Assembly (NCBI RefSeq): GCF_030694575.1
Contig: NZ_JAUYUS010000065.1
Location: forward strand, 1-64,000
DNA: 64,000 nucleotides
From: Parvibaculum sp.
Lineage (GTDB): Bacteria > Pseudomonadota > Alphaproteobacteria > Parvibaculales > Parvibaculaceae
Direction of reading: 5' to 3'
Part shown: one piece after another, positions 1 to 64,000 of the stretch
Position numbering within the stretch: the first letter of the stretch is position 1
How the letters are laid out: the number at the start of each line of letters is the position of its first letter
Made by a program: the position numbers and the translations under genes
The notes under the pieces: model-generated
Told to the model about the DNA's origin: nothing
Database searches by the model: none
What the model saw: only the letters and a program-made list of their open reading frames with translations

Positions 1-1
1 C

Positions 2-2647
<2,646 letters not shown>

Positions 2648-2853
2648 TTATCTTCCCTTTCAAGCACGCTTCCGAAACGGCCGGGAATACGCGCCCCGCG
2701 TCGTCTCATGCGCCTTATCCAACGGCACAACCCTCTTCGAGGCATTGAGCCCGATCAGATATTGGCGTTGCCCGGCGGCCACACAAGGGGCAAGCTCCCG
2801 GTCAGTTTGCCGCAGAAACCTGCCGGATTCGTTACCGGCGAGCGAGGACCCTC

Positions 2854-3627
2854 ATGGGAGACAGCGCCACAATCGTCGGCCTCTACCGCTACCCGGTCAA
2901 GGGTCTCTCGCCCGAGCCGCTGGCCGAGGTAACGCTCAAGGCTGGAGAAACTTTCCCCTGGGACCGCGCCTTCGCGATCGAGAACGGCAAACACGATTTC
3001 GACCCGGCGAACCCGAAGCATTTTCCCAAGATCAAGTTCCTGATGCTGATGCGCGACGAGCGGCTGGCGGCGCTGAAGACGCATTTCGACGACGCGTCGA
3101 CGACGCTGACGGTCGCGAAGGACGGGAGCGAGGTGCTGCGCGCGAACCTCATGACGGCGGAGGGGCGCGCGGCGCTGGAGGATTTCATGCGCGGCTATAT
3201 GGAGAAGGAATTGCGCGGGCTCCCGCGCGTCGTCCATGCGCCGGGCTTCTCGCATTCGGACGCGCCGGCGAAGCTCGTCTCGATCATCAACATGGCGAGC
3301 GTGCGGGCGCTGGAGGAGAAGATCGGCGCGCATGTGAACCCGCTCCGCTTCCGCGCCAATGTCTATGTGGAGGGACTGGCGCCCTTCGCGGACCATGACT
3401 GGGTGGGACGGCGCTTCCGGATGGGAGATGCGGGGTTTCAGGGCATCCACAAGACGGTGCGCTGCGCGGCGACCAATGTCGACCCCGCGACGGCGGCGCG
3501 CGACATGGAAATTCCGGCGACCCTGATGAAGCATTGGGGCCATGCCGATCTCGGCCTCTACGCCGAAATAAAATCGCCGGGCACATTGAGGCCCGGCGAT
3601 CGTCTCGTTCTCGAAGAGCAGGTTTAG
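2854..3627 (+). CDS. MOSC domain protein
   Basis: A 257-residue protein with an N-terminal MOSC beta-barrel-like region (starts GLYRYPVKGLSPE, typical of the family) and a C-terminal MOSC domain (about 110-255) containing the family cysteine in the KTVRCAATNVDP stretch. MOSC proteins are pyranopterin/molybdenum-cofactor or sulfur-carrier related; the substrate of this one cannot be read from sequence. A GAGGA ribosome site sits a few bases before the ATG. It is divergent from clpB and its last codons overlap the convergent DUF4167 gene by 4 nt. Its final 50 nt contain a perfect 9-bp inverted repeat (3573-3581 with 3592-3600), which could help end transcription between the convergent genes. 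Confidence 0.85.
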   Translation: MGDSATIVGLYRYPVKGLSPEPLAEVTLKAGETFPWDRAFAIENGKHDFDPANPKHFPKIKFLMLMRDERLAALKTHFDDASTTLTVAKDGSEVLRANLMTAEGRAALEDFMRGYMEKELRGLPRVVHAPGFSHSDAPAKLVSIINMASVRALEEKIGAHVNPLRFRANVYVEGLAPFADHDWVGRRFRMGDAGFQGIHKTVRCAATNVDPATAARDMEIPATLMKHWGHADLGLYAEIKSPGTLRPGDRLVLEEQV

Positions 3628-4343
3628 TCGGCGCTGTCGACGACGGGCGCCGATTCGGCGCGCGGCGCGGCATCGCTGCGTTCACCGCCCGCCGCATCGC
3701 TGCGCGGACGGCGGCGGCGGTTCTGGCGGCGGCGCGGCTGGCCCTCGCCCTGCTCGCCACCCTGACCGGCCGGCTGACCTTCGCCCTGACCGCTCGCCTG
3801 CATGGCGGCGCTGTCCGCGGCTTCGTCGTCCATATCGCTCTCGGCATTTTCGGGCCGGTCGTCGCGGCGGCCGTTCATCTGGCCGCCATTGTTGTTCTGA
3901 TGGTTCTGGCCGCCACCATTGTTGTTCTGGTTCGGGCCGCCGTTCTGGCGCGACTGGCCTTCCTGCTGATGCCAGGGCTGGCCGGGATGACGCGGCTGCG
4001 GACCGTCGGGCGTGTAATCGCCCTCGTTCTCGCTCTCCTCGTCTTCGTCGGGCCGGTAGCCGAGGCTGCTCTGCTGGCGCTGCTGGCCTTCCTGGCCCTG
4101 CTGCGTGGCCATGAGAAGCCGGTAATAGTGCTCAGCGTGCTGATAGTAGTTTTCCGCCGTTACGCGGTCACCCGCCGAGATCGCGTCGCGCGCGAGCTGC
4201 TGGTACTTCTCGCAGACAGTCGCCGCGGTACCGCGGACCTTCACGTCGGGACCGTTGCTGTCGTAAGCCCGGTTGGCCGAATGCTGCTGCGGCTTGCGGC
4301 CGCGTCCACGAGAGCGCTTGGAGTTGTTTTGCCCCTGCCTCAT
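3624..4343 (-). CDS. DUF4167 domain protein with disordered Asn/Gln/Gly-rich tail
   Basis: The first ~90 residues form the DUF4167 domain seen widely in alphaproteobacteria: a basic start (RGRGRKPQQHS) followed by a helical stretch with AENYYQHAEHYYR. Residues ~90-239 are low-complexity: Asn/Gln/Gly runs, then alternating acidic and Arg-rich blocks (RRRQNRRRRPR). This composition suggests a nucleic-acid-binding or condensate-forming protein, but that is inference; family function is unknown to me. It sits between prmC and clpB, the usual neighbourhood for this family, and its 3' end overlaps the MOSC gene by 4 nt. Confidence 0.85.
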   Translation of the reverse strand: MRQGQNNSKRSRGRGRKPQQHSANRAYDSNGPDVKVRGTAATVCEKYQQLARDAISAGDRVTAENYYQHAEHYYRLLMATQQGQEGQQRQQSSLGYRPDEDEESENEGDYTPDGPQPRHPGQPWHQQEGQSRQNGGPNQNNNGGGQNHQNNNGGQMNGRRDDRPENAESDMDDEAADSAAMQASGQGEGQPAGQGGEQGEGQPRRRQNRRRRPRSDAAGGERSDAAPRAESAPVVDSAD

Positions 4344-4825
4344 ATCGTCTGATTTCTCGCTACTGGTTCAACTGTAATTCGGTGTGAACTCTGTCCTAGA
4401 GATAGATGCGAGCGCTTTCGTCCAAAGTCGATTGCGCTCTTCTTCGCGCGGTCGGCGTGTTACACACACAGCCGCCGATCCAGCTTCGCGGGAAGACATA
4501 GAGAGGTCTTTTCGCGAGATGGACTTCACCAGCACACAGATTCGCCGTCCATCAGGGACCGGTCATTCGGATGCTAAGAAGTTCCGATCCCATACCGCGC
4601 CCGACCAGCCCGGCGCTTCGATATGCGATCTAAAATGCGGGGCCGCCTTCAGCACCTTCCGAACCCGGCCCGGACGGCATCTGACTGCCCGGACTGTCGT
4701 CCCTGTTTTTCGGAGGACGGGGTTCGAGGAGCGAGGCGTATTCACCCGGCTCGTTTTCCCTAACCGAAACCTAGTACCTGACAGCCCGGATTCCAAACGA
4801 TTTCTGCCTTCCGGAACCCGGAAAA
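4344..4825. other. 482-bp intergenic region, no gene recognised
   Basis: Between the DUF4167 gene and prmC. Open frames crossing it on both strands translate to compositionally implausible protein and are not supported. The part next to position 4344 must hold the DUF4167 promoter. A small perfect hairpin (TTCCGG, 3-nt loop, CCGGAA at 4809-4823) lies right after the prmC stop on the minus strand and could be a weak terminator, though no T tract follows. I see no tRNA or known RNA fold; a small RNA cannot be excluded by eye. Confidence 0.5.
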
Positions 4826-5676
4826 TCATCGTCGTGGCAGGCCTGCAACGAGCGCCCGGGGCGTGCCCGAAAGGTCCGGAACGATGCGCAACACGGGGCA
4901 ACCCGCCGCTTCGAAGATATCGCGTACCGCCGCCGCCTGCCCCTGGCCGAGTTCGACGACGGCAACCCCCTCCTGCGTCAAAGTGTCCGGGAGCGCGGCC
5001 GCAATGGCGCGATAGGCATCGAGCCCGTCGGCGCCGCCATCGAGCGCGAGCAGCGGATCGTACTCGCGCACGTCCCGATCGAGCCCGGCAATCTCGCCGC
5101 TCGCGATATAGGGCGGGTTCGAGATGACGAGATCGAATTTTTCCGAAAGCCCCGCCGCCCACGAAGCCTGACGGAAGACGGCGCGGCCGGCGAGACCGAG
5201 CCGCGCGGCGTTCTCCCGTGCAACCTCAAGCGCCGCTTCGGAAATATCGACGCCGGTGCCGCTCGCATCCTGCCGCTCGTGGAGAAGCGTGAGCAGCAGG
5301 CAGCCCGTGCCGGTGCCGAGATCGAGCAGGCGCGGCTGCACGACGGATTCGAGAAGTTTCAGCGACGTCTCGATCAGCGTCTCGCTGTCCGGCCTCGGAT
5401 CGAGCGTCGCCGCCGTGACGGCGAAGGCGAGGCCCCAGAATTCGCGGATGCCGAGAATGCGCGATACCGGCTCGCGGGCGAGCCGGCGGCGCTCGAACGC
5501 GGCGAGGCGCTCTTCCTCCTCCGCCGTCATCGGCGTGCCGGGCTCCCGGATCATCTCGATGCCGGAGGCGCCTGTGACGGCCTGCACGAGCAGACGCGCA
5601 TCGAGCTCCGGCGTCGGCAGACCCGCCTGCTTCAGGCGCCAGCCGAGCATTCGCATCGCATGATCGCGGCTCGCCG

Positions 5677-5680
<4 letters not shown>
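4826..5680 (-). CDS. prmC: Release factor glutamine methyltransferase PrmC
   Basis: Methylates the glutamine of the GGQ motif in peptide-chain release factors, using S-adenosylmethionine. The 284-residue product has the N-terminal helical substrate domain (about 1-85), the SAM-binding motif DLGTGTG at 120-126 and the catalytic NPPY at 188-191. Its ATG overlaps the stop of prfA by 4 nt, so the enzyme is translationally coupled to its own substrate, RF1. Length and motifs are normal for the HemK/PrmC family. Confidence 0.97.
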
Positions 5681-6744
<1,064 letters not shown>

Positions 6745-6804
6745 GTGACTTCGGTCTCGGGGAAAAGGATTGAACGCGGGCGGAAGGATTTCGATCCAGC
6801 CTCG

Positions 6805-7956
6805 CTAATCCCCGGCAAGCGCGCGCGGCTCGAGCGCCGCTTCCGCAGCTTCCTTCGCCGCTTCGATTTCCTTCGCCTTCTCCTCGACGAGCGAAACGAG
6901 ATGCTCGACGATTTCCTCGTTCCTGATCTTGTGGTCGGTGAGACCCGCGAGATAGACCATGCCGGAACCGGCGCCGCCGCCGGTGAAACCGATATCCGTC
7001 TGCTCCGCCTCGCCCGGCCCGTTGACGACGCAGCCGATGACCGAGAGCGTGAGCGGCGTCGCGATATGCGCGAGGCGCTCTTCGAGAATCTTCACCGTCT
7101 CGATGACGTTGAAGCCCTGACGCGCGCAGGACGGGCAGGAAATGATGGTGACGCCGCGATGGCGCAGCCCGAGCGACTTCAATATGTCGAAGCCGACTTT
7201 CACTTCTTCCACCGGATCGGCGGAGAGCGAGACGCGGATCGTGTCGCCGATGCCGCCCCAGAGCAGCATGCCGAGGCCGATGGAGGATTTGATCGTGCCG
7301 GTCATCAGGCCGCCGGCTTCCGTCACGCCGATATGGAGCGGGCAATCGATGGCGTCGGCAAGTTGCTGATAGGCGGCGACCGTGAGGAAGGGGTCTGACG
7401 CCTTCACGCTGATCTTGAATTCGTGGAAATCGTGATCCTGCAGGATACGCGCGTGATCGAGCGCGCTTTCGACCATCGCCTCCGGGCAGGGCTCGCCGTA
7501 TTTTTCCAGAAGGTCGCGTTCGAGCGACCCGGCATTGACGCCGATACGCATGGAGACGCCGTGATCCTTCGCGGCCTGCACGACTTCCTTCACCCGCGCC
7601 GCCGAGCCGATATTGCCCGGATTGATGCGGAGGCACGCGGCGCCCGCCTCCGCCGCCTCGATGGCGCGTCGGTAATGGAAATGGATGTCGGCGACGATCG
7701 GGATCTTCGTCTCGCGGACGATGTCCTTCAGCGCCTTCGTGGAATCTTCGTCCGGGCAGGAGACGCGGACGATGTCGCAGCCCGCCTCCTCGATGCGCCT
7801 GATCTGCTCGATGGTGGCTTTCGCATCCGAGGTGAGCGTGTTCGTCATCGTCTGGACGGAAATCGGCGCATCGCCGCCCACGGCCACGGACCCCACATGG
7901 ATCTGCCGGCTCGGTCTGCGCATGATGTCGCGCCAGGGTCTGATGCTGCTGCTCAT
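6805..7956 (-). CDS. ispG: 4-hydroxy-3-methylbut-2-en-1-yl diphosphate synthase (flavodoxin/ferredoxin)
   Basis: Reductive step of the MEP isoprenoid pathway, turning the cyclic diphosphate MEcPP into HMBPP with a [4Fe-4S] cluster. The 383-residue protein is the short bacterial form: TIM barrel starting with the QTMTNT motif, then the iron-sulfur domain with cysteines in [10 protein letters not shown] and GCVVNGPGE. It lies between the RodZ-like gene and prfA on the minus strand. A further in-frame ATG 12 codons in (MRRPSR...) is possible, but the longer start is kept because family members have a short polar N-terminus. Confidence 0.97.
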
Positions 7957-8295
7957 TTTCTCGGTCGGTTCTCACACGCGCCGCGCGGCATGTGGCTCAC
8001 ACGGGGGACGAGGCTTCCGGGCGCGGCTTCAATGAACCGCACCATCCTGCCTTCTCATAGCAGAAATATGGCGCCGACGCATATTTCCCACGTTTCGCGG
8101 GCGTGGACGGCTTCCGCTCTGCCACCCTCCCCCTGTGGGAGGGTCGAAAAATTCGAGCAAAGCGAAGAATTTTTCGGGGAGGGGTGACTCCTTGCCACAC
8201 GGATTATCCGTCACCCGGGTCATGTGCGCTTACCCCTCCCCAAACGGTCTTCGACCGTTTGACCCTCCCATAGGGGGAGGGTGGAAGGAGAAAGA
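7957..8295. other. 339-bp intergenic region dominated by a nested palindrome
   Basis: Lies between ispG and the RodZ-like gene (both minus strand). Positions 8122-8284 are taken up by the nested inverted repeat described separately. The ispG-proximal ~160 bp (7957-8121) presumably carries the ispG promoter; I could not assign clear -35/-10 boxes. No protein-coding frame here is credible. Confidence 0.6.
8122..8284. repeat. Composite palindromic intergenic element with two hairpin arms
   Basis: Outer arms of 24 nt (8122-8145 and 8261-8284) are complementary with a single mismatch; each arm is itself a CCCTCCC/GGGAGGG mini-hairpin. Inside, GGGGAGGGGT (8176-8185) pairs perfectly with ACCCCTCCCC (8232-8241). 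Between arm and inner block on each side sits a different hairpin: 8146-8175 (stem GAAAAATTC/GAATTTTTC) and 8242-8260 (stem AAACGGTC, 3-nt loop, GACCGTTT). The whole can fold as a cruciform with side arms. It looks like two REP-type units in inverted orientation. G/C-rich arms bracketing an A/T-rich hairpin are unlike the flanking genes. Confidence 0.85.
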
Positions 8296-9384
8296 TTATT
8301 CGACCGTGAGGATTTCACCCTGCACGGCGGCTTCCGCCGGCTTCGGCATGGAGGCCAGAAGATCGGCGTGATCCAGCGATTTGCCGGTCAGGACCAGCGT
8401 GGGCGGACCGGCGAGGCCGAGCGACTGGCCGTCGACCATGATTTCGAAGGCGCTGGCGTCGCGCGCGACCAGAATGACGCCCGGGCGAGACGGCGCGCGG
8501 TAGCTGTCGCCGGCATTGAAGGTCTGCTCGATGAGTACCTGCCCGGTGCCGTCCTCGACGCGCATCCAGGCGCCGGCCCGGCGGGCACGCACGACGACGC
8601 GGCCGTCGACATTTTCGGCGCCGTAGGGCGTGCCTTCGGGCAGCGGCGGCAATTCCGTCGTGGCGGCTTCCTCAAGCGCGGCCATGTCGACCTCGCCTGT
8701 GCCCTCAAGGGGGAGCCCTTCGGCGTCGACCGCCGCGGGCGCGGGGGCCGGCTCGTAGATCGATTGCGGCGCGAGGCCCGGGATGCGCACGACCGGCACG
8801 GCATCGGCGCTCGGGGTGGCGGCGGACGCACTGTCGCCGCGCGCGCCGGCGGGCGTCTGCGCTTCTTCGGCGGCGGGCGCCGGCGCGGGGGCCGCGACAC
8901 GGGCGCTCATCATTTCATCGGTGGATTTCGTCAGCAGCCAGCCGCCATAGGCGCCCGCCGCGACGACGAGCGCGACGATGAGGGCCGTGCCCTTGGGCAG
9001 GCGGCGCTCCTCGGCGGCGTCCGGGAAGTTGAGTTCCGACGCCGCTGCTTCCAGGGCATCGAGTTCGGCCTTGTAGCGCGCCACGACGTGGCGGCTGTCG
9101 AGGCCGAGATATTCCGCATAGGAACGAACGAAGCCGACGGCATAGGCGCGGGCGGGCAGCGCGTCGTGGCGGCCTTCCTCAAGCGCTTCGAGCTGATCGC
9201 GGCGAATGCGCAAGGCCTGCGCGATGCTGCGAACATCCTCGCCCCGGCGCAGCCGCGCGGCGCGCAGATCCGCGCCGACGGACTCCGCCTCGACGGAAAC
9301 TTCGTTTGTGATGTCGCGCAGATGCAGCCGCCGACGAGGCTCCGACCCATCGTTTCCGGTCGGCAGCATAGTGACTTTGTTCAT
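8296..9384 (-). CDS. RodZ-like helix-turn-helix membrane protein (DUF4115)
   Basis: A 362-residue single-pass inner-membrane protein. Residues ~35-100 are an HTH_25-type helix-turn-helix (GADLRAARLRRGEDVRSIA onward), ~145-165 a single membrane segment (TALIVALVVAAGAYGGWLL), followed by an Ala/Pro-rich linker and a C-terminal DUF4115 domain (about 265-350). This is the architecture of RodZ, which binds MreB through the cytoplasmic domain and supports rod shape. The symbol is withheld because alphaproteobacterial members are divergent. It is upstream of ispG in the same direction, a linkage also seen in gammaproteobacteria (rodZ-ispG). Confidence 0.85.
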   Translation of the reverse strand: MNKVTMLPTGNDGSEPRRRLHLRDITNEVSVEAESVGADLRAARLRRGEDVRSIAQALRIRRDQLEALEEGRHDALPARAYAVGFVRSYAEYLGLDSRHVVARYKAELDALEAAASELNFPDAAEERRLPKGTALIVALVVAAGAYGGWLLTKSTDEMMSARVAAPAPAPAAEEAQTPAGARGDSASAATPSADAVPVVRIPGLAPQSIYEPAPAPAAVDAEGLPLEGTGEVDMAALEEAATTELPPLPEGTPYGAENVDGRVVVRARRAGAWMRVEDGTGQVLIEQTFNAGDSYRAPSRPGVILVARDASAFEIMVDGQSLGLAGPPTLVLTGKSLDHADLLASMPKPAEAAVQGEILTVE

Positions 9385-9649
9385 TTCTCCGGGCTCTTCC
9401 CGAGCTGAGCCATCTCAATCCGCGTAGTTTTGATGCCTGTTCGGCCCCACGAATTGCCATGGACGTTTCAAAACGCGACAGCCGCACCCCCGCGAGCAGG
9501 CCTCCGCATATCGCCCAATGCATCTGAGAACCCAGAATAGAACAAAAGTCTTGACAAATCGCAACCGGAGATTGCTCCAAACCTATCATTATCAAGGTAT
9601 TTTTAAGGTTCCATTCAGCGGGAACGGGAGCGGGGTCCCGCGCGGCGCT

Positions 9650-11917
9650 TCAGACGGCGACGCCATGCTCTTCGGCAAAGGCGGCGAGATGCGCGCGGAC
9701 GCTTCTGTCCGGGAGCCCGTAAAGACCGGCCATGAAGGCTTCAAGGCGGCCCACATCGAGCGAGCGGACCATCATCTTGACCGGACCGACGGCGGCCGGC
9801 GACATGGAAACCCGCCGCAGCCCCAGCCCGACCAGCGCCATGGCCTCGAGCGGCCTGCCCGACATCTCGCCGCAGAGCGTGAGCGGCGTCTTGTGTTCGT
9901 CGCATTTGACGACGATGTGACGCAGGAAGCTGAGGACGGCGGGGCTGAGGAAATCGTAACGCGTGGCGACGCGGGGATTGCCCCGGTCGGACGCGAACAG
10001 GAACTGAAGAAGATCGTTCGAGCCGATCGACACGAAGTCGACCAGCGGCAGGAGCGCGTCGAGCTGCCAGGCGAGCGAGGGCACTTCGAGCATGGTGCCG
10101 ATTTCGAGCGAGGCGGGCCTCTCCTTGCCGAACTTGTCGAGCCGGGCGAGTTCCTTGTCGACCAGGGCGCGGGCGCGGGAATATTCGGCGACCTCCGCCA
10201 CCATCGGGAACATGATGCGCAGCGACCGGCCCGCCGCCGCTGTCAGCAGCGCGCGCACCTGGTGGCGCAGCAGCGCCGGACGGTCGAGGCTGATGCGGAT
10301 CGCCCGCCAGCCGAGCGCCGGGTTCTCTTCCTTGAGCGCGGCGAGGTTCATGTAGGGCAGCATCTTGTCGCCGCCGATGTCGAGCGTGCGGAAGACGGCC
10401 GGCTTGTCGCCTGCCGCGTCGAGCACGGCGCGGTAGAGCTCGATCTGCTCGCGCAGCGACGGCAGCGTCGAGGCGATCATGAACTGCAGCTCGGTGCGGA
10501 AGAGGCCAATGCCGTGGGCGCCCGCCTCTTCGAGATGCGGCAGGTCGACCTGCAGGCCGGCATTCACGTAGAGCGCAACGTCGTGGCCGTCGAGCGTGAC
10601 CGACGGCTCGCCCCGGATTTCCTTGTACTGTTCCTGCTTGCGGGCGCGGAAGCGGGCCTTCTCCGAATAGGAGGCGATGACTTCCTGCGACGGACGGATA
10701 TAGATCTCGCCCGTGTCGCCGTCGACGATGATGGCGTCGCCCGGCTCGATATTCTCGAGAATGTCCTCGGCGCGGCCGACGGTGGCGATGCCGAAGGCGC
10801 GCGCGACGATGGAGACATGCGCGTTGGGCGCGCCGTCCTCGAGCACGAGACCCCGGAGCCGGCTCTTGTCGTAGTCGAGCAGTTCGGCCGGGCCCATGTT
10901 GCGGGCGATGATGATGGCATCGCTCGGCAGGTTCGCCGACAGCGAGGCGAGCGTGACGCCGGTGAGCTGGCGGAGCAGCCGGTTCGCGAGATCGTCGAAA
11001 TCGTGCAGCCGGTCGCGGATATAGGGGTCGGCCGCGCGCTGGAGCCGGGCGCGCGTGTCGTTCTGCACGCGCTCGACGGCGGCTTCGGCGGTCAGACCCG
11101 TCTTCACCGCCTCGAGCATCCGCTGCAGCCAGCCGCGGTCATTGGCGAACATGCGATAGGCCTGCAGCACCTCCCGGTGCTCGCCCGCATGGGAGAGGTC
11201 TTCCGTCTCCAGCATGTCGTCGATGGAGCCCCGGAGCGCATAGACCGCCTGTTCGAGGCGCTTCAGTTCAAGCTCGGTATCCTCGGCGATCAGCTTCGTC
11301 ACATGGACGCGCGGCTCGTGGAGCACGGCATGGCCGAGCGCGATGCCTTCCGAGAAGGAGGCGCCGACGATATGGACGGAGGTCGGCCGCCCGAGCAGGC
11401 GCTCTTCCTGCTGCTCGGTGACGAGATCGGCGGCGGCGACGACTTCGGCGAGCACCATCGCGACCGTCTGCAGCGCCTCGACTTCTTCTTCCGTGTAATG
11501 CCGCTTGGTGCGGTTCTGCACGACCAGCACGCCAACGACCTTGCCGCTCCGGAGGATCGGCACGCCCATCAGCGACTTGTAGATTTCTTCGCCCGTTTCC
11601 GGCCGGTAGGCGAAGCCGGGATGCGACTGCGCGTCGGCGAGGTTGAGGGGCCGCGCATGGGCGGCGATGTCGCCGACGAGACCTTCGCCGACCTTCAGCC
11701 GCGTCGCATGGACGGCCGTCGGCTTCAGGCCTTCGGTGGCCGACAGCTCAAGCTCGCGCGCGCCGTTCATGAGATAGGCCGAGCAGACTTCCGCGACCAT
11801 GTTGGAGGCGATCAGCACGACGATCTTGTCGAGCCGCTTCTGCGCGCTCTCCGGCTCCGCCATGACCTCGCGCAGCCTCCGGAGCAGAATGCGCGGACCA
11901 CCCACGGAGCCCGGCAT
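9650..11917 (-). CDS. ptsP: PEP-protein phosphotransferase of the nitrogen PTS (EI-Ntr)
   Basis: First enzyme of the regulatory PTS-Ntr chain: takes phosphate from phosphoenolpyruvate and passes it to NPr. The 755-residue protein has an N-terminal GAF sensor domain (about 20-165), the PEP-utiliser N domain, the phosphohistidine swivel segment (APNAHVSIVARA, with His) and the C-terminal PEP-binding barrel with the LCGEMSG cysteine motif. The GAF domain distinguishes EI-Ntr from the sugar EI and usually senses glutamine/2-oxoglutarate. It lies 59 nt downstream of lysC, the usual alphaproteobacterial pairing. Confidence 0.96.
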   Translation of the reverse strand: MPGSVGGPRILLRRLREVMAEPESAQKRLDKIVVLIASNMVAEVCSAYLMNGARELELSATEGLKPTAVHATRLKVGEGLVGDIAAHARPLNLADAQSHPGFAYRPETGEEIYKSLMGVPILRSGKVVGVLVVQNRTKRHYTEEEVEALQTVAMVLAEVVAAADLVTEQQEERLLGRPTSVHIVGASFSEGIALGHAVLHEPRVHVTKLIAEDTELELKRLEQAVYALRGSIDDMLETEDLSHAGEHREVLQAYRMFANDRGWLQRMLEAVKTGLTAEAAVERVQNDTRARLQRAADPYIRDRLHDFDDLANRLLRQLTGVTLASLSANLPSDAIIIARNMGPAELLDYDKSRLRGLVLEDGAPNAHVSIVARAFGIATVGRAEDILENIEPGDAIIVDGDTGEIYIRPSQEVIASYSEKARFRARKQEQYKEIRGEPSVTLDGHDVALYVNAGLQVDLPHLEEAGAHGIGLFRTELQFMIASTLPSLREQIELYRAVLDAAGDKPAVFRTLDIGGDKMLPYMNLAALKEENPALGWRAIRISLDRPALLRHQVRALLTAAAGRSLRIMFPMVAEVAEYSRARALVDKELARLDKFGKERPASLEIGTMLEVPSLAWQLDALLPLVDFVSIGSNDLLQFLFASDRGNPRVATRYDFLSPAVLSFLRHIVVKCDEHKTPLTLCGEMSGRPLEAMALVGLGLRRVSMSPAAVGPVKMMVRSLDVGRLEAFMAGLYGLPDRSVRAHLAAFAEEHGVAV

Positions 11918-11976
11918 CAGACAGGATCCCGTTTGCTGCGGATATGGAAAGAGGCGAGGTTCACGAGCCCTCCCCG

Positions 11977-13236
11977 CTACTCGGCGTCGAGACCGTAAGC
12001 CGTGTGCAGCGCGCGCACGGCAAGCTCGGTGTATTCCGAAGAGATCAGCACGCTGACCTTGATCTCGGATGTCGTGATCGCCTGGATGTTGATGCCCTTT
12101 TCCGCCAGCGTCTGGAACATGGTCTTGGCGACGCCGGCATGACTGCGCATGCCGATGCCGATGATCGAGACCTTGACCACGTTCGTATCGGTCTTGACTT
12201 CCTTGCAGCCGATTTCCTTCTGCGCCTTGCGGATAACATCTTCCGCGCGGTGCAGTTCCGCCTGCGGCACGGTGAAGGTCATGTCCGTGCTTTTGCCGTC
12301 GTCCGACACGTTCTGGATGATCATGTCGACATTGATCGAGTTGTCGGCGAGCGGCCCGAACACGCGCGCGGCAACGCCCGGCTTATCCTCAACCTTGACA
12401 AGCGTCACCTTGGCTTCGTCCTTCGAGTAGGCGATGCCGCTCACGACCTGCTGTTCCACGATTTCATCCTCGTCGCAAACTAGAGTACCGGGCCCGTTGG
12501 CCCCCGCGCCATACGCGCCGAACGGGGCATCGGGCGCATCGAAGCTCGAGCGGACCTGCAGGCGCACCCGGTGAACCATAGCGAGCTCGACGGAACGGGT
12601 CTGGAGCACCTTGGCGCCGAGCGACGCCATCTCCAGCATTTCTTCGTAGCTGATCTTATCAAGCTTTCGGGCCTTCGCAACGATGCGGGGGTCCGTCGTG
12701 TAGACGCCGTCGACATCGGTGTAGATGTCGCAGAGGTCGGCGCCGATCGCCGCCGCGATGGCGACCGCGCTCGTATCCGAGCCGCCGCGCCCGAGCGTCG
12801 TGATTCTGTTATCGGGGCCGAGGCCCTGAAAACCCGCGACGACCGCGACCTGGCCCTGGGAAAGGCGGCTTATGAGCTCGGTACCGTCGATCTCCTGGAT
12901 CCGCGCCGCGCCATGCGCGCCGTCGGTGCGAATCGGTATCTGCCAGCCGAGCCATGAGCGCGCCGGTATGCCGATACGCTGGAGCTCGATGGACAGCAGC
13001 GAGACCGTGATCTGCTCACCGCTCGCGACAATGGTGTCGTATTCGCGTGCGTCATGGAGCGGCGCCGTTTCGCGCGCCCAGCTGACGAGCTGATTGGTCG
13101 TGCCGGCCATGGCCGAGACGACAACCGCCACTTCGTGGCCCGCATCCACTTCGCGCTTCACATGCTGCGCCACATTGCGGATCCGCTCGATGTCCGCCAC
13201 CGAGGTACCGCCGAATTTCATGACCAGTCTGGCCAT
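11977..13236 (-). CDS. lysC: Aspartate kinase
   Basis: Phosphorylates aspartate at the head of the lysine/threonine/methionine and diaminopimelate pathway. The 419-residue protein starts [13 protein letters not shown], where KFGGTSV is the kinase signature, has the amino-acid kinase fold to ~235, and a tandem ACT regulatory region (about 265-415) typical of lysine/threonine-feedback enzymes. An ATG four codons further upstream (13248) is also in frame; the chosen start matches the conserved N-terminus and has AGG just upstream. Divergent from ubiG, with ptsP directly downstream. Confidence 0.96.
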
Positions 13237-13456
13237 CGCCTCATCCACATCCCTGGGCGCATGGCCCCGTCAACAATTCCCGGCGCTCTGGACCGGACCG
13301 GGCGGAACGCCCTATATCATTCCCCAGATCGAAGATGGTGTTCGAAGATGGGAGCCGGGCCGCCGGGCGCGGCCATACATACAGGCCCCCGGGCGGAGCC
13401 GCAACCGGCGCAAAATGCGGCAAAAACCCACAAAGACGCAGGGGAAGGCTGGCAAA

Positions 13457-14218
13457 ATGGCCGATACAACGCATAAAGCGGCGCGCTCGAGCATCGACCC
13501 CGGCGAGATCGCCCGATTTTCGGCCATGGCCGCCGAATGGTGGGACCCGGCGGGCAAATTCCGCCCGCTCCACAAGTTCAACCCGACCCGGCTCTCCTAT
13601 ATCCGCGAGCGAGCAACGGCGCATTTCGGCCGCGACCCGAAATCCACACGCCCCTTCGAGGGCCTGCGCTTCCTCGACATCGGCTGCGGCGGGGGCCTGC
13701 TCTCCGAACCGATGGCGCGGCTCGGAGCCACCATGGTGAGCGCCGACGCCTCGGAGAAGAACATAAAGACCGCGTCCGTCCATGCCGCCGAACAGGGCCT
13801 CGACATCGATTACCGCTGCACCACGGCCGAAGCACTGGCGCAAGGGGGCGAGAGCTTCGACGTCATCCTCAACATGGAGGTGATCGAACACGTCGCCGAC
13901 CCCGTGAGCTTCCTGAAGGATTGCGCGGGCATGTTGCGGCCCGGCGGGCTCATGTTCGTGGCGACGCTCAACCGCACGCTGAAGGCGCATGCGCTGGCGA
14001 TCGTGGGTGCGGAATATATTCTCGGCTGGGTCCCGCGCGGCACGCATGACTGGAAGAAATTCATCACGGTGAACGAGATGAAGGCCGGGATCGCGAGCAC
14101 CGGGCTGACGCTGAAGGAACTGACCGGCGTGAGCTACAATCCGCTCACCGACAAATGGTCGCTCTCGGGCGACACGGACGTAAACTACATGGCGCTTGCG
14201 GAGCGGGCGCGGGACTAG
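13457..14218 (+). CDS. ubiG: Ubiquinone biosynthesis O-methyltransferase UbiG
   Basis: SAM-dependent methyltransferase that performs both O-methylations of the ubiquinone ring. 253 residues from the ATG at 13457, preceded by a purine-rich GGGGAAGG. The frame is open much further upstream, but only from here does it match the family ([30 protein letters not shown]). SAM motif I is DIGCGGG (~75-81), with a class I methyltransferase fold after it. Divergent from lysC; followed closely by the cytochrome lipoprotein gene. Confidence 0.97.
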
Positions 14219-14229
14219 ACGGGGGACAG

Positions 14230-14601
14230 ATGGGGCATCGGGGATGGCGCCGCGCCGTGCTGGCGGGGCTTGTGCTGGCGGGATTGGCGGGATGCGGCGA
14301 GGAGCAGGAAGCGGCTGCGCCCGTGGTGCTCGACGCGCGCGCGGCGGCGTTTTACGAACATAGTTGCAGCACATGCCACGAGGACCCAGCAACCGGCGCA
14401 CCGCAAACGCATGACGAAGCGGCATGGGCGCCGCGCATCGCCAAGGGCGACGACCAATTGCTCGACAACATCGTGAACGGCTTCAACGGCATGCCGCCGC
14501 TCGGCCAGTGCATCGAATGCGACGCCGGCGACTTCATCGCGCTGACGCATTTCATGGCGTCGCCCGCCGCCGGCGAAAAGAACGGGGAGACGAAGGAATG
14601 A
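14230..14601 (+). CDS. Cytochrome c5-like lipoprotein
   Basis: 123-residue exported lipoprotein. The N-terminus has a hydrophobic signal ending in lipobox LAGC with Cys22, so it should be anchored by lipid outside the inner membrane. One heme-binding motif CSTCH at 46-50 and a GMPP segment supplying a likely axial Met; the later CIEC pair resembles the disulfide of cytochrome c5. Its stop overlaps the start of the flavoprotein gene (ATGA), implying that the two are made together and that this is the electron acceptor of the flavoenzyme. The pairing is inference; the heme and lipobox motifs are directly visible. Confidence 0.88.
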   Translation: MGHRGWRRAVLAGLVLAGLAGCGEEQEAAAPVVLDARAAAFYEHSCSTCHEDPATGAPQTHDEAAWAPRIAKGDDQLLDNIVNGFNGMPPLGQCIECDAGDFIALTHFMASPAAGEKNGETKE

Positions 14602-15980
14602 AAATCTCGCGCCGCCACCTGCTGCAATATGCGGCAAGCGCTTCGGCACTGGCCGCGACCGGCGCGATACCGGCCGCGCTGACCAGCGCCTTCGCCGACG
14701 AGCCGCGCCGCGTCATCCCGTGGAAGAACTGGTCGGGCGGACAGAGCTGCACGCCGGCCCTTCGCAGCGTGCCCGAAAGCGAAGCGGAACTGGCCGAACT
14801 CGTCGCAAGGAGCGCGACGCCGATCCGCGCGGTCGGGGCCGGGCATTCCTTCTCGCCGCTCGTGCCCACGGAAGGCACGCTCGTCTCCCTCGACCGCCTG
14901 AGCGGCTATGTCTCGCATAACGCGGCGACGCATCGCGCGACCTTCAAGGCCGGTACGCGGCTTGGCGCCATGGCCGCAATGCTGGCGGGAAACGGCCTCG
15001 CGCTCGACAACATGCCCGACATCAACAAGCAGACGATCGCGGGTGCGATCTCGACCGCGACTCACGGCACGGGCGCCGAACTGGGCTCGCTGTCGAGCTT
15101 CGTGACGGACCTGCGGCTCGTGACGGCGGCGGGCGAGACGCTTGACTGCAACGGAGGAAACGCGGACCTGCTCAACGCGGCGCGCGTGTCGCTCGGCGCG
15201 CTCGGTATCGTGACGGAGACGACGATGCAGGCGCGGCCGCTCTACAAGCTGAAGCGGCGCACATGGGTCGCGCCCGTGGAGGAGATGCTGGAGCAGGCGC
15301 CGGAACTGTGGGCGAAGCACCGCAATTTCGAATTCTACTATGTGCCCTATTCCGGCATGACCATCGGCATCATCAACGACGAAACGGACGACGCGGAGAC
15401 GCCCGAGCCCGTCAACGAGGACGATGACGGCTTGCGGCAATTGCAGCAGTTGCAGGAATGGCTCGGCTGGGCGCCCTCGGCCCGGCGCTGGGTCATCCAG
15501 ACGATCATGGACGGGATGGAGCCGGAGGAGCGCGTCGACTATTCGCACAAGACGCTTTCGGCGGAACGCAATGTGCGCTTCAACGAAATGGAATATCACC
15601 TGCCGCGGGAGGCAGGACCAGAGGCGCTGCGCGAGATCGTCGCGACGATAGAAGACAACAATATCGAGGTCTTCTTCCCGATCGAGTTCCGCACCACGGC
15701 ACCGGACGACGCCTGGCTGAGCCCCTTCTACAAGCGCGAAAGCTGCTCGATCGCCGTGCACCGTTTCCACGAAGCGGACTACACGCCCTATTTCAGCGCC
15801 ATTGAACCGATCTTCCACAAACATGACGGCCGCCCGCATTGGGGAAAGCTCAACACGCTGAAGGCGGCGGACTTCGCGGCGCTTTATCCGAAGTGGAACG
15901 ATTTTCTTGAAGTGCGCGCCGAACTCGACCCGGAAGGGAAGTTTCTCAATCCGAATTTACGGGATGTGTTCGGGGTCTAG
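14598..15980 (+). CDS. Tat-exported FAD-linked sugar-lactone oxidoreductase (ALO family)
   Basis: 460-residue flavoprotein of the D-arabinono-1,4-lactone / L-gulonolactone oxidase family. N-terminus MKISRRHLLQYAASASALAATG is a twin-arginine signal ending near AFA-DE. FAD_binding_4 domain (about 45-210) with VGAGHSFSP, where the His is the usual flavin-attachment position, and a TATHGTG motif; C-terminal ALO domain ends with the HWGK signature near 420. Starts inside the stop codon of the cytochrome c gene. A periplasmic dehydrogenase that passes electrons to the lipoprotein cytochrome is the simplest reading. The true substrate is unknown. Confidence 0.88.
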   Translation: MKISRRHLLQYAASASALAATGAIPAALTSAFADEPRRVIPWKNWSGGQSCTPALRSVPESEAELAELVARSATPIRAVGAGHSFSPLVPTEGTLVSLDRLSGYVSHNAATHRATFKAGTRLGAMAAMLAGNGLALDNMPDINKQTIAGAISTATHGTGAELGSLSSFVTDLRLVTAAGETLDCNGGNADLLNAARVSLGALGIVTETTMQARPLYKLKRRTWVAPVEEMLEQAPELWAKHRNFEFYYVPYSGMTIGIINDETDDAETPEPVNEDDDGLRQLQQLQEWLGWAPSARRWVIQTIMDGMEPEERVDYSHKTLSAERNVRFNEMEYHLPREAGPEALREIVATIEDNNIEVFFPIEFRTTAPDDAWLSPFYKRESCSIAVHRFHEADYTPYFSAIEPIFHKHDGRPHWGKLNTLKAADFAALYPKWNDFLEVRAELDPEGKFLNPNLRDVFGV

Positions 15981-16003
15981 TAAGCTCTGAACAGTTTTGT
16001 GAG

Positions 16004-16064
16004 ACGCCGCTTCGCGGCTTCTGGATTGCCGGCCTCCTTGATTACAAAGGAGGGCCCGGCAAAG
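16004..16064. repeat. REP-like double hairpin between convergent genes
   Basis: Two stem-loops in tandem: GCCGC-TTC-GCGGC at 16006-16018, then a longer imperfect stem at 16026-16062 in which TTGCCGG pairs with CCGGCAA and CCTCCTT with AAGGAGG around a 7-nt loop, with a 2-nt bulge. The sequence resembles the common alphaproteobacterial intergenic palindrome GGATTGCCGG...CCCGGCAA. It lies between the convergent flavoprotein and DUF1178 genes and may also act as a two-way terminator. Confidence 0.7.
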
Positions 16065-16081
16065 ACAGTAAATAGAGAGCC

Positions 16082-16519
16082 TCAATTCGCCTGACGCGGC
16101 GGCACGACCGGCAACGGCGCGACGTCGACGCCTTCCTCGACCAGCTCGCGGGCCTCGTCGAGCGTCGCCTCGCCGTAGATGTCGCGATGCTCCGTCTCGC
16201 CGTAGTGAATGCGTCGTGCTTCCTCGGCGAATTTGTCGCCGACATAATCGCAATTCTCCTCGACGTGTTTCTTCAGCGCGAGCATCTTCATGCTCATCTT
16301 CTGCGCCATCTCGGCCGGCGTCGAGGCATCCGGAATCTTCAAGCCGTTCTTCGTGCCCTTGCCGAGACTCGGCGCCATCAGCGCCTTGCGCACGTCGCCG
16401 CTGCCGCAATGCGGGCAGAGAATGTCGCGCGCCGCGACCTGCGCGTCGAAGGTTTCCGAGGAGGCGAACCAGCCATCGAATTCGTGATCCCGTTCGCAGA
16501 CAAGCGCATAGCGGATCAT
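16082..16519 (-). CDS. DUF1178 family protein
   Basis: 145-residue protein starting MIRYALVCERDHEFDGWFAS, the DUF1178 hallmark. The early Cys together with the CPHCGS pair suggests a small zinc-ribbon, as in FmdB-like proteins; this is inference. Its ATG overlaps the stop of the upstream nitrilase gene by 4 nt, so the two are coupled. The frame is open further upstream, but that region is the antisense/alternate frame of the nitrilase gene. Function unknown. Confidence 0.88.
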   Translation of the reverse strand: MIRYALVCERDHEFDGWFASSETFDAQVAARDILCPHCGSGDVRKALMAPSLGKGTKNGLKIPDASTPAEMAQKMSMKMLALKKHVEENCDYVGDKFAEEARRIHYGETEHRDIYGEATLDEARELVEEGVDVAPLPVVPPRQAN

Positions 16520-17379
16520 GATGCCTGCCTCGCGGGGGCTTTTACCGGCAGGCTGAAACCGCGATCGTGCCCGAGACTCGGCACGCGCTGGCGCGCTTCG
16601 CCGATGCGGGTCGTATCGATCTCCGCGAGAACGATACCGGGTTCGTCGTGATCCGCCTCGGCGATGATTTCGCCCCAGGGCGCAATGACAAGACTGTGGC
16701 CGTAGGTTTCGCGGCCGCACTCATGGCGCCCGCCCTGTGCCGGCGCGAAGACGAAGCAGCCCGTTTCGATGGCGCGTGCCTTCAGCAGCGTGTGCCAATG
16801 CGCGGCACCGGTCTGGCGGGTGAAGGCGGCGGGCACCGTGAGGAAATCGGCACCGGCCTGGGCAAGCGTGCGATAGAGCTGCGGAAAGCGGAGATCGTAG
16901 CAAACGCTGAGACCGAGCCGCCCCCAAGGCAGGTCCGCGATCACAGCTTCGCGGCCCGGCTCGAAATTCTTGCTCTCGCGGTAGCTCTCGCCGCCCGCGA
17001 GATCGACATCGAACATATGGATCTTGTCGTAGCGCGCCGTGACGGCCCCTTCCGGCGAGATCAGGAAGGAGCGGTTGGCAAGCTTGCGCTCCGCAAGCTT
17101 GACCGGCAACGAACCGATCAGAAGCCAGATTTTCCTTTCCGCCGCGAGTGCGCGGAAGACGGGCAGCGCCTCGTCCTCTTCTTCCGGCCGCGTATGGGCG
17201 AAGAGGTCGTCGCTTTTCGTTTCGAGGAGCGAGGTCATCTCCGGCGTCAGCACAAAGTCCGCCCCCTGCGCCGCCGCTTCCGAGACGAGCGCAGCCGCCG
17301 CGGCGACATTCGCCGCCACGTCGCGCCCGGCGCGCATCTGCACGCAGGCGGCTGTGAAGGATTTGGGGGACGCCGTCAT
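16516..17379 (-). CDS. Carbon-nitrogen hydrolase, Nit2/NitFhit-like amidase
   Basis: 287-residue nitrilase-superfamily enzyme with the catalytic triad in place: Glu47 (LTPEMTS), Lys119 (RYDKIHMFDVDL) and Cys160 (SVCYDLRFP). The motif context matches the branch containing deaminated glutathione amidase (Nit1/Nit2), which repairs damaged glutathione. Being next to glutaredoxin grxC fits a glutathione-housekeeping role, but the substrate is not proven by sequence. Coupled to DUF1178 downstream; grxC ends 5 nt upstream. Confidence 0.9.
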   Translation of the reverse strand: MTASPKSFTAACVQMRAGRDVAANVAAAAALVSEAAAQGADFVLTPEMTSLLETKSDDLFAHTRPEEEDEALPVFRALAAERKIWLLIGSLPVKLAERKLANRSFLISPEGAVTARYDKIHMFDVDLAGGESYRESKNFEPGREAVIADLPWGRLGLSVCYDLRFPQLYRTLAQAGADFLTVPAAFTRQTGAAHWHTLLKARAIETGCFVFAPAQGGRHECGRETYGHSLVIAPWGEIIAEADHDEPGIVLAEIDTTRIGEARQRVPSLGHDRGFSLPVKAPARQAS

Positions 17380-17384
17380 GCCGT

Positions 17385-17642
17385 TCAGGCGGCGAGCAGG
17401 GCGTCGAGCTTGCCTGTGCGGTCGAGCTCATAGAGATCGTCGCAGCCGCCGACATGCTTCTCGCCGATGAATATCTGGGGAACGGTGTGACCGCCATGCG
17501 CGCGGTTCATCATTTCCCGGCGTTTGTCCGCATCCATTCCGACATCGATCTCGGTGAAGGAGACGCCCTTCTTCTCGAGCAGGCCCTTTGCCCGGAAGCA
17601 ATAGGGACACATCATCGTCGTGTAGATCGTCACATCCGCCAT
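17385..17642 (-). CDS. grxC: Glutaredoxin 3
   Basis: 85-residue dithiol glutaredoxin with active site CPYC (near residues 12-15 of MADVTIYTTMMCPYCFRAKG) and the glutathione-binding TVPQIFIGEKHVGGCDDL segment. The frame extends upstream, but the start at 17642 gives the exact family length. Reduces protein and low-molecular-weight disulfides with glutathione in the cytosol. Same strand and tight spacing with nitrilase downstream and comF upstream. Confidence 0.96.
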   Translation of the reverse strand: MADVTIYTTMMCPYCFRAKGLLEKKGVSFTEIDVGMDADKRREMMNRAHGGHTVPQIFIGEKHVGGCDDLYELDRTGKLDALLAA

Positions 17643-17700
17643 GGCGGCACTCCGGCAGGTTGAACAACGGGACAAATATTCCCGAAAACGGGCACTTGCA

Positions 17701-18477
17701 TCATATAGATGCGCCGCCAGCCGGTACAACCCGGGCAAGGCAGAGCACGGAAACCTCCCGCGCACCGGCCCGGACGAGGACACGGGCGCAGGCTTCCGCC
17801 GTCGCGCCGGTGGTCATGACATCGTCGATGAGGACGATCCGCTTGTCCTTGACGAGGGCTGCCGCATCGCCCGCGAGACGGAAAGCCCCGGCGACGTTCC
17901 GCCGCCGCGCATCGCCCGAAAGCCCCACCTGGGGCCGCGTCGCCCGCACGCGGACAAGAAGCCCCGGCACGCAGGCTATGCCCGCAAGTTGGGCAACGGC
18001 GCGGGAAAGTTCCGCCGACTGATTGAAACGGCGGGAGAAGAGCCGCCGACTGTGAAGCGGCACCGGCGCGACGATATCGGCCTCCGCGAGAAGCTCGCCG
18101 CCCGCGCGCAGGAGCCAGCGGGCGAAGGCGGGCGCGGCTTCCATGCGGTCGCTGTATTTGAAGCGGTGGATGAGCGCGGTACAGCCTTCATTGTAACGCA
18201 TGACCGCGCGGGCCTTCGCATAGGCCGGCGGGCTGGCGAGCGCGGCGGCACTGACCGCGCCCTGCCCCGCGTCGTAGGGAAACGGAACGCCCGTCATTTC
18301 GCAGTAGGGCCGCTCGATGAAATCGATGCGCGCCCAGCAGGCACCGCAAAGCGCGCCATGGACCTCCACCCCGCGCCCGCAGGAAAGGCAGAGCGGCGGC
18401 AGAGCGAGGTCGGCGAAGCGGGCGAAACCTGCCCTCGCCGCATCCACCCAACCCGCAAGCCCCGCCATCTGCCCCAT
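17701..18477 (-). CDS. ComF family phosphoribosyltransferase-like protein
   Basis: 258 residues. N-terminal cysteine-rich zinc-binding segment (LPPLCLSCGRGVEVHGALCGACW) followed by a type I phosphoribosyltransferase fold with the PRPP-binding loop VLIDDVMTTGAT near 215-227. ComF is needed for DNA uptake in naturally competent bacteria, but the family is also common in species not known to be competent; role here unknown. Divergent from the methyltransferase gene and upstream of grxC. Confidence 0.93.
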   Translation of the reverse strand: MGQMAGLAGWVDAARAGFARFADLALPPLCLSCGRGVEVHGALCGACWARIDFIERPYCEMTGVPFPYDAGQGAVSAAALASPPAYAKARAVMRYNEGCTALIHRFKYSDRMEAAPAFARWLLRAGGELLAEADIVAPVPLHSRRLFSRRFNQSAELSRAVAQLAGIACVPGLLVRVRATRPQVGLSGDARRRNVAGAFRLAGDAAALVKDKRIVLIDDVMTTGATAEACARVLVRAGAREVSVLCLARVVPAGGASI

Positions 18478-18540
18478 GAAAAAATCCTAGCACAATGGCT
18501 GATGCCCGCGAGGGCCTTGCGGGCGGCGGGCGCGGCCATC

Positions 18541-19497
18541 ATGATGCGCGCCATGCCGCCGCCCCCCGACAGCCAGATGCTTATCTTCGACCGCGCGACC
18601 CTGAGGCGCCGCCGCGACCGCGCGGCGCCGGGCTTCGCCGCGCATGATTTTCTGGTCGCCCGCGCGGCCGAGGACATCGCCGACCGGATCGCGGGCGTGA
18701 ACCGCGACTTCGCGGTGGCCGCCGATCTCGGTTGCCATCAGGGCGCGCTGTCGCGGGCGCTCGGCGCGGGCGGACCGGCGGCGGGAAAGATCGGCATGCT
18801 GGTTTCCGCGGATATGTCGCTGCCGATGCTGCGCTCGGCGCCCGCCCCTCGCGTGGTCGCGGACGAGGAGGCGCTGCCCTTCGGCAATGCGAGCCTCAAC
18901 CTCGCGACCAGCATTCTCTCGCTCCACTGGGCGAACGACCTGCCCGGCGCGCTGATCCAGATACGCCGCGCGCTGAAGCCGGACGGGCTGTTCGTGGCGG
19001 CGCTGTTCGGCGGCGAGACGCTGACCGAACTCCGGCAGTCGCTGACGGAGGCCGAAATCGAAATGGAAGGCGGGCTCTCGCCGCGCGTTTCGCCCTTTGC
19101 CGACCTGCGCGACGTGGGCGCGCTGCTGCAGCGGGCGGGCTTCGCGCTGCCGGTCGCCGATACCGACCGCGTGACGGTGCGCTATGCCGACCCATTCCGG
19201 CTGATGGCGGAGCTGCGCGGCATGGGCGAGACGAACGCGCTCGCCCAGCGCCGCCGGACGCCGCTTCGCCGCGCCACACTGATGCGCATGGCGGAAATCT
19301 ACCGGGATAAATTCGGGCTGCCGGACGGCCGGATACCCGCGACCTTCGATATCGTGATTGCGACGGGCTGGGCGCCGCATGAGGACCAGCAGAAGCCGCT
19401 CAGGCCCGGAAGCGCGCAGACAAGGCTTGCCGACGCACTCGGCGCCAGCGAAATCAAGGCCGGCGAAAAGGCCGGACCGGGCGGCGAAAACTCTTAA
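18541..19497 (+). CDS. SAM-dependent methyltransferase, BioC/NDUFAF5-like
   Basis: About 318 residues from 18541 (in-frame ATGs also at 18544 and 18553; the conserved part begins at LIFDRATLRRRRDRA). Motif I is AADLGCHQGALSRAL; the downstream LNLATSILSLHWANDLPGAL and LKPDGLFVAALFGGETLTELR match the group that includes BioC and NDUFAF5 (a complex I assembly hydroxylase/methyltransferase). I cannot separate these functions by sequence alone. Its frame is open to the left but overlaps comF antisense, so the short start is preferred. Its stop overlaps the convergent pilin stop. Confidence 0.88.
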   Translation: MMRAMPPPPDSQMLIFDRATLRRRRDRAAPGFAAHDFLVARAAEDIADRIAGVNRDFAVAADLGCHQGALSRALGAGGPAAGKIGMLVSADMSLPMLRSAPAPRVVADEEALPFGNASLNLATSILSLHWANDLPGALIQIRRALKPDGLFVAALFGGETLTELRQSLTEAEIEMEGGLSPRVSPFADLRDVGALLQRAGFALPVADTDRVTVRYADPFRLMAELRGMGETNALAQRRRTPLRRATLMRMAEIYRDKFGLPDGRIPATFDIVIATGWAPHEDQQKPLRPGSAQTRLADALGASEIKAGEKAGPGGENS

Positions 19498-19655
19498 AGC
19501 GCGAGGGCGTCGGAGATTTTTCCGTAAAGCGCATCACGAATCGTCTCGCCCACGGAGCCGACGGCGATGGCGATGACGATCGAAAGAGCACTGAGGATCA
19601 GTCCGTATTCGACCGCTGTGGCGCCGCTCTCGTCTGCCCAGAATTTCTTCATCAT
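19494..19655 (-). CDS. Flp/Fap-type pilin
   Basis: 53-residue small pilin: short basic leader (MMKKFWADESGATAVEYG) followed by a single hydrophobic helix (LILSALSIVIAIAVG), with the Flp signature glutamate and tyrosine (AVEYG). In tight-adherence systems such pilins are cut by a prepilin peptidase and assembled into thin fibres. Here it stands alone: no tad/cpa assembly genes nearby. It is 31 nt downstream of mutT on the same strand and convergent with the methyltransferase. Confidence 0.88.
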   Translation of the reverse strand: MMKKFWADESGATAVEYGLILSALSIVIAIAVGSVGETIRDALYGKISDALAL

Positions 19656-19686
19656 CGCGGTCGCCCCTGCCCTTGCTTCGCGCCCG

Positions 19687-20121
19687 CTAGAGCAGGTCGC
19701 GCAGTACCGCCACCAGCGGCTCATCCGCCGGGGGCATCGGATACTCCCGGAGCCTTGCCGGGCGCACCCATTCGAGCGCCTGTCCCTCGAGGGGCTGGAC
19801 CCGGCCCTCCCAGCGCCGGCATACGTAAAGCGGCATCAGGAGGTGGAACCCCTCATATGCGTGGCTCGCGAAGGTGAGCGGCGCAAGGCACGCCTTCGCG
19901 ACGTCGATCCCGAGTTCTTCCTTCAACTCACGGATCAAGGTCTCCTCGGGCACCTCGCCCGGTTCCACCTTGCCGCCAGGAAATTCCCACAGGCCCGCCA
20001 GAGGCTTGCCTTCGGGACGGCGGGCAAGCAGCACCCGCCCATCGGCATCGACAAGCGCGCAGGCCGCGACGAGCAGGAGCTTCCGTTGCTCACCCGTCAG
20101 GCTTTCGCGCTTATCGGCCAT
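19687..20121 (-). CDS. mutT: 8-oxo-dGTP diphosphatase MutT
   Basis: 144-residue Nudix hydrolase that removes oxidised dGTP from the nucleotide pool. The Nudix box is complete (GGKVEPGE, then RELKEELGI) after the MutT-typical ARRPEGKPLAGLWEFPGG. Downstream of argJ and upstream of the pilin on the minus strand. The 97-nt gap to argJ contains an A/T-rich perfect 7-bp hairpin (20190-20205), perhaps a weak argJ terminator. Confidence 0.93.
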   Translation of the reverse strand: MADKRESLTGEQRKLLLVAACALVDADGRVLLARRPEGKPLAGLWEFPGGKVEPGEVPEETLIRELKEELGIDVAKACLAPLTFASHAYEGFHLLMPLYVCRRWEGRVQPLEGQALEWVRPARLREYPMPPADEPLVAVLRDLL

Positions 20122-20218
20122 GCTGGAACTTTCCGGTTAACGCTTGGTAGCAAAATCGATCCGCGAGGGATTCGGAGGGATTTGCTTATGTTTTTAGTTA
20201 AAAACGGGTAACGCCCAC

Positions 20219-21658
20219 TCAACTGCGATAATCGGCATTGATGCGGATGTAGTCGTAGGTGAGGTCGCAGGTCCAGACCGTGGCCGACGACTTGCCGACG
20301 CCGACATCGACCTCGATATCGATATCGGAACCCTTCATGTGGCGGGCGACCGGCGTTTCGTCGTAGCCGGGGACGGCCATGCCGTTCTTGGCGACATCGA
20401 CGCCGCCGATGCGGATCGTGAGCCTGTCGCGGTCCGCGGCCTCGCCGGACTTTCCGACCGCCATGACGATGCGGCCCCAATTCGCGTCCTCGCCGGCGAT
20501 CGCGGTTTTCACCAGCGGCGAGTTGGCGATGGTCATGGCGATCCGGCGCGCTGCCTGATGGCTCTCGGCGCCCGAGACCGCGATCTTCACGAACTTCGTC
20601 GCACCCTCGCCGTCCTTCACCACCTGATGCGCGAGGTCGAGCATGATCTCGTCGAGTGCAGCACGGAAACCACGGAGCCGCGCATCGCCCGCCCGCACGA
20701 TCGGCGCCTCGTCCTTCATGGCCGCCCCCGTCGCGAAGACGAGTACGGTGTCGCTGGTCGATGTGTCGCTGTCGACGGTGATGGCGTTGAAACTGTCGCG
20801 CACGCCGAGCAACAGCAGCGTCTGCAGGATTTTCGCCGGGATCGCGGCATCGGTGAAGATGAAGACGAGCATGGTCGCGAGATCGGGCGCGATCATGCCC
20901 GACCCCTTGGCGATGCCGTTGATCGTGACCTCCGCGCCGCCGATCTTCACCTTGCGGGTGGCGGTTTTCGGATAGGTGTCGGTCGTCATGATGGCGCGGG
21001 CGGCTTCGTCCCACGCATCGTCCGAGGCGCCCGCGAGCGCCGCCTCGATGCCGGCAACGACGGGAGCCGGATCCATCGGCTGGCCGATGACGCCGGTGGA
21101 GGCGATGAAGACGTCCTTCTGGCGGCAATTGCCCGCTTGCGCGGCGGCGGCGGCCGTCGCCTTGACGGTCGCGACGCCGGCCTTGCCCGTGAAGGCGTTG
21201 GAATTGCCGGAATTGACGACGAGCATCCGGCCCTCGCCCCCCTCGGTCACATTGTTGCGGCACCACTCGACCGGGGCCGAGGCCGTCTTCGAGGTCGTGA
21301 AGACGCCCGCGACCTGCGTGCCTTCGATCATCTTCGCGACCAGAAGATCGGTCCGGCCTTTATATTTGATGCCGGCGGCGGTCGCGCCCAGCAGGACGCC
21401 GCCGACAGGCGAGAGCTTCGGCATCGATTTCGGCGCGAGTGGAGAAACCTTCGACGCCGCCTTCGCGGCTTTCGCGGCGGGCTTCACCTTTCGGACGGGC
21501 TTTTTCGGCTGCGCGGTCTTGCGTTGCGCCCGCGGCAGCTTCGCCTTGCTGTGCGGCTTCGCCTTGGCCTTCGGCCGCGCCTTGGCCTTGCCGCTTGTCT
21601 TGCGCTTGGGCTTCACCGAGGTCTTGGTGCCTGCCCGCGTGGTCTTCTTTACCGCCAT
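20219..21658 (-). CDS. argJ: Bifunctional ornithine acetyltransferase / N-acetylglutamate synthase ArgJ with Lys-rich extension
   Basis: Recycles the acetyl group in arginine biosynthesis. The core (about 72-479) is a standard ArgJ with the self-cleavage site in KGSGMIAPDLATML; Thr262 becomes the nucleophile at the start of the beta chain. Residues 1-70 are an added tail with about 20 lysines plus arginines, in AK/PK repeats like histone H1 tails. No in-frame ATG lies between the first codon and Met79, which is already inside the conserved core, and a GGAG site precedes the chosen ATG, so the tail is probably translated. Total 479 residues versus about 400-415 in the family. Parvulin gene is 41 nt upstream. 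Confidence 0.95.
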   Translation of the reverse strand: MAVKKTTRAGTKTSVKPKRKTSGKAKARPKAKAKPHSKAKLPRAQRKTAQPKKPVRKVKPAAKAAKAASKVSPLAPKSMPKLSPVGGVLLGATAAGIKYKGRTDLLVAKMIEGTQVAGVFTTSKTASAPVEWCRNNVTEGGEGRMLVVNSGNSNAFTGKAGVATVKATAAAAAQAGNCRQKDVFIASTGVIGQPMDPAPVVAGIEAALAGASDDAWDEAARAIMTTDTYPKTATRKVKIGGAEVTINGIAKGSGMIAPDLATMLVFIFTDAAIPAKILQTLLLLGVRDSFNAITVDSDTSTSDTVLVFATGAAMKDEAPIVRAGDARLRGFRAALDEIMLDLAHQVVKDGEGATKFVKIAVSGAESHQAARRIAMTIANSPLVKTAIAGEDANWGRIVMAVGKSGEAADRDRLTIRIGGVDVAKNGMAVPGYDETPVARHMKGSDIDIEVDVGVGKSSATVWTCDLTYDYIRINADYRS

Positions 21659-21699
21659 CCGCCGCTCCGCCTGCTCGCGTCTCTATCCGTTTTGGACTT

Positions 21700-22566
21700 T
21701 CATTCCTGTGGCACGATCTGCGGGCGTCCGCCAGAGGGCGCCGCAGCCGATTCGGCACCGACGATCTCGATTTTTGCATCGGCACGCAATTTCTCCATGA
21801 GCTTTTGACCTTCCTCCCGCGCAAGCTGGCGGACGATCTCGTCATGCGCCTCCTCATAGGCGGGCTTCGGCAGATCGCGCAGCTCGACAAGCTGGATCAC
21901 ATGCCAGCCGAACTGGGTTTCGACCGGCTCGGAAAGCTCGCCCGGCGTCATCGAAAAGACCGCGTTGCCGAATTCCGGCACCATCTCCTCGCGGCGGAAC
22001 CAGCCGAGATCGCCATCGGCGGAACCGGGGTCCTTCGAATATTCCTTTGCCGCTTCCTCGAAGCCCTTGCCGGCCTTTATCTCACCGGCGATCTTCTCCG
22101 CCTCCGCCTTGCTCTGCACCAGAATGTGGCGGGCATGGGCCTCCTGCTCCGCGGGGGCACCGGCAATGTTCTTGTCGTAATAGGACCGGACCGCCTCGTC
22201 CGTCACCTTGTCCTGCATGAGCTGGACCCAATAGACGTCGCGCAGCGCCTTTTCGTTGAAATAGTCCTGCCGCCGCTTCACCTGCGGATCGTCGTCGATA
22301 TGCTTCTCCTTCGCCGCCAGCGCCACCACCCGGCGGTCGATCAACATGCCCAGGAGATACTGGAAGCGCATCTCCGGCTCGAGCCGCGCCAGCGCCGCGC
22401 CCATTTCCTCATCCGCCAGCGCAACGTCGGAATAGCTGATCGGCGAGCCGTTAACCGTGGCAATGGCCTCGTCCGGCGAGGGTTCGCCCTCCTGGGCAAC
22501 CGCCGGCAGCGCCGCGAGCGACAGGATCAGCGCCATGGCGGCGGGGGCGTGACGGAAAAAGGTCAT
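21700..22566 (-). CDS. Periplasmic parvulin-type peptidyl-prolyl isomerase
   Basis: 288 residues from the ATG at 22566, which has AGGAAG upstream and gives a clean Sec signal peptide (MTFFRHAPAAMALILSLAALPAVAQ, cut after AVA-Q). The longer open frame upstream is non-protein-like. N-terminal chaperone-like helices (about 30-135), parvulin domain ~140-240 (ARHILVQSKAEAEKIA ... GDLGWFRREEMVPEFGNAVF), short tail. Assists folding of exported proteins. Divergent from secA and upstream of argJ. Confidence 0.92.
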   Translation of the reverse strand: MTFFRHAPAAMALILSLAALPAVAQEGEPSPDEAIATVNGSPISYSDVALADEEMGAALARLEPEMRFQYLLGMLIDRRVVALAAKEKHIDDDPQVKRRQDYFNEKALRDVYWVQLMQDKVTDEAVRSYYDKNIAGAPAEQEAHARHILVQSKAEAEKIAGEIKAGKGFEEAAKEYSKDPGSADGDLGWFRREEMVPEFGNAVFSMTPGELSEPVETQFGWHVIQLVELRDLPKPAYEEAHDEIVRQLAREEGQKLMEKLRADAKIEIVGAESAAAPSGGRPQIVPQE

Positions 22567-22826
22567 GGATGAACTTCCTGTAACAATGGCGGGAGACCCC
22601 TCTGCGGGGGCCTTTCGGGCAATCAGGCACAGATAACGAGGCCGAATTTTGGCGCGCCATAATGGGCCGCGCGCATCGGCCACACAAGCGCCGCACAAGG
22701 CTCCCCGTTGGCGCGGATTTCCCCACATTCGCGCCGCTTGCGGCGCCCGCCGGCAAAGCCCGTTCGATTGACAAGGGAGGGGCGCCCCCTTACATCGAAG
22801 GCGCACCGCAAGAGGAATTTCACCTG

Positions 22827-25550
22827 ATGGCAAGCTTGGGCGCCTTCGCCAAGCGTCTTTTCGGTTCTTCAAACGACCGAAGGATCAAGGCTTACAAGGC
22901 CCGCGTCGAGGCGATCAACGCCCTCGAACCGGAAGTGACCGCACTCAGCGACGATGCGCTGCGGGGCAAGACGGCCGAATTCCGCGCGCGCCTCGCCGAC
23001 GGCGCGACGCTGGACGAACTCCTGCCCGAAGCCTTCGCGGTCGTCCGCGAAACCGCGAAGCGCACGCTGGGCCAGCGCCATTACGATGTGCAGCTCATCG
23101 GCGGCATGGTGCTCCACGACGGCAACATCGCCGAAATGAAGACCGGCGAAGGCAAGACCCTCGTCTCGACGCTGGCCGCCTATCTGAACGCACTGGCGGG
23201 CAAGGGCGTCCATGTCGTCACCGTGAACGACTATCTCGCCAAACGCGACGCCGAATGGATGGGACAGGTCTTCCGCTTCCTCGGTCTCGAAGTCGGCGTT
23301 GTCCTGCACGGGCTCGACGACAACCAGCGCCGCGCGGCCTACGCCGCCGACATCACCTACGGCACCAACAACGAATACGGTTTCGACTATCTGCGCGACA
23401 ACATGAAGTACCAGCTCGCCTCGATGGTGCAGCGCGGGCACGGCTTCGCGATCGTCGACGAAGTGGACTCGATCCTGATCGACGAAGCGCGGACGCCGCT
23501 GATCATTTCAGGCCCTCTCGACGACAAGTCGGACCTCTACCTTTCCATCGACGAAGTCATTCCCGAGATCGGCGAGGACGATTACGAACTCGATGAAAAG
23601 CAGCGGACCGTCAACCTCACCGAGGACGGTAACGAGCGCGTCGAGGAAGTTCTCAAAAGCCGCGGTATCCTGCTCGAAGGCAACCTCTACGATATCGAGA
23701 ACATCTCGATCGTTCACCACGTGAACAATGCGTTGCGCGCGCACAAGCTTTTCCAGAAAGACAAGGACTACATCGTCAAGGCCGGCAAGGTCATCATCAT
23801 CGACGAGTTCACCGGCCGCATGATGGAGGGCCGCCGCTACTCGGACGGGCTGCACCAGGCGCTCGAAGCCAAGGAACGCGTGCCGATCCAGCCGGAAAAC
23901 CAGACGCTCGCCTCGATCACCTTCCAGAACTATTTCCGCATGTACGAAAAGCTGTCCGGCATGACCGGTACGGCGCTGACGGAAGCAAGCGAATTCGGCG
24001 ACATCTACGGTCTCGACGTGCTGGAGATTCCGACCAACCGGCCCGTCGCCCGTATCGACGAGGACGACGAGGTCTATCGCACGGCGCGCGAGAAATACGA
24101 GGCGATGATCGTCGAGATCGAGGAATGCGCGGCGCGCGGACAGCCCGTGCTCGTCGGCACCACCTCGATCGAGAAGTCCGAGACGCTTTCCGAACTTCTG
24201 AAAAAGAAGAAGGTGAAGCACAAAGTTCTGAACGCACGCTACCACGAGCAGGAAGCGCACATCGTGGCGCAAGCGGGCGTGCCCGGCAGCGTGACGATTG
24301 CGACCAACATGGCCGGCCGCGGCACCGACATCCAGCTCGGCGGCAATCTCGACATGCGCCTGGCCGATGAAACGGCCGGCATCGAGAACGAAGCGGAGCA
24401 CGCGCGCAAGGTCGCCGAAGTGAAGGCCGACATCGAGGCAAAGAAACAGCTCGCGCTCGAAGCGGGCGGCCTTTACGTGATCGGCACCGAACGCCACGAA
24501 AGCCGCCGCATCGACAACCAGTTGCGCGGCCGCTCCGGCCGTCAGGGCGACCCGGGCCGCTCGAAATTCTATCTGTCTCTCGAAGACGACCTGATGCGCA
24601 TCTTCGGCACCGACCGCATGGACGGCATGCTGCAGAAGCTCGGTCTTGAGGAAGGCGAAGCGATCGTCCATCCCTGGATCAACAAGGCGCTTGAAAAGGC
24701 GCAGCAGAAGGTCGAGGCGCGCAACTTCGACATCCGCAAGAACCTCCTGAAGTTCGACAACGTGATGAACGATCAGCGCCGCGCGATCTTCGAGCAGCGC
24801 ATCGAACTGATGCGGGCGGAAGACGTGTCGGAAACCGTGGACGACATGCGCCGTCAGGTGATCGACGACATGGTGGCCGCCCATGTGCCTGAAAAGGCCT
24901 ATGCCGAGCAATGGAACATGGCGGGACTGAAGGAAGAGGTGAAGAAGAACCTCGACCTCGACCTGCCCGTGGAAAGCTGGGCCGAGGAAGAAGGGATTGC
25001 GGAAGAGGAAATCCGCGAACGCCTCTATTCCGCGTCCGACCGCCACATGGCCGCCAAGGCCGCGCAGGTGGGGCCGGACCTCATGCGTCAGGTCGAGAAA
25101 GCGGTGCTGCTGCAGACGCTCGACCAGCACTGGCGCGAACACCTGATGATGCTCGATCATCTGCGCCAGGCGGTGGGCCTGCGCGGCTATGCGCAGCGCG
25201 ACCCGCTGAACGAATACAAGTCCGAAGCCTTCGAACTCTTCGAAAGCCTGCTGGCGCGCTTGCGTGAAAATGTGACCCGGCAGCTATCGGTTGCGCAGTT
25301 CATTTCAGAAGCGCCGCCCCGGATCGAGGAAGAGCCGCTGCCGGAAATGCACGCTCACCACACGAACCCCCTGACGGGCGAAGACGAGATGAGCGACGGC
25401 GATGTGGCGACGCTGCAGCGCCCGGTGCGAAACGATCCGGGCGTCGCCGCCAATCCGCTCGACCCGCGCACCTGGGGCAAGACCGCGCGCAATGCCCCCT
25501 GCCCCTGCGGCTCCGGCAAGAAATACAAGCACTGCCACGGCGCGCTTTGA
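22827..25550 (+). CDS. secA: Protein translocase ATPase SecA
   Basis: Motor ATPase pushing unfolded preproteins through SecYEG. 907 residues from the ATG at 22827 (AGAGGAA upstream; conserved start [18 protein letters not shown]). Walker A is MKTGEGKT, the [13 protein letters not shown] Walker B and the helicase-like [11 protein letters not shown] segment are intact, and the C-terminal SecB/zinc tail [14 protein letters not shown] is present. The frame is open 55 codons further upstream, but that part is not conserved protein. Followed by a clear terminator hairpin. Confidence 0.98.
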
Positions 25551-25573
25551 TCTGAAGCCGCCACCGCGAACGA

Positions 25574-25603
25574 AAAGAGCCGCGCCCTGAAGCGCGGCTC
25601 TTT
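25574..25603 (+). terminator. Rho-independent terminator after secA
   Basis: Perfect 11-bp stem AAAGAGCCGCG / CGCGGCTCTTT with an 8-nt loop, followed by TCTTTT. It starts 24 nt after the secA stop and, being symmetric with A/T ends, can also serve the convergent MFS gene. Confidence 0.9.
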
Positions 25604-25620
25604 CTTTTGGTGCGGAAGCG

Positions 25621-26982
25621 TCAGGCGCGATGGCCGCCCGACGCCGCCTTCTTCAGATGGTGGCCGGCGAGGAAATAATGCGCCGCCGCCCAGAGGTTCA
25701 GCATCGACGTGCCGAACAGCGCCCACCGGAGCGACTCCTTGCCGAAATCGAAGCTGTGGTTCAGCACGTCGGAGATGATGCCGACGAATTGCGGACCGAA
25801 GCCGAGGCCGATGATGTTGATGATGAAGAGCATTACGGCCGAGGCAAGCGCGCGTTTCGCGGGCGGCGTCAGCGTCTGGATCATCGCGAAGGACGGCCCG
25901 AGATAGAAGGCGCCGAGGAACGAGATCGGTATGTAGATGACCCAGAGGATCGAAACCGGATAGCCCCCGACATGAAACGCCGGCCAGTTGTCGGTGAGAT
26001 AAAAGGCAACGATGAAGGGCACCACAAGTACCTTCGCCCAGGCGACGACCCATGTGTTCCAGCGCGTATCCTTGCGGGCGAGCCGGTCGGTCAGCCTGCC
26101 GCCGACATAGGCGCCGAGGCCGCCGACAAAGCCGACCAGCAGCGCGAGGAAGGTCGAGACCTCTCCGATCGACATGCCATGCGTGCGGATGAGGAAGGCG
26201 GGACCCCACATGACGCCGCCATAGCCGACGAAGGAGGTGATGGTGACGCCGATGACGACGTGGCGCGCCGCCGCCGTGCGCCACAGGTGATGGAAACCGT
26301 CCTTCACCACGGCGATTGCCGAGCGGAGATTGAGCGGCGCGCTCTTTTCGGGCGCCATGCCGTCCGCCCCGCCGCGCTCGGGCTCGACCAGCGTGAAGCG
26401 CACCAGCGCCGCGATGATGAGGCCCGGCAGGCCGACGACGAAGAAGGCCGCACGCCAGCCGTACCAGACCGCAACCCAGCCGCCGACGAGAAAGCCGATC
26501 ATCACGCCGAAATAGACGCCGAGCGAATAGATCGCCATGGCGCTTGCGCGTTCGTTCGGCGGATACATGTCGGCGATCATGGAATGGGAAGGCGGGCTCG
26601 ATCCCGCCTCGCCGATGCCGACGCCCACACGCGCCGCCGCAAGCTGGACGAAATTCGTCGCGAGCCCGCAAAGTGCGGTCATGCCGCTCCAGATGGCAAT
26701 CGCCCATGCGATGATGTTGCGCCGGTTGCCGCGATCAGCCCAAAGCGCGATCGGAATGCCCAGCGTGGCATAGAAGACGGCGAAAGCGATGCCGGAGAGA
26801 AAGCCGAGCTGGGTGTCGGACAGGAGAAGGTCCGCCTTGATCGGCTCCATCAGGATGCCGACGATATTCCGGTCGACATGGCTCGATGTATAGCCGAGCA
26901 CGAGTATCATGAGTGCGTAGCGCCGGTATCCCGGCGACAGCGTCGCGGGCGCGGCGTCTTTCATCACTGCGGCCTCGGCCAT
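25621..26982 (-). CDS. Major facilitator superfamily transporter
   Basis: 453 residues from the ATG at 26982, which has GGGGACAGGGA upstream; the open frame extends further but overlaps the divergent promoter region. About 12 membrane segments, with the MFS signature ALWADRGNRRN after TM2. The spinster-like N-terminus (YTSSHVDRNIVGILMEPIKADLLLSDTQLG) matches MFS members often linked to aromatic or organic-acid use. Divergent from the epoxide hydrolase pair, so a role in moving a related compound is a reasonable but unproven guess. Confidence 0.9.
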   Translation of the reverse strand: MAEAAVMKDAAPATLSPGYRRYALMILVLGYTSSHVDRNIVGILMEPIKADLLLSDTQLGFLSGIAFAVFYATLGIPIALWADRGNRRNIIAWAIAIWSGMTALCGLATNFVQLAAARVGVGIGEAGSSPPSHSMIADMYPPNERASAMAIYSLGVYFGVMIGFLVGGWVAVWYGWRAAFFVVGLPGLIIAALVRFTLVEPERGGADGMAPEKSAPLNLRSAIAVVKDGFHHLWRTAAARHVVIGVTITSFVGYGGVMWGPAFLIRTHGMSIGEVSTFLALLVGFVGGLGAYVGGRLTDRLARKDTRWNTWVVAWAKVLVVPFIVAFYLTDNWPAFHVGGYPVSILWVIYIPISFLGAFYLGPSFAMIQTLTPPAKRALASAVMLFIINIIGLGFGPQFVGIISDVLNHSFDFGKESLRWALFGTSMLNLWAAAHYFLAGHHLKKAASGGHRA

Positions 26983-27045
26983 TCCCTGTCCCCTCGATTG
27001 TTTTGCATTTTTATGTACCAACTGTATCGGCGCCCGCCCAACGCC

Positions 27046-27078
27046 GCAATCGCCGCAGGCCCGAACCGCCGCGATTGC
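27046..27078. promoter_or_regulatory. Inverted repeat in the MFS / epoxide hydrolase divergent gap
   Basis: GCAATCGC (27046-27053) and GCGATTGC (27071-27078) form a perfect 8-bp inverted repeat with a 17-nt spacer, in the 166-bp gap between two divergent units. A CATAAT at 27101-27106 with TTGCGG 16 nt upstream could be the promoter of the hydrolase operon, which would place the repeat over its -35 box. Operator function is a guess; no regulator gene is adjacent. Confidence 0.3.
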
Positions 27079-27148
27079 TTGCGGCGGCCCGTGCCGCTGC
27101 CATAATCCCCGGCAAAGAAAACAGACCGTGTCCAGGAGGCGCCAGATA

Positions 27149-28339
27149 ATGACCGCAGCGAAACCCGTCCCTTTCACCATCGATATTCCGCAAGGGAAGC
27201 TCGACGCCATCATGGCAAAGGTGCGCGCCTATGAATGGCACGAAATGCCCGAGATCGCGCCCGGCGCCGACCGCTGGGCTTACGGCACGGACATGGAGTA
27301 CATGCAGGCACTTTGCGCCTATTGGACCGGTACGTTCGACTGGCGCGCGGCGGAACGGAAACTCAATTCCTTTCCCCAGTTTCATGCCGATGTGGACGGC
27401 CACACGGTGCATTTCATCCATATGAAGGCATCGAATCCGAAGGCGGAGACGTTGCTGCTGACGCATGGCTGGCCGGGTTCGGTGTTCGAGTTTTACGACG
27501 TGATCGAGATGTTCCTCCATCCCGAGAAGTTCGGCGGCAAGGCGGAAGATGCGGTCAATCTCGTCGTGCCGTCGCTGCCGGGCTACGGCTTTTCGGGCAA
27601 ACTGAAAAAGCCCATCGGGCCGCGGGGCACGGCTGCATTGTGGGACAAGCTCATGCGCGAGGTGCTCGGCTACGACACCTATATCGCGCAGGGTGGCGAC
27701 TGGGGCGCGGTCGTGTCCGGCTGGCTCGCCTATGATCGCCCGGTAACGAAGGATGGCGGCTGCAAGGCCGTTCATCTCAACATGTACGGCGTCCGGCCGG
27801 CCGTTCTCCCCGAAACCGAGGAGGAACAGAAATGGGCGGCGGCGGCGGCGATGACATTCGAACTCGAGAGCGCCTATCTGCGGCTCCAGATGACCAAGCC
27901 GCAAACGCTCTCCTACGGCATGATGGACAGCCCCGTGGGTGCGGCAGCGTGGATCGTGGAGAAATTCAACACCTGGTCCGACCGCCGCGGACCCGATGGC
28001 CGCGAGCATATCGAGAACGCTTTCACCAAGGACCAGCTTCTCACCAACATCATGATCTATCTGGTGAGTGGAACCTTTAACACCGCCACGTGGTTCTACC
28101 GGGGCCTGTTCGAGGAAGGCGGCAACACCATGGCGCCCGGCACGAAGGTGGAAATACCGACGGGGATCGCGAACTATCCGAAGGAGTTCATCGCCTTCCC
28201 GCCGCGCAGCATGGTCGAAAAGGGCTACAACATTCTCCGCTGGACCGATTTCGAACATGGCGGCCATTTCGCGGCACTCGAGACGGGCAAGGTCTTTGCC
28301 GACGACGTCCTCGGTTTCGTGAAGCAGATAAAAGGCTGA
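27149..28339 (+). CDS. Epoxide hydrolase family protein (EHN type), first copy
   Basis: 396 residues from ATG 27149, which has a perfect AGGAGG at 27134-27139 (an in-frame GTG at 27128 lies upstream of that site and is rejected). N-terminal EHN domain (about 6-105, FTIDIPQGKLDAIMAKVRAYEW) and alpha/beta-hydrolase fold: oxyanion HGWP at 106-109, nucleophile Asp184 in GGDWG, catalytic His373 in HGGHFAALE. Hydrolyses epoxides to diols through an aspartyl ester in known members. First gene of a tandem pair with a permease behind it. Confidence 0.92.
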   Translation: MTAAKPVPFTIDIPQGKLDAIMAKVRAYEWHEMPEIAPGADRWAYGTDMEYMQALCAYWTGTFDWRAAERKLNSFPQFHADVDGHTVHFIHMKASNPKAETLLLTHGWPGSVFEFYDVIEMFLHPEKFGGKAEDAVNLVVPSLPGYGFSGKLKKPIGPRGTAALWDKLMREVLGYDTYIAQGGDWGAVVSGWLAYDRPVTKDGGCKAVHLNMYGVRPAVLPETEEEQKWAAAAAMTFELESAYLRLQMTKPQTLSYGMMDSPVGAAAWIVEKFNTWSDRRGPDGREHIENAFTKDQLLTNIMIYLVSGTFNTATWFYRGLFEEGGNTMAPGTKVEIPTGIANYPKEFIAFPPRSMVEKGYNILRWTDFEHGGHFAALETGKVFADDVLGFVKQIKG

Positions 28340-28347
28340 CCGCACAG

Positions 28348-29568
28348 ATGTCCCACCGCATCATTCCCGCCGATCCCTTCTCGATCCATATTCCCGAGGA
28401 GGAGATCGCCGATCTGAAGCGCCGCCTGCAGCGCACGCGCTTTCCGAACGAACCGGAAGGCAACGAGCAGTGGGACTACGGCACGAGCCTTCCCTACATG
28501 GAGCGGCTGATCGAATACTGGCGCGACGATTTCGACTGGCCCCGAATGGAGGAAGGCCTCAACCGCTTTCCCCAATACCGCGCCACGCTGACCGACGACG
28601 ACGGCGAAGACCACACCATCCATTTCATCTATGAGCGCGGCACCGGCGACAATACGGTGCCGCTCATTCTCACGCATGGCTGGCCCTCGACGTTCCGGGA
28701 ATTTCTGGACGTCGTCGATCCGCTGGCGCATCCGGAAAAATATGGCCGCGAAGGCCCCGCCTTCGACGTCATCGTTCCCTCGCTGATCGGCTACGGCTTT
28801 TCGTCGCTGCCGCGCAAGCCCATCGGCCCCGCCGCCATGGCGGAGCTCTGGCACCGGTTGATGACTGAAGTGCTGGGCTACGACCGCTATGCGGCGCAGG
28901 CCGGCGACTGGGGAAGCTTCGTCACGTCGCGCCTCGCGCTTCAGCATCCCGACAGCCTGCTCGGCATTCACCTGACGATGCTGCCGCTGCGCCCGGTACT
29001 CAAGCATGCGAGCCAGGCACCGGTGAGCGAGGAAGAGGCGCACTGGATCGCCGCCATGCAGAAATGGTGGCGGCGCGAGGAAGGCTATCGCTCCATCCAG
29101 TCGACGAAGCCGATGGCGCTCGCATTCGGCCTGATGGACAGCCCCGCCGGCCTGGCGGGCTGGCTCGCCGACAAATATTACCGGCTTGGCGACACCGACA
29201 AGACCGACACGATGGAAGGCATGATCGCCCGCTTTCCTTTCGATCACATTCTCACCCAGTTTTCGATCTACTGGTTTACCGGCACGATCAATTCCGCAAA
29301 CACGCTTTACAAGGCCGGCCCCGCCGAGGGCTCGGCGCAGTTGAAACCGGGGGTGAAGGTAACGGTGCCGACCGCCTATTCCGAATATCCGATCGATGTG
29401 CTGCCGGACACGCCGCGTTCATGGGCGGAGCGCAGCTACAACATCGTGCGCTGGCGGGCGATGAAACGCGGCGGGCACTTCGCTGCGATGGAAGAACCCG
29501 AACTTTTTGCCGACGATGTGCGCGACGCGTTCGGGGAAATGGGTCTCGGCCAGAGAGGCTCCGGATAA
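28348..29568 (+). CDS. Epoxide hydrolase family protein (EHN type), second copy
   Basis: 406 residues, same architecture as its neighbour: EHN domain (about 9-110), oxyanion HGWP at 110-113, nucleophile Asp187 in AGDWG, His377 in GGHFAAME. The two proteins are clearly paralogous but diverged, so they probably act on different substrates or stereoisomers. Starts 8 nt after the first gene and ends with TAA immediately followed by the permease ATG, so all three form one transcript. Confidence 0.92.
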   Translation: MSHRIIPADPFSIHIPEEEIADLKRRLQRTRFPNEPEGNEQWDYGTSLPYMERLIEYWRDDFDWPRMEEGLNRFPQYRATLTDDDGEDHTIHFIYERGTGDNTVPLILTHGWPSTFREFLDVVDPLAHPEKYGREGPAFDVIVPSLIGYGFSSLPRKPIGPAAMAELWHRLMTEVLGYDRYAAQAGDWGSFVTSRLALQHPDSLLGIHLTMLPLRPVLKHASQAPVSEEEAHWIAAMQKWWRREEGYRSIQSTKPMALAFGLMDSPAGLAGWLADKYYRLGDTDKTDTMEGMIARFPFDHILTQFSIYWFTGTINSANTLYKAGPAEGSAQLKPGVKVTVPTAYSEYPIDVLPDTPRSWAERSYNIVRWRAMKRGGHFAAMEEPELFADDVRDAFGEMGLGQRGSG

Positions 29569-31335
29569 ATGACATTCGAGCAGGGATTGTCGTTCGGCAT
29601 CCTCGCGCTCGCGCTGGTGCTTTTCGCGTCGGGCAAGTTCCGCCACGACATCGTTGCGTTGATCGCACTCGTCGCGGTCTCGCTGGCGGGCCTTGTGGAG
29701 CGGGACCAGATCCTGTCGGGCTTCGGCCATCCCGCAGTCATCACCGTCGCCGCCGTACTTGTCGTTTCAGAAGCATTGCGCTCATCCGGCCTCGTTGACG
29801 TCATCGTGCAGCGGGTCGGCCCGCTGACTAAAACGACGGTCGGCCATATCGCCGTGCTGACCGGCATCGTCGCCCTCGCCTCGTCCTTCATGAACAATGT
29901 CGGCGCTCTCGCCGTCATGTTGCCTGTCGCGCTCGCGACGGCGGTTGAACGCGACCGCCCGCCCGCCATGCTTCTGATGCCGCTCGCCTTCGGATCGATG
30001 CTGGGCGGCATGATTACGCTGATCGGCACACCGCCCAACATCATCATCGCAAGCTTCCGCCGCTCCTACGCGGACGAAGCTTTCGGCATGTTCGACTTCG
30101 CCTGGGTGGGGTTGCCTGTCGCCGTTATCGGCATTCTCTTCATCGCCCTGGGCGGCTGGCGCCTGATCCCGCGCGAGCGAAAAGGCGGCGCCGCGGAAAT
30201 GTTCAGCCTCGAGGAATACATCATCGAGGTTCGCGTGAAGGAGAAGAGCCCTCTCGTCGACAAACGGGTCGCCCATATGAAGAGCGCGATGCGGGAGGAT
30301 GTGGCGATCGCCGCACGTGTGCGGGACGACGGCGAGCTCTACGAGCCCGAGAACTGGCAACCTATCGCGGCCGGCGATCTCTTCATCCTGCGCGCGGACC
30401 CCGCCGACCTGACGGAATTTTTCGACAAGCAGGGTCTGGAGCTGGTCGCGACGGATGGCTCCGGCGACGCTCACAAGCCCAACCTGAAGCTGGTCGAGGC
30501 GATCATCGGCCCGAACTCGCCCCTGATCGGCTTCGGTCCCCGGACACTGATGCGTCGCGCCCCGGACGACTTCAACCTTTTTGCCGTGGCGCGACAAGGC
30601 CAGCCCATCGGCGGCCGCCTTCACAACGTGCGCTTCCAGACGGGGGACGTGCTGCTGCTTCAGACGCATGACGGCGAGGAATCGAGTTTCCCCTCCGAAC
30701 TTGGTCTTCTGCCGTTGCCGGAGCGCGGACTCCGGCTCGGCGGGCCGCGCCGTCTCGGCACCGCCTTTTCGATTTTCGCGGGCGCGATCCTGCTGTCCAT
30801 GACGGGCATGCTGCCGCTCGCGGTCGCTTTCCTCGCGGCCATCGTTCTTTATGTAGTCATAGGTATCCTGCCGCTCCGCGATCTCTACCGGCACATCGAC
30901 TGGCCGGTGATCGTTCTGCTCGGTGCGATGATCCCTGTCGGCCAGGCGCTGCAAAACACAGGCGCGGACGTTCTGATCGCCAAAAGCATCGTCGCCACCG
31001 CCGGCACGTTTCCGCCATGGGCGATTATCGCTCTCCTTCTCGTCGTCACGATGCTCATCACCGATGTCATCAACAATGCCGCCACGGCGCTCATCATGGC
31101 GCCGATCTCGATCGCAATCGGACAGGCCCTCGGCGCGAACCCGGACCCTTTCCTGATGGCAGTGGCCATCGGCGCGAGCTGCTCGTTCCTGACACCTATC
31201 GGGCACCAGTCGAACACACTCGTAATGGGGCCGGGCGGCTACAAATTTTCGGATTACTGGCGGCTGGGCCTTCCGCTCGAGATCGTGGTGACGCTCGTCG
31301 CCGTACCGCTGATCCTCTTTGCCTGGCCGCTTTAG
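29569..31335 (+). CDS. SLC13-family permease with two RCK-C (TrkA-C) domains
   Basis: 588-residue membrane transporter of the divalent anion:sodium symporter / ArsB-like group. Membrane half 1 (about 1-200), then two cytoplasmic RCK-C domains (about 210-290 and 300-385), then membrane half 2 (about 395-588) with the conserved NNAATALIMAPISIAI and the GANPDPFLMAVAIGASCSFLTPIGHQSN motif. The ATG abuts the stop of the second hydrolase, implying that it moves a substrate or product of that pathway, perhaps an organic acid; inference. Confidence 0.92.
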   Translation: MTFEQGLSFGILALALVLFASGKFRHDIVALIALVAVSLAGLVERDQILSGFGHPAVITVAAVLVVSEALRSSGLVDVIVQRVGPLTKTTVGHIAVLTGIVALASSFMNNVGALAVMLPVALATAVERDRPPAMLLMPLAFGSMLGGMITLIGTPPNIIIASFRRSYADEAFGMFDFAWVGLPVAVIGILFIALGGWRLIPRERKGGAAEMFSLEEYIIEVRVKEKSPLVDKRVAHMKSAMREDVAIAARVRDDGELYEPENWQPIAAGDLFILRADPADLTEFFDKQGLELVATDGSGDAHKPNLKLVEAIIGPNSPLIGFGPRTLMRRAPDDFNLFAVARQGQPIGGRLHNVRFQTGDVLLLQTHDGEESSFPSELGLLPLPERGLRLGGPRRLGTAFSIFAGAILLSMTGMLPLAVAFLAAIVLYVVIGILPLRDLYRHIDWPVIVLLGAMIPVGQALQNTGADVLIAKSIVATAGTFPPWAIIALLLVVTMLITDVINNAATALIMAPISIAIGQALGANPDPFLMAVAIGASCSFLTPIGHQSNTLVMGPGGYKFSDYWRLGLPLEIVVTLVAVPLILFAWPL

Positions 31336-31345
31336 CCGGGCCGGC

Positions 31346-31870
31346 TCATTCCGGAACGCCCGCGCCGATGTCGATCCACTTCGTATCCTCATAGCCGAGA
31401 ATTGCGTAGGGACCGGGCTCGGATGCAACGGGCCGCAGCGTCGCGAAATAGGAAAGGATCATCCAACGGTCGGTCGGCCTGTACCGCAATGGCAGCGTCA
31501 GCACCTCTGCCTGGTCGATCATGCCTTCGCGGCGGCTGCGAATGATGTTCCAGCGGCCGCACGGAAATGAAAGCTGCGTGTGAATGAGTTTGATGTAGTC
31601 GGGACGCAGGTCAGGGGACATGAGGTCGAGGGCGTTCCTGCCCGTCGGGTCGAAACCCATCGCCCGGCAAACGCCCGTGCCAGTGAGACGCTGCGTGATC
31701 ATGGTGTCGGAGAAGACTTCGAGGATCGTCACCGCGGGCATCAGCGCCGCGATCCGGACGGGATCGAAGGAACTCCGGTCCGGCACGACCCCTTCCTTGG
31801 GCAAGCTGTCCCAGTAGCCAAAAAAGCGCTTCGCGCCGGTTGTTTGCAGAACGTCTGGTTCGGCAAGCAT
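31346..31870 (-). CDS. PAS_5-type single-domain protein
   Basis: 174 residues. The block GYWDSLPKEGVVPDRSSFDPVRIAALMPAVTILEV followed by TGTGVCRAMGFDPTGRNALDLM is typical of the PAS_5 family, single-domain PAS-like proteins frequent in alphaproteobacteria. No output domain, so a ligand or partner-binding role is likely but unknown. Downstream of accA on the same strand (94-nt gap) and convergent with the SLC13 permease (10 nt apart). Confidence 0.82.
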   Translation of the reverse strand: MLAEPDVLQTTGAKRFFGYWDSLPKEGVVPDRSSFDPVRIAALMPAVTILEVFSDTMITQRLTGTGVCRAMGFDPTGRNALDLMSPDLRPDYIKLIHTQLSFPCGRWNIIRSRREGMIDQAEVLTLPLRYRPTDRWMILSYFATLRPVASEPGPYAILGYEDTKWIDIGAGVPE

Positions 31871-31964
31871 GAGGAAACCCCTGCCTGAAAAGACGCAAGA
31901 ATGCGCGCCCTTGCCAGTTCTAGGATGCCATGCTTAACGGGAAGTGAATCCGGCTGCGCCGGGA

Positions 31965-32924
31965 TCAGGACAGGCCGATACGGCCCATCGCAAGGAATTT
32001 CTCCCGCCGCACCCGGCGGATGGAGGTGGCGTCGAGCTTCTCGAGGCCCTTGAGTTCCTCGGCGATGGCGTCGCCCGTTTCCTTGATCATCTGATGGCGC
32101 TCGCGATGCGCCCCGCCGATGGGCTCGGGCAGAACACGGTCGACCACGCCCAACTCGTGAAGATGCTGCGCCGTGATCTTCATGGCCGTCGCCGCCTCCT
32201 TCGCCTTGTCGGAGCTGCGCCACAAGATGGACGAAGCCCCTTCCGGAGAAATGACGCTGTAGATCGAATGCTCCAGCATCAGGACCCGGTTGCCGCAGGC
32301 AATGCCGATGGCACCGCCGGACATACCCTCGCCGATGATGACGGAAATGAGCGGCACTCCGAGCGACAGGCAGCGGTCCGTCGAACGCGCGATTGCCTCG
32401 GCGACGCTGCGCTCTTCGCTTTCCATGCCGGGATAGGCGCCCGACGTATCGGCGAGCGTGACCACGGGGATGCCGAAGCGCTCCGCGAGCGTCATCAGCC
32501 GGATCGCCTTGCGGTAACCCTCAGGCCGCGCCATGCCGAAATTATGCTTGATGCGGCTTTGCGTATCCGACCCCTTTTCGTGGCCGATAAACATGACCGA
32601 ACGGCCGCGGAAGCGGCCAAGCCCGCCGACAATGGCCGAATCCTCGCCATAAAGCCGGTCGCCGGCGAGCGGCGTGAAGTCTTCCGCCAGCCTCTCGACA
32701 TAGTCGAGGAAATGCGGCCGCGCCGGATGACGCGCCACCTGCACTTTTTGCCAGGGCGAGAGCGAGGCGTAGGTTTCCTGCAGAAGCTGAGCGGCTTTTT
32801 GCTCCAGCTTCGAAACTTCATCGCCGATGCTGACGGACGGGTCCTCCTGCGCAAGGAGCTTCAACTCCTGCACCTTGCCTTCCAGTTCCGCTATCGGCTT
32901 TTCGAAATCGAGATAGGTATGCAT
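31965..32924 (-). CDS. accA: Acetyl-CoA carboxylase carboxyltransferase subunit alpha
   Basis: 319 residues from ATG 32924 (MHTYLDFEKPIAELEGKV, the invariant family start). Forms the carboxyltransferase with AccD for malonyl-CoA synthesis. Family motifs visible: KVQVARHPARPHFLDYVE, GRSVMFIGHEKG, PEGYRKAIRLM and GEGMSGGAIGIA. The frame is open ~70 codons upstream but that is non-conserved. accD and other acc genes are not in the window. Confidence 0.97.
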   Translation of the reverse strand: MHTYLDFEKPIAELEGKVQELKLLAQEDPSVSIGDEVSKLEQKAAQLLQETYASLSPWQKVQVARHPARPHFLDYVERLAEDFTPLAGDRLYGEDSAIVGGLGRFRGRSVMFIGHEKGSDTQSRIKHNFGMARPEGYRKAIRLMTLAERFGIPVVTLADTSGAYPGMESEERSVAEAIARSTDRCLSLGVPLISVIIGEGMSGGAIGIACGNRVLMLEHSIYSVISPEGASSILWRSSDKAKEAATAMKITAQHLHELGVVDRVLPEPIGGAHRERHQMIKETGDAIAEELKGLEKLDATSIRRVRREKFLAMGRIGLS

Positions 32925-33092
32925 CGCGCTCCGGCAGCTCCCGCCCGGCCGCCTTCGCGGGAACCGGCCAGCGGTCCTCTCGCTGGGACCAGCTATTTTG
33001 CAAGTGCGCGGCACACTGGCCCGGCCCCGCCCGCTTGTCAACCGGGCGCGGTGGAGAGGGTAAATGGCGGAATCCTGCGCCTCTGCGGGGCG

Positions 33093-33118
33093 GTCACAAA
33101 CGCCGCCCCTGCACCGTC
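33093..33118 (+). promoter_or_regulatory. Predicted ECF41-type promoter
   Basis: GTCACA at 33093-33098 and CGTC at 33115-33118 separated by 16 nt. The described ECF41 promoter signature is TGTCACA in the -35 region and CGTC in the -10 region, so this matches except for the first base (G instead of T). It lies 41 nt before the ATG of the first gene of the operon that encodes an ECF41 sigma factor, as expected for autoregulation. Confidence 0.7.
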
Positions 33119-33158
33119 TTTCTGGTGACAAAGCCCTTCGTTCCCGAGGAGAGACAAG

Positions 33159-33584
33159 ATGACCATGACCACCGTTCCGGCCGCCGCGCGAACTCCCTTG
33201 AAAACGGGTGTCCTCGCTCTCTGGGGCCTTTTCTGGCTCGCCGTGGCGCTCTGGATGCTAGGCGACCCGGCGGGCTGGTATGCCGGCGTTGACGGCGTGC
33301 CGAATACCGGCCCCTACAATCCCCACTTCGTCCGCGACATCGGCATGGCCTATCTGACGCTGGCATTGCTTGTTTTTGCAGCCATTCGCTGGCCGGCGCA
33401 GGCCGTGCCGCTCGTCGGGGCGGGCGCGCTTTTCCTCGGTTTGCACGCCGTTCTGCACGTCTGGGACATCGCGGCGGGGCGCCTGCCGGCGGAACACATC
33501 CTGATGGATATGCCCGGCGTCTTCGTTCCCGTCCTCGTCTCGATCTTTCTCACCTGGTGGTGCGCGCCTGCGCGGGCCGCGTGA
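33159..33584 (+). CDS. Small multi-pass membrane protein in ECF41 operon
   Basis: 141 residues, about four hydrophobic helices (about 17-36, 62-79, 82-105, 112-135). GAGGAGAG precedes the ATG. I do not recognise a named family; the look is DoxX-like or a general small membrane protein. First gene of a three-gene operon behind a predicted ECF41 promoter; the next gene starts 17 nt later, so it is probably co-regulated and may be a target or sensor in the same response. Confidence 0.8.
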   Translation: MTMTTVPAAARTPLKTGVLALWGLFWLAVALWMLGDPAGWYAGVDGVPNTGPYNPHFVRDIGMAYLTLALLVFAAIRWPAQAVPLVGAGALFLGLHAVLHVWDIAAGRLPAEHILMDMPGVFVPVLVSIFLTWWCAPARAA

Positions 33585-33601
33585 TTCAAGGAGAAACGCT
33601 T

Positions 33602-34156
33602 ATGCTGAAAGGCATTATTGAACGCATGATCCGCAAACAGGAAATCGCGACTGGCGAAAGCGCCGATTTTCTGCGGGATATGTACGGCGCGGCGCCGGGC
33701 GGTTTCTGGCGCTTTGCCTTGTTCGTGCCCATGAGCCGCTTCCGGCCGGCGCTGCCCCTCGACGCGGCCTGCGCGGTTCGGATTGCCGCCGTCCATGCCG
33801 AAGATTGCGGCCCCTGTCTTCAAACTGTCATAAATCTGTCACTCGCTGCCGGAGCCAGCCCGGAGGTGCTCCGCGCCGCCGTCGCGGAAGACCTCGCGGC
33901 GATGGACGAAAGGACCCGCACCGCGTTCGAATTCGCACGCGCGATCGCGGCACGCGACATCCATGCCGAAGACCTCAGGCCCGTCATCGAACGCTGGTGG
34001 GGCAAAGCGGGGATAACTGAAATCGCCCTCGCCATCGCGTCCACCCGCGTCTTCCCGACGGTCAAGCGCGCGATGGGTTATGCTCAGGCCTGCCAGCGCG
34101 TCGTGATCGAAGGCGAGGAAACGAATGCGCGGCTGAGAGAGGCGGCAGCAGCATGA
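33602..34156 (+). CDS. Carboxymuconolactone decarboxylase / AhpD-like protein (COE partner of ECF41)
   Basis: 184 residues; AAGGAG before the ATG. All-helical CMD/AhpD-like fold with CGPC at 69-72. In AhpD the pair is followed by His (CxxCxxxH); here that position (76) is Val, so the full peroxidase relay is not intact. ECF41 sigma genes are characteristically linked to a carboxymuconolactone decarboxylase, oxidoreductase or epimerase (COE) gene, and this is that partner. Stop overlaps the sigma factor start (ATGA). Confidence 0.88.
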   Translation: MLKGIIERMIRKQEIATGESADFLRDMYGAAPGGFWRFALFVPMSRFRPALPLDAACAVRIAAVHAEDCGPCLQTVINLSLAAGASPEVLRAAVAEDLAAMDERTRTAFEFARAIAARDIHAEDLRPVIERWWGKAGITEIALAIASTRVFPTVKRAMGYAQACQRVVIEGEETNARLREAAAA

Positions 34157-35046
34157 CCGCAACGGCGAAGCCAACCGATACGGACAGGATATTCGAGCGC
34201 CATCGCGGGCGCGCCTTCGCCGTCGCCTACCGCATTCTCGGTTCGGCGTCGGACGCGGAGGACGCGGTGCAGGAGGCCTGGCTTCGCTGGCGCGGCACCG
34301 ACACGGCAGGTATCCGCAATCCCGAAGCCTGGCTCGTGACCACGGTGGCCCGGCTTGCCATCGACCAGCTCCGCACCGCCCGCGCGCGCCGGGAGACCTA
34401 TATCGGACCCTGGCTGCCCGAACCCATCGTCTCGGCCGCGCGCGAAAGCGATCCGACGCCCGAAGACCGGCTCTCGCTCGCCGACGATATCTCGATGGCG
34501 CTGCTTCATGTTCTCGAGCGCCTTGCGCCGGAGGAACGCGCCGCATTCCTGCTGCACGACGCATTCGACTACGACTACGGCGAACTGGCCGCGCTGCTCG
34601 GCAAATCGGAAGCCGCCTGCCGCCAGACGGTGAGCCGCGCAAGACGGCGCGTGCAGGAGACGCATCCGCGCTTCGACACCAGCGCGCGCGAACATGCACG
34701 CCTCGCGGCTGCGTTCAGCGCCGCGATTTCATCCGCCGATCCGCAGGCGCTGATCGCGTGCTTTACCGAGGACGTCGTTTTCTATTCCGATGGCGGCGGC
34801 AAGGCGATCGCAGCGCTCAACCCCATCCATGGCGCCGACCACGTGATGCGTTTCTTCTTCGGCATACTGAAAAAGAGACCCGAGGCGCTCAACGCCCGGC
34901 CGGCTCTGGTCAACGGATTGCCGGGCTTCGTCATGACGGAGGGCGAGACGATACACTCGACGCTTGGTTTCGCCATCACCGGCGGAAAGATTTCCGCGCT
35001 CTACATGATGCGCAATCCCGACAAGCTCGGGCGCGTCGAACTCTAG
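34153..35046 (+). CDS. ECF41-family RNA polymerase sigma factor (SigJ-like) with SnoaL-type C-terminal domain
   Basis: 297 residues. Sigma-70 region 2 (about 12-80), linker with the WLPEP motif at 87-91, region 4 (about 110-168), then a SnoaL-like extension (about 180-295) carrying DGGGK at 213-217 and NPDKL at 288-292. These three motifs are the published hallmarks of ECF41, whose C-terminal extension takes the place of an anti-sigma factor and tunes activity. Start overlaps the COE gene stop. No separate anti-sigma gene nearby, as expected for this group. Confidence 0.95.
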   Translation: MTATAKPTDTDRIFERHRGRAFAVAYRILGSASDAEDAVQEAWLRWRGTDTAGIRNPEAWLVTTVARLAIDQLRTARARRETYIGPWLPEPIVSAARESDPTPEDRLSLADDISMALLHVLERLAPEERAAFLLHDAFDYDYGELAALLGKSEAACRQTVSRARRRVQETHPRFDTSAREHARLAAAFSAAISSADPQALIACFTEDVVFYSDGGGKAIAALNPIHGADHVMRFFFGILKKRPEALNARPALVNGLPGFVMTEGETIHSTLGFAITGGKISALYMMRNPDKLGRVEL

Positions 35047-35053
35047 AGCAGGG

Positions 35054-36022
35054 TCAGGACGCCTTGCCCTTCTTCGCGAGCGGGTGATGCGTCTGCACCA
35101 GCTCCTTAAGCCGCTCGTCCAGCACATGCGTGTAAATCTGCGTGGTCGAGATGTCGGCATGGCCGAGCATCTGCTGTACGGCGCGCAGATCGGCGCCGTT
35201 GGCGAGGAGATGGCTCGCAAATGCGTGGCGCAGCGTATGCGGCGACACGCGCGTCGCATCGAGACCTGCCGCCACGGCGAGATCCTTCAACAACTGCGCG
35301 AAACGGTGGCGCGTGAGATGCCCCTGCCGGCCGCGCGACGGAAAGAGCCAGGGCGACACCTGCTCGCCGAGGCGCATCGAGCGGAGCGGCAGATAGGCGT
35401 CGATCGCGGCGCGGGCGGTTTCGGAAAGCGGCACCAGCCGCTCGCGCCCGCCCTTGCCGCTGACGGCGAGAAAACGCTCCTGCCCCCGCACGGCCGAAAG
35501 CGGCAGCCCGACAAGCTCCGAGACGCGGAGGCCGGTGGCGTAGAGAACTTCCATGAGGCAGACGAGACGCGCGCGCTTGTAGGCGAGCACGGCTTCTTCC
35601 TGGGTGCGGCCGTCTTCCGCGCGCTGCGCGGCGGAGAGAAGCGCATCGACCTCTTCGACCGTCAGCGTCTTCGGCAAGGGCCGCGCGCGGCGCGGACCCT
35701 CGATGGAACCGCAGGGATCGTCGGGACGAATGCCCTCGGCGAACAGGAAACCGTGAAATTGGCGAATGGCGGAGAGACGCCGCGCCGCCGTCGAGGCGGA
35801 CAGCCCCTGCTCGGAGAGGCTTTCCAGATAATTGCGCACATCGCTTGCTGAGGCTTGAACAAGACTGCGGCCATGCGAGGAGAGAAAGCCGGAAAAATCC
35901 TTCAGATCGCGTTCATAGGCGTCGAGCGTATTGCGGGCAGCGCCGCGCTCCGCGCTCAGCATTTCAAGAAAGGCTTCGAGATGATGCCCGCGCTCCTGAG
36001 ACTCTTTCGACATGTAACTCAC
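35054..36022 (-). CDS. xerD: Site-specific tyrosine recombinase XerD
   Basis: 322 residues. SAM-like N-terminal core-binding domain (about 12-100), catalytic domain with Arg in ATGLRVSEL, HTLRHAFASHLL and final Tyr in TQIYTHV, all tyrosine-recombinase residues in place. Works with XerC at dif to resolve chromosome dimers. Chosen start MSYMSKESQ; a Met three codons in is equally possible. Last gene of a run with the secreted repeat-like protein (7 nt upstream); convergent with the sigma factor gene (7 nt). Confidence 0.93.
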   Translation of the reverse strand: MSYMSKESQERGHHLEAFLEMLSAERGAARNTLDAYERDLKDFSGFLSSHGRSLVQASASDVRNYLESLSEQGLSASTAARRLSAIRQFHGFLFAEGIRPDDPCGSIEGPRRARPLPKTLTVEEVDALLSAAQRAEDGRTQEEAVLAYKRARLVCLMEVLYATGLRVSELVGLPLSAVRGQERFLAVSGKGGRERLVPLSETARAAIDAYLPLRSMRLGEQVSPWLFPSRGRQGHLTRHRFAQLLKDLAVAAGLDATRVSPHTLRHAFASHLLANGADLRAVQQMLGHADISTTQIYTHVLDERLKELVQTHHPLAKKGKAS

Positions 36023-36029
36023 CCTTTAC

Positions 36030-37997
36030 TCAACCGCGACCGGCAGTGCTCCGCGCCAACAGCGCTTCAAGCGCGAGGTGCCGTGCGTCGTTTTCCAGAT
36101 TGACAGCTTTGAGCGCGGCAACGGCCTGCGCCGCCGCTCTCGGATGAACCGCCCCCGGACCGGCCTCGCCGATCGCATCGAGCGTCAGCATGACCGTTTC
36201 GCCGACCGCGCCGTTCCGCCCGGCGGCCTGCAAATTGTTGAGAACCGCCTCGGAGGGCACCGCACCGCCGAGAGCTCCACGCGCATCGAGCAGCGCTTCC
36301 CACACCGCCGGCGTCAACTGGAACCCGAGAGCGTCGAGCAGCATCGACTCCGATGCCGCGTAGACCTGCGTCGCTTTCACACCCGATTTGAGGTCGGCGA
36401 TGATCTCCGCCGACACGGCCTGGGTGTCGAATGCCTGCGGCGACCCGCCGGCCACCCGCATGAGACCGCTGAGTTCGCGTGCATCGCGGCCGATCGTCTG
36501 GCCGCCGGAAGTCATCAGCGAGAACCATGCCTGTGCCTTGGTGCGCTCGCCGATCGCAAGGAAGGCGCGCGTCGCGGCGGGTGCAAGCGGCCGCAGCGCA
36601 TCGGACGGCGTCAGGCTCTCCAGTTCGGAATAAAGCGCCTCGACGGTCGGGTAATAGAGGCCCGCGGATTCGGCCGTCGCGAAGGCAAGCTTGAAAAGCT
36701 GGATACGCTCATCCGCCGCAACCGCCGCGCCGATGGCCTGATAGATCATCGCGCGCCGGAGCGGGGAGGCTTCGGGAATATCCGAGGTCAGAAGCCCCGC
36801 CATCTGTTCCGGCGTGAATTCCGGCTTGCTGTAATAGGCTGCCAGCTCCCTGCCCGGAATGAGGCCATAGGCCGCCGCGCGCTCGGCGGCGGCGACTTTC
36901 ATCCGGTCGGGCACGGAGGGATCGGCGAGGAGACCCGGCAACAGGGCCGGCTCCGCAATCTCGACCGCATTGGCCGGCAAGTCGCGTTTGGCCAGCCTGT
37001 AGAAGGACGCATCGACAATGCCGAGCCTGTTCGGCTCGGGCGCGCGCAGCACGATACCGGCAGCAGCCTCCCCCGCAAGCGAATAGAAAAGCGGGTCGTC
37101 GAACCCTTCCTCGCGCGCGAGATCGACCGTGAGGCTCGCGATCTCGGGATTGCCCGCCGATATCTGGCAATAGGTACTGAGCTTCACCGTGAAGGCGGCC
37201 ATCTCGTCATGGGCCGGATCGTTGCCGGGAGGAATATCTTTCAAGGCATCGCAGGCGAGCCTGTCGTCGCCTTCCGCAAGCGCCGCCCGCGCGATGCCGG
37301 CCGCGACGGCGGGCGGTCTTTCGTTGCCTGCCGCCTTGCCGAGTTCGAGCGCCGCTTCCGTTTGGCCGGCCGCAACCAGCCGGTTGAGCCGCGTCGCCAT
37401 GAGCGAAGTCCCGCCGCCGGCTCCTTCAGGCGGCTGCGCGCCCGTGAGAAGGAGGCGCCGCGCGAGATCGTTCATGACCGGCGAGCGCGTCGCGACGGGC
37501 AGGCGTGCAAGATACTGGTCGATATCGGCACGCGACGCGCCCTGCCACATCGAGGGGCCGAAACCGCCCTCCTGCTGGCTGAGCATGCCCGTGCTCGCCG
37601 CATCGACGCCGGAGAGCGAACCGATCTCGATACCGGAATTGGCGCTGCCGGGAATGGCGCTCAGGGTGCGGACGGCCGGTTCCGTCGCGCGCTGCCCGGC
37701 AGGAAAGAACCGGGAGGGGCCGGAAGGTGCCTCTTCGGGCTGCGCGGATGAGGGATTGGCCGCGCCATAGCCGGGCGGCACGATGCTCTGGGGACCGCTC
37801 GCCGCGCCCTGGGCGCCGGCAGGGGACGGCTGCGCCAGCGACGCCGGCACGGGGCCGGCCGGGCGTGCGCCCTCGGGCGCCTGCAGCACATTTGCTTCCT
37901 GTGCGAAAGCGCCGCCGGCGGTCAGGGAAATCGAAGCGATAAGCGCGAAGCCGGCGGCAAGCGGCCGCCGCCCCGACTTAACGCGAGAACTGGTCAT
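36030..37997 (-). CDS. Large exported alpha-helical protein of unknown function
   Basis: 655 residues from ATG 37997. Sec-type signal peptide (LAAGFALIASISLTAGGAFAQ), then a Pro/Ala/Gly-rich low-complexity stretch (about 35-110) and a long Ala/Leu-rich region (about 150-650) of short helices (ERAAAYGLIPGRELAAYY and similar), resembling an alpha-solenoid or TPR-like scaffold. I recognise no catalytic motif. Its start overlaps the stop of the small membrane protein by 20 nt, and it is followed 7 nt later by xerD, so the three may form one operon. Confidence 0.82.
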   Translation of the reverse strand: MTSSRVKSGRRPLAAGFALIASISLTAGGAFAQEANVLQAPEGARPAGPVPASLAQPSPAGAQGAASGPQSIVPPGYGAANPSSAQPEEAPSGPSRFFPAGQRATEPAVRTLSAIPGSANSGIEIGSLSGVDAASTGMLSQQEGGFGPSMWQGASRADIDQYLARLPVATRSPVMNDLARRLLLTGAQPPEGAGGGTSLMATRLNRLVAAGQTEAALELGKAAGNERPPAVAAGIARAALAEGDDRLACDALKDIPPGNDPAHDEMAAFTVKLSTYCQISAGNPEIASLTVDLAREEGFDDPLFYSLAGEAAAGIVLRAPEPNRLGIVDASFYRLAKRDLPANAVEIAEPALLPGLLADPSVPDRMKVAAAERAAAYGLIPGRELAAYYSKPEFTPEQMAGLLTSDIPEASPLRRAMIYQAIGAAVAADERIQLFKLAFATAESAGLYYPTVEALYSELESLTPSDALRPLAPAATRAFLAIGERTKAQAWFSLMTSGGQTIGRDARELSGLMRVAGGSPQAFDTQAVSAEIIADLKSGVKATQVYAASESMLLDALGFQLTPAVWEALLDARGALGGAVPSEAVLNNLQAAGRNGAVGETVMLTLDAIGEAGPGAVHPRAAAQAVAALKAVNLENDARHLALEALLARSTAGRG

Positions 37998-38121
37998 TCG
38001 GGAGAACCTTCTCCACAGTCTGCACCTCCGGCGCGACCGCCTGGTCCAGATAAAAAAGCCCGCCCGCGAACACCGCCACAAGGATGACGACAACGACGAG
38101 AAAGCTGGTAGCACGGCTCAT
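37978..38121 (-). CDS. Tiny single-pass membrane protein upstream of the exported protein
   Basis: 46 or 47 residues from ATG 38121 (GGAAGAATC just upstream; family-length alternatives upstream look unlikely). One strong membrane helix (FLVVVVILVAVFAGGLFYL) followed by a short polar tail ending NDQFSR. Its 3' end overlaps the start of the 655-residue exported protein by 20 nt, which points to translational coupling. No known family recognised. Confidence 0.7.
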   Translation of the reverse strand: MSRATSFLVVVVILVAVFAGGLFYLDQAVAPEVQTVEKVLPNDQFSR

Positions 38122-38363
38122 GATTCTTCCTTCTTCTGGACCTGAGCGGCCCTTCGGGTTCATGCCGCCGGGACAGCCCTTCAGCCTTAGGACCCGGTTG
38201 CGGCGAAATTTGGGCGCGACGGACCCGCCGGAAAGCCTTATCTACTGCGCCAGCCGGGCTGCAACCGTGTTAACAATCGTCTAGGATGCGCGTTTCCGGG
38301 CAGACATACGGCCGGGAGATTACATCAGCAAGGTTAAGGCCGCCAAAACGCGGCCGAAAGAGG

Positions 38364-38990
38364 ATGACGAGCGAGAACGGACAGTTCAGAAAGGCCGGCC
38401 CGGAGGCAGGCGAGTTGCTCGAGCCGGTGCCTCTGGCCGAACGCTCGGTCGTGCTGGTGGGACTCATGGGCGCCGGAAAGACGACCGTCGGCCGGCGCCT
38501 CGCGCGCCGTCTGGACCTTGCCTTCGTGGATGCCGATGCCGAAATAGAACAGGCGGCGGGCGAAACCATACCCGAGATTTTCGAGCGCCACGGCGAGCCG
38601 GCCTTCCGCGCGGGAGAGCGCCGGGTCATTGCCCGGCTGCTGGCCGGCGCGCCGCAGGTACTGGCGACGGGCGGCGGCGCCTTCATGGACCCGACGACGC
38701 GCGCGAATGTAAAAGCCCGCGGCATCTCGATCTGGCTGAAGGCGGATCTCGACGTGCTCGTCAGGCGCGTCGGCAAGCGCGGCGACCGGCCGCTGCTCCA
38801 GACGGGCGATATAAAGGCGACGATGAAACGGCTGATGGACGAGCGCTATCCGGTCTATGCCGAAGCCGACATCGTGATCGAAAGCCTCGAGGGGCCGCAT
38901 GAGGCGGTCGTCGAGACCATTCTCGAAAAGCTGGAGGAGTTCCGCGCCGAACACGCGGAACATGCACATGCCGGACCCGCACATGACTGA
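38364..38990 (+). CDS. aroK: Shikimate kinase
   Basis: Phosphorylates shikimate in aromatic amino acid synthesis. 208 residues from ATG 38364; in-frame ATG 38286 would add 26 residues of non-conserved sequence. P-loop GLMGAGKTTVG, shikimate-binding GGGAFMDP segment, RPLL lid region and the ERYPVYAEAD motif are present. The C-terminal tail is His/Ala/Glu-rich. Overlaps aroB, the standard aroKB pair. Confidence 0.95.
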   Translation: MTSENGQFRKAGPEAGELLEPVPLAERSVVLVGLMGAGKTTVGRRLARRLDLAFVDADAEIEQAAGETIPEIFERHGEPAFRAGERRVIARLLAGAPQVLATGGGAFMDPTTRANVKARGISIWLKADLDVLVRRVGKRGDRPLLQTGDIKATMKRLMDERYPVYAEADIVIESLEGPHEAVVETILEKLEEFRAEHAEHAHAGPAHD

Positions 38991-40101
38991 CGCCACCCGG
39001 AAAGTTACCGTCGCTCTCGGCGACCGCGCCTACGACATTCTGGTCGGTCCCGGCCTCATCGCGGGCGCCGGCGCGCATCTGAAGCCGTTGCTGCGGCGCA
39101 TGCGCGTCGCCATCGTGACCGACGAGACGGTGGCAAAGCTTCACCTGCCCGCTCTCGAGAAAAGCCTCGATGCCGCGGGCATCCGGCACTCCTCGATCAA
39201 GCTGCCGGCGGGCGAAAGCACGAAATCCTTCGCGCAGCTCGAGAAGCTGACCGAATGGCTGCTCGGCGAGGGAATCGAGCGCGGCGACCTCGTGATCGCG
39301 CTGGGCGGCGGCGTCATCGGCGACCTCACGGGCTTCGCCGCATCGATCCTGCGGCGCGGCGTCGATTTCGCGCAGATCCCGACGACGCTTCTCTCGCAGG
39401 TCGACAGTTCCGTGGGCGGCAAGACCGGCATCAACACGAAGCACGGCAAGAACCTCGCGGGGGCCTTTCATCAACCGCGCCTCGTGCTCGCCGATACGGA
39501 CGCGCTTGCGACGCTGCCGATGCGCGAATTCCTCGCCGGATACGCCGAAGTCGTCAAATACGGGCTTATCGGCGACCGGGATTTCTTCGACTGGCTCGAA
39601 GCCAGTATCGACCGGCTGAAGGAAGGCGACGTCGAAACGCGCATTCAGGCCATCGTCAAAAGCTGTCAGGCGAAGGCCGCGACCGTTGCCGCCGACGAGC
39701 GGGAAAGCGGCGTGCGTGCGCTTCTCAATCTCGGTCACACGTTCGGCCATGCGCTGGAAGCGGCGACCGGATTTTCGAACCGTCTCGTGCATGGCGAGGG
39801 GGTGTCGGTCGGCATGGCGCTCGCGTTCGAATTGTCGGCGCGGCTCGGCTTCTGTTCCGGGCAGGACGCGGCGCGCGTGCGCAGCCATCTCGCACGGGCG
39901 GGCCTGCCCTGCCGTCTCGCCGACGTGCCGGGGACGCTTCCCGATGCGGAGGGCTTGATCGCGCTGATGGGGCAGGACAAGAAAGTGGTCGACGGCAAGC
40001 TCACCTTCATTCTCGCCCGCGGTATCGGCGAGGCCTTCATCACGCGCGATGTCGACCCCGACAAGCTGCGCGCGCTGCTGCGGGAAAGGGAACCCGCCTG
40101 A
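38983..40101 (+). CDS. aroB: 3-dehydroquinate synthase
   Basis: Makes 3-dehydroquinate from DAHP using NAD and a metal. 372 residues from ATG 38983 (alternatives 38962 and 38968 are in frame). Motifs GGGVIGDLTGFAASILRRG, PTTLLSQVDSSVGGKTGIN and the LNLGHTFGHALE zinc site are intact. Its start lies inside the aroK 3' end, so translation is coupled. The corC-like gene begins one nucleotide after its stop. Confidence 0.97.
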   Translation: MTDATRKVTVALGDRAYDILVGPGLIAGAGAHLKPLLRRMRVAIVTDETVAKLHLPALEKSLDAAGIRHSSIKLPAGESTKSFAQLEKLTEWLLGEGIERGDLVIALGGGVIGDLTGFAASILRRGVDFAQIPTTLLSQVDSSVGGKTGINTKHGKNLAGAFHQPRLVLADTDALATLPMREFLAGYAEVVKYGLIGDRDFFDWLEASIDRLKEGDVETRIQAIVKSCQAKAATVAADERESGVRALLNLGHTFGHALEAATGFSNRLVHGEGVSVGMALAFELSARLGFCSGQDAARVRSHLARAGLPCRLADVPGTLPDAEGLIALMGQDKKVVDGKLTFILARGIGEAFITRDVDPDKLRALLREREPA

Positions 40102-40102
40102 C

Positions 40103-41395
40103 ATGGTGTCCCTGGGACTCGGCGCCATACTCGGCGCGATCATATTGCTGCTGCTTTTCTCCGCGTTCTTTTCCGGTTCGGAAACGGCGCTGACCGCGGC
40201 ATCGCGCGCGCGCATGCACCGCCTTGCGGAAGAGGGAGACAAGCGCGCCCGCCTCGTGCTGCGGCTGACGGAAGACAGGGAACGCCTGATCGGCGCCGTT
40301 CTGCTCGGCAACAACCTCGTCAACATCATGGCGTCGGCCCTTGCGACGAGCCTCTTCCTCGCGCTCTTCGGCGACGCGGGCGTGGTCTATGCGACGCTGG
40401 TCATGACGGCGGTGGTGCTGGTTTTCTCCGAGGTCGCGCCGAAGACGTTCGCCATCACGAACACCGATCGCGTTGCGCTCGCCGTCGCTCCGATGTTGCG
40501 CGTGGTGACCGTTTTCTTCGGTCCGGTGACGGCCGCGGTTCAGTTCATCGTCCGCCATTCGTTCCGCCTCTTCGGTCTCAATGTCGACGACACGCAACAG
40601 GTTCTCTCCGCGCATGAGGAACTGCGCGGCGCGATCAACCTTCATCATCATGAAGGCAGCGTGGTGAAGATCGACAGGGACATGCTGGGCGGCATTCTCG
40701 ATCTGCGCGACCTGGAAGTGAGCGACATCATGGTTCATCGCAAGAACATCGCGATGATCGACGCCGCGCAACCCAACAGCGCGATCATCTCCCAGGCCCT
40801 TGCCAGCCCGCATACGCGCATACCGCTCTGGCGCGACGAGCAGGAAAACATCATCGGCGTGCTTCATGCGCGAGACCTTTTGCGCGCCATTGCGGATGCC
40901 GGCTGGAAACCCGACGCGGTCGACATTCCGGAACTTGCATTCAAACCGTGGTTCGTGCCCGACACCACGACGCTGCAGGACCAGCTCAACGCCTTCCTCA
41001 AGCAGAAGTCCCACTTCGCACTCGTCGTCGACGAATATGGTGTGTTGATGGGCCTGATCACGCTGGAGGACATTCTCGAGGAGATCGTCGGCGACATTTC
41101 CGACGAACACGACATCGAAGTCGCCGGCCTGCGCGTGCAGCCGGACGGCTCGATCGTCGTGAGCGGTTCCGTGCCGATCCGCGACCTCAACCGCGCACTC
41201 GAATGGTCGCTGCCCGACGACGAGGCGACGACGATCGCGGGTCTCGTCATTCACGAGGCGCGCACCATTCCCGATGTTGGGCAAGCCTTTACTTTCCATG
41301 GCTTCCGTTTCGAGATCCTGCGCCGTCAGCGCAACCAGATCGCCCAGTTGCGGATCGCACCCGCCCGCAACCTGAAGACGGGGGCGGCGGACTGA
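40103..41395 (+). CDS. HlyC/CorC family transporter (DUF21-CBS)
   Basis: 430 residues from ATG 40103. DUF21 membrane domain (about 1-190; GSETALTAASRARMHRLAEEG is the family signature), paired CBS domains (about 205-330) and a CorC_HlyC domain (about 345-420). Related to CNNM/CorC magnesium efflux proteins. In this chromosomal position behind aroKB it is found in many alphaproteobacteria. Convergent with bolA, 19 nt apart. Confidence 0.93.
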   Translation: MVSLGLGAILGAIILLLLFSAFFSGSETALTAASRARMHRLAEEGDKRARLVLRLTEDRERLIGAVLLGNNLVNIMASALATSLFLALFGDAGVVYATLVMTAVVLVFSEVAPKTFAITNTDRVALAVAPMLRVVTVFFGPVTAAVQFIVRHSFRLFGLNVDDTQQVLSAHEELRGAINLHHHEGSVVKIDRDMLGGILDLRDLEVSDIMVHRKNIAMIDAAQPNSAIISQALASPHTRIPLWRDEQENIIGVLHARDLLRAIADAGWKPDAVDIPELAFKPWFVPDTTTLQDQLNAFLKQKSHFALVVDEYGVLMGLITLEDILEEIVGDISDEHDIEVAGLRVQPDGSIVVSGSVPIRDLNRALEWSLPDDEATTIAGLVIHEARTIPDVGQAFTFHGFRFEILRRQRNQIAQLRIAPARNLKTGAAD

Positions 41396-41414
41396 CCCGG
41401 CCGGCGGCGTCCGG

Positions 41415-41702
41415 TCAACGCTCCGCGACGGCGGCGGCTTCCTCCGGCGTCATGGTTTTCATCGAAAGCGCGTGGACGGGGTTGCCCATCTCGTCCTTGA
41501 GCGCGCCCGTAACCAGCCGCTGGCGCTCGACCCGCGACTTGCCCGCGAAGCCCGCGGCGACGACAGTGACCCGGAAATGGGTTTCGACGCCCGGCCGGTG
41601 GCCCGCATGCCCCTTGTGGAGATGCGACTCGTCCACAATCTCCAGCCGCTCCGGCATGAGCGCGGCCTCCAGCTTGCGACGTATGGTCTCCGCGACCGAC
41701 AT
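41415..41702 (-). CDS. BolA family protein
   Basis: 95 residues from ATG 41702, which has GGAGCG upstream (a longer in-frame start at 41744 is possible). Motif DESHLHKGHAGHRPGVETHFRV is the BolA fold with the conserved His residues that help hold Fe-S clusters with monothiol glutaredoxins. Divergent from the J-domain gene, in the usual bolA / dnaJ-like / cobST neighbourhood. Confidence 0.92.
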   Translation of the reverse strand: MSVAETIRRKLEAALMPERLEIVDESHLHKGHAGHRPGVETHFRVTVVAAGFAGKSRVERQRLVTGALKDEMGNPVHALSMKTMTPEEAAAVAER

Positions 41703-41785
41703 GAAACGCTCCACTACGCTAATCGTTAACTCCGCGCGCGCCATGCTTCCTTGTTTTGCAGGCGCCGCCAACCCATAATTTGACC

Positions 41786-42472
41786 GTGAAGCTGACCTCG
41801 AAATATTTCGATTCGATACGGATCGCCCCGCGCAAGCAGCGTGGCGTGGAACAGCCGCCGCATGTCCGCCGCATGCAGCGCGAGGAAGCGCCGAAAACCT
41901 GCGAATGGGCGGGCTGCCGGGAAACCGGCCTGTTTCGCGCGCCAAGGGAACGGGCGCCGTCGGCAAGCGCCCTCGAAGCGGGCACGGCCGACGCCCAGTA
42001 TGTCTGGTTCTGCGAGAACCATATCCGCGAGTTCAACCGGAACTACGATTTCTTCAAGGGCATGAGCGACGCCGACGTGGCGAGCTTCCAGCGCGACGCC
42101 CTGACCGGCCACCGGCCGACCTGGAATCTGGGGGTCAATGCCGCCAATGCGGCCTTCGGCACCCCCTTCGCCTCGCGCCTGCGCCGGGAACAGCCTTTTC
42201 GCGACCCGTTTGGCTTTTTTGACGAACCGCCCGGTTCGGGCGCGCGGGAACAGGCGGAAACGCGACGGAAGCCGCGTGCGCTGGAGCAACAGGCGCTCGA
42301 TACGCTGGACCTTCCCGCATCCGCGTCCTTGAATGAGATCAAGGCACGGTATAAGGAACTGGTAAAAAGGCACCACCCGGACGCGAATGGCGGGGACAGG
42401 TCTGCCGAGGAGCGTCTGCGCAAGGTCATCCAGGCCTACGATTACCTCCGAAAAAGCGGCTTCTGCTCCTAG
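41786..42472 (+). CDS. J-domain protein with N-terminal Cys/His motif
   Basis: 228 residues if the GTG at 41786 is used (MKLTSKYFDSIRI); TTG codons at 41756 and 41780 are alternatives. N-terminal half has CX4C (Cys39, Cys44) and CX2H (Cys76, His79), a possible zinc site; C-terminal 60 residues are a J-domain with HPD at 197-199, so it should stimulate DnaK ATPase. No membrane segment. Divergent from bolA and 140 nt upstream of cobS. The client protein is unknown; CobST is the neighbour to test. Confidence 0.85.
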   Translation: MKLTSKYFDSIRIAPRKQRGVEQPPHVRRMQREEAPKTCEWAGCRETGLFRAPRERAPSASALEAGTADAQYVWFCENHIREFNRNYDFFKGMSDADVASFQRDALTGHRPTWNLGVNAANAAFGTPFASRLRREQPFRDPFGFFDEPPGSGAREQAETRRKPRALEQQALDTLDLPASASLNEIKARYKELVKRHHPDANGGDRSAEERLRKVIQAYDYLRKSGFCS

Positions 42473-42501
42473 GCGGCAGCCCGCACAGGCAGGCTAGAGA
42501 G

Positions 42502-42578
42502 ACCGTCTGTCCGGACGGTACGCGGCCCGGAAGGCCGCGCGCCCCGTCCATTTTGAATAGCCGGCCATAAAACGCCGG
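42502..42578 (+). promoter_or_regulatory. Three successive hairpins in the cobS leader
   Basis: ACCGTC/GACGGT (42502-42519), a 7-bp CGCGGCC/GGCCGCG hairpin (42521-42539) and CCGGC/GCCGG (42561-42578) occupy most of the 140-bp gap before cobS. They could be the J-domain gene's terminator plus leader structure. I found no consensus B12-box, so I do not call a cobalamin riboswitch. Low confidence as a regulator. Confidence 0.3.
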
Positions 42579-42612
42579 TCCTGAACATCTAAAGTACGGA
42601 AGTAGGCCAAGG

Positions 42613-43611
42613 ATGAGCTTCGAAGCGAGAAACGGCATGTCGGAGAATCTCCCGGACAAGAAAGTGTCCGTCCGCGAGACGTTCAAGATCGACCTTGATA
42701 TGGAAGTACCGGCGTTTTCCGAGCCGAACGAGTATGTGCCGGATTTCGATCCGGACTACCTCTTCGACAAGGACACGACGCTCGCGCTGCTGGCCGGCTT
42801 CGCCTTCAACCGCCGCGTGATCGTTCAGGGCTATCACGGCACCGGCAAGTCGACCCATATCGAACAGGTCGCCGCGCGCCTCAACTGGCCCTGCATCCGC
42901 ATCAACCTCGACAGCCATATCAGCCGCATCGACCTCGTCGGCAAGGACGCGATCGTGCTGAAGGAAGGCAAGCAGGTCACCGAATTCCGCGAAGGCATCC
43001 TGCCCTGGGCGCTGCAGCACCCCGTCGCGCTCGTCTTCGACGAATACGACGCCGGCCGCCCGGACGTGATGTTCGTGATCCAGCGCGTGCTCGAAGCCTC
43101 GGGCAAGCTGACGCTGCTCGACCAGAACCGCGTCATCCGCCCGCACCCCGCCTTCCGCCTGTTCGCGACGGCAAACACCGTCGGCCTCGGCGACACGTCG
43201 GGCCTCTATCACGGCACGCAGCAGATCAACCAGGGCCAGATGGACCGCTGGAACATCGTGACGACGCTGAACTACCTGCCGCACGCCGAAGAAGTGAACA
43301 TCATGCTCTCCAAGCTGAAGAGCTATAACGAGACGGAAGAGGGCCGCAAGCAGATCGCCGCCATGGTCCGCGTCGCCGACCTCACCCGCTCCGCCTTCAT
43401 CAACGGCGACATCTCGACCGTCATGAGCCCGCGCACCGTGCTCACCTGGGCCGAGAACACGAAGATTTTCGGCGGCGATGTCGGTTTCGCGTTCCGCGTT
43501 ACCTTCCTCAACAAGTGCGATGAACTGGAACGCCCGACGGTTGCGGAGTTCTACCAGCGCTGCTTCGGTCAGGACCTCCCGGACTCGGCAGCAAACATCA
43601 AGGTCGCCTGA
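42613..43611 (+). CDS. cobS: Cobaltochelatase subunit CobS
   Basis: AAA+ ATPase subunit of the aerobic cobaltochelatase CobNST, which inserts cobalt into hydrogenobyrinic diamide for vitamin B12. 332 residues with a Walker [10 protein letters not shown] (about 76-84), DEYDAG Walker B and sensor-like [10 protein letters not shown] region. Starts ATGAGCTTCGAAGC. Directly upstream of cobT; cobN is not in the window. Confidence 0.97.
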
Positions 43612-43647
43612 TAAGGCAGCTTGCGGCCGCGAGCGATTGATTACGCC

Positions 43648-45567
43648 ATGAAGTCGAAGGAAAGCCCCGTCGAACCGTTCAAGCGCGCGCTGACGATGAC
43701 GATGCGCACGATTTCGGAACAGCCGGAGCTCAATGTCAGCTTTGGAACGGAAGCGCCGGGCCTGCGGGGCCTGCGCGCGCGGCTGCCCTTGCCGAGCCGC
43801 ACGCTGCCGGCGGAAGAGGTCGCGCAGGTGCGCGGCGTTTCGGACGCCTATGCGCTCCGCCTCGCCCATCACGACGAGAAGCTGAACGCGAACTACCAGC
43901 CGGAAGGCGGCAACGCGCTTGCCGTGTTCGATGCCGTCGAGCAGGCGCGCTGCGAGGCGATCGGCGCGAACCAGATGGCGGGCGTATCGCAGAACCTGAC
44001 CGCCGCCCTCGAACAGCGCTGCACCGCGCGCGGCTATGACCGCATCACCTCGCGCGAGGAAGCGCCGCTTTCCGAGGCGGTCGCACTGATGGTGCGCGAG
44101 AAGCTGACGGGCGAAGCCCCTCCCCTTTCGGCGCAGAAGCTGGTCGAGCAATGGCGCCCCTGGATCGAGGAAAAGGCTGGCCCCGACCTCGACCGCCTTC
44201 AGGACCTGATCGAAGACCAGGCGGCATTCGCGCGCGCGACACGCGACATCCTCGTCGATCTCGACATGGGCGACGAACTGGGCGAAGCGCCCGACCAGTC
44301 CTCGGAGGATTCCGAGGAGCAGGAAGGCGACAGCGACGACAGCTCCGACCAGAGCCAGTCGGGCGAAGCCGAACAGCCGGAAGGCGCCTCCGCCGAGCAG
44401 GTCGAATATTCGGAAGGCGAAGGCGAGGAAGGCGACGAGCAGACCGTCGAGGTCGACGCCGACGACATGCCGATGGACGGCGAGACGGACGAGACGAGCG
44501 AAGGCAACCAGCCCTGGCGGCCGAACCAGCAGGGCGACGACCGCAACCGGCAGTCCTACAAGATATTCACGCCGCAATTCGACGAAGTGATCGTGGCGGA
44601 AGACCTTTGCGACATCGAGGAGCTGTCCCGGCTGCGTCAATATCTCGACCAGCAGCTCCAGCAGATGCAGGGCGTCGTCTCCCGGCTCGCGAACCGGCTG
44701 CAGCGCCGTCTTCTCGCGCAGCAGAACCGCACATGGGAATTCGATCTCGAGGAAGGCATTCTTGACGCCGGACGCCTGACCCGCGCCGTCGTCGACCCGA
44801 TGCAGCCGCTCGCCTTCAAGGTCGAGCACGACACGAATTTCCGCGACACCGTGGTGACGCTGCTGCTCGACAATTCAGGCTCGATGCGCGGACGCCCGAT
44901 CACCGTTGCCGCCATGTGCGCCGACATCCTGGCGCGGACGCTCGAACGCTGCGGCGTGAAGGTGGAAATTCTCGGCTTCACGACCCGCGCCTGGAAAGGC
45001 GGGCAGTCGCGGGAACGCTGGCTGGCGGAAGGAAAGCCCGCGCAGCCGGGCCGCCTGAACGATCTCAGGCACATCATCTACAAGGCGGCGGACAGCCCGT
45101 GGCGTCGCGCCCGACGCAATCTCGGCCTGATGATGCGCGAAGGCCTGCTGAAAGAGAATATCGACGGCGAGGCGCTCATCTGGGCGCATAACCGGCTGCT
45201 CGCGCGGCCGGAGCAACGCCGCATCCTGATGGTAATTTCCGATGGCGCGCCGGTGGACGATTCCACGCTCTCGGTGAACGCGGGCAACTATCTGGAAAAG
45301 CACCTCAGAAGCGTCATCGAACAGATCGAGACGCGCTCGCCGGTGGAACTGATCGCCATCGGCATCGGCCACGATGTCACACGCTATTACCGGCGCGCGG
45401 TGACGATCGTCGATGCCGAACAACTCGGCGGTGCGATGACGGAAAAGCTCGCCGAACTCTTCGACGACGAGGCGACGTTGCGCAGAGGCCAGTTGAAGGC
45501 ACGCGGGCAACAGGCACCGAAGAAGCAGAGCTCCGCTACCGTGCGCGCCGCACGTTCGGTCCGCTGA
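43648..45567 (+). CDS. cobT: Cobaltochelatase subunit CobT
   Basis: 639 residues from ATG 43648 (the TTG at 43621 gives only unconserved residues). N-terminal CobT region, a very acidic linker (about 210-285, Glu/Asp/Ser/Gln-rich) and a C-terminal von Willebrand A domain with MIDAS motif DNSGS: Asp408, Ser410, Ser412. Partners with CobS to form the AAA+/vWA engine that drives CobN. Ends 9 nt before the convergent regulator gene. Confidence 0.97.
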
Positions 45568-45576
45568 TCTCCGCTC

Positions 45577-46200
45577 CTAAATCTTCGGCCTGATCCGGTA
45601 GCTGCAGCGGCGCCCGCCGTCGATCAGATAATCCGCGCGTTCCACGACGGCATCGGGACCGAGGACCATTCGGAAAATCGAAAGCTCCGAGCGGCAGAAG
45701 CCCTGGCACGCGGTTGCGGCGGCACAGATCGGGCAATGATCCTCGATCAGCAGGAAATCGCCGCCATCGCGCTCGACCCTCGCCATGTAGCCTTCGCTCG
45801 CGCGCAGCTCCGCCAGCGCCTGCACCCTGTCGGCAAGGGTGCCTTTGCCTTCCATCGCCTTTTCATAGCCGAGACGCATGTCGCGCTCCCGCTCGGCGAT
45901 GAGGCGATCGAGCCCCTCCTCGCCAAACACACGGCGGATATCCCCGATCATCTTCACGGTGAGATCGGCATGTGCGTCAGGAAACTGCGCATGTCCCTTG
46001 CGGCTGAGCTGCCAGAATTTTCGCGGACGGCCCACGCCTTCGATCCGGTCGTAGCTTTCGACCAGTCCGGCGGCGAAGAGCGTGTCGAGATGGCGCCGCG
46101 CACCCACCGACGTCATCGCGAGCGCATCGCCGAGCATGTCGGCGGTTTGCGCACTGTGTCTTTTGAGCAGATGGAGGATGCGGTCGGCTGCAGGATTCAT
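45577..46200 (-). CDS. Winged-helix transcriptional regulator with C-terminal cysteine cluster
   Basis: 207 residues. Helix-turn-helix at ~5-65 (ILHLLKRHSAQTADMLGDALAMT, HLDTLFAAGLVE), then a helical linker and a C-terminal metal-binding-like cluster: Cys156, Cys159, Cys165, Cys169 (CPIC-x5-CQGFC) and Cys199. The layout resembles SufR-like or COG2345 regulators that hold an Fe-S cluster. Divergent from an MFS gene across an A/T-rich 149-bp gap, which is its probable target. Confidence 0.87.
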   Translation of the reverse strand: MNPAADRILHLLKRHSAQTADMLGDALAMTSVGARRHLDTLFAAGLVESYDRIEGVGRPRKFWQLSRKGHAQFPDAHADLTVKMIGDIRRVFGEEGLDRLIAERERDMRLGYEKAMEGKGTLADRVQALAELRASEGYMARVERDGGDFLLIEDHCPICAAATACQGFCRSELSIFRMVLGPDAVVERADYLIDGGRRCSYRIRPKI

Positions 46201-46349
46201 GGAACAATAATGCCACGGGTCGCTAATTTTTCAACGTTTTAATTTTTAAAAATACCAATGAGAATCAATGGATTACAAGAATATCGAAAAATATCTTCTT
46301 TTTATAAACAAAAAAGTTTATTTATTTTCGGTGCTTACAGGATCATGCC
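46201..46349. promoter_or_regulatory. A+T-rich divergent promoter region with palindromes
   Basis: 149-bp gap between the cysteine-cluster regulator and the MFS gene. Positions ~46235-46330 are strikingly A/T-rich for this genome. It contains ATAAAC-6nt-GTTTAT (46304-46321, perfect) and an imperfect repeat CCAATG-5nt-CAATGG around 46255-46271. These are candidate operators for the divergent regulator. No clean -35/-10 pair could be singled out among several A/T boxes. Confidence 0.55.
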
Positions 46350-47522
46350 ATGCCCGCCTCCCTGCCCATCCAGCCCCGTCACAAACGCAGCCTCGCGGCG
46401 GCCATCGTCTCCATGGGCATGGTCAACCTGTCGATGGGCATCGCCTTTCCGCTGACGGCACTCATCCTGGCACGGCAGGGCGTCGAACCCGGCATGATCG
46501 GCCTTTCCACCGCCGCACAGGCAGCACCCGTCTTTCTGATCTCGCCTTTCGCACCGCGCATCATGCGCCATTTCGGTCCCGCCAATGTGATGATCGCCGG
46601 CCTGTTGCTGGCCGGCGTCTCGTTCGCCTTGATGGGCCTCTACGCCAATCTTCTCGCCTGGTTTCCTCTCCGCTTCCTGCTGGGCTCCGCCGGAACGCTT
46701 CTCTGGGCGACCAGCGAGGCATGGATCAATTCGCTCGCCAGTGAAGAGCGCCGCGGCCGCATCATCGGCCTATACGGCGCGGCGGCGGCGGCGGGCTTTG
46801 CGCTCGGCCCGACGACGCTCGTGTTTGTCGGCACAGGTGTGGAGCCATTCTTTCTCGGCGCGGCGCTCATGATCGGAGCGGCGGCGATCGTGGCGACAGC
46901 CGACCGGAGCCGCAACCATTTCGAAGCGGGTGAAAGCTCCTCCGCCATGTGGCGGCTCGTGCTGATCGCGCCCGCGGCGCTGCTGGTCAATTTCTTCTTC
47001 GCAGCCGCGGAGGAATCGCTGGTGACGTTTTTCCCTCTCTATGCCATTCGCTCCGGCATAACGGAGAGCATGAGCCTTGCCCTGCTCACCGTCGCCTCGC
47101 TCGGCGCCATCGTGATGCAACCGCTCATCGGTGTGGTCGCCGACAAGGTCGACCGCCTCACTCTCCTGATATGCCTCGTGGTCGCGACGCTGGCCGGCTA
47201 TCTCGCGCTCCCGTTCGCGCTGCCGGTATTCATCGCGACCGGCGTCGTTCTTTTTCTGGTGGTCGGCCTCGCCAACGGCATTTTCACACTGGGCATGGTG
47301 CTCGTCGGCGAACGGTTTCGCGGTTCGGAACTGGCAGGCGCGAGCGCCTTCACGACGGCAATGTGGGGCACGGGCGCATTGGTCGGCGCACCCCTTTCGG
47401 GTGCGGCGATGCAGCTTTGGGACCCGCACGGTCTCATCGCCGCCGTACTTTTGATTTTCCTCGCCTATCTGCCCTTTCCGGTCATCGCCCGCATGCGTGC
47501 ACGAAAATATGCCGTGGACTGA
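46350..47522 (+). CDS. MFS efflux-type transporter
   Basis: 390 residues, 12 hydrophobic helices, MFS_1 type (SMGIAFPLTALILARQGVEPGMIGLSTAAQAAP). Small multidrug/YfkF-like group. Divergent from the cysteine-cluster regulator and 58 nt upstream of the MATE exporter gene, suggesting an efflux unit controlled from the A/T-rich promoter. Substrate unknown. ATG at 46350; another ATG 5 nt upstream is out of frame. Confidence 0.9.
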   Translation: MPASLPIQPRHKRSLAAAIVSMGMVNLSMGIAFPLTALILARQGVEPGMIGLSTAAQAAPVFLISPFAPRIMRHFGPANVMIAGLLLAGVSFALMGLYANLLAWFPLRFLLGSAGTLLWATSEAWINSLASEERRGRIIGLYGAAAAAGFALGPTTLVFVGTGVEPFFLGAALMIGAAAIVATADRSRNHFEAGESSSAMWRLVLIAPAALLVNFFFAAAEESLVTFFPLYAIRSGITESMSLALLTVASLGAIVMQPLIGVVADKVDRLTLLICLVVATLAGYLALPFALPVFIATGVVLFLVVGLANGIFTLGMVLVGERFRGSELAGASAFTTAMWGTGALVGAPLSGAAMQLWDPHGLIAAVLLIFLAYLPFPVIARMRARKYAVD

Positions 47523-47580
47523 AAATACTCCTTGAGCTTCCCGGTAAGAGTAATAATCTGCGCGGCTTTTCTTTTGCCAA

Positions 47581-48987
47581 ATGAAGCTGCCGCACATGCA
47601 TGCCGGGCTCGCCACATTCAGAACCGACAGACATCTCTGGACCGCCGAGATAAAGGCGACGCTTGCGCTTGCGTGGCCGCTCATCGCAACCAATCTCGCG
47701 CAAGTCGCGATCAATGCGACCGATGTCGTCATGATGGGATGGCTGGGCCCCAACGCGCTTGCGGCGGGCGCGCTCGGCTCCAACATGTATTTCGCGCTGA
47801 TGATTTTCGGGATCGGCATCATGACGGCGGCCGCACCCATGATCGCTTCCGAACTCGGCCGGCGGAGCCATTCGGTGCGCGACGTCCGCCGCACGGTCCG
47901 GCAAGCCTTCTGGGCGGCGGCGACGATCAGCGTGCCGTTCTGGATCGTGCTTTCGCAGACGGAAAACATCCTCGTCGCACTTGGCCAGGAGCCCGCGCTC
48001 GCCCTGCAGGCGGCGTCCTATACAGGCGCGATGCAGTGGGCCTTGCTGCCGACTTTTCTTTTCGTCGTGTTGCGCATTTTCATCGCCACGCTCGACCGTC
48101 CCCGCTGGGCGCTTGTCATCGGCGGTCTCGCGATTCCCTTCAACGCCTTCGCCAACTGGTGCCTGATGTTCGGCAATCTCGGCATGCCGGCGCTCGGTCT
48201 TGTCGGCGCCGGCATCGGCAGCGTCATCACCAGCCTCTTCATGCTGGGCACGTTGAGTGTCGTCATTCTGTCCGACAGGCAGTTCCGCCGCTATCACCTG
48301 TTCGGCCGCTTCTGGCGCGCGGACTGGCCCCGCTATGGCGAATTGTGGCGGCTCGGCCTGCCGATCGGCATGACGCTCGCCTTCGAGGTTCTCGTCTTCA
48401 ACGCAGCCGTGCTGCTGATGGGGCTGTTCGGCGCCACCGCGCTTGCGGCGCATACGATCGCGCTCCAGATCGCCGCCATCTCGTTCATGGTGCCGTTGGG
48501 CTTCTCGCAAGCGGTGACCGTGCGCGTCGGCCGGGCCTTCGGCGCGGGCGACCGCGACGCCATGACCCGCGCGGGCTGGACGCCCTTCGTGATGGGCGTG
48601 ACGTTCATGGCCTGCATGGCGTTGCTGATGATCCTCTTCCCCCATGCGCTGATCGGCGTCTTCCTCGACCGCACCGATCCGGCAAACGCCGAAGTGATAC
48701 GGCTTGCGGTTTCCTTCCTCGCCATAGCCGCGCTTTTTCAGGTGTTCGACGGCGCGCAGTCCATCGCGGCGGGAATGCTGCGCGGCCTCCACGACACGAA
48801 AGTTCCGATGATATATGCGGCCGTCGGCTATTGGCTGATCGGCCTCAGCCTCGGTGTCATTCTGGCGTTTCCCTTCGGCATGCAGGGGGTGGGTGTCTGG
48901 ATCGGTCTCGCGACCGGCCTCGCCACTGTATCCGTGCTGATGCTCTATCGCTGGCTCCGCCGCGACAGGCTGCCGGCCGCCTTCTGA
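47581..48987 (+). CDS. MATE family efflux transporter
   Basis: 468 residues with about 12 membrane segments and two MatE halves (ATNLAQVAINATDVVMMGWLG and AFEVLVFNAAVLLMGLFGATALAAHTIALQI). NorM-like proton or sodium antiporters export cationic drugs. A second ATG five codons in is possible. Follows the MFS gene on the same strand, so the two exporters may share the upstream promoter. Confidence 0.93.
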   Translation: MKLPHMHAGLATFRTDRHLWTAEIKATLALAWPLIATNLAQVAINATDVVMMGWLGPNALAAGALGSNMYFALMIFGIGIMTAAAPMIASELGRRSHSVRDVRRTVRQAFWAAATISVPFWIVLSQTENILVALGQEPALALQAASYTGAMQWALLPTFLFVVLRIFIATLDRPRWALVIGGLAIPFNAFANWCLMFGNLGMPALGLVGAGIGSVITSLFMLGTLSVVILSDRQFRRYHLFGRFWRADWPRYGELWRLGLPIGMTLAFEVLVFNAAVLLMGLFGATALAAHTIALQIAAISFMVPLGFSQAVTVRVGRAFGAGDRDAMTRAGWTPFVMGVTFMACMALLMILFPHALIGVFLDRTDPANAEVIRLAVSFLAIAALFQVFDGAQSIAAGMLRGLHDTKVPMIYAAVGYWLIGLSLGVILAFPFGMQGVGVWIGLATGLATVSVLMLYRWLRRDRLPAAF

Positions 48988-49134
48988 AACACCGCCTTCC
49001 TGCAAAATTCGAGAGGAGATTTCCTCCTTCTCTTGTGCCGCCAACACACCCCGATATGATGCCCGCACCGGACAGACCTCCGCCGCGTCACGAGCGGAGG
49101 CGCGAAATGTGCGGGAACAGAGGGGTAAGCCGAA

Positions 49135-50295
49135 TTGCGTACACTGCGCCGCGCCACGCGGGTTCTTGTCGTTTGCACCGCAATTGTGGCCGCGGGCACA
49201 GGCTGGATGGCGACCGAGGCCGGCGCCGCTTCCGAGAATGTGGAACTTTCCACACGTACGCTGCTCTGGAATCCCGATGATCGCAGAGAGGTCGAAGCCG
49301 GCAAGCTCCGTTGGGCGGGCGGCATTGAAATCACATCGCCAAACAAGGAGTTCGGGGGCTGGTCCGGTCTCGCCATCAGCGGCGACGGCACGACGCTGCT
49401 CGCCGTTTCCGACGAGGGCCGCTGGTTTTCCGCAATGCCTCTCTATGACGAGCGCGGGCGGCTGTCGGGGCTGGCCGAGGGGCGCATGGCGCCGATGCTC
49501 GGACTTGAGGGCGAACCTCTCGCCGGCAAGGCCCTGGGCGACGCGGAAAGCCTCGTGGTCGATGTCGGGCCGGCCGAGCCCCTCGCCGGAAATGCCTATG
49601 TCGGTTTCGAACGCGCACACCGCATCTGGCGCTACGATCTCGCCAAGGACGGTTTCGCGGCCCGCCCCGAACAGTTGCTGACACAGCGGCATTTCGGCCG
49701 CCTCAATCCGAACGGCGGCATCGAAGCCCTCGAGCTTCTGCCGCCATCCACGCCGGGCGGAGAGCCGCGCATTCTCGCGATCACCGAAGACACGCTCGAT
49801 CCGCGCGGCCACATAAAGGCGTTCGTCGCCGATGGCCGCCGGATTTCACGCTTCGCCGTGAAGCAGCGGGCACCCTACAAGCCGACCGACGCGGCGCTGC
49901 TTCCGAGCGGAGACCTGTTGCTGCTGGAGCGCCGCTTCTCGATGCTCGCCGGCGTCGGCATGCAGTTGCGGCTGATCGACGGGAACGACATCGAGGAGGG
50001 CGCCATTGTCGACGGCGAAGTGCTGCTCGATGTCGGGCAGCGCTATTCGATCGACAATATGGAAGGGCTGGCGGTCCGGGCAGACCGGAATGGCGACCTG
50101 CTGCTCTACGTGATTTCGGACGATAACTTCAATCCGCTGCAACGGACATTGCTGCTGATGTTCCGCATGCCGGCCGCCGTTTCGCCGGTGCTGGCACCGG
50201 CGGAGGGAACGCTTACGCTCCCCCGAACCCCGGCAGAGGCCGGATCGTCCGGCGAAGCATCAGCGTCGGAAGGAGCTGCGCCAGCGCCCAACTGA
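49135..50295 (+). CDS. Exported esterase-like activity of phytase family protein
   Basis: 386 residues from a TTG start at 49135 with AGGGG 8-9 nt upstream; no ATG fits the signal peptide. N-terminal signal (LVVCTAIVAAGTGWMATEAGAA) then a beta-propeller-like domain (GGIEITSPNKEFGGWSGLAISGDGTTLLAVSDEGRW, NGGIEALELLP, NMEGLAVRADRNGDLLLYVISDDNF), matching the COG4246 'esterase-like activity of phytase' group. C-terminal 35 residues are Ala/Pro/Gly-rich and overlap the convergent membrane-protein gene by 83 nt. Catalysis unproven. Confidence 0.85.
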   Translation: MRTLRRATRVLVVCTAIVAAGTGWMATEAGAASENVELSTRTLLWNPDDRREVEAGKLRWAGGIEITSPNKEFGGWSGLAISGDGTTLLAVSDEGRWFSAMPLYDERGRLSGLAEGRMAPMLGLEGEPLAGKALGDAESLVVDVGPAEPLAGNAYVGFERAHRIWRYDLAKDGFAARPEQLLTQRHFGRLNPNGGIEALELLPPSTPGGEPRILAITEDTLDPRGHIKAFVADGRRISRFAVKQRAPYKPTDAALLPSGDLLLLERRFSMLAGVGMQLRLIDGNDIEEGAIVDGEVLLDVGQRYSIDNMEGLAVRADRNGDLLLYVISDDNFNPLQRTLLLMFRMPAAVSPVLAPAEGTLTLPRTPAEAGSSGEASASEGAAPAPN

Positions 50296-50893
50296 AATGA
50301 ATGGCGCCTTCGACGGCGAGCCTGCCGCCGAGAGCCGCATCCCACACCAGGGCCGGGCGGGTGTTGAAGGCGACGGCGAAGACCATGCCGCCGGCAAAGG
50401 CCGCAAGGAATGGCGCCTTCCACCACGGAATGCCCCTGAGCCAGTCGAACAGCAGAATGTTCACGAGCTGCGCCACCGCCATGGCACCGACGAAGGAGGC
50501 CGCGACCGCATAGGGAGCTATTTCCTCTTGAAAGTCTCCGATCAGCCCTTCGCGAAGCGCCACCAGCACGGCGCCTCCCATGACCACCCAGGTGATGAAT
50601 GACGCGGTGAGCGTGAGCGCCGCGCCGTAGCGCCGGCTCGTCAGATTGAGGATGAAGAAGACGACCGGGAGGACGAGGAAGCCCTGGTTCATCCAGTCCG
50701 ACGGGTCGAGCAGGGGATCGATTTCGGCGAGGGCGGCCAGCCCCGGCACGGGCATATCGCGCAGGGCGAACGAGAGCGCGAAAGCGGCGCAGAGTGCCAC
50801 GACCGGCGCAACCAGACGAATGACCGCCGTGACGAAGCGGGAAACGAATCCCGGCCGGCTGACCGGTACGCGGTCGACACCCCTATCAAGCAT
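50213..50893 (-). CDS. Integral membrane protein, possibly related to VUT/YhhQ transporters
   Basis: 226 residues with ~6 hydrophobic helices. Segments FFILNLTSRRYGAALTL and QLVNILLFDWLRGIPWWKAPFLAAFAGG are faintly like the queuosine-precursor transporter family (YhhQ/VUT), but I would not name it. Overlaps the convergent esterase-like gene by 83 nt at the 3' end, so the C-terminus reads through that gene's tail. Upstream of rpmB's terminator region. Confidence 0.7.
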   Translation of the reverse strand: MLDRGVDRVPVSRPGFVSRFVTAVIRLVAPVVALCAAFALSFALRDMPVPGLAALAEIDPLLDPSDWMNQGFLVLPVVFFILNLTSRRYGAALTLTASFITWVVMGGAVLVALREGLIGDFQEEIAPYAVAASFVGAMAVAQLVNILLFDWLRGIPWWKAPFLAAFAGGMVFAVAFNTRPALVWDAALGGRLAVEGAIHFSWALAQLLPTLMLRRTIRPLPGFGGA

Positions 50894-51002
50894 ACTGCTG
50901 CGCCCCCGAAACTATCCCGGCGCAGTCTAACGGCGCCCGCGGAGCCCCGAAAGCCCGGCGCCGCACTTTCCGCAAACTCGGTAAAAATTCCCGGCGCCAA
51001 AG

Positions 51003-51031
51003 AAAAAGGCGGTCGTGGAGACCGCCTTTTT
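51003..51031. terminator. Bidirectional terminator downstream of rpmB
   Basis: Perfect 12-bp stem AAAAAGGCGGTC / GACCGCCTTTTT with a 5-nt loop. A tract on one side and T tract on the other make it work in both directions; it lies 22 nt after the rpmB stop. Confidence 0.92.
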
Positions 51032-51052
51032 CAGTCAATTCGGAGGAAAGCC

Positions 51053-51343
51053 TCAGGCTGCGACGGCCTGGACCTTCTCGATCGCCCGCTTCAGCTTCAA
51101 CGCGCGCGAGGAAAGCTGCGCATCCGCCGCCTTGAGCAGGAAGGGATCCAGACCGCCATTATGCTCGACCGAGCGAAGGGCATGGGCCGAGACCCGCAGG
51201 CTGACCTGACGGCCAAGGGCGTCGCTGATGAGCGTCACCTGGCAGAGATTCGGCAGGAACCGGCGGCGCGTCTTGCGGTTCGCGTGGCTCACATTGTTGC
51301 CGGACATCACGGCCTTGCCGGAGAGTTCACAACGGCGGGACAT
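51053..51343 (-). CDS. rpmB: 50S ribosomal protein L28
   Basis: 96 residues from ATG 51343 with AGGAAG upstream. Start [25 protein letters not shown] is diagnostic for the alphaproteobacterial L28, and the length is normal. The frame is open far upstream but without conservation. Single gene with its own terminator. Confidence 0.98.
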
Positions 51344-51456
51344 AGGGGACTTCCTTTTGCAAAATCGGTGGGGCCGCCGCAGTTTCCCGCGCAGCCCGGA
51401 CAGGCGGGCACGTATAAAAGGCCCATGCGGGCGCGTCAAGGGCCGATAGCGGGCCT

Positions 51457-52503
51457 TCAGGCGTCTTTCTGCCCCTCCTCGCCCAGAACAAGGGCGAGAA
51501 GCCGCCGCGCCGCCGCCGTGGGCGTGGTCTGGCCCTCGGCCACGTCCCTCTCCAGCTCCGGGATGAGCCTGGCGGCCTTCGGATGGGCCTTGAGGGCGGC
51601 GAACAACCCCTCCCTGATCTCGGTCCACATCCAGGCGCGGGCCTGCGCGGCGCGGAGCCGGTCAAGCTCTCCAGCCCCCGCCAGGGCATCGTGGTGACTA
51701 CGGGCCGTCTCCCATACTTCCGGCAGCCCCTCCCCCTTCAATGCCGAAGCGAGAAGCACATCCGGTTGCCAGGCGGCGCTTTTCGGCCGCATCAAATGCA
51801 GCGCGGTCTTGTATTCCACCTGGGCACGCCGTGCCGCCGGAAGGAGGTCGCCATCGGCCTTGTTGACCACGATAAGGTCCGCGAGCTCCATGATGCCGCG
51901 TTTGATCCCCTGCAACTCGTCGCCGCCGCCCGGCGACAGAAGCAGCACGAACATGTCCACCATGTCCGCCACCGCCGTTTCCGACTGGCCGACCCCGACG
52001 GTTTCGATAATGACGACGTCGTAGCCGGCGGCTTCCGTAAGGAGCATCGCCTCTCGCGTGCGGCGGGCAACGCCGCCCAGCGTGCCGCCGGAAGGCGACG
52101 GCCTGATAAAGGCGTTCGGATCGCGCGCGAGGAGCTCCATGCGGGTCTTGTCGCCGAGAATCGAGCCGCCCGTGCGCGCCGACGACGGATCGATCGCCAA
52201 TACCGCGACCTTGTGCCCTTTACCGGTCAAAAACCGGCCAAAAGCCTCGGTGAACGTCGATTTGCCGACGCCGGGCGCCCCGGACAGGCCGAGCCGGACG
52301 GCCTTGCCGGTCTCCGGCAGCAGCTCCGCAAGCAGGGCCTGGGCTATTTTCTGATGATCCGCGCGCGAGGATTCCACCAGGGTAATGGCGCGCGCGAGCG
52401 CGGTCCTGCTTCCCGCGCGAATGCCCCGGGCAAGTTCCCCCGCATCGGGCGAGGCCCGATTGAAGGCGCGGCGCTGCGCGTGTTTTTTTTCTGTTCCGCT
52501 CAT
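51457..52503 (-). CDS. meaB: Methylmalonyl-CoA mutase-associated GTPase MeaB
   Basis: G-protein chaperone that loads and protects adenosylcobalamin in methylmalonyl-CoA mutase. 348 residues from ATG 52503; an ATG at 52566 adds 21 unconserved residues. G1 motif GAPGVGKST (about 73-81), the [21 protein letters not shown] region, [14 protein letters not shown] and NKADGD. The mutase gene is ~1.5 kb away on the same strand, separated by two unrelated genes. Confidence 0.96.
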
Positions 52504-52639
52504 CGTCTCAGTTGCATACTTGGCCGGACCGGCCCCGTCCAGCCCTCGCGCCAGACCCGCCGCCAACCGTTCAGGTGCGGTTCAGGTTAAAGATGCGACG
52601 CTCGATGCCGTTGGCCCTGCGGAAAAGGAGAAAACATCC

Positions 52640-53512
52640 TTGGCCGTTACTGGAAGCATATTCGGACGAAGAAATGCCGTTCTTGGCCTGGCTCTGCTTC
52701 TCGCGGCCAGCATGAGTAACGTCGCGTCCGGCGCCGTCACGCCAGCGCCCGCCACGCCGACGGGCACAATCCCCGATATTCACGCCGATTACACGGTCTA
52801 TATCGGCGGCTTCATGTTCGCCGAAGGTTCGATGAGCGCTACGTTGAACGGCGAGGCCTACCGGCTGCAAAACCAGCTTGGCTCCGCCGGTTTGCCGGGC
52901 AAGGTCTGGGATGCGAGATGGACGATGACGAGCGAGGGCCGCATCGCGGAAGACAAGCTGCGCCCCTCCCGGTTCGCCTTCGCCGCAACGGAAAAGAACG
53001 AAACCAAGAAGCGGCTGATCGTTTACGACGCCGGCGGCACGCCAAAACTCACCTTCGATCCGCCTTTGTCCCCCGAAGAAAGAAACGCCACGCAGCCCTA
53101 CGAGCGCCGGAACACGCTCGATCCCGTCAGTGCATTTCTTGTACCCGTGATCGCGGATGGAAACCCTTGCGACCGCAAGATCCCGGTTTTTGACGGCAAG
53201 CGCCGTTACGACCTTCACCTTATCTTCGACCGGAACGATACCGTTGCGACACGTAACAACGGCTATAGCGGCGAGGCCGTGCGCTGCAAGGTGCGCATCG
53301 CGCCGGGCGCGGGCATGGAGCGAGGAAAACTCACGACGATGATGCAGCGGCGCGACGACACGTGGATCTGGCTCGCGCCGGTGGACGGCAAGAACCTCTA
53401 CATTCCCGTCCGTGTCCAGATGAAGACGCCGATCGGCGGTGCCGTTCTCGATGTGGTGAAGCTGGAGCGCCATGCGGCCAATGAACAGCCAGGCGGAAAA
53501 ACGGTCGAATGA
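52640..53512 (+). CDS. DUF3108 exported protein
   Basis: 290 residues from a TTG at 52640 with AAGGAG 10 nt upstream; earlier starts would run into meaB's start. Signal peptide RRNAVLGLALLLAASMSNVASG, then the DUF3108 domain (ADYTVYIGGFMFAEGSMSATL ... YIPVRVQMKTPIGGAVLDV), a lipocalin-like beta-rich periplasmic fold of unknown role. Divergent from meaB and convergent with the small hypothetical gene. Confidence 0.85.
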   Translation: MAVTGSIFGRRNAVLGLALLLAASMSNVASGAVTPAPATPTGTIPDIHADYTVYIGGFMFAEGSMSATLNGEAYRLQNQLGSAGLPGKVWDARWTMTSEGRIAEDKLRPSRFAFAATEKNETKKRLIVYDAGGTPKLTFDPPLSPEERNATQPYERRNTLDPVSAFLVPVIADGNPCDRKIPVFDGKRRYDLHLIFDRNDTVATRNNGYSGEAVRCKVRIAPGAGMERGKLTTMMQRRDDTWIWLAPVDGKNLYIPVRVQMKTPIGGAVLDVVKLERHAANEQPGGKTVE

Positions 53513-53518
53513 CCGTCG

Positions 53519-53764
53519 TTATTTCTCGGGACCTTCCGCGCTGCCGACGTGGCCTTTCACTTCCTTATGGAGTGCACGCAAGCGTTTGACGAGATCGTCC
53601 TCCGGTGAGGTGCCGGCGATTTCGATTTCCTGCAACAAGCCCTCGAGACGCGTTGCCAGCATCCCGTAATAGGCATTCTGCCGCTCGTCCTGGTTCACCC
53701 TTTTATCGACGGGTTCGACCAGCCGGCGCCGCTTCGGGCGCGCCATACCTTCTTCGGTGCTCAT
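53519..53764 (-). CDS. Small conserved-looking protein, unknown
   Basis: 81 residues from ATG 53764. Basic start (ARPKRRRLVEPVDKRVNQDERQ) and a helical, charged second half (MLATRLEGLLQEIEIAGTSPEDDLVKRLRALHKEVKGH). Likely cytosolic; I recognise no family. Six nt from the convergent DUF3108 gene. Confidence 0.65.
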   Translation of the reverse strand: MSTEEGMARPKRRRLVEPVDKRVNQDERQNAYYGMLATRLEGLLQEIEIAGTSPEDDLVKRLRALHKEVKGHVGSAEGPEK

Positions 53765-53967
53765 GGCACCTCCGCGGATCTCGCATATGTGAATCATATG
53801 TCGGCAGCCGCGTGTTCCCGGTGTTCCCGATCCGGAAGGGCACAGCTTGCCCGGTATCGCCCATGGGCGGCGGCTCGGAGATCGTTGAGCGCCGCGTGCG
53901 ATGCCAACCCGGATCTGTGTCCGGGCAGTTGCGGGCTCAAATAATCTCGCGTGTAAGCGGTTGCAAC

Positions 53968-54015
53968 AAAAAAGCGGCCCAAGTGCTTATTTGACGCACA
54001 CAAAGCCGCTTTTTT
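53968..54015 (-). terminator. Predicted terminator after methylmalonyl-CoA mutase
   Basis: AAAAAAGCGGC (53968-53978) and GCCGCTTTTTT (54005-54015) form an 11-bp stem with a 26-nt loop, 24 nt beyond the mutase stop. The T tract on the minus strand is right for termination; the loop is larger than usual. Confidence 0.65.
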
Positions 54016-54039
54016 AGGCAGATTTCCAGCCGCCGCTTT

Positions 54040-56196
54040 TTAAGCCGCCTGGCGTCTTTTTTCGCGGATAAGAGCCAGAATTTCGCGGGCTGCAACGGGA
54101 ATATTCGTGCCTGGGCCGAAAATGGCCGAGGCACCCGCCTTCTTGAGGAACTCGTAATCCTGCTGGGGAATGACGCCACCGCAGATGATGAGGATGTCAT
54201 CGGCACCCTCGTCCTTGAGCGCCTTGGCAAGCGCCGGAACAAGCGTCTTGTGACCCGCGGCAAGGCTCGAAATCCCGATGACGTGCACATCGTTTTCGAT
54301 CGCATCCCGCGCCGCTTCCTCGGGCGTCTGGAAGAGCGGCCCGACATCAACGTCGAAGCCGAGATCGGCAAACGCCGTCGCAATCACCTTGGCGCCGCGA
54401 TCATGCCCGTCCTGCCCCATCTTCACGACCAGCATGCGCGGCCGCCGGCCTTCCGCTTCCGCAAAAGCTTCGATCTCTCTGGAAATCTGCATGAAGCCCT
54501 CATCGCCTTCATAAGCTTGAGCATAGACACCCGAGATGGATTTGATCTCCGCCCGGTGCCGTCCGAAAACTTCTTCCATGGCGTCCGAAATCTCGCCGAC
54601 CGTCGCCCGTGCCCGCGCCGCGTCGATGGCAAGAGCCAGCAGATTTGCATTGCCGCGCGCACCTTCGGTGAGAGCGGCAAGCGCCGCCTTGCATTTCGCT
54701 TCGTCGCGCGCCGCACGCACCTGCTTGAGCCGCGTCACCTGCGAAGCGAGCACCTTTGCATTGTCGATATCGAGGATCTCTATCGGATCGTCTTTCGACG
54801 GGCGGTACTTGTTGACGCCGACGATGACCTCATGGCCGCGATCGACCTTCGCCTGCCGCCGCGCCGCCGCTTCCTCGATCCTGAGCTTCGGCATGCCGGT
54901 TCCGACGGCCTTCGTCATGCCGCCCAATTCCTCGACTTCCTCGATGAGCTTCCACGCTTCCGTCGCGATCGAATGAGTCAGACTCTCGATGTAGTAGGAA
55001 CCGCCCAGCGGGTCGATCACGTTGGTGATGCCCGTTTCATGTTGCAGAACGAGCTGCGTGTTGCGCGCTATGCGGGCGGAGAAGTCCGTCGGCAAGGCGA
55101 TCGCTTCGTCGAGCGCGTTGGTGTGGAGGGACTGTGTTCCGCCGAGCACGGCCGCCATCGCCTCCACTGTCGTGCGGATGACGTTGTTGTAGGGATCCTG
55201 CTCCGTCAAAGAGACGCCCGACGTCTGGCAATGCGTTCGGAGCATCGACGATTTCGCATCCTTCGGATTGAACTCGGCCATGATCCGCGCCCACAGGAAC
55301 CGCGCCGCCCGCAGCTTCGCAATCTCCATGAAGAAATTCATGCCGATGGCGAAGAAGAAGGAAAGGCGCGGCGCGAAATCATCGACGTCGAGGCCGGCGG
55401 CCAGCGCGGCTCGCACATACTCGCGTCCGTCGGCAAGCGTGAAGGCAAGCTCCTGCACCTGCGTCGCTCCCGCCTCCTGCATGTGATAGCCGGAAATCGA
55501 GATCGTGTTGAACTTCGGCATATGCTTCGAGCAGTAGCCGATGATGTCCGCAATGATCCGCATCGAAGGTTCGGGCGGATAGATGTAGGTGTTGCGGACC
55601 ATGAACTCTTTCAGAATGTCGTTCTGAATGGTGCCCGACAGCTGCTCGGGCTTCACGCCCTGCTCTTCCGCCGCCACGACGTAATTTGCGAGAATCGGAA
55701 TCACGGCACCGTTCATCGTCATGGAAACCGACATCTCGTCGAGCGGTATCCGGTCGAAGAGAATTTTCATGTCTTCAACGCTGTCGATCGCGACGCCCGC
55801 CTTGCCGACGTCGCCGATGACACGGGGATGATCGCTGTCGTAACCGCGATGCGTCGCCAGATCGAACGCAACCGAAAGACCTTTCTGGCCCGCTTCGAGA
55901 TTGCGCCTGTAAAACGCATTCGATTCTTCCGCGGTCGAAAAGCCCGCATATTGCCGAATGGTCCAAGGCCTGCCCGCATACATCGTCGCCTGGGGCCCGC
56001 GCGTATAGGGCGCGAAGCCGGGCAGCGAGTTCGTATCGTAGCCTTCGGCGGCAATGCGCTCGAGATCTTCGGCGGTGTAGAGCGGCTTTACGTCGATACC
56101 TTCAGGCGTATGCCAGACGAGCGACTCCGCACCCGCACCCTTGGTCTGCTTCGCGACCACGGCCTCCCAATCCTTGAGCGTCTTCTTGTCGGTCAT
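54040..56196 (-). CDS. scpA: Methylmalonyl-CoA mutase
   Basis: B12-dependent isomerase converting methylmalonyl-CoA to succinyl-CoA at the end of propionate, odd-chain fatty acid and branched-chain amino acid breakdown. 718 residues: substrate-binding barrel (about 1-560; [39 protein letters not shown]) and C-terminal cobalamin-binding domain with [10 protein letters not shown], whose His ligates cobalt. Single-chain homodimer type, as in E. coli Sbm. meaB is ~1.5 kb upstream on the same strand. Confidence 0.97.
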
Positions 56197-56456
56197 CTCG
56201 TCTCTACTCGCGGGGTTTTGCCTGAAATTCCGTTGGCGCCATCATAACATAGCGGTGCCTCCGGCCCAAAAACGGGCGGAGTATCCGGGAACAGCCCGGC
56301 AGGGTCAAACCGCCCCGAAGAAGGGCCGCGCAATCCGGTTTTCCGCTGCGTCAGGCGCTATCCGGTCTGGTCGGCACCGGGCCGATGCCTTAGGGTGAGG
56401 CCGCTTCGGCGTCTCGCGCCGAGGCGGGGGACCGACTATAGAATGATGGGAAGAAG

Positions 56457-57152
56457 ATGCCTTTAGTCCGAGTTCGTCTCGCGTCGCCGGCCGGCGCCAT
56501 CGTCGCACTATGTCTTGCTGCCTTTGCAATCACCGCATGCGGCGGTGGAGGTGCCCCCCGTAAGCGCGATGCCGACGGACGCGTAATGCCGACCCTCGCC
56601 GAGCAAGACCCGTCGGGCACCCTCTATGCCCAGTCGATCGGCAACGCTGCACGAGGCGATTGCGACGAGCACACGGTCGACGTGCTGACCTGCTTTGCCT
56701 ATCGCGGGCATGGTTATGAGGGCGCCCAAACGGCGCTCGGCCAATGCCTGATTGCAACCGGCAGCAAATCCGAGGGCATCGAATGGGTGCGCCGCGCCGC
56801 CGACACCGGCTGGCCCGATGCCCAGAAGCTCATGACAATGCTGTTGATCAAGGGTGACACGGTCGATCAGGATGTCGTTCAGGCAGCGAAATGGAGCAAG
56901 CTCTACAGCCGGAATCCGTCGTTGCTTTCGCTCGGCGTCACCCCGGACCGCTCCGTGGCACAGGCCCTGGAAGGCCGGGTCGAACCGGAGCAGATGGCGC
57001 TCGCAGAGCGGCAAGCTCTGGCCTGGCGGCCGAGCTATTGGACACCCGACAGCGCAATCGACCAACGCATCAAGGAAAGCTGTCAGGTTGAAGGCCGGCG
57101 CCCTCCCCGGCGGCCGGATGTACCGATCATGACGGCGCCGCTCGTCGACTGA
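56457..57152 (+). CDS. Lipoprotein with Sel1-like region
   Basis: 231 residues. Signal peptide with a lipobox near AITAC (Cys28) predicts a lipid anchor. The centre contains a Sel1/TPR-like segment (GIEWVRRAADTGWPDAQKLMTMLLIKGDTVDQDVVQAAKWSKL). Cysteines in GDCDEHTVDVLTCFAYRG may form a disulfide. GGGAAGAAG before the ATG. Followed by a terminator; function unknown. Confidence 0.82.
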   Translation: MPLVRVRLASPAGAIVALCLAAFAITACGGGGAPRKRDADGRVMPTLAEQDPSGTLYAQSIGNAARGDCDEHTVDVLTCFAYRGHGYEGAQTALGQCLIATGSKSEGIEWVRRAADTGWPDAQKLMTMLLIKGDTVDQDVVQAAKWSKLYSRNPSLLSLGVTPDRSVAQALEGRVEPEQMALAERQALAWRPSYWTPDSAIDQRIKESCQVEGRRPPRRPDVPIMTAPLVD

Positions 57153-57171
57153 TCTTTTACGGTCCATTCGA

Positions 57172-57207
57172 AAGAAGCCTCATTTCCGGCAGGAATGGGG
57201 CTTTTTT
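57172..57207 (+). terminator. Terminator after the lipoprotein gene
   Basis: Stem AAGCCTCATTTCC / GGAATGGGGCTT (with a G-T pair and one mismatch) and a GGCA loop, followed by six T residues; 20 nt after the stop codon. Confidence 0.8.
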
Positions 57208-57310
57208 CATGCCTTTTTCCCGAAATTCGGCCGTTCAGGGAAACTTTACCTCCCTCGTTTAAACCCGGTAGGCAGGTGGGTTCTAACCTTGGGGAGGAGA
57301 CCCCACAGAG

Positions 57311-59698
57311 ATGCCCGGCACGAGCATCCAAAAAGATCAGGCTACGGAACATCTTCAAGAGCAGGCAGCGGATCTCCGGCGGCCTGCGGAAGCCGTCCCC
57401 GAGGATCGCAGGATCGCCATCCGGCTCGAGCTTTACCGCACGATCATGCGCGCCTACCGCACATTGCCGATATTCTTCCCAACCATCGCGGCAGCCATTG
57501 CCTTCACATTCGACTCCTCCTATTCGGAGCCGGTTGTTGCCGTATGGTGGCTCGCCCTCGTGGCTCTTCATGCCGAATATGCTTTTTTTCAGCGGCGGTT
57601 CTTTGCCGCGGATGAAACCTCCATCGATGTCGACGCATGGATAAGAGCGACCGCGGCCCGCTACTGGCTCATGAACATCGTCTGGCTGGGCTTGCTTCCG
57701 CTCTTCTGGCAACCGGGCGCAGACATTCAGAACCTCGCCATTCTGATGATCTTCGTCGTCCATGTCGTGATGTCCTCGCAGACGGCATTCCACCTCGTGC
57801 CGATTTTCATCGCCGTTACCTTGCCGATCATGACGGTGGTAATTGCGGCAAGCATTGCGACTTTCGAATCCGCTTATATGGCAATCGGCTTCGGCTGCAT
57901 CCCGACCTATCTCTATCTTGCCCGGATCGCGCAGCAACAACGAGCCGCCGCCGTCGAGACATTCGACTTGCGTTTTCACAATGCGGATCTCATTCGCGAT
58001 ATCGGGCAGGCCCGGGATATTTCCGAACGCGCACGCCTGCACGCGGAGGAGGCGAACGCCCAACTCCAGCGCCGCGAGCATCATTTCCGCGCCCTTGTTG
58101 AAAACGCCTTCGATGTCGTTCTGGTCACGGATGAGAACGCGATCATTCAATACGCATCGCCGGCCGCGGAAAAGATCGGTCTCTCGCCCGACGCCCTGAT
58201 CGGAATGAACAGCCTCAATTTTCTGACGGATGAACAAAAAGAGGAGATCGCCGCTTACGGCTCGTCGCCGGACGGCGCTCCGAGAACGCACACATATGAG
58301 CTTTCGGTACCCCATTATGGCGGCCGGGCGATCTGGATCGAAGCAACACTTACAAATCTCCTGAACGATGAAAACGTTCGTGGCTACGTCGTCAATCTGC
58401 GCGACATAACACAGAGGAAGCGCGCCGAAACCGAACAGCGCAGCCAGTTCCGGGTGCTGCAGGCCCTTGCGACCGGCGTGGCTCTCGATGACGTCATGAC
58501 TTTGCTCGCGCTCGGTTCGGAAGACGCCAATCCCGGCGCGCGCGCGGCGGTCTTCCTGCTCAACGCGGAAGAAAACCTGATCACATGTGCCGCCCCGCAT
58601 CTCCCCGGCGATTTCCCCGAATGGGTCAAGGGATTCTGGCAGGACCAGAAGGGCCGCGGCTTCGGGCGGATGGCGCTTGCCGGACAGAAAATCGTGACGC
58701 TCGACCTTCAGAACGAGCGGCATGGGGACTCGATCGCCGGGTACATGCGTCGGGCGGGGCTCCAGACTGTCTGGTTCCAGCCCATCTCCTCGCGCAACGG
58801 CAAGGTCGTCGGCGCCTTCGCCATGTACTTTCCCGACGCGCGCGAGCCCGGCGAATGGGAAGAAGATTATGTGATGGGCGCGGCGCATCTCGCCAGTATC
58901 GCCATCGAAAGGCGGCGCGCCGAGGAGAGCCTGCGGCACGCGACGGAGACCGCCGAAATGGCCAACCGCGCCAAAACCAAATTTCTCGCAAACATGAGCC
59001 ACGAACTCCGCACGCCGCTGAACGCCATTATCGGATTTTCCGAGATCATGGCTCAGGAGATGTTCGGACCGCTGGGCAACGAACGCTATCGCGAATACAC
59101 CGACGACATCCATGGCAGCGGCAGGCATCTGCTGAACGTCATCGACGACATTCTGGACATCTCGAAGATCGAGGCCGGACGCTATCTCCTGGAAGAGGAA
59201 GAGATAGACATGGCCTCCGTTCTGCGGTGGTCGATCGAAATGATGCGGGCACGCACCATGGACAAGCGCCAGATCATGGCTCTCCAACTGCCCGAGAAGA
59301 TGCCCAATCTTCAGGCCGACCAGCGGGCGATGCGCCAGATCATGCTGAACCTTCTCTCGAATGCCTCGAAATTCACGCCCGAGGGCGGCCAGATCGATCT
59401 TGTCGTCGCGACAACGGAAACGGGCGATCTCCGCATTTCGGTAGTCGACAACGGCATCGGCATTCCCGACAACAAGCTTGGCGAAGTGATGGAGCCATTC
59501 AGCCAGGTCGATGACACGACCGCGCGGCAGCACGGCGGCACCGGCCTGGGCTTGCCCATCACGAAGTCTCTCATTGAAATGCATGGCGGAAGCTTCCGCC
59601 TGGAGAGTTCTCTCGGCAAGGGCACGACGGCGACAATGACCTTGCCGCAATGGCGGCTCATGGGGATCGAAGGAACGGACAAGGCCGCCGCGCATTGA
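57311..59698 (+). CDS. Membrane sensor histidine kinase (PAS-GAF-HisKA-HATPase)
   Basis: 795 residues. About six membrane helices (about 45-210), coiled coil (about 215-255), PAS domain (about 258-370, with PAC RGYVVNLRDITQRKRAE), GAF (about 385-530), HisKA with phosphorylatable His564 in FLANMSHELRTPLNAIIGF, and HATPase_c (about 660-790; NLLSNASKFTPEGG, DNGIGI, GGTGLGLPI). No response regulator gene in the window, so it is an orphan kinase. Its SD (AGGAG at 57295-57299, 11 nt before ATG) lies in the loop of a GGGG/CCCC hairpin. Confidence 0.93.
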   Translation: MPGTSIQKDQATEHLQEQAADLRRPAEAVPEDRRIAIRLELYRTIMRAYRTLPIFFPTIAAAIAFTFDSSYSEPVVAVWWLALVALHAEYAFFQRRFFAADETSIDVDAWIRATAARYWLMNIVWLGLLPLFWQPGADIQNLAILMIFVVHVVMSSQTAFHLVPIFIAVTLPIMTVVIAASIATFESAYMAIGFGCIPTYLYLARIAQQQRAAAVETFDLRFHNADLIRDIGQARDISERARLHAEEANAQLQRREHHFRALVENAFDVVLVTDENAIIQYASPAAEKIGLSPDALIGMNSLNFLTDEQKEEIAAYGSSPDGAPRTHTYELSVPHYGGRAIWIEATLTNLLNDENVRGYVVNLRDITQRKRAETEQRSQFRVLQALATGVALDDVMTLLALGSEDANPGARAAVFLLNAEENLITCAAPHLPGDFPEWVKGFWQDQKGRGFGRMALAGQKIVTLDLQNERHGDSIAGYMRRAGLQTVWFQPISSRNGKVVGAFAMYFPDAREPGEWEEDYVMGAAHLASIAIERRRAEESLRHATETAEMANRAKTKFLANMSHELRTPLNAIIGFSEIMAQEMFGPLGNERYREYTDDIHGSGRHLLNVIDDILDISKIEAGRYLLEEEEIDMASVLRWSIEMMRARTMDKRQIMALQLPEKMPNLQADQRAMRQIMLNLLSNASKFTPEGGQIDLVVATTETGDLRISVVDNGIGIPDNKLGEVMEPFSQVDDTTARQHGGTGLGLPITKSLIEMHGGSFRLESSLGKGTTATMTLPQWRLMGIEGTDKAAAH

Positions 59699-59733
59699 AC
59701 GCGACGGCCCTGTCTGCGATCTAGCCCGCAGCG

Positions 59734-61029
59734 TTATTCGGCGGCTTTTTTCTGCCGCTCGCTCGCTCCGATAAATCCGAAAAGATGCCCGCCGACCTTC
59801 CGCATCTGGATTTCCTCCGATCCTTCGGTGATCCGATAGCGGCGGTGATGGCGGTAGATATGCTCGAACGGCTTGTGCCGCGAATAGCCCATGCCGCCAT
59901 GCACCTGTATCGCCAGGTCGGCCGCCTGGCAGACAAGCCGGTTCGCGCGGTAATTGCACATCGAGACCTTGTCGGAGAGATGACGGGCGACGTCCTTCTT
60001 CGACATCTGATCCATCTGCCACGCCGTCTTGTAGACGAGGTTTCGGATCATCTCGCATTCGGTATGCGCTTCGATCAGCGGGAACTGGATCGCCTGGTTG
60101 GCCGCAAGCGCCTTTCCGAACGGTTTGCGCTGCTTCGCGTATTTGACGCTCTCATTGATGCAGAACTGCGCCGCGCCAACGCCCGATGCCGCCTGCCGGA
60201 TGCGGTTCTCATGCACAAAATGCTGCGCCAGTTCCAGGCCGCGTTCGGGATCGCCGAGGATCGCGTCTTCGGGTACCCAAACATTCGTGAAAGAAACGCG
60301 CGGATGATCGGTCGGCATATTGAAGGTCCAGAGATATTCCTCGATCTTCACGCCCGGCGTCGCCGTCGGCACGATGAAGCAGGTAATGCCGAGCGGGTCG
60401 CCGTCGCGTCCGCTGGTCCGGGCGAACACGAAATCATGCGTCGCCACATGCATGCCCGTGTTCCACATTTTCATGCCGTTGATGACCCAGCCGTCCTTGC
60501 CGTCGCGCTTTTCGCGGCGGCCCTTCGTTTCCATCCAGGTCGCGTCCGAACCGTGCTCCGGTTCGGTCAGGCCGAATGCGACGCGGACCGAGCCGTCCAG
60601 CGATCCCGGAATAAAGACCTTCTTCTGTTCCTCGGTGCCGAAGTCGCGAAACATGAGCACCGTCGGAAAATTCCCAACCACGGACGTCTCGTTCTGCAGA
60701 TCGTTGAAGAGGCCCAATCCTTTGGCGGCGAGATGCTCCCGGATCACGGCCATGCCGAGATTGGTACCGTCCTTGCCGCCATATTCCTTCGGCAGCGCAT
60801 AGCGCAGATGTCCGGCCTTGTCCGCGAGCTTGCGCATCTCGCCGAGCAGCACTTCCCAGTCGTGGCGCGGCAACCCCTGATTGTCCCAGTCCGTGCGGGC
60901 ATGCTCGCGGCGGTGATCGAAAAAACGCTCATTGTCGTCGCGCGCCTGCAACGGCTTTATTTCCCTCTCGATAAAGTCATCGAGAACGGCGAGATAATCG
61001 GTAATTTCCTTGGGGATCGTGAAATCCAT
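59734..61029 (-). CDS. Acyl-CoA dehydrogenase family protein
   Basis: 431 residues from ATG 61029, with a strong GGAGG upstream (a longer in-frame ATG at 61047 is less likely). FAD-dependent fold: N-terminal helices (about 1-140), beta domain with FGLTEPEHGSDATWMETKG and the C-terminal helical domain (about 270-425; QVHGGMGYSRHKPFEHIYRHHRRYRI is the ETF/FAD-interacting end). Long N-terminal region is typical of the ACAD10/11-like group. Substrate chain length not predictable. Convergent with the histidine kinase. Confidence 0.93.
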   Translation of the reverse strand: MDFTIPKEITDYLAVLDDFIEREIKPLQARDDNERFFDHRREHARTDWDNQGLPRHDWEVLLGEMRKLADKAGHLRYALPKEYGGKDGTNLGMAVIREHLAAKGLGLFNDLQNETSVVGNFPTVLMFRDFGTEEQKKVFIPGSLDGSVRVAFGLTEPEHGSDATWMETKGRREKRDGKDGWVINGMKMWNTGMHVATHDFVFARTSGRDGDPLGITCFIVPTATPGVKIEEYLWTFNMPTDHPRVSFTNVWVPEDAILGDPERGLELAQHFVHENRIRQAASGVGAAQFCINESVKYAKQRKPFGKALAANQAIQFPLIEAHTECEMIRNLVYKTAWQMDQMSKKDVARHLSDKVSMCNYRANRLVCQAADLAIQVHGGMGYSRHKPFEHIYRHHRRYRITEGSEEIQMRKVGGHLFGFIGASERQKKAAE

Positions 61030-61385
61030 TTCCGGTTCCTCCCTCAAACGCCATGGGTCTTGTTGCCCGTCCGGCGCAATTCATGATGTCGATGCGGAAC
61101 ACTATAGACCCCGGTCCATTATCTTAAAGAGCAGAGGACCGACGCCGGGAAGCGAGGCTGGCCGGTACGTTGCGGAAGGGTGCGAAATAAATCCTGTTAA
61201 TGATTTGTCTGCCTAACTCATTGTCGAACCACAAGATTTAGCCGTGAACGAAGCCGGAAGATGCTCAGGTCACCGATTCGGACCCGGTTCGTTCGCCCAA
61301 TGTCCAATTGTTAATCGTCGACCGGTTAACCGCCCGGCCACCCTTGCATCCGGTTCTTTTTGCGCGGAAGGTGCGCTCTGAAAAG
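61030..61385. other. 356-bp intergenic region between divergent genes
   Basis: Separates the acyl-CoA dehydrogenase and helicase genes and must hold both promoters. I see scattered TTAA and GTTAAC motifs (GTTAA at 61310-61314 and TTAAC at 61326-61330 form a loose inverted repeat), but no convincing pair of promoter boxes, no RNA fold and no coding frame that looks real. Confidence 0.5.
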
Positions 61386-64000
61386 ATGAGTACCGCGTCC
61401 AATCAGACCGCCATCGGCCGCACCCGCGACGGCCTTGCAGAGCGCCGCCGCGTAACCGCGGTGCTGGGCCCCACCAACACCGGAAAGACCCATCTCGCCA
61501 TCGAACGGATGATGGCTCATCGCTCGGGCATGATCGGCCTGCCCCTGCGCCTGCTGGCGCGCGAGGTCTATGACCGTGTGGTGAAGGTAAAGGGCGCGCG
61601 TAACGTCGCGCTCATCACCGGAGAGGAGAAAATCCTTCCATCCACGGCGCGCTATTTCGTCTGCACGGTCGAAGCGATGCCGCTCGAGCTGGAAGTGGAC
61701 TTCCTCGCTATCGACGAAATCCAGCTCGCGGCCGACCGCGAGCGTGGCCACACATTTACCGACCGCCTGCTCCGGGCACGCGGCCACTCTGAAACGATGA
61801 TGCTGGGATCCGAGACGGTCAGGGGGCTTATCCAGAAGCTTCTGCCCGATACGCTGTTCGTAAGCCGTCCCCGCTTTTCCGAACTCTCATGGACCGGCTC
61901 GAAAAAGATAACGAGGCTGCCGCGGCGTTCGGCCATCGTCGCGTTCTCCGCCGACCAGGTCTATGCCATTGCCGAACTGATCCGCCGCCAGCGCGGCGGT
62001 GCCGCCGTCGTCATGGGCGCGTTGAGCCCGCGCACGCGCAACGCCCAGGTCGCCCTCTATCAATCGGGCGATGTCGACTTCCTTGTGGCCACCGACGCGA
62101 TCGGCATGGGACTCAACATGGATGTCGATCACGTTGCGTTCGCAGCGACGCAGAAATTCGACGGCCGGCAGCACAGGCCGCTGCAGGTCTCCGAACTCGC
62201 CCAGATCGCGGGCAGGGCCGGCCGCTATATGAACAACGGCACTTTCGGCGTGACCGGCGATGCCGACCCCCTGCCCGACGAAACGATATCGCGTATCGAG
62301 AACCACCAGTTCGAGCCGGAGCGCGTGTTCCAGTGGCGAAACCCGCACCTCGAATTCTCCAGCATCGCCGCGCTGATGCGCAGCCTCGAGACACCGCCCG
62401 GACGCGCAGGCCTTGCGCGAGCGCCGGTCGCCGACGACATGGAAGCGCTCACGCGGATGAGCCGGGACGCGGAGATACAAGGACTTGCCCGCTCGCCTGC
62501 CGCCATCCGGCGCCTTTGGGAGGTCGCGCAGGTGCCTGATTTCCGCAAGACGCTCGCCAGCGAACATGCAGGCCTCCTGACGCGGCTCTATCTGTTCCTC
62601 ATGGCGCCCGGCGGATCGGGTGGACGCATCCCGGATGACTGGCTCGACCGGCAAATGAAGACGCTCGACCGCCCCGATGGCGACATCGACATGCTCTCCG
62701 CCCGCCTCGCCCATATCCGGACCTGGACCTATGTGGCCAACCGCGCCGATTGGCTGCACAATCCTGCGCATTGGCAGGAGCGCGCGCGTGCGATAGAGGA
62801 TAAGCTGTCTGATGCTCTCCACGAGCGATTGACGCAGCGGTTCATCGACCGGCGCACAAGCGTACTGATGAAACGGCTGCGCCAGAACGAGGACCTTATG
62901 GCGGCAGTGAACGGCGACGGCGAAGTATTGGTGGAGGGCGAGTATGTCGGCCGCCTCGAGGGATTTGTATTCGTGCCAGATCCGAGGGCCGAAGGGGAAC
63001 AGGGACGCGTGCTGCGGGCAGCCGCAACCCAGGCGCTTGCCAGCGAGATCGCGGACCGGTCGCAAAGGCTGACGACAGCGCCGGATGCCGATATCTCCCT
63101 TTCGGAACACGGGCGCGTCCTGTGGGCGGGGCATCCGGTCGCCGAACTGAAAGCGGGCGAAACGGTACTCTCGCCCCGCCTCGTGCTCATAGCCGGCGAG
63201 GAACTGAACGGACCTGCACGCGAGAGCGTTCTGGCGCGTCTCGAGGCATGGCTGAAGATGCACATAACGAATGTGCTCGCGCCGCTCGTATCGCTGCGCG
63301 ATGCGACCGATGTCGAAGGGCTCGCGCGCGGCATAGCGTTCCGCCTCGTGGAGAACCTGGGTTCCCTGAAGCGCGAGCATGTGGCGGAAGACGTCCGCCT
63401 GCTCGACCAGGCGGCACGCGGGCAATTGCGCAAGCATGGCGTCCGGTTCGGCGCCTATTCGGTATTCATGCCCGCCCTGCTGAAGCCTGCGCCGGCGCGG
63501 TTGCTGCTGACGCTCTGGGCACTCTCGCGCAAGGACATGGACGATCCCTTTGCCGGCTTGCCGCAGCCGCCTGCGCCGGGTCTCACCTCCGTACCCGCCG
63601 ATACGACGGCACCTCAGGAATTCTATGAAGCGCTGGGTTTTCGCGTGTGCGGCACCCGCGCCGTTCGCCTGGACATGCTGGAACGTGTGGCGGACCTTAT
63701 CCGCCCGGTCATAGTCGCCCGCAGCTACAATGGCGGCTTCGTGATTACCCCGGACATGATGTCACTGGTTGGCTGTTCGGGCGAGGAGTTCGCCGGTCTG
63801 TTGCGTGGGCTCGGCTATCGCTCGCAGCAGGAGAAAGTGACGCCGCCCAGACCTCAAGCTCAGCCACCGGAAGAAAAGCCGGACGCACGGGTCGAAGCAA
63901 AATCCGCGGAAAGTCCAGAGGATGCGCCCGCTGCGGCGGCGGATATGGCCGCATCGGAACCTGCGGAACCTCAGAGTGTGCCGGAGGAAGTTACCTTGCC
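61386..64000 (+). CDS. SUV3-like DEIQ-box RNA helicase (3' end outside window)
   Basis: Starts at ATG 61386 and stays open to the right edge (about 871 codons visible, no stop), so the gene is partial. Helicase core with Walker A GPTNTGKT at 28-35, DEIQ at 110-113, and QIAGRAGRY in motif VI, the features of the mitochondrial SUV3 / alphaproteobacterial helicase group that unwinds RNA for degradation. A long middle and C-terminal region follows, ending in a Pro/Ala/Glu-rich tail (from about residue 820). A zinc or S4-type gene often follows, but is not visible here. Confidence 0.92.
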   Translation, partial: MSTASNQTAIGRTRDGLAERRRVTAVLGPTNTGKTHLAIERMMAHRSGMIGLPLRLLAREVYDRVVKVKGARNVALITGEEKILPSTARYFVCTVEAMPLELEVDFLAIDEIQLAADRERGHTFTDRLLRARGHSETMMLGSETVRGLIQKLLPDTLFVSRPRFSELSWTGSKKITRLPRRSAIVAFSADQVYAIAELIRRQRGGAAVVMGALSPRTRNAQVALYQSGDVDFLVATDAIGMGLNMDVDHVAFAATQKFDGRQHRPLQVSELAQIAGRAGRYMNNGTFGVTGDADPLPDETISRIENHQFEPERVFQWRNPHLEFSSIAALMRSLETPPGRAGLARAPVADDMEALTRMSRDAEIQGLARSPAAIRRLWEVAQVPDFRKTLASEHAGLLTRLYLFLMAPGGSGGRIPDDWLDRQMKTLDRPDGDIDMLSARLAHIRTWTYVANRADWLHNPAHWQERARAIEDKLSDALHERLTQRFIDRRTSVLMKRLRQNEDLMAAVNGDGEVLVEGEYVGRLEGFVFVPDPRAEGEQGRVLRAAATQALASEIADRSQRLTTAPDADISLSEHGRVLWAGHPVAELKAGETVLSPRLVLIAGEELNGPARESVLARLEAWLKMHITNVLAPLVSLRDATDVEGLARGIAFRLVENLGSLKREHVAEDVRLLDQAARGQLRKHGVRFGAYSVFMPALLKPAPARLLLTLWALSRKDMDDPFAGLPQPPAPGLTSVPADTTAPQEFYEALGFRVCGTRAVRLDMLERVADLIRPVIVARSYNGGFVITPDMMSLVGCSGEEFAGLLRGLGYRSQQEKVTPPRPQAQPPEEKPDARVEAKSAESPEDAPAAAADMAASEPAEPQSVPEEVTL

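Follow-up and report, generated by a model that had tools for sequence, protein, structure and literature searches.

An ECF41 sigma-factor operon of Parvibaculum headed by a conserved membrane protein gene that looks like an overlooked working part

ECF41 sigma factors are widespread, and in the founding study both their signal and their purpose are called unknown, with a COE gene (one for a CxxC-bearing CMD, an oxidoreductase or an epimerase) or its operon as the only target (Wecke et al. 2012, PMC3426412). Members of the group (SigJ; TIGR02957/NF007214) join sigma2 and sigma4 to a SnoaL_2-like extension and carry the motifs WLPEP, DGGGK and NPDKL, and their loci run from the COE gene to the sigma gene behind a TGTCACA-N16-CGTC-type promoter placed before the first gene, with no anti-sigma gene in sight. 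In Rhodobacter sphaeroides (RSP_0606-ecf41Rsp) and Sinorhizobium meliloti (SMb20029-rpoE9), a CMD gene lies upstream of the ECF41 gene, is likely co-transcribed with it and has the promoter before it; CMD or its operon is described as the sole target, and the relevant passages mention no membrane gene (PMC3426412, PMC6180224). The operon described here shares the general layout, but it is headed by a conserved membrane gene and its -35 element reads GGTCACA. We regard it as an operon of the known ECF41 type in which this membrane gene, hereafter MEM, looks like an overlooked working part. The ECF41 survey mentions unnamed "hypothetical" genes bearing the promoter (PMC3426412), and some copies of MEM may therefore be drawn there, unrecognised as one family. 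Among the papers listed on ECF41, DUF4345 and DoxX, no title or abstract opening names such a membrane partner.

Within the 64,000-nucleotide stretch of DNA that was analysed (the window), all parts of the operon lie on the plus strand. The sigma gene (34153-35046) encodes 297 residues, exceeds the NCBIfam cut-offs of both TIGR02957 (337.2 bits against 323.25) and NF007214 SigJ (356.7 against 271), and matches PF04542 and PF08281 above cut-off, giving sigma2 and sigma4 without sigma3. Its C-terminus scores slightly under the Pfam cut-off for SnoaL_2 (25.6 bits against 27), and the SigJ structure PDB 5xe7 aligns to it nearly from end to end (residues 14-292, E 6.5e-57). The three hallmark motifs are present exactly where they had been predicted: WLPEP at residues 87-91 (34411-34425), DGGGK at 213-217 (34789-34803) and NPDKL at 288-292 (35014-35028). 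Together with the family model, these motifs place the protein in ECF41, and it is the single ECF41 gene found in the window's genome, where three other sigma matches are weak (best E 3.9e-9). Directly upstream, a gene for a 184-residue carboxymuconolactone-decarboxylase/AhpD-like protein (CMD; ATG at 33602, end at 34156) overlaps the sigma start codon as ATGA, which agrees with the earlier claim that the sigma factor is translationally coupled to a COE-type partner. The COE-type partner is borne out, with one reservation: a CGPC motif of the CxxC kind is there (residues 69-72; 33806-33817) and the gene adjoins the sigma gene, but the match to PF02627 (19 bits, E 0.0014) is under the Pfam cut-off of 23 bits. 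MEM itself (ATG at 33159, stop at 33584) encodes 141 residues and heads the operon.

Upstream of MEM, GGTCACA (33092-33098) and CGTC (33115-33118) are separated by 16 bases, a promoter that departs from the published consensus by one base. The site proposed in the original prediction is real, although its -35 element is not the TGTCACA supposed; exact TGTCACA-N15 to N18-CGTC is absent from the 64-kb window, and the search pattern suggested with that prediction therefore misses its own site. When one mismatch to TGTCACA-N16-CGTC is allowed, the site is the sole match on either strand of the 64 kb (shuffle mean 0.64), and 27 of 20,000 mononucleotide shuffles of the 234-bp intergenic stretch yield such a plus-strand match. 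These statistics alone are modest, and we consider the call firm because sigma-linked MEM genes elsewhere carry such a site; the same kind of one-base -35 departure recurs in G013, G043 and G347. From 33092-33118, the operon would presumably be transcribed by its own sigma factor, autoregulation included. A genome-wide motif search had also been put forward as a way to define the regulon. In the window's genome KGTCACA-N15 to N17-CGTC finds 21 matches against one for a reversed control pattern, 15 of them GGTCACA (the operon's own site among these), and exact TGTCACA-N16-CGTC is absent. One TGTCACA-N15 match (C56:82909) contains a spaced TGTCACA repeat, which we take to resemble a Pho-type box. 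With no exact consensus, mostly GGTCACA and one match of this Pho-type appearance, the attempt to draw a regulon from this genome was dropped.

Linkage of MEM to ECF41 extends well beyond the window. The set examined comprises every MEM place obtained in the searches, 77 genes after removal of duplicates and without the named loci L031-L050. In 49 of the 77 the gene sits just upstream of an ECF41 gene, across 15 family-level groups (30 cases belong to the window's family and the remaining 19 to 14 further families), and all 49 sigma-linked copies are preceded by the ECF41 promoter, 39 exactly and 10 with one mismatch. At 23 of the 28 copies without a nearby sigma gene (two of which, the first copy of G022 and the second copy of G012, lie at contig ends) the promoter is absent, and four of the five that have it come from genomes encoding ECF41 elsewhere. 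The linked loci are recognisably of the ECF41 type: in the 47 of 49 that were read, WLPEP occurs in 44, DGGGK in 42 with DGGGR in two more, and NPDKL in 41. The same 47 loci yielded 44 CMD frames, every one of which contains CxxC by pattern search. One counted locus, G006, holds a sigma fragment only.

A class-wide sample of 385 genomes, drawn evenly, gives a compatible picture; its counts rest on the best 6 sigma and best 10 MEM candidates scored per genome and may therefore be low, and its sigma cut of 190 bits was set by us. MEM occurs in at least 23 of these genomes and ECF41 in at least 64 of the 385; of the 23 with MEM, 22 also encode ECF41, an enrichment with a Fisher p of 4.5e-18 (kinship ignored). 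The association persists away from the operon, as seven of the eight MEM genomes that lack a linked pair still encode ECF41 (p 3.5e-6, kinship ignored). Fifteen of the 25 MEM genes listed in this sample are linked to ECF41. The condition that the original prediction named as weakening the module, MEM homologues that never neighbour ECF41 genes, is thus contradicted, although MEM is an optional part of these loci, being absent beside 50 of the 65 ECF41 loci listed. MEM also shows a preference as to the kind of CMD: with long and short types separated by best tblastn query only, it accompanies 15 of 27 sigma loci with a long, DCGPC-type CMD and none of 29 with a short, AhpD-type one (p 1.1e-6, kinship ignored). 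This comparison starts from 64 loci (49 unlinked and 15 linked, with G131 out), excludes eight unlinked loci with neither type and counts as long the one locus that has both.

It is conceivable, if very improbable and already disfavoured, that MEM is a functionally unrelated passenger of the ECF41 locus. Such a reading draws on Parvibaculum and its sister genus g4, where accA adjoins MEM at 24 of 24 loci (L001-L024), that is, at one inherited site; with 30 of the 49 linked cases in one family and all 24 tested loci at this one site, the cases are not independent. Other families, however, have linked MEM at other sites, and at 11 Caulobacter-type sigma-linked loci (L035-L043, L046, L048) neither accA nor xerD was found. 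A sigma tree of 77 rows, made up of 63 class-sample loci (all 65 but G065, which is too short, and G131, which is partial) and 14 added MEM-linked rows, requires at least nine changes of linked MEM by a quick method, three of them forced by starred branches, and none of 500 shuffles is as low. Linked MEM has therefore often been gained or lost, a point that weighs against the effector account favoured below, and a single origin of the link, in its simple form, is rejected. Besides linkage at other sites, the unlinked copies speak against a passenger, both by co-occurring with ECF41 at the genome level and by retaining the promoter, exactly in G161 and G302 and with one mismatch in G264 and G347.

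As the original prediction had it, MEM is a small membrane protein that fits no assignable family: there is no credible Pfam match (two stand at E 0.03-0.05) and no NCBIfam match. Neither the MEM profile nor CMD found a solved structure by sequence search at E <= 1. An AF2 model built from 19 sequences (mean pLDDT 89.7) has four long predicted helices at residues 8-35, 55-77, 79-105 and 113-135. Foldseek against the PDB gave no match at E <= 0.001, and the best VIA match (Z 10.6, rmsd 8.0 over 131 residues) is under the tool's stated level for helical bundles; resemblances to tetraspanin, VKOR, EBP and NACHO folds fall within helical-bundle noise, and no fold is therefore assigned. DUF4345 (PF14248) and DoxX-like (PF13564) proteins are small membrane proteins, and of 28 MEM homologues four match DUF4345 and one DoxX_2, all weakly, the best being MEM of G033 against DUF4345 (E 2.4e-5; 24.8 bits, under the cut-off of 26.5). 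The window's MEM matches neither, and a remote relationship, as a DUF4345/DoxX-like four-helix membrane protein, is what these scores suggest. Ten residues are invariant across the 28 homologues (W40, G46, G51, N54, H56, D60, G62, H96, H100 and P124), and R59, D103 and D117 are nearly so. The number of lysines and arginines per sequence (N-terminus 1.18, loop 1 0.14, loop 2 1.14, loop 3 0.71, C-terminus 2.11) predicts both termini inside, and N54, H56, D60, H96 and H100, together with R59, D103 and D117, are predicted to lie near the periplasmic helix ends.

A classical membrane-bound ECF anti-sigma factor binds sigma through a cytoplasmic domain that adjoins a membrane helix, and the usual size of that domain exceeds what MEM could offer: the model leaves seven residues before helix 1 and six after helix 4, with a TM2-TM3 turn of about one residue. 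MEM so modelled has no room for a sigma-binding domain of usual size, and a classical anti-sigma factor was rejected on these grounds. Alternatively, MEM might be a membrane sensor or anchor that directly controls the sigma factor, adding a further level of control to that of the SnoaL_2-like domain. The conserved residues facing the predicted periplasm would suit a sensor, and in G033, G029 and G541 CMD is missing and MEM immediately precedes sigma, with a gap of 58 bases to sigma in Sphingobium sp. YBL2 and an overlap in Novosphingobium resinovorum pSA2. We nevertheless hold direct control to be unlikely, if worth keeping in mind: besides the short predicted termini, most of the ECF41 loci listed have no adjacent MEM, the gene stands apart from sigma under its own promoter in G161 and G302, and enzymes neighbour some of the sigma-free copies. 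The discussion of PMC3426412, moreover, argues that involvement of a further protein is unlikely, a Bacillus licheniformis ECF41 protein being functional in Bacillus subtilis.

Among the sigma-unlinked copies, G161 carries MEM alone behind an exact promoter on C16 and CMD-sigma with its own exact promoter on C3; in G302 sigma lies on C2, whereas MEM-CMD follows an exact promoter on C4. Judged by these promoters, MEM in both genomes is likely controlled in trans by ECF41, which suggests that ECF41 regulons may exceed one operon. Genes of NmrA type, CMD or MBL-fold genes adjoin MEM in G204, G316, G302, G608, G697 and G039, and such neighbours occur in all six plasmid stretches examined (out of 27 matching records), two of which also have sigma. 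Within the surrounding DNA examined, and with the contig-end copy of G012 left out of the neighbour reading, COE- or MBL-type neighbours stand at seven of the 28 unlinked copies, the contig-end copy of G022 included. The other 21 have no neighbour of either type, and ten of them are second copies in Parvibaculum relatives. It may be that MEM serves the same stress response in a non-redox capacity, for example as a transporter, a scramblase or a lipid-modifying enzyme, and these 21 copies, the alpha/beta hydrolase and MBL-fold neighbours that are not redox enzymes as such, and the want of any match to a family of known function would all fit. We find such a role rather improbable, as MEM favours loci with the long CxxC CMD, and its invariant His/Asp/Asn set within 141 residues would suit a catalytic or cofactor site.

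The account we favour, at somewhat better than even confidence, is that of a self-amplifying ECF41 operon in which MEM is neither a bystander nor a classical anti-sigma factor but a regulated effector that, together with CMD, the CxxC protein, makes up a membrane redox unit. In this account the SnoaL_2-like domain at its C-terminus would keep the sigma factor in check, a mode of control already published for ECF41 proteins elsewhere; once released by an unspecified signal, the factor would initiate at 33092-33118, whereupon MEM, CMD and its own gene would be transcribed. MEM and CMD might form a membrane-bound redox unit against peroxides, thiols or quinone-like electrophiles. That MEM is an ECF41-controlled effector working with a CxxC protein is most likely; that its chemistry is redox chemistry at the membrane is perhaps so, given its neighbours and the weak DUF4345 match, and contact between the MEM and CMD proteins is likewise something we infer. 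The mycobacterial DoxX-containing membrane-associated oxidoreductase complex joins a small DoxX-like membrane protein to soluble redox enzymes, the kind of unit proposed here, by analogy only and with no homology to MEM or CMD implied. A bolder and doubtful extension holds that alphaproteobacterial ECF41 governs a distributed regulon centred on a membrane redox complex, in which MEM, with its periplasmic His/Asp/Asn site, docks soluble COE enzymes to the membrane (the CxxC CMD, an NmrA-type NAD(P)H-binding protein, an MBL-fold hydrolase), and the state of the complex sets ECF41 activity; if true, the ECF41 group would gain its missing substrate and signal. A gene linked to ECF41 in 15 family-level groups, and promoter-bearing even when unlinked in some genomes, in any case offers a concrete handle on what ECF41 is for.

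Loci outside the counted set vary somewhat in detail. The sigma-linked MEM of Sphingobium sp. YBL2 has no promoter of this kind even at two mismatches. Among the 20 named loci (L031-L050), 14 have sigma downstream of MEM, and the promoter at these is exact in 13 and one mismatch away in L042; at L040 the exact site precedes MEM only with the second ATG taken as the start of the gene.

The draft assembly that carries the operon of interest comprises 135 contigs. Three plus-strand genes make up the operon, which lies between two minus-strand genes that we take, from their sequences, to be accA (start codon at 32924, by reading) and xerD (35054–36022). The first encodes a 141-residue membrane protein (MEM, 33159–33584), the second a CxxC carboxymuconolactone-decarboxylase/AhpD-like protein (CMD, 33602–34156), and the third, joined to the second by an ATGA overlap, a sigma factor (34153–35046) whose model score, similarity to SigJ, and motifs identify it as ECF41. 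The positions of these motifs were given correctly in the original prediction. The promoter element placed upstream of the first gene is present, with 40 bases between it and the MEM start codon, the one slip being that it reads GGTCACA-N16-CGTC, with GGTCACA and not TGTCACA as its −35 part.

MEM is annotated as "hypothetical protein" wherever it is named among the matches listed, and the nearest named relatives of the window's protein come from Parvibaculum MAGs and one alphaproteobacterial MAG. An AF2 model built on 19 sequences has four long helices (mean pLDDT 89.7), with which a structural fold search returned no match worth naming, and among 28 homologues DUF4345 was weakly matched in four, the best score being below the cut-off, and DoxX_2 in one. 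The distribution of positive charge favors both termini lying inside. Loop 1 would then face outward, as would the TM2, TM3, and TM4 ends and with them N54, H56, R59, D60, H96, H100, D103, and D117. Across the 28 homologues ten columns are invariant, and only the window's MEM lacks N29.

How firmly is this protein tied to ECF41, of whose module it had been proposed as an added member? In an even sampling of the window's class (385 genomes, ECF41 cut at 190 bits, limited candidates scored per genome), MEM occurs in at least 23 genomes (at least 25 genes) and ECF41 in at least 64 (at least 65 loci), with both present in 22 genomes (Fisher p 4.5e-18, shared ancestry ignored). Seven of the eight MEM genomes lacking a linked pair still hold ECF41 (hypergeometric p 3.5e-6, shared ancestry again ignored). 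The proposed membership stands insofar as 15 of the 25 MEM genes adjoin the sigma gene; since 50 of the 65 ECF41 loci stand without an adjacent MEM gene, the partnership is an optional one. Of 398 genomes sampled across the phylum, 17 yielded MEM, 16 from the window's class, whose share of the 398 is not given, and one named locus (L047) belongs to a gammaproteobacterial MAG. Near the window's lineage accA adjoins MEM in all 24 loci L001–L024, from the window's genus and its sister genus g4, and also in G090, and neither accA nor xerD was found at the 11 Caulobacter-type linked loci checked; MEM therefore occupies one inherited site close to the window's lineage and different sites elsewhere. 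At least nine changes are needed to place linked MEM on a 77-row sigma tree; the linkage is clustered, yet with several gains or losses.

Judged alone, the window's promoter is modest against chance: shuffling the 234-bp intergenic region 20,000 times gave a site with at most one mismatch in 27 cases, and whole-window shuffles held a mean of 0.64 matches versus the one found. That it is more than chance is settled by comparison across 77 MEM genes from the sampled genomes, all handled by one procedure and called linked when an ECF41 gene lies at most 2.5 kb downstream. All 49 linked genes, of which 30 belong to the window's family and 19 to 14 further family-level groups (15 groups in all), are preceded by TGTCACA-N16-CGTC with at most one mismatch, exactly in 39; among MEM genes without a nearby sigma gene, 23 of 28 lack such a promoter. 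The 49 include G006, which retains only a sigma fragment: at this broken locus (L093:3761–4611) MEM runs into the C-terminal half of sigma, and the CMD gene and the sigma N-terminus are gone, the promoter still being exact.

Five unlinked MEM genes bear the promoter (G022, G161, G264, G302, and G347); the G022 locus is truncated where its contig ends, and the other four genomes carry ECF41 elsewhere. In G161, contig 16 carries MEM by itself behind an exact promoter and contig 3 carries CMD–sigma behind another, and in G302 an exact promoter precedes MEM–CMD on contig 4, with sigma on contig 2. G264 and G347, with one promoter mismatch each, are weaker cases.

In the DNA retrieved around the 28 unlinked genes, a CMD, NmrA-type, or MBL-fold gene adjoins MEM in seven cases: the order is NmrA–MEM–CMD in G204 and G316, MEM–CMD in G302, G608, and the contig-cut G022, and CMD–MEM in G039, and in G697 MEM faces an MBL-fold gene. 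The other 21, several viewed with 1.5 kb per side, have no such neighbor, and ten of these are second MEM copies in Parvibaculum relatives. The second MEM paralogue of such relatives (L076–L080, L094, and L192–L195) lacks the promoter; EamA-like, hydrolase-like, and IclR-like genes, named by eye, lie near the copies at L079, L080, and L094. Outside the 28-gene set, Bosea sp. BK604 has NmrA–MEM and Bosea sp. Tri-44 has NmrA-type and MBL-fold genes around MEM. All six plasmid records examined, out of 27 with a MEM match, hold an NmrA-type match near MEM (five whole genes, one fragment), joined by MBL-fold and CMD genes in Ensifer canadensis pT173c, an MBL-fold gene in Skermanella mucosa pSM-3 and Bosea sp. 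NBC_00550, a CMD-like gene in Sinorhizobium medicae pSymA, and ECF41 in Novosphingobium resinovorum pSA2 and Sphingobium sp. YBL2. On pSA2 an exact promoter is followed in succession by an NAD(P)H-binding protein, MEM, and ECF41, with CMD divergent. On the YBL2 plasmid the NmrA-type fragment, MEM, and ECF41 follow one another (L250:3361–4755), and no ECF41-type promoter occurs within the 7.3 kb read.

Beside ECF41 in the class sample, CMD proteins are of two kinds, the long kind seen in the window, which bears a DCGPC-like motif, and a short AhpD type; MEM is found at 15 of 27 long-CMD loci versus 0 of 29 short-CMD loci (p 1.1e-6). Of the 49 linked loci, 47 were read; 44 of these gave a CMD frame, each with a CxxC by pattern, and three have no CMD. 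MEM directly precedes an intact sigma gene, with no CMD between, in three genomes of two lineages, namely G541 and the congeneric pair G033 and G029. In G033 and G029 accA and xerD flank the pair as in the window, and it is therefore CMD that is missing while MEM stayed; elsewhere in both genomes a Pyr_redox_2 gene and a CMD gene of the short type each have an exact promoter, as does a divergent MBL-fold gene in G541. Such promoter-bearing CMD and Pyr_redox_2 genes away from sigma suggest multi-site ECF41 regulons. Exact sites before sigma-distant short CMD genes were seen in G035, G028, G129, G029, and G033 (L171, L172, L178, L160, and L159).

The available passages of PMC3426412 describe the ECF41 C-terminal extension as inhibitory, yet partly required, the loci as having no anti-sigma gene, and the targets as the COE (CMD, oxidoreductase or epimerase partner) gene or operon, the signal not being known in that study. 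In the window, a signal would release the sigma factor, which would then transcribe MEM–CMD–sigma, with positive feedback. The most serious alternative is that MEM is a sensor acting on sigma, which would account for the MEM–sigma pairs without CMD. MEM is nonetheless most likely an effector, because unlinked copies carry the promoter, because of the company it keeps, and because it is small; its work may be redox chemistry with CMD.

This type of ECF41 module is already known. The same passages of PMC3426412 mention hypothetical genes with the promoter or between sigma and COE, and conclude that COE or sigma genes alone are conserved targets. As far as the literature searches and these passages show, neither the conserved membrane partner nor its promoter-bearing unlinked copies have been described under a name.

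An ECF41 operon occupies the accA–xerD interval in the window (32924–35054), G033, G029, and G161, and likewise in G347, where one extra gene intervenes next to xerD (loci L166, L168, L092, and L248). The family groups of G161 and G347 differ from the window's, and neither genome has MEM at this operon. Farther upstream in the window, a CitMHS/DASS-type transporter gene with a TrkA_C domain (29569–31335) follows an epoxide-hydrolase-like gene (named by eye), and like genes lie in the same order near the MEM–sigma pair of G033 (L092).
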